Source: an uncultured Micrococcales bacterium
Lineage (GTDB): Bacteria; Actinomycetota; Actinomycetes; Actinomycetales; Microbacteriaceae
Assembly (NCBI GenBank): GCA_903866485.1
Contig: CAIPNT010000014.1
Coordinates: 1-7,064 of the forward strand
Length of the DNA stretch: 7,064 bases
Direction of reading: 5' to 3'
The notes under the pieces were generated by a model. That model did not search any database. It was not told the DNA's origin and was given only the letters and a program-made list of their open reading frames with translations. Position numbers and translations under genes: made by a program. This document shows, one piece after another, positions 1 through 7,064 of the stretch; positions within the stretch are counted from its first letter, which is position 1; each line of letters opens with the position of its first letter.

Positions 1-1304
1 AGCATGACGGATGGGTTTGAGGTGTTGGTGCATGAGGTGATCGATGCGATTGCAACGTGACCGTTATTCATTGCAAAGTCTTGACCCTTCACGGCGGTCG
101 GCTTCGAAGTGGTCTCTGAATAGCTTGGAAGAACCTTTTCGAATGCCGCCTTTGCGTCGCTCAAAACGATGCGGTCTTGAGGGCGCTTAGGGCCGGCGAT
201 TGAAGGGACAACCGTGCTGAGGTCAAGCTCTAGGTACTCGCTGAATCGAGGTTCGATGCTTGGATCGTGCCATAGGCCCTGTGCCTTGCTGTATGCCTCT
301 ACTAGGTCGATCTGCTCTTGAGGGCGACCGGTGATGCGCAAGTAGTCGAGGGTGACCTCGTCGATTGGGAACATGGCCGCGGTTGAACCAAATTCTGGGC
401 TCATGTTTCCGATGGTTGCGCGGTTTGCCAGTGGAACCGAGCTAACGCCGGCGCCATAGAACTCAACAAACTTGCCTACCACACCGTGCTTGCGAAGCAT
501 CTCCGTGATGGTTAGAACCACATCAGTTGCTGTCACGCCAGTGGTGATTTGACCGGTTAACTTAAAGCCAACCACCTTTGGAATCAGCATTGAAACTGGC
601 TGACCAAGCATTGCTGCCTCGGCCTCGATTCCACCCACGCCCCAGCCAAGGACGCCAAGCCCGTTGACCATGGTGGTGTGCGAGTCGGTGCCGACACAGC
701 TGTCTGGATATGCTTGGGTTTCGCCGTTTACTTCGCGAGCCATAATGGTGCGAGCCAGGTACTCGATGTTTACCTGGTGAACGATTCCGGTGCCAGGAGG
801 AACAACCTTGAAGTCGTCAAACGCGGTCTGACCCCAACGCAAGAACTGGTAGCGCTCACCATTTCGGTTGTATTCAAACTCCACGTTGCGCTCGAATGCA
901 TCTGGGCTTCCGGCAACGTCAATCTGCACCGAGTGGTCGATGACCAGCTCGGCAGGTGCAAGTGGGTTGATGCGCTTAGGGTCTCCACCCAGTTCGGCAA
1001 CGGCCTCACGCATAGTGGCGAGGTCTACAACGCAAGGAACACCGGTGAAGTCTTGCATGATCACGCGAGCAGGAGTGAACTGAATCTCAGTGTCAGGCTC
1101 TGCGGTTGGATCCCAGTTGACCAGAGCATTGACGTGCTCGGCTGTGATGTTCGCGCCATCTTCGGTGCGCAATAGGTTTTCGAGAAGGATCTTCAAACTG
1201 TAAGGAAGCGTCTTTGCGTCTACAGAATTCAACCTAAAGATTCGGTAGGTTTTTGAACCAACAACCAGTTGGTCAGACGAACCGAAGCTATTTACTTTTG
1301 ACAT
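1..1304 (-). CDS. acnA: Aconitate hydratase (aconitase A), 3' part missing
   Basis: Interconverts citrate and isocitrate in the cytoplasmic TCA cycle using a [4Fe-4S] cluster. The frame is open from ATG at 1304 to the window edge: 434 complete codons of a protein usually near 900 residues, so about half is visible. Conserved aconitase/IRP1-type motifs occur in order: FTGVP (residues 86-90), IDHSVQ (122-127), GTDSHTTM (205-212) and [11 protein letters not shown] (424-434), where Cys425 is the first of three expected cluster ligands. The other two lie beyond the edge. The start is supported by a strong Shine-Dalgarno, AAGGAG, 7 nt before the ATG. It lies 41 nt downstream of the DUF3159 gene on the same strand, so it may be read from the dut operon, from its own promoter, or both. 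No terminator hairpin was seen in that gap. The single-chain AcnA type is favoured over AcnB by motif order and N-terminal sequence. Confidence 0.97.
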
Positions 1305-1311
1305 TAAGCCA

Positions 1312-1317
1312 CTCCTT
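1312..1317 (-). promoter_or_regulatory. Strong ribosome binding site of acnA
   Basis: Read on the minus strand, AAGGAG lies 7 nt upstream of the acnA ATG. It is the best anti-16S match among the minus-strand starts in this window, which suggests acnA is translated independently and efficiently even if co-transcribed with the weak-SD genes upstream. Confidence 0.75.
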
Positions 1318-1345
1318 TGTTTGCAAGACTCTTCAAAAATACCAC

Positions 1346-2020
1346 TTACTCGGCGTTAGTCAGGCTGCTTCGCAATAAGAGCCACGAAAGCCAAATGCAA
1401 AGAATGTAAGGCGGGTAGCCCATGGCCACTCTTGCAATGCCGATTCCGTTGAGGTCTTTGGCCAAATAGAGCGGGTATTGCACCAGCAACCGGGTTGCAA
1501 ATAGTGCGGCAAACAGGCCGGTTGAAAGCGCCGATCGCTGCAAAACCTTGCGGTTTCGCCGCCACCTGAGCGGCTCGCCCCTTACAACCCCAACCAAAAA
1601 ACCCAAGATCGGCCAACGCACCAAAACTGAAATTAAAAAGGCAGAGCCGTATGTGGCATCGATATAAAAACCCGGAACATAGAAATCCAGCGGATGTCCG
1701 CCGTCTCGCAGAACCATGAATGCTGCGACCGCGGTCACCAGTGAACCAGCCAAGGCCTGCAAGACGGATTTGCGACGAATCAGTTGAAACACGATGAAAA
1801 ACACGACGAGCGCAGCGGCCGCAAAAGCCGCTTCAAACTTTTGATTGGTTAGTGCATAGGTGATGACAAAAACTGGGGTCGGAAGCGTGCTCTGCACCAC
1901 CCCAAACCAACCGCCGACCGAAGTCTTTAGCGAATCTGCGTCTAGTCGGGCCGCACCGGCAACCTCGCGCAAGCCAAGGCGTGTTAGCGCGTCGGCCCGC
2001 TGTCGGTCATCTGTGCTCAC
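1346..2020 (-). CDS. DUF3159 family integral membrane protein
   Basis: Protein of 224 residues with a GTG start and unknown function. The first ~35 residues are polar. The rest is strongly hydrophobic, with about six candidate membrane segments near residues 39-57, 64-82, 86-104, 112-145 (possibly two passes), 165-185 and 195-217. Short basic loops (RRK at 82-84, RWRRNRK at 152-158) probably face the cytoplasm. The GGWFG stretch (36-40), the RDGGHP...YVPGFY segment (105-119) and the [10 protein letters not shown] segment (135-144) are what I recognise from the actinobacterial DUF3159 family. It begins 2 nt after the DUF3710 stop codon, with no good Shine-Dalgarno, so translational coupling is likely. 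A DUF3159 member lies near dut in mycobacteria too. No catalytic motif is visible and I assign no function. Confidence 0.88.
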
Positions 2021-2022
2021 GA

Positions 2023-2634
2023 TTAGAAGGCCCTAGGTGGCGAAACGACGCCGCCGGGCATGTGCAAAGGCAATGATTCACGAGGTGGAAGTGGGGCTTC
2101 ATCACGATATACGATGACGCTTCTAAAAATGTCGTCTATGTCAGCTGATGCCTTTGGGTCGGTGATGGCTGCCCCAGCGACCACGCCGCGCAGAAACCAT
2201 TTCGGCCCGTCTACGCCTACAAACCTGGCAAAGCGCGTGCCCTCGCGTTCGCCCTTGTTATTGATCAGCGGAATTTTTGCCAACACTTCTTGACCAAGTG
2301 AACCCACCCGAGACTCGGCTGAACCGCCCTGAGCCAAAACCGCCTCCACCATTTGGGCACGCACGCTGTGCCAAAGGCCCTCAGATTTGGGTGCAGCAAA
2401 GGCCTGCAGTTGCAAGGTCGAGTCGTCATATTCAACGGTTACAGCAACCACGCGCTCGGTGCCATCTTCGACTTCAACCCGCACCTGAACACCATCGACC
2501 ACTGGCAGTCGAATCGAGCCAAGGTCGAGCAGCTGCCTATCCCCGTGCACTTCTGTTGCGTCAAAGGGTCCGGCCGAAGCGCGGTCGGCCGGGGCAGACT
2601 TTTCGCTCTGATAATGCTCGGTGATGTCGTTCAT
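2023..2634 (-). CDS. DUF3710 family protein of unknown function
   Basis: Soluble-looking protein of 203 residues with ATG at 2634. The family match rests on three blocks: GPFD near residues 22-25 followed by LDLGSIRLP (36-44), the LQLQAFAAPKSEGLW block (about 74-88), and the FVGVDGPKWFLRGVV block (about 138-152). The N-terminal ~20 residues are charged and probably disordered. The C-terminus carries a proline-rich tail (PLPPRESLPLHMPGG). No signal peptide or membrane segment is seen. It starts 2 nt after the dut stop and ends 2 nt before the DUF3159 start, so the three are almost certainly one transcript with coupled translation. Mycobacteria carry a DUF3710 gene directly after dut in the same way (Rv2697c-Rv2696c, from memory). 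The function is unknown; the persistent linkage to dut is the only clue. Confidence 0.9.
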   Translation of the reverse strand: MNDITEHYQSEKSAPADRASAGPFDATEVHGDRQLLDLGSIRLPVVDGVQVRVEVEDGTERVVAVTVEYDDSTLQLQAFAAPKSEGLWHSVRAQMVEAVLAQGGSAESRVGSLGQEVLAKIPLINNKGEREGTRFARFVGVDGPKWFLRGVVAGAAITDPKASADIDDIFRSVIVYRDEAPLPPRESLPLHMPGGVVSPPRAF

Positions 2635-2636
2635 GC

Positions 2637-3074
2637 CTATTTGGTTCCCGTCGAACCAAAACCGGAAGTTCCCCGGTGCGATCCTGGCAAGCTTTCGACC
2701 CTAATGAAGTCAGCGATCTCGATTGCCTGAATCACCAGCTGTGCGATGCGATCTCCCCTGCTAACCACAAAGTCATCCTGTGATGAGTTATAAAGAGTAA
2801 CTGCAATCTCGCCGCGGTAGCCGGCATCGACCGTGCCAGGCGCGTTTAGAACGGTAATTCCATGCTTAGCCGAAAGGCCGCTTCTAGGATGCACCAGGCC
2901 GACGTAGCCGTCGGGAAGTGCGATTGAAACACCGGTCTTTACCGTGAGGCGACCCATGGCCGGAACGACTGCGTCTTCTGCGGCGCGAAGGTCGGCTCCG
3001 GCGTCACCCGGCTGTGCATAAGTAGGTTCTAAGCCTGGTTCGGCTACAAGCAATACAGGAAGTTTTTTAGTCAC
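2637..3074 (-). CDS. dut: Deoxyuridine 5'-triphosphate nucleotidohydrolase (dUTPase)
   Basis: Hydrolyses dUTP to dUMP and pyrophosphate, keeping uracil out of DNA and feeding thymidylate synthesis; the enzyme is a cytoplasmic homotrimer. All five trimeric-dUTPase motifs are present: I GDAGADLRA (23-31), II PRSGLSAKHG (63-72), III NAPGTVDAGYRGEI (77-90) with the presumed catalytic Asp83 and the base-stacking Tyr86, IV RGDRIAQLVI (106-115), and V RGTSGFGSTG (134-143). The 145-residue length is normal. The frame stays open upstream to 3176, but GTG at 3074 gives the usual N-terminus (VTKKLPVLLV) and avoids overlap with the divergent DUF3093 gene. There is no clear Shine-Dalgarno, so a very short leader or leaderless mRNA is possible. 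It is the first gene of the minus-strand group. Confidence 0.96.
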   Translation of the reverse strand: MTKKLPVLLVAEPGLEPTYAQPGDAGADLRAAEDAVVPAMGRLTVKTGVSIALPDGYVGLVHPRSGLSAKHGITVLNAPGTVDAGYRGEIAVTLYNSSQDDFVVSRGDRIAQLVIQAIEIADFIRVESLPGSHRGTSGFGSTGTK

Positions 3075-3084
3075 GGTAAGAGCG

Positions 3085-3092
3085 TAATCTAA
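3085..3092. promoter_or_regulatory. Putative superimposed divergent -10 elements between dut and DUF3093 gene
   Basis: Only 22 nt separate the dut GTG from the DUF3093 ATG. TAATCT at 3085-3090 fits a -10 for the plus strand and would place the start of transcription at or next to the ATG at 3097, giving a leaderless mRNA. On the minus strand TAGATT (3092-3087) fits a -10 for dut with a leader of a few bases. No convincing -35 is seen for either. The call is inference from TANNNT matches and spacing. Confidence 0.4.
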
Positions 3093-3096
3093 GAGG

Positions 3097-3546
3097 ATGA
3101 ATGAACAGCACAGCGAATCACCATTCAACGAGTGGCTTCTCCCACGCTTCTCCAGTTTTCTTCCGGTTTTGCTCATCTATCCGACGCTATGGCTAACCTT
3201 TTTGCCGATTGATGAGACAGTTGGCGTGATTTCGGGTGTCGCTGTCACGGCTTTGGTGCTGGCCATGATGATCGGCAACGCTCCCAACATCAAGGTGTCT
3301 GACGGTTGGTTGCAGCTGGGCAAGGCCAAAATAGAGATCAAATATATTTCTACAATCGAATTGATCTCTGAAGAGGACAAATTTGCCGTGCGTGGTCGCT
3401 TGCTCGATTCGCGAGCCCACATATTTTTTCAAGGATCAGTCAAACCGCTGATCAAGATAAACCTCGATGACCCGCAGGATCCAACGCCGTATTGGCTGTT
3501 TTCTACTCGTAGACCTGAGCAGTTAGCTAAAGCTCTGGGCTTTTAG
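3097..3546 (+). CDS. DUF3093 family membrane protein
   Basis: Protein of 149 residues. Two adjacent hydrophobic segments (about 17-37 and 41-60) form a membrane hairpin, leaving a C-terminal domain of ~90 residues that probably faces the cytoplasm. That domain ends in the family signature DDPQDPTPYWLFSTRRPEQL (124-143), preceded by LDSRAH (103-108). DUF3093 proteins are actinobacterial and uncharacterised. A homologue lies divergently next to dut in mycobacteria (Rv2698, from memory), the same arrangement as here. The bases AGAGG touch the ATG directly, too close to act as a normal Shine-Dalgarno, so leaderless translation is more likely. The stop codon overlaps the stop of the convergent DUF4193 gene. 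Confidence 0.9.
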   Translation: MNEQHSESPFNEWLLPRFSSFLPVLLIYPTLWLTFLPIDETVGVISGVAVTALVLAMMIGNAPNIKVSDGWLQLGKAKIEIKYISTIELISEEDKFAVRGRLLDSRAHIFFQGSVKPLIKINLDDPQDPTPYWLFSTRRPEQLAKALGF

Positions 3547-3833
3547 CTTTCACACTCGATGCAAACCTTGCCATACTTGCCCTTTTTGGCAGACAGCAAA
3601 GAGTGGTGCTTCACAATGAAGCACTCGCTGCAAGTGAATTCATCGTCTTGAGGTGGTAACACCACTACATCAAGGTCTTCAGAGACAACGTCAGGAATGG
3701 CAAAACCTTCACCGTGCTCAGACTCATCTGTGTCGACAAGACCGGCAAGTTTGTCAGGCGTGCGCTCTTTGATGGCCTCAATCGACTCGGTGTCGTCGTC
3801 GTTCTTTCGAGGTGCATCGTAATCGGTGGCCAT
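3543..3833 (-). CDS. DUF4193 family zinc-ribbon-like small protein
   Basis: Acidic protein of 96 residues with ATG at 3833. Residues 1-65 are rich in Asp and Glu and probably flexible. The C-terminus has two Cys pairs, C68-SE-C71 and C91-IE-C94, separated by 19 residues that are rich in His and Lys (VKHHSLLSAKKGKYGK). This is a likely treble-clef or ribbon zinc site and is the hallmark of DUF4193. The family is almost confined to actinobacteria and is a recurring neighbour of dut, DUF3093 and sigA-region genes. A good Shine-Dalgarno, AAAGG, lies 8 nt upstream, and a plausible promoter is seen further upstream. No function is known. The architecture, an acidic tail plus a small zinc knuckle, would suit an RNA-polymerase- or nucleic-acid-associated factor, but that is speculation. 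Confidence 0.92.
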   Translation of the reverse strand: MATDYDAPRKNDDDTESIEAIKERTPDKLAGLVDTDESEHGEGFAIPDVVSEDLDVVVLPPQDDEFTCSECFIVKHHSLLSAKKGKYGKVCIECES

Positions 3834-3852
3834 TCGCCTACCCTTTCGGTTC

Positions 3853-3881
3853 AGTATCGTGAGGCGTGCATAGTGTGCAAC
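3853..3881 (-). promoter_or_regulatory. Putative promoter of the DUF4193 gene
   Basis: On the minus strand GATACT (3858-3853) is a fair -10. TTGCAC (3880-3875) lies 16 nt upstream as a weak -35, and GTTGCA would fit a 17-nt spacer. The -10 lies about 20 nt before the ATG, leaving room for the AAAGG ribosome site. The -35 region falls inside the first copy of the split direct repeat, so a repeat-binding factor could control this promoter. Confidence 0.4.
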
Positions 3882-3886
3882 AAATA
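3866..3886. repeat. Split direct repeat, copy 1 (candidate operator)
   Basis: Reads GTGCATA, 6 nt, AACAAATA. The same two blocks in the same order recur 99 nt downstream with a 3-nt gap. This copy covers the presumed -35 of the DUF4193 promoter. Confidence 0.5.
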
Positions 3887-3887
3887 T

Positions 3888-3900
3888 TTGCTAATAGCAA
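3888..3900. repeat. 13-bp perfect palindrome in the divergent intergenic region
   Basis: TTGCTA-A-TAGCAA, 6-bp perfect arms around one central base, directly beside repeat copy 1. It is too short for a terminator and lacks a T-tract. A small operator site is possible. The left arm plus centre (TTGCTAA) recurs at 4005-4011 near the sepH ribosome site. Confidence 0.45.
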
Positions 3901-3964
3901 CCTTGCAACGCCATAACAGTCAAAATAGTGCCAAGTTGGCAGAAATCGGGTGACGGCGCGCCTA

Positions 3965-3982
3965 GTGCATACACAACAAATA
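3965..3982. repeat. Split direct repeat, copy 2 (candidate operator)
   Basis: Reads GTGCATA, 3 nt, AACAAATA, matching copy 1 in all 15 block bases. It lies about 45 nt before the sepH ATG, where it could act on the still unidentified sepH promoter. I saw no convincing -35/-10 pair for sepH in 3887-4027. Confidence 0.5.
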
Positions 3983-4027
3983 GCTCTTCCGAGTGGCAAA
4001 CTGATTGCTAAGCGAAAGGACGAGGAC

Positions 4028-5032
4028 ATGAACGACATTAGATTCGTCAACTCGGATGGTCAGTTTCTAAAACTTGAGACTCAAAACGGTGAGTCTTTTC
4101 AACTTGTCATCGATGACGCGCTGAAGTCGGCAATCAAGCGCGACACGCTTCCGAAGTTAGATGACGTCACCATCACCCCGCGTGAAATTCAGGACGCCGT
4201 GAGGGCTGGAGCCAGCCCCCAAGAGCTGGCCGATTTGCATGGGGCGCCATACGAATATGTCGAAAAGTTTGCCCAGACTGTTATCGACGAGATTGGTCAC
4301 ATTGTTGCTAGCGCTCAAACCGTTCGCATAGCCATCGCCGCTGATAAGTACAGCGATGCCACCCAGATGGAGTTTCGTGAGGTTTTGCACGCACGCATTC
4401 AGAATCTCGGCGGCAGCAACCTAATCTGGAATGCCTCGAAGCAAGAATTCGAGCCATGGCAGGTGACCGTAAGTTTTGACATGGACGGGGCATCGCGCCT
4501 GGCTTTGTGGTCGTTTGACCCGCGCAAGCTTGCCTTGAGCCCTGAAAACGAGCAGGCTGTAAAGCTCTCTAGCGGCGATCAGGGTGTCCACATCGTGGCG
4601 CAAAAGCTTCGCCAGGTGGAGCCTGAGGTAATTTCTGTTAGAGACTTTCAACTCACCGAGGTAATCGAGTTTCCATCTGTTGTCGAACTTGAACCTGCCA
4701 CGGCCACTCTAAAAGTGGTTAGCCCGATCGAACAGCTAACTCGAAAGAGCGTTGAAGCAGCAACCGAGACTTCAGCCGAAACCAGCGAGTCGCTTAGTGC
4801 CACCGCTGATTTGCTCGAGGCACTTCGTCGCAAACGAGCCGAGCAACCTGTTGCAACCGCAGCGGTCGAACCTGCCAACTTCGAGGCCGAAGAGCCAATG
4901 GTTGAGCAAGAGGCCGCTGAATATGCACCCGCACCAGCGACAAGCTCAAACGCCACGCCGGCCGCCAAGAAGGGCAGACCAAGCATGCCGAGCTGGGATG
5001 AAATCGTGTTTGGAACCAAGACCGACGATTAG
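4028..5032 (+). CDS. sepH: Septation protein SepH (DUF3071), FtsZ-assembly factor
   Basis: SepH binds FtsZ and stimulates its assembly into regular division structures, as shown in Streptomyces; this role is from family knowledge. The 334-residue protein has an N-terminal conserved domain (about 1-165) with a helix-turn-helix-like segment at 51-82 (PREIQDAVRAGASPQELADL and following) and the EPWQVTVSFD...LWSFDP stretch at 142-164. A long low-complexity Ala/Glu/Thr/Pro linker (about 215-312) is interrupted by a conserved helix (TADLLEALRRKRAEQ, 258-272). The extreme C-terminal family motif is GRPSMPSWDEIVFG (315-328). The frame is open further upstream to 3950, but ATG 4028 gives the usual SepH N-terminus and has AAAGGA 7 nt ahead. 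The stop overlaps the convergent phosphodiesterase gene by 4 nt. Confidence 0.95.
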   Translation: MNDIRFVNSDGQFLKLETQNGESFQLVIDDALKSAIKRDTLPKLDDVTITPREIQDAVRAGASPQELADLHGAPYEYVEKFAQTVIDEIGHIVASAQTVRIAIAADKYSDATQMEFREVLHARIQNLGGSNLIWNASKQEFEPWQVTVSFDMDGASRLALWSFDPRKLALSPENEQAVKLSSGDQGVHIVAQKLRQVEPEVISVRDFQLTEVIEFPSVVELEPATATLKVVSPIEQLTRKSVEAATETSAETSESLSATADLLEALRRKRAEQPVATAAVEPANFEAEEPMVEQEAAEYAPAPATSSNATPAAKKGRPSMPSWDEIVFGTKTDD

Positions 5033-6156
5033 GCAAAACTGCCAAAGCGCAGCAGAGGAACCTGCAACTCGCTCGGACTGATTCCTCCGTGTTGGCCGAT
5101 CATCCGCAGGCTCTGCGGCTTGCAGAAGCCTCGGTGATAGCAGGCATAACCTTCGAGACTAACCAAAAAAAGGTCGGGCAACTTATCTGCGTTTGCGATA
5201 GTCGCAGAGTCATACCAGCCAGCTGCAATGAGGTCACCTGCCGTGGCCACAATCACCCGAAGGTCAAGTGCTTCGACTAGCTGCTCTTTGGCAACTGAAG
5301 CCGCTTCGGGGCTGCTGAAATAAAGGAAGTTGCAGCGTGGGTCGCCGCCGACGGAAATCAGACCTTCGATTTCAAACTCATCCAGCATGACTTGGTTTTC
5401 TGGCTGCACGTCTACGATTCCATGATCTGCGGTCAAAAGCATGCCACAGTCGGCTGGCAGCATTGCCGCAAGGGATTTGATCGCGGCGTCGAGGTCTTCG
5501 AGTTTGTTGAGCCACTGCATCGAGCCAACACCGAGGCTGTGCGCAGTTTGATCAAGCTCGGGAAAATACAAATAGCTCAGTGAACGCTGCCTCGATTTGA
5601 GCTGCGCAGCTGCCGTGCTTACTCGTTCGTCAAAGCTGCGGGCCGCCAAATACTCGGTTCCGCGCATGTTCAGTCGAGTGAAACCGCTGTCTGCATACTC
5701 TCCCGGGCCGATTGCATAGGCTGCGACGCCTTTAGACTTTGCTCGCTCGGCGACGGTCTCATTCGGTTGCCAGCGTTCTGGAATTGCCTCGTGGTTCCAG
5801 CCGCTAAGCATGTTCACCGCAGCGGAACTTTGCCTATCAAAAACCTGATAGCCAAGGATGCCGTGCCCCGCGGGGCTCAGTGCGGTGCCAAAACTCGTGA
5901 TCGCAGCAGCGGTCGTCGACGGAAATACCGTATTGATGCTCTTTGACGCGGCAAGCATCGTGTTTAGAAATGGCGCGTGACCGGCAGCTTTGCGCAAGTT
6001 CTCGCTTCCAAGGCCGTCGACCAAAACTACGCAGGCGGAACGAGTCTTCTTTAGGGCAAGTCGGTTGTCTTGGCCCGTGATGGCGCCTAGCGCACTGATA
6101 AACACATCGGAAAGCCTCCCAAGTGTTTTGGGTGCGGCAGGTAGCATCGTAGGCAT
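5029..6156 (-). CDS. Type I phosphodiesterase/nucleotide pyrophosphatase family protein (alkaline phosphatase fold)
   Basis: Putative metal-dependent phosphodiesterase or phosphatase of the alkaline-phosphatase superfamily; the substrate is unknown. With ATG 6156 it has 375 residues, normal for the family. Metal-site and catalytic motifs are complete: VDGLG (46-50, Asp47), FPSTTAAA (78-85, with Thr81/82 as the likely nucleophile region), SPAGHGILGY (94-103), LDQTAHSLG (201-209, Asp202 and His206), TADHG (242-246, Asp244 and His245) and GQHGG (354-358, His356). No signal peptide is evident, so it is probably cytoplasmic. The frame could begin at 6240, but that would run into parC and adds an unfamiliar N-terminus; MPTMLPA at 6156 resembles family starts. 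GTG at 6159 is an alternative. It lies divergently to parC and convergently to sepH, an arrangement I recall from other actinobacteria. Confidence 0.9.
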   Translation of the reverse strand: MPTMLPAAPKTLGRLSDVFISALGAITGQDNRLALKKTRSACVVLVDGLGSENLRKAAGHAPFLNTMLAASKSINTVFPSTTAAAITSFGTALSPAGHGILGYQVFDRQSSAAVNMLSGWNHEAIPERWQPNETVAERAKSKGVAAYAIGPGEYADSGFTRLNMRGTEYLAARSFDERVSTAAAQLKSRQRSLSYLYFPELDQTAHSLGVGSMQWLNKLEDLDAAIKSLAAMLPADCGMLLTADHGIVDVQPENQVMLDEFEIEGLISVGGDPRCNFLYFSSPEAASVAKEQLVEALDLRVIVATAGDLIAAGWYDSATIANADKLPDLFLVSLEGYACYHRGFCKPQSLRMIGQHGGISPSELQVPLLRFGSFA

Positions 6157-6161
6157 CACCA

Positions 6162-6168
6162 ATAGTCT
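6162..6168. promoter_or_regulatory. Putative overlapping divergent -10 elements between phosphodiesterase gene and parC
   Basis: TAGTCT at 6163-6168 fits a plus-strand -10 for parC, leaving a leader of about 25 nt. On the minus strand GACTAT (6167-6162) would place transcription start at the ATG at 6156, giving a leaderless mRNA; no Shine-Dalgarno is visible there. The 43-nt gap between the genes must hold both promoters unless they lie inside coding sequence. No good -35 was found. Confidence 0.3.
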
Positions 6169-6199
6169 GCCACAGCAGGCAACAAGTCCCAGAGAGCCC

Positions 6200-7064
6200 A
6201 TGAAAAACGAGTTCCCCGAAGAGCACCGCATCGTCGACATCGAACTGTCGAAAGAGATGCAGGAGTCGTTTCTCGAATAGTCCTACTCGGTCATCTATGC
6301 CCGAGCCCTGCCTGACGCCCGTGATGGCCTAAAACCGGTGCACCGTCGCATCGTTTATCAGATGGGCGAAATGGGTCTTCGACCTGAGAAGGGGCATGTT
6401 AAGTCGGCCCGTGTCACCGGCGAGGTTATGGGAAAGCTTCATCCACACGGTGATGGCGCCATTTATGACGCACTTGTTCGAATGGCTCAGCCATTTAGTC
6501 TTCGAGTGCCGCTCATAGATGGCCACGGAAACTTTGGCAGCCTGGATGACGGCCCGGCAGCGGCCCGTTATACCGAGGCAAAACTGTCACAGGCCGCAAT
6601 GCTCATGAACGATGGATTAGACGAAGACGTCGTCGACTTCAAGCCAAACTATGACGCGCAGCTGTCAGAACCCGAGGTGCTTCCGGCAGCATTTCCGAAC
6701 CTGCTGGTCAACGGCGCAAGCGGCATCGCGGTTGGCATGGCAACTAACATGCCTCCACACAACATGCGCGAGGTCATCGCTGCGGCTCGCTTCTTGCTAG
6801 AGAATCCGCAGGCCAACACCGAAGACTTGATGCGCTATGTGCCCGGGCCAGACCTGCCAAACGGCGGCATAATCATGGGCCTTGATGGCGTGCGTGACGC
6901 TTATGAAACCGGGCGTGGCGTGTTCAAGACCCGAGCTCGCGTGAGTGTAGAAAGCGTGTCACCGCGCAAGTTGGGTCTGGTTGTCACCGAATTGCCTTAC
7001 CTGGTTGGTCCTGAGAAGGTCATCGAAAAAATTAAGGATGGCGTCAACAGCAAAAAATTGCAGG
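6200..7064 (+). CDS. parC: DNA topoisomerase IV subunit A (ParC/GyrA family), interrupted by an in-frame TAG and cut by the window edge
   Basis: Breakage-reunion subunit of a type IIA topoisomerase, which works with ParE to decatenate chromosomes. From ATG 6200 the product reads [20 protein letters not shown]..., then a TAG at codon 27, and then continues in the same frame without another stop to the edge (288 codons in total). Family motifs after the stop are intact: [18 protein letters not shown] (34-51), [17 protein letters not shown] (74-90), [19 protein letters not shown] (108-126, catalytic Tyr124), and the [22 protein letters not shown] block. ParC is favoured over GyrA by the [15 protein letters not shown] N-terminus and by the sepH neighbourhood; gyrA normally sits beside gyrB. 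The Shine-Dalgarno is weak (AGAGAG). Restart at GTG 6338 or ATG 6362 would lose the conserved N-terminal arm. The gene may be genuinely broken or the base may be a sequence error. Confidence 0.88.
6278..6280 (+). other. In-frame amber codon inside parC
   Basis: TAG stands at codon 27, where GyrA/ParC proteins have a conserved tyrosine (LDY in E. coli GyrA, LNY in E. coli ParC; here [14 protein letters not shown]). One base change (TAG to TAC or TAT) restores the expected protein. Both flanks are in the same frame, so this is a substitution, not a frameshift. Confidence 0.95.

Follow-up and report, generated by a model that had tools for sequence, protein, structure and literature searches.

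In Streptomyces, topoisomerase IV is described as needed for circular chromosomes; mycobacteria and corynebacteria are described as having neither parC nor parE, presumably relying on gyrase for decatenation (PMC3905888). By analogy with Streptomyces, a true knock-out of topoisomerase IV would probably be costly for a relative as well; its real loss is nevertheless not unthinkable. For the A subunit of gyrase, E. coli GyrA with the substitution Arg32Ala is listed without supercoiling activity (PMC4018983). Closest to the locus studied here are intact ParC proteins of the Rhodoluna type, such as database protein P0037 and the ParC of sister genome G058, both of which comprise 805 residues and carry a tyrosine at position 27. 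The parC-like gene described in the following lies in a window of 7,064 bases, by which we mean the whole stretch of DNA that was analysed. It is like these two proteins in frame and start, and its product differs from them at 2 (P0037) and 9 (G058) of 287 residues. In contrast to both, its codon 27 is a TAG and the gene is truncated. The window spans contig C14 of its assembly from end to end, so the gene is truncated at the contig end at position 7064, 786 bases past the TAG.

The source assembly, G000, comprises 1,081,770 bases in 192 contigs, is 67.32% complete and very probably belongs to the genus Rhodoluna. For one member of this genus, the laboratory strain Rhodoluna lacicola MWH-Ta8, gene replacement has been described (PMC11577799). 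Genes in the window are arranged in the order aconitase (cut), DUF3159, DUF3710, dut, DUF3093, DUF4193, sepH (DUF3071, which we take to be sepH), phosphodiesterase and the 5' part of the parC-like gene; each of the eight other genes gave a Pfam family match in one stretch. In the ParC fragment, identity to the nearest sister species among those compared is 97%, but at the DNA level it is only about 77% over the stretch. Consequently, dating of the stop by synonymous changes was useless. As a separate observation, positions 3834-3908, which immediately precede the DUF4193 gene, still align with sister genome G009 (82% DNA identity over 3467-3915) and are perhaps a conserved promoter or leader.

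A preceding interpretation of this DNA, made from its letters alone and referred to here as the sequence-only reading, had placed an in-frame TAG at codon 27 of a parC gene, between conserved ParC/GyrA flanks. This was borne out: the frame starts with the ATG at 6200, 26 codons precede the TAG and 261 stop-free codons follow it, reaching the last whole codon before the contig end (Table 1). The two in-frame internal start codons it had named, GTG at codon 47 and ATG at codon 55, are both present, and dut, the DUF3093 gene and sepH do terminate in TAG as it had stated. Since both flanks of the TAG are conserved, a chance stop in a non-coding frame is ruled out; only 9 of the 287 non-stop residues differ from the nearest sister species. 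The motif containing Tyr124 (6569-6571) presumably has a catalytic role. The uninterrupted frame that a working ParC requires is, however, broken at codon 27.

Table 1. Coordinates of the interrupted parC-like frame and its parts within the window.
Feature	Position	Strand	Basis
parC-like gene, 5' part (type IIA topoisomerase subunit A, topoisomerase IV type)	6200..7064	+	Pfam, NCBIfam on relatives; truncated by contig end
In-frame TAG, codon 27, tyrosine in relatives	6278..6280	+	Frame reading and alignments
26 conserved codons preceding the TAG	6200..6277	+	2 of 26 residues differ from nearest sister species, 0 of 26 from P0037
261 open codons following the TAG, including predicted catalytic Tyr124	6281..7063	+	Translation and alignment
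GTG codon 47, possible but poor internal start	6338..6340	+	Codon in frame; no Shine-Dalgarno-like run by eye
ATG codon 55, possible but poor internal start	6362..6364	+	Codon in frame; no Shine-Dalgarno-like run by eye

With respect to family, positions 6338-7063 matched Pfam PF00521 (DNA_topoisoIV) with 305 bits against a cut-off of 31 (1e-90), and this match to the breakage-reunion domain places the product among the A subunits of type IIA topoisomerases. Intact full-length relatives miss both gyrA equivalog cut-offs (768-769 versus 902 and 746-749 versus 877), whereas the assembly's own gyrA, located on contig C138, clears them with 1183 and 1115, respectively. The gene is of ParC type in that it is distinct from gyrA and represents a second paralogue beside a true gyrA. 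At the same time, the relatives clear only the subfamily model NF004044 of NCBIfam, 'DNA topoisomerase (ATP-hydrolyzing)' (855-858 versus 654; own gyrA also passes with 787), and not the curated parC equivalogs (parC_Gneg, 539-547 versus 628.9; parC_Gpos, 530-535 versus 813.25). Thus, the name parC rests on lineage and databank naming. Own gyrA and the window belong to one family with 53-55% identity, and gyrA carries a tyrosine at the equivalent place. It contains an RGGKG stretch, found with RGG alone as query, while P0037 has neither RRGG nor a match to the GyrA-box pattern used; that pattern also missed own gyrA. A GyrB-like partner adjoins parC in sister genome G058, where a gyrB/parE-type gene of 693 amino acids (L062:6649-8730), hereafter parE, follows directly on the opposite strand, so that the two genes converge. 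This partner clears NF004189 (gyrB subfamily) and misses both the gyrB and the parE equivalogs.

The residue replaced by the stop is strongly conserved. That a tyrosine is found at this site in GyrA and ParC had been stated in the sequence-only reading, and two data sets agree with it. All 109 distinct aligned loci carry the tyrosine; the alignment comprised 110 loci (29 of the genus, the best 80 of 565 confirmed relatives from a genome collection, and own gyrA), two of which, L026 and L067, are the same contig. A database set was formed by 248 proteins, the best-ranked ones listed out of about 8,000 that each search had scored; 3 of the 248 begin downstream of the site. Tyrosine occupies the site in 244 of the 245 covering proteins, and in all 49 of the closest full-length proteins among the matches listed. 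The sole exception among these 245, P0239, is a 289-amino-acid fragment of a ParC/GyrA relative with serine at this place.

Comparison with sister genomes, which had been proposed together with the original observation, set the stop apart. Among the 66 remaining genomes of the genus, 62 gave a long parC match; these include all 22 genomes with a completeness of 90% or more and a contamination of no more than 5%. G005 adds a fragment that covers the site; G018 and G052 gave a gyrA-like match only and G044 no match. None of the 63 sister genomes with a match (62 long, one fragment) has a stop inside it. P0037, which stems from a contig of 24,327 bases, is intact as well. Window and P0037 have G86, A195 and V214 in common, residues that the 48 other close full-length proteins listed all lack. 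Because of these residues, and since there are only two differences besides the stop, P0037 probably belongs to the same lineage as the window. The sole difference between them that is possibly derived in the window is A194, which occurs in 6-7 of the 49 close full-length proteins and is absent from P0037. Judged by its sequence, the fragment shows no decay besides the stop. Thus, among the sequences searched, the TAG is private to the source assembly and isolated in an otherwise conserved gene fragment.

One explanation for such a pattern is a very recent real nonsense mutation that inactivates parC, in a cell in which gyrase decatenates or as an allele that is rare and doomed. It would account for a base that differs cleanly from all aligned relatives, and for a fragment without any other lesion. 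However, parC is found in every one of the near-complete genomes of the genus, and the nearest sequence among those searched is intact. We therefore consider a recent nonsense mutation unlikely, if far from negligible.

The remainder of the assembly bears on the same question. The sequence-only reading had pointed to a second, complete parC or gyrA as a means to judge the locus, and only one of the two turned up: gyrA is whole on C138, with 845 amino acids from its likely start, and is the sole other relative, while a second parC was not found as far as the 67%-complete assembly reaches. A DNA search of the assembly for a second copy or haplotype of 6100-7064 returned 19 matches: the region itself, two within gyrA, and 16 short ones (15-32 bases) that were taken as chance. 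A search of the assembly for the 3' half of parC likewise gave only gyrA, at 35% identity, and parE was not found. The sole PF00204 match, on contig C38, is gyrB, being 93% identical to gyrB of sister genome G026; the other end of the gene lies on C138 (97%), so that gyrB is split over two contigs. Compared with parE of G058, the two pieces on C38 and C138 are only 39% and 53% identical. Missing parE and a missing 3' half of parC are also expected from a real loss of topoisomerase IV and hence speak against a mere error. A recent nonsense mutation is furthermore compatible with the presence of the gyrase genes and has a precedent in the mycobacteria and corynebacteria described without parC and parE (PMC3905888). 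However, G000 likewise gave no match to the gene that lies two places beyond parE in G058, while this gene is present in 5 of the 5 other genus genomes searched, source G058 included. Since parE, the 3' half of parC and this gene are missing together, their absence fits a gap in an assembly of this completeness, which weakens the case for a real mutation. The absence of the 3' half of parC and of parE is thus probably due to an assembly gap after 7064, and a loss of topoisomerase IV deduced from the missing parE was rejected.

If the stop were real, it might be tolerated, i.e., a suppressor or near-cognate tRNA might read the TAG often enough to make ParC. The conserved frame past the stop would agree with this, and a suppressor tRNA gene could lie in the roughly one third of the genome that the assembly lacks. 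Stop codon usage was surveyed on 41 of the 192 contigs against 1,164 reading frames from sister genomes, yielding 180 gene regions on 33 contigs with 56,908 aligned codons. The 41 contigs are not a random choice (the window, 20 tRNA-bearing contigs and 20 spread by number), and the survey needs a sister protein with at least 45% identity, so that lesions in other genes are missed. Twelve stop columns were detected, and the TAG of parC is the only one read as lying inside a gene body. The other 11 were set aside by eye, as they lie upstream of the gene start, opposite a neighbouring gene or within the last residues. Further in-frame TAGs inside genes, which the sequence-only reading had suggested to look for, were not read in any of the 180 gene regions. 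Among 146 readable gene ends, 70 are TAA, 65 TAG and 11 TGA. Global reassignment of TAG, previously held to be unlikely on the basis of three terminal TAGs, is rejected on this much broader basis, given that 65 of 146 genes end in TAG and that 1 of 12 stop columns lies inside a gene body. For the same reason an efficient suppressor would probably be harmful. A tRNA with a CUA anticodon, another earlier suggestion, was seen neither among the 27 tRNAs, one tRNA-Tyr (GUA) included, that the 67%-complete assembly yielded, nor among the 40 tRNAs in 60 of 67 stretches of G026. RNA structure just after the stop is not unusual either (z -0.95). Taken together, readthrough at this codon appears very improbable.

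Translation might instead restart at GTG 6338 or ATG 6362 and give rise to a shortened, working ParC. Both codons are in frame, and the predicted N-termini of two ParC relatives in the database, P0050 and P0200, fall on the residue equivalent to codon 55. However, their predicted start could equally be caused by gene calling at a contig edge, and an upstream lesion could explain it as well. By eye, no run resembling a ribosome-binding site is present in the 20 bases before either codon, and the 26 codons preceding the stop are still conserved. Residue 27 would lie within the N-terminal arm, and either start loses this arm together with Arg35. We assume that Arg35 of the window corresponds to Arg32 of E. 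coli GyrA, which agrees with the offset of 3 seen in an alignment to a full-length gyrase A chain. Since the alanine variant of this counterpart is listed as inactive, a short enzyme would, by analogy, be unlikely to work. Restart is hence scarcely credible as an explanation.

Four options had been envisioned for the TAG beforehand: a base-call or assembly error, a recent nonsense mutation, readthrough and internal initiation. The first of them is best supported and the second retains some standing, while the suppressor tRNA found no counterpart among the anticodons and restart is unlikely. On the sequence evidence, we thus regard the TAG as probably a single-base consensus or assembly error and not a lesion of the living cell. 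This view is based on the fragmentary assembly, the nearby contig break in the same gene, the intact nearest sequence, the lack of decay and a further lesion on contig C112. There, a frameshift at C112:9063 (L154) interrupts a gene for a PdtaS-type histidine kinase; the contig ends 321 bases away, and identity to the sister protein is 83% and 87% on the two sides. The frameshift is likely a second assembly error, although it could be real. By eye, two other frameshift candidates were attributed to artefacts of ORF calling, L207 because its split coincides with a likely gene start and L163 because of a tRNA stretch. Sporadic consensus errors in fragmented assemblies have the same appearance as the parC TAG: a single isolated lesion, close to where a contig ends, in a gene whose sister copies are intact. 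One might envision that read coverage at the site was thin or strain-mixed, leading to a wrong consensus base or to the base of a minor variant; the same coverage may also have broken the contig. However, the rest of the contig is clean and the stop rate is low (1 in 56,908 codons), which indicates that errors are uncommon in this assembly. Because of this low apparent error rate, a real mutation retains about a quarter of the weight.

If the stop were both real and fixed, a free-living, genome-streamlined Rhodoluna would be losing topoisomerase IV now and separating its chromosomes by gyrase alone. While this seems very improbable, it would mean that a free-living actinobacterium had been caught just as it begins to lose topoisomerase IV. 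The stop is likely a slip of sequencing or assembly, as in the preferred explanation, and hence ordinary. The case mainly calls for caution: where a fragmented assembly shows a lone in-frame stop in a core gene, the reads should be checked before recoding or gene loss is deduced. Under the preferred explanation, the organism itself would be expected to produce ParC at its normal full length, which is also predicted for its sisters.
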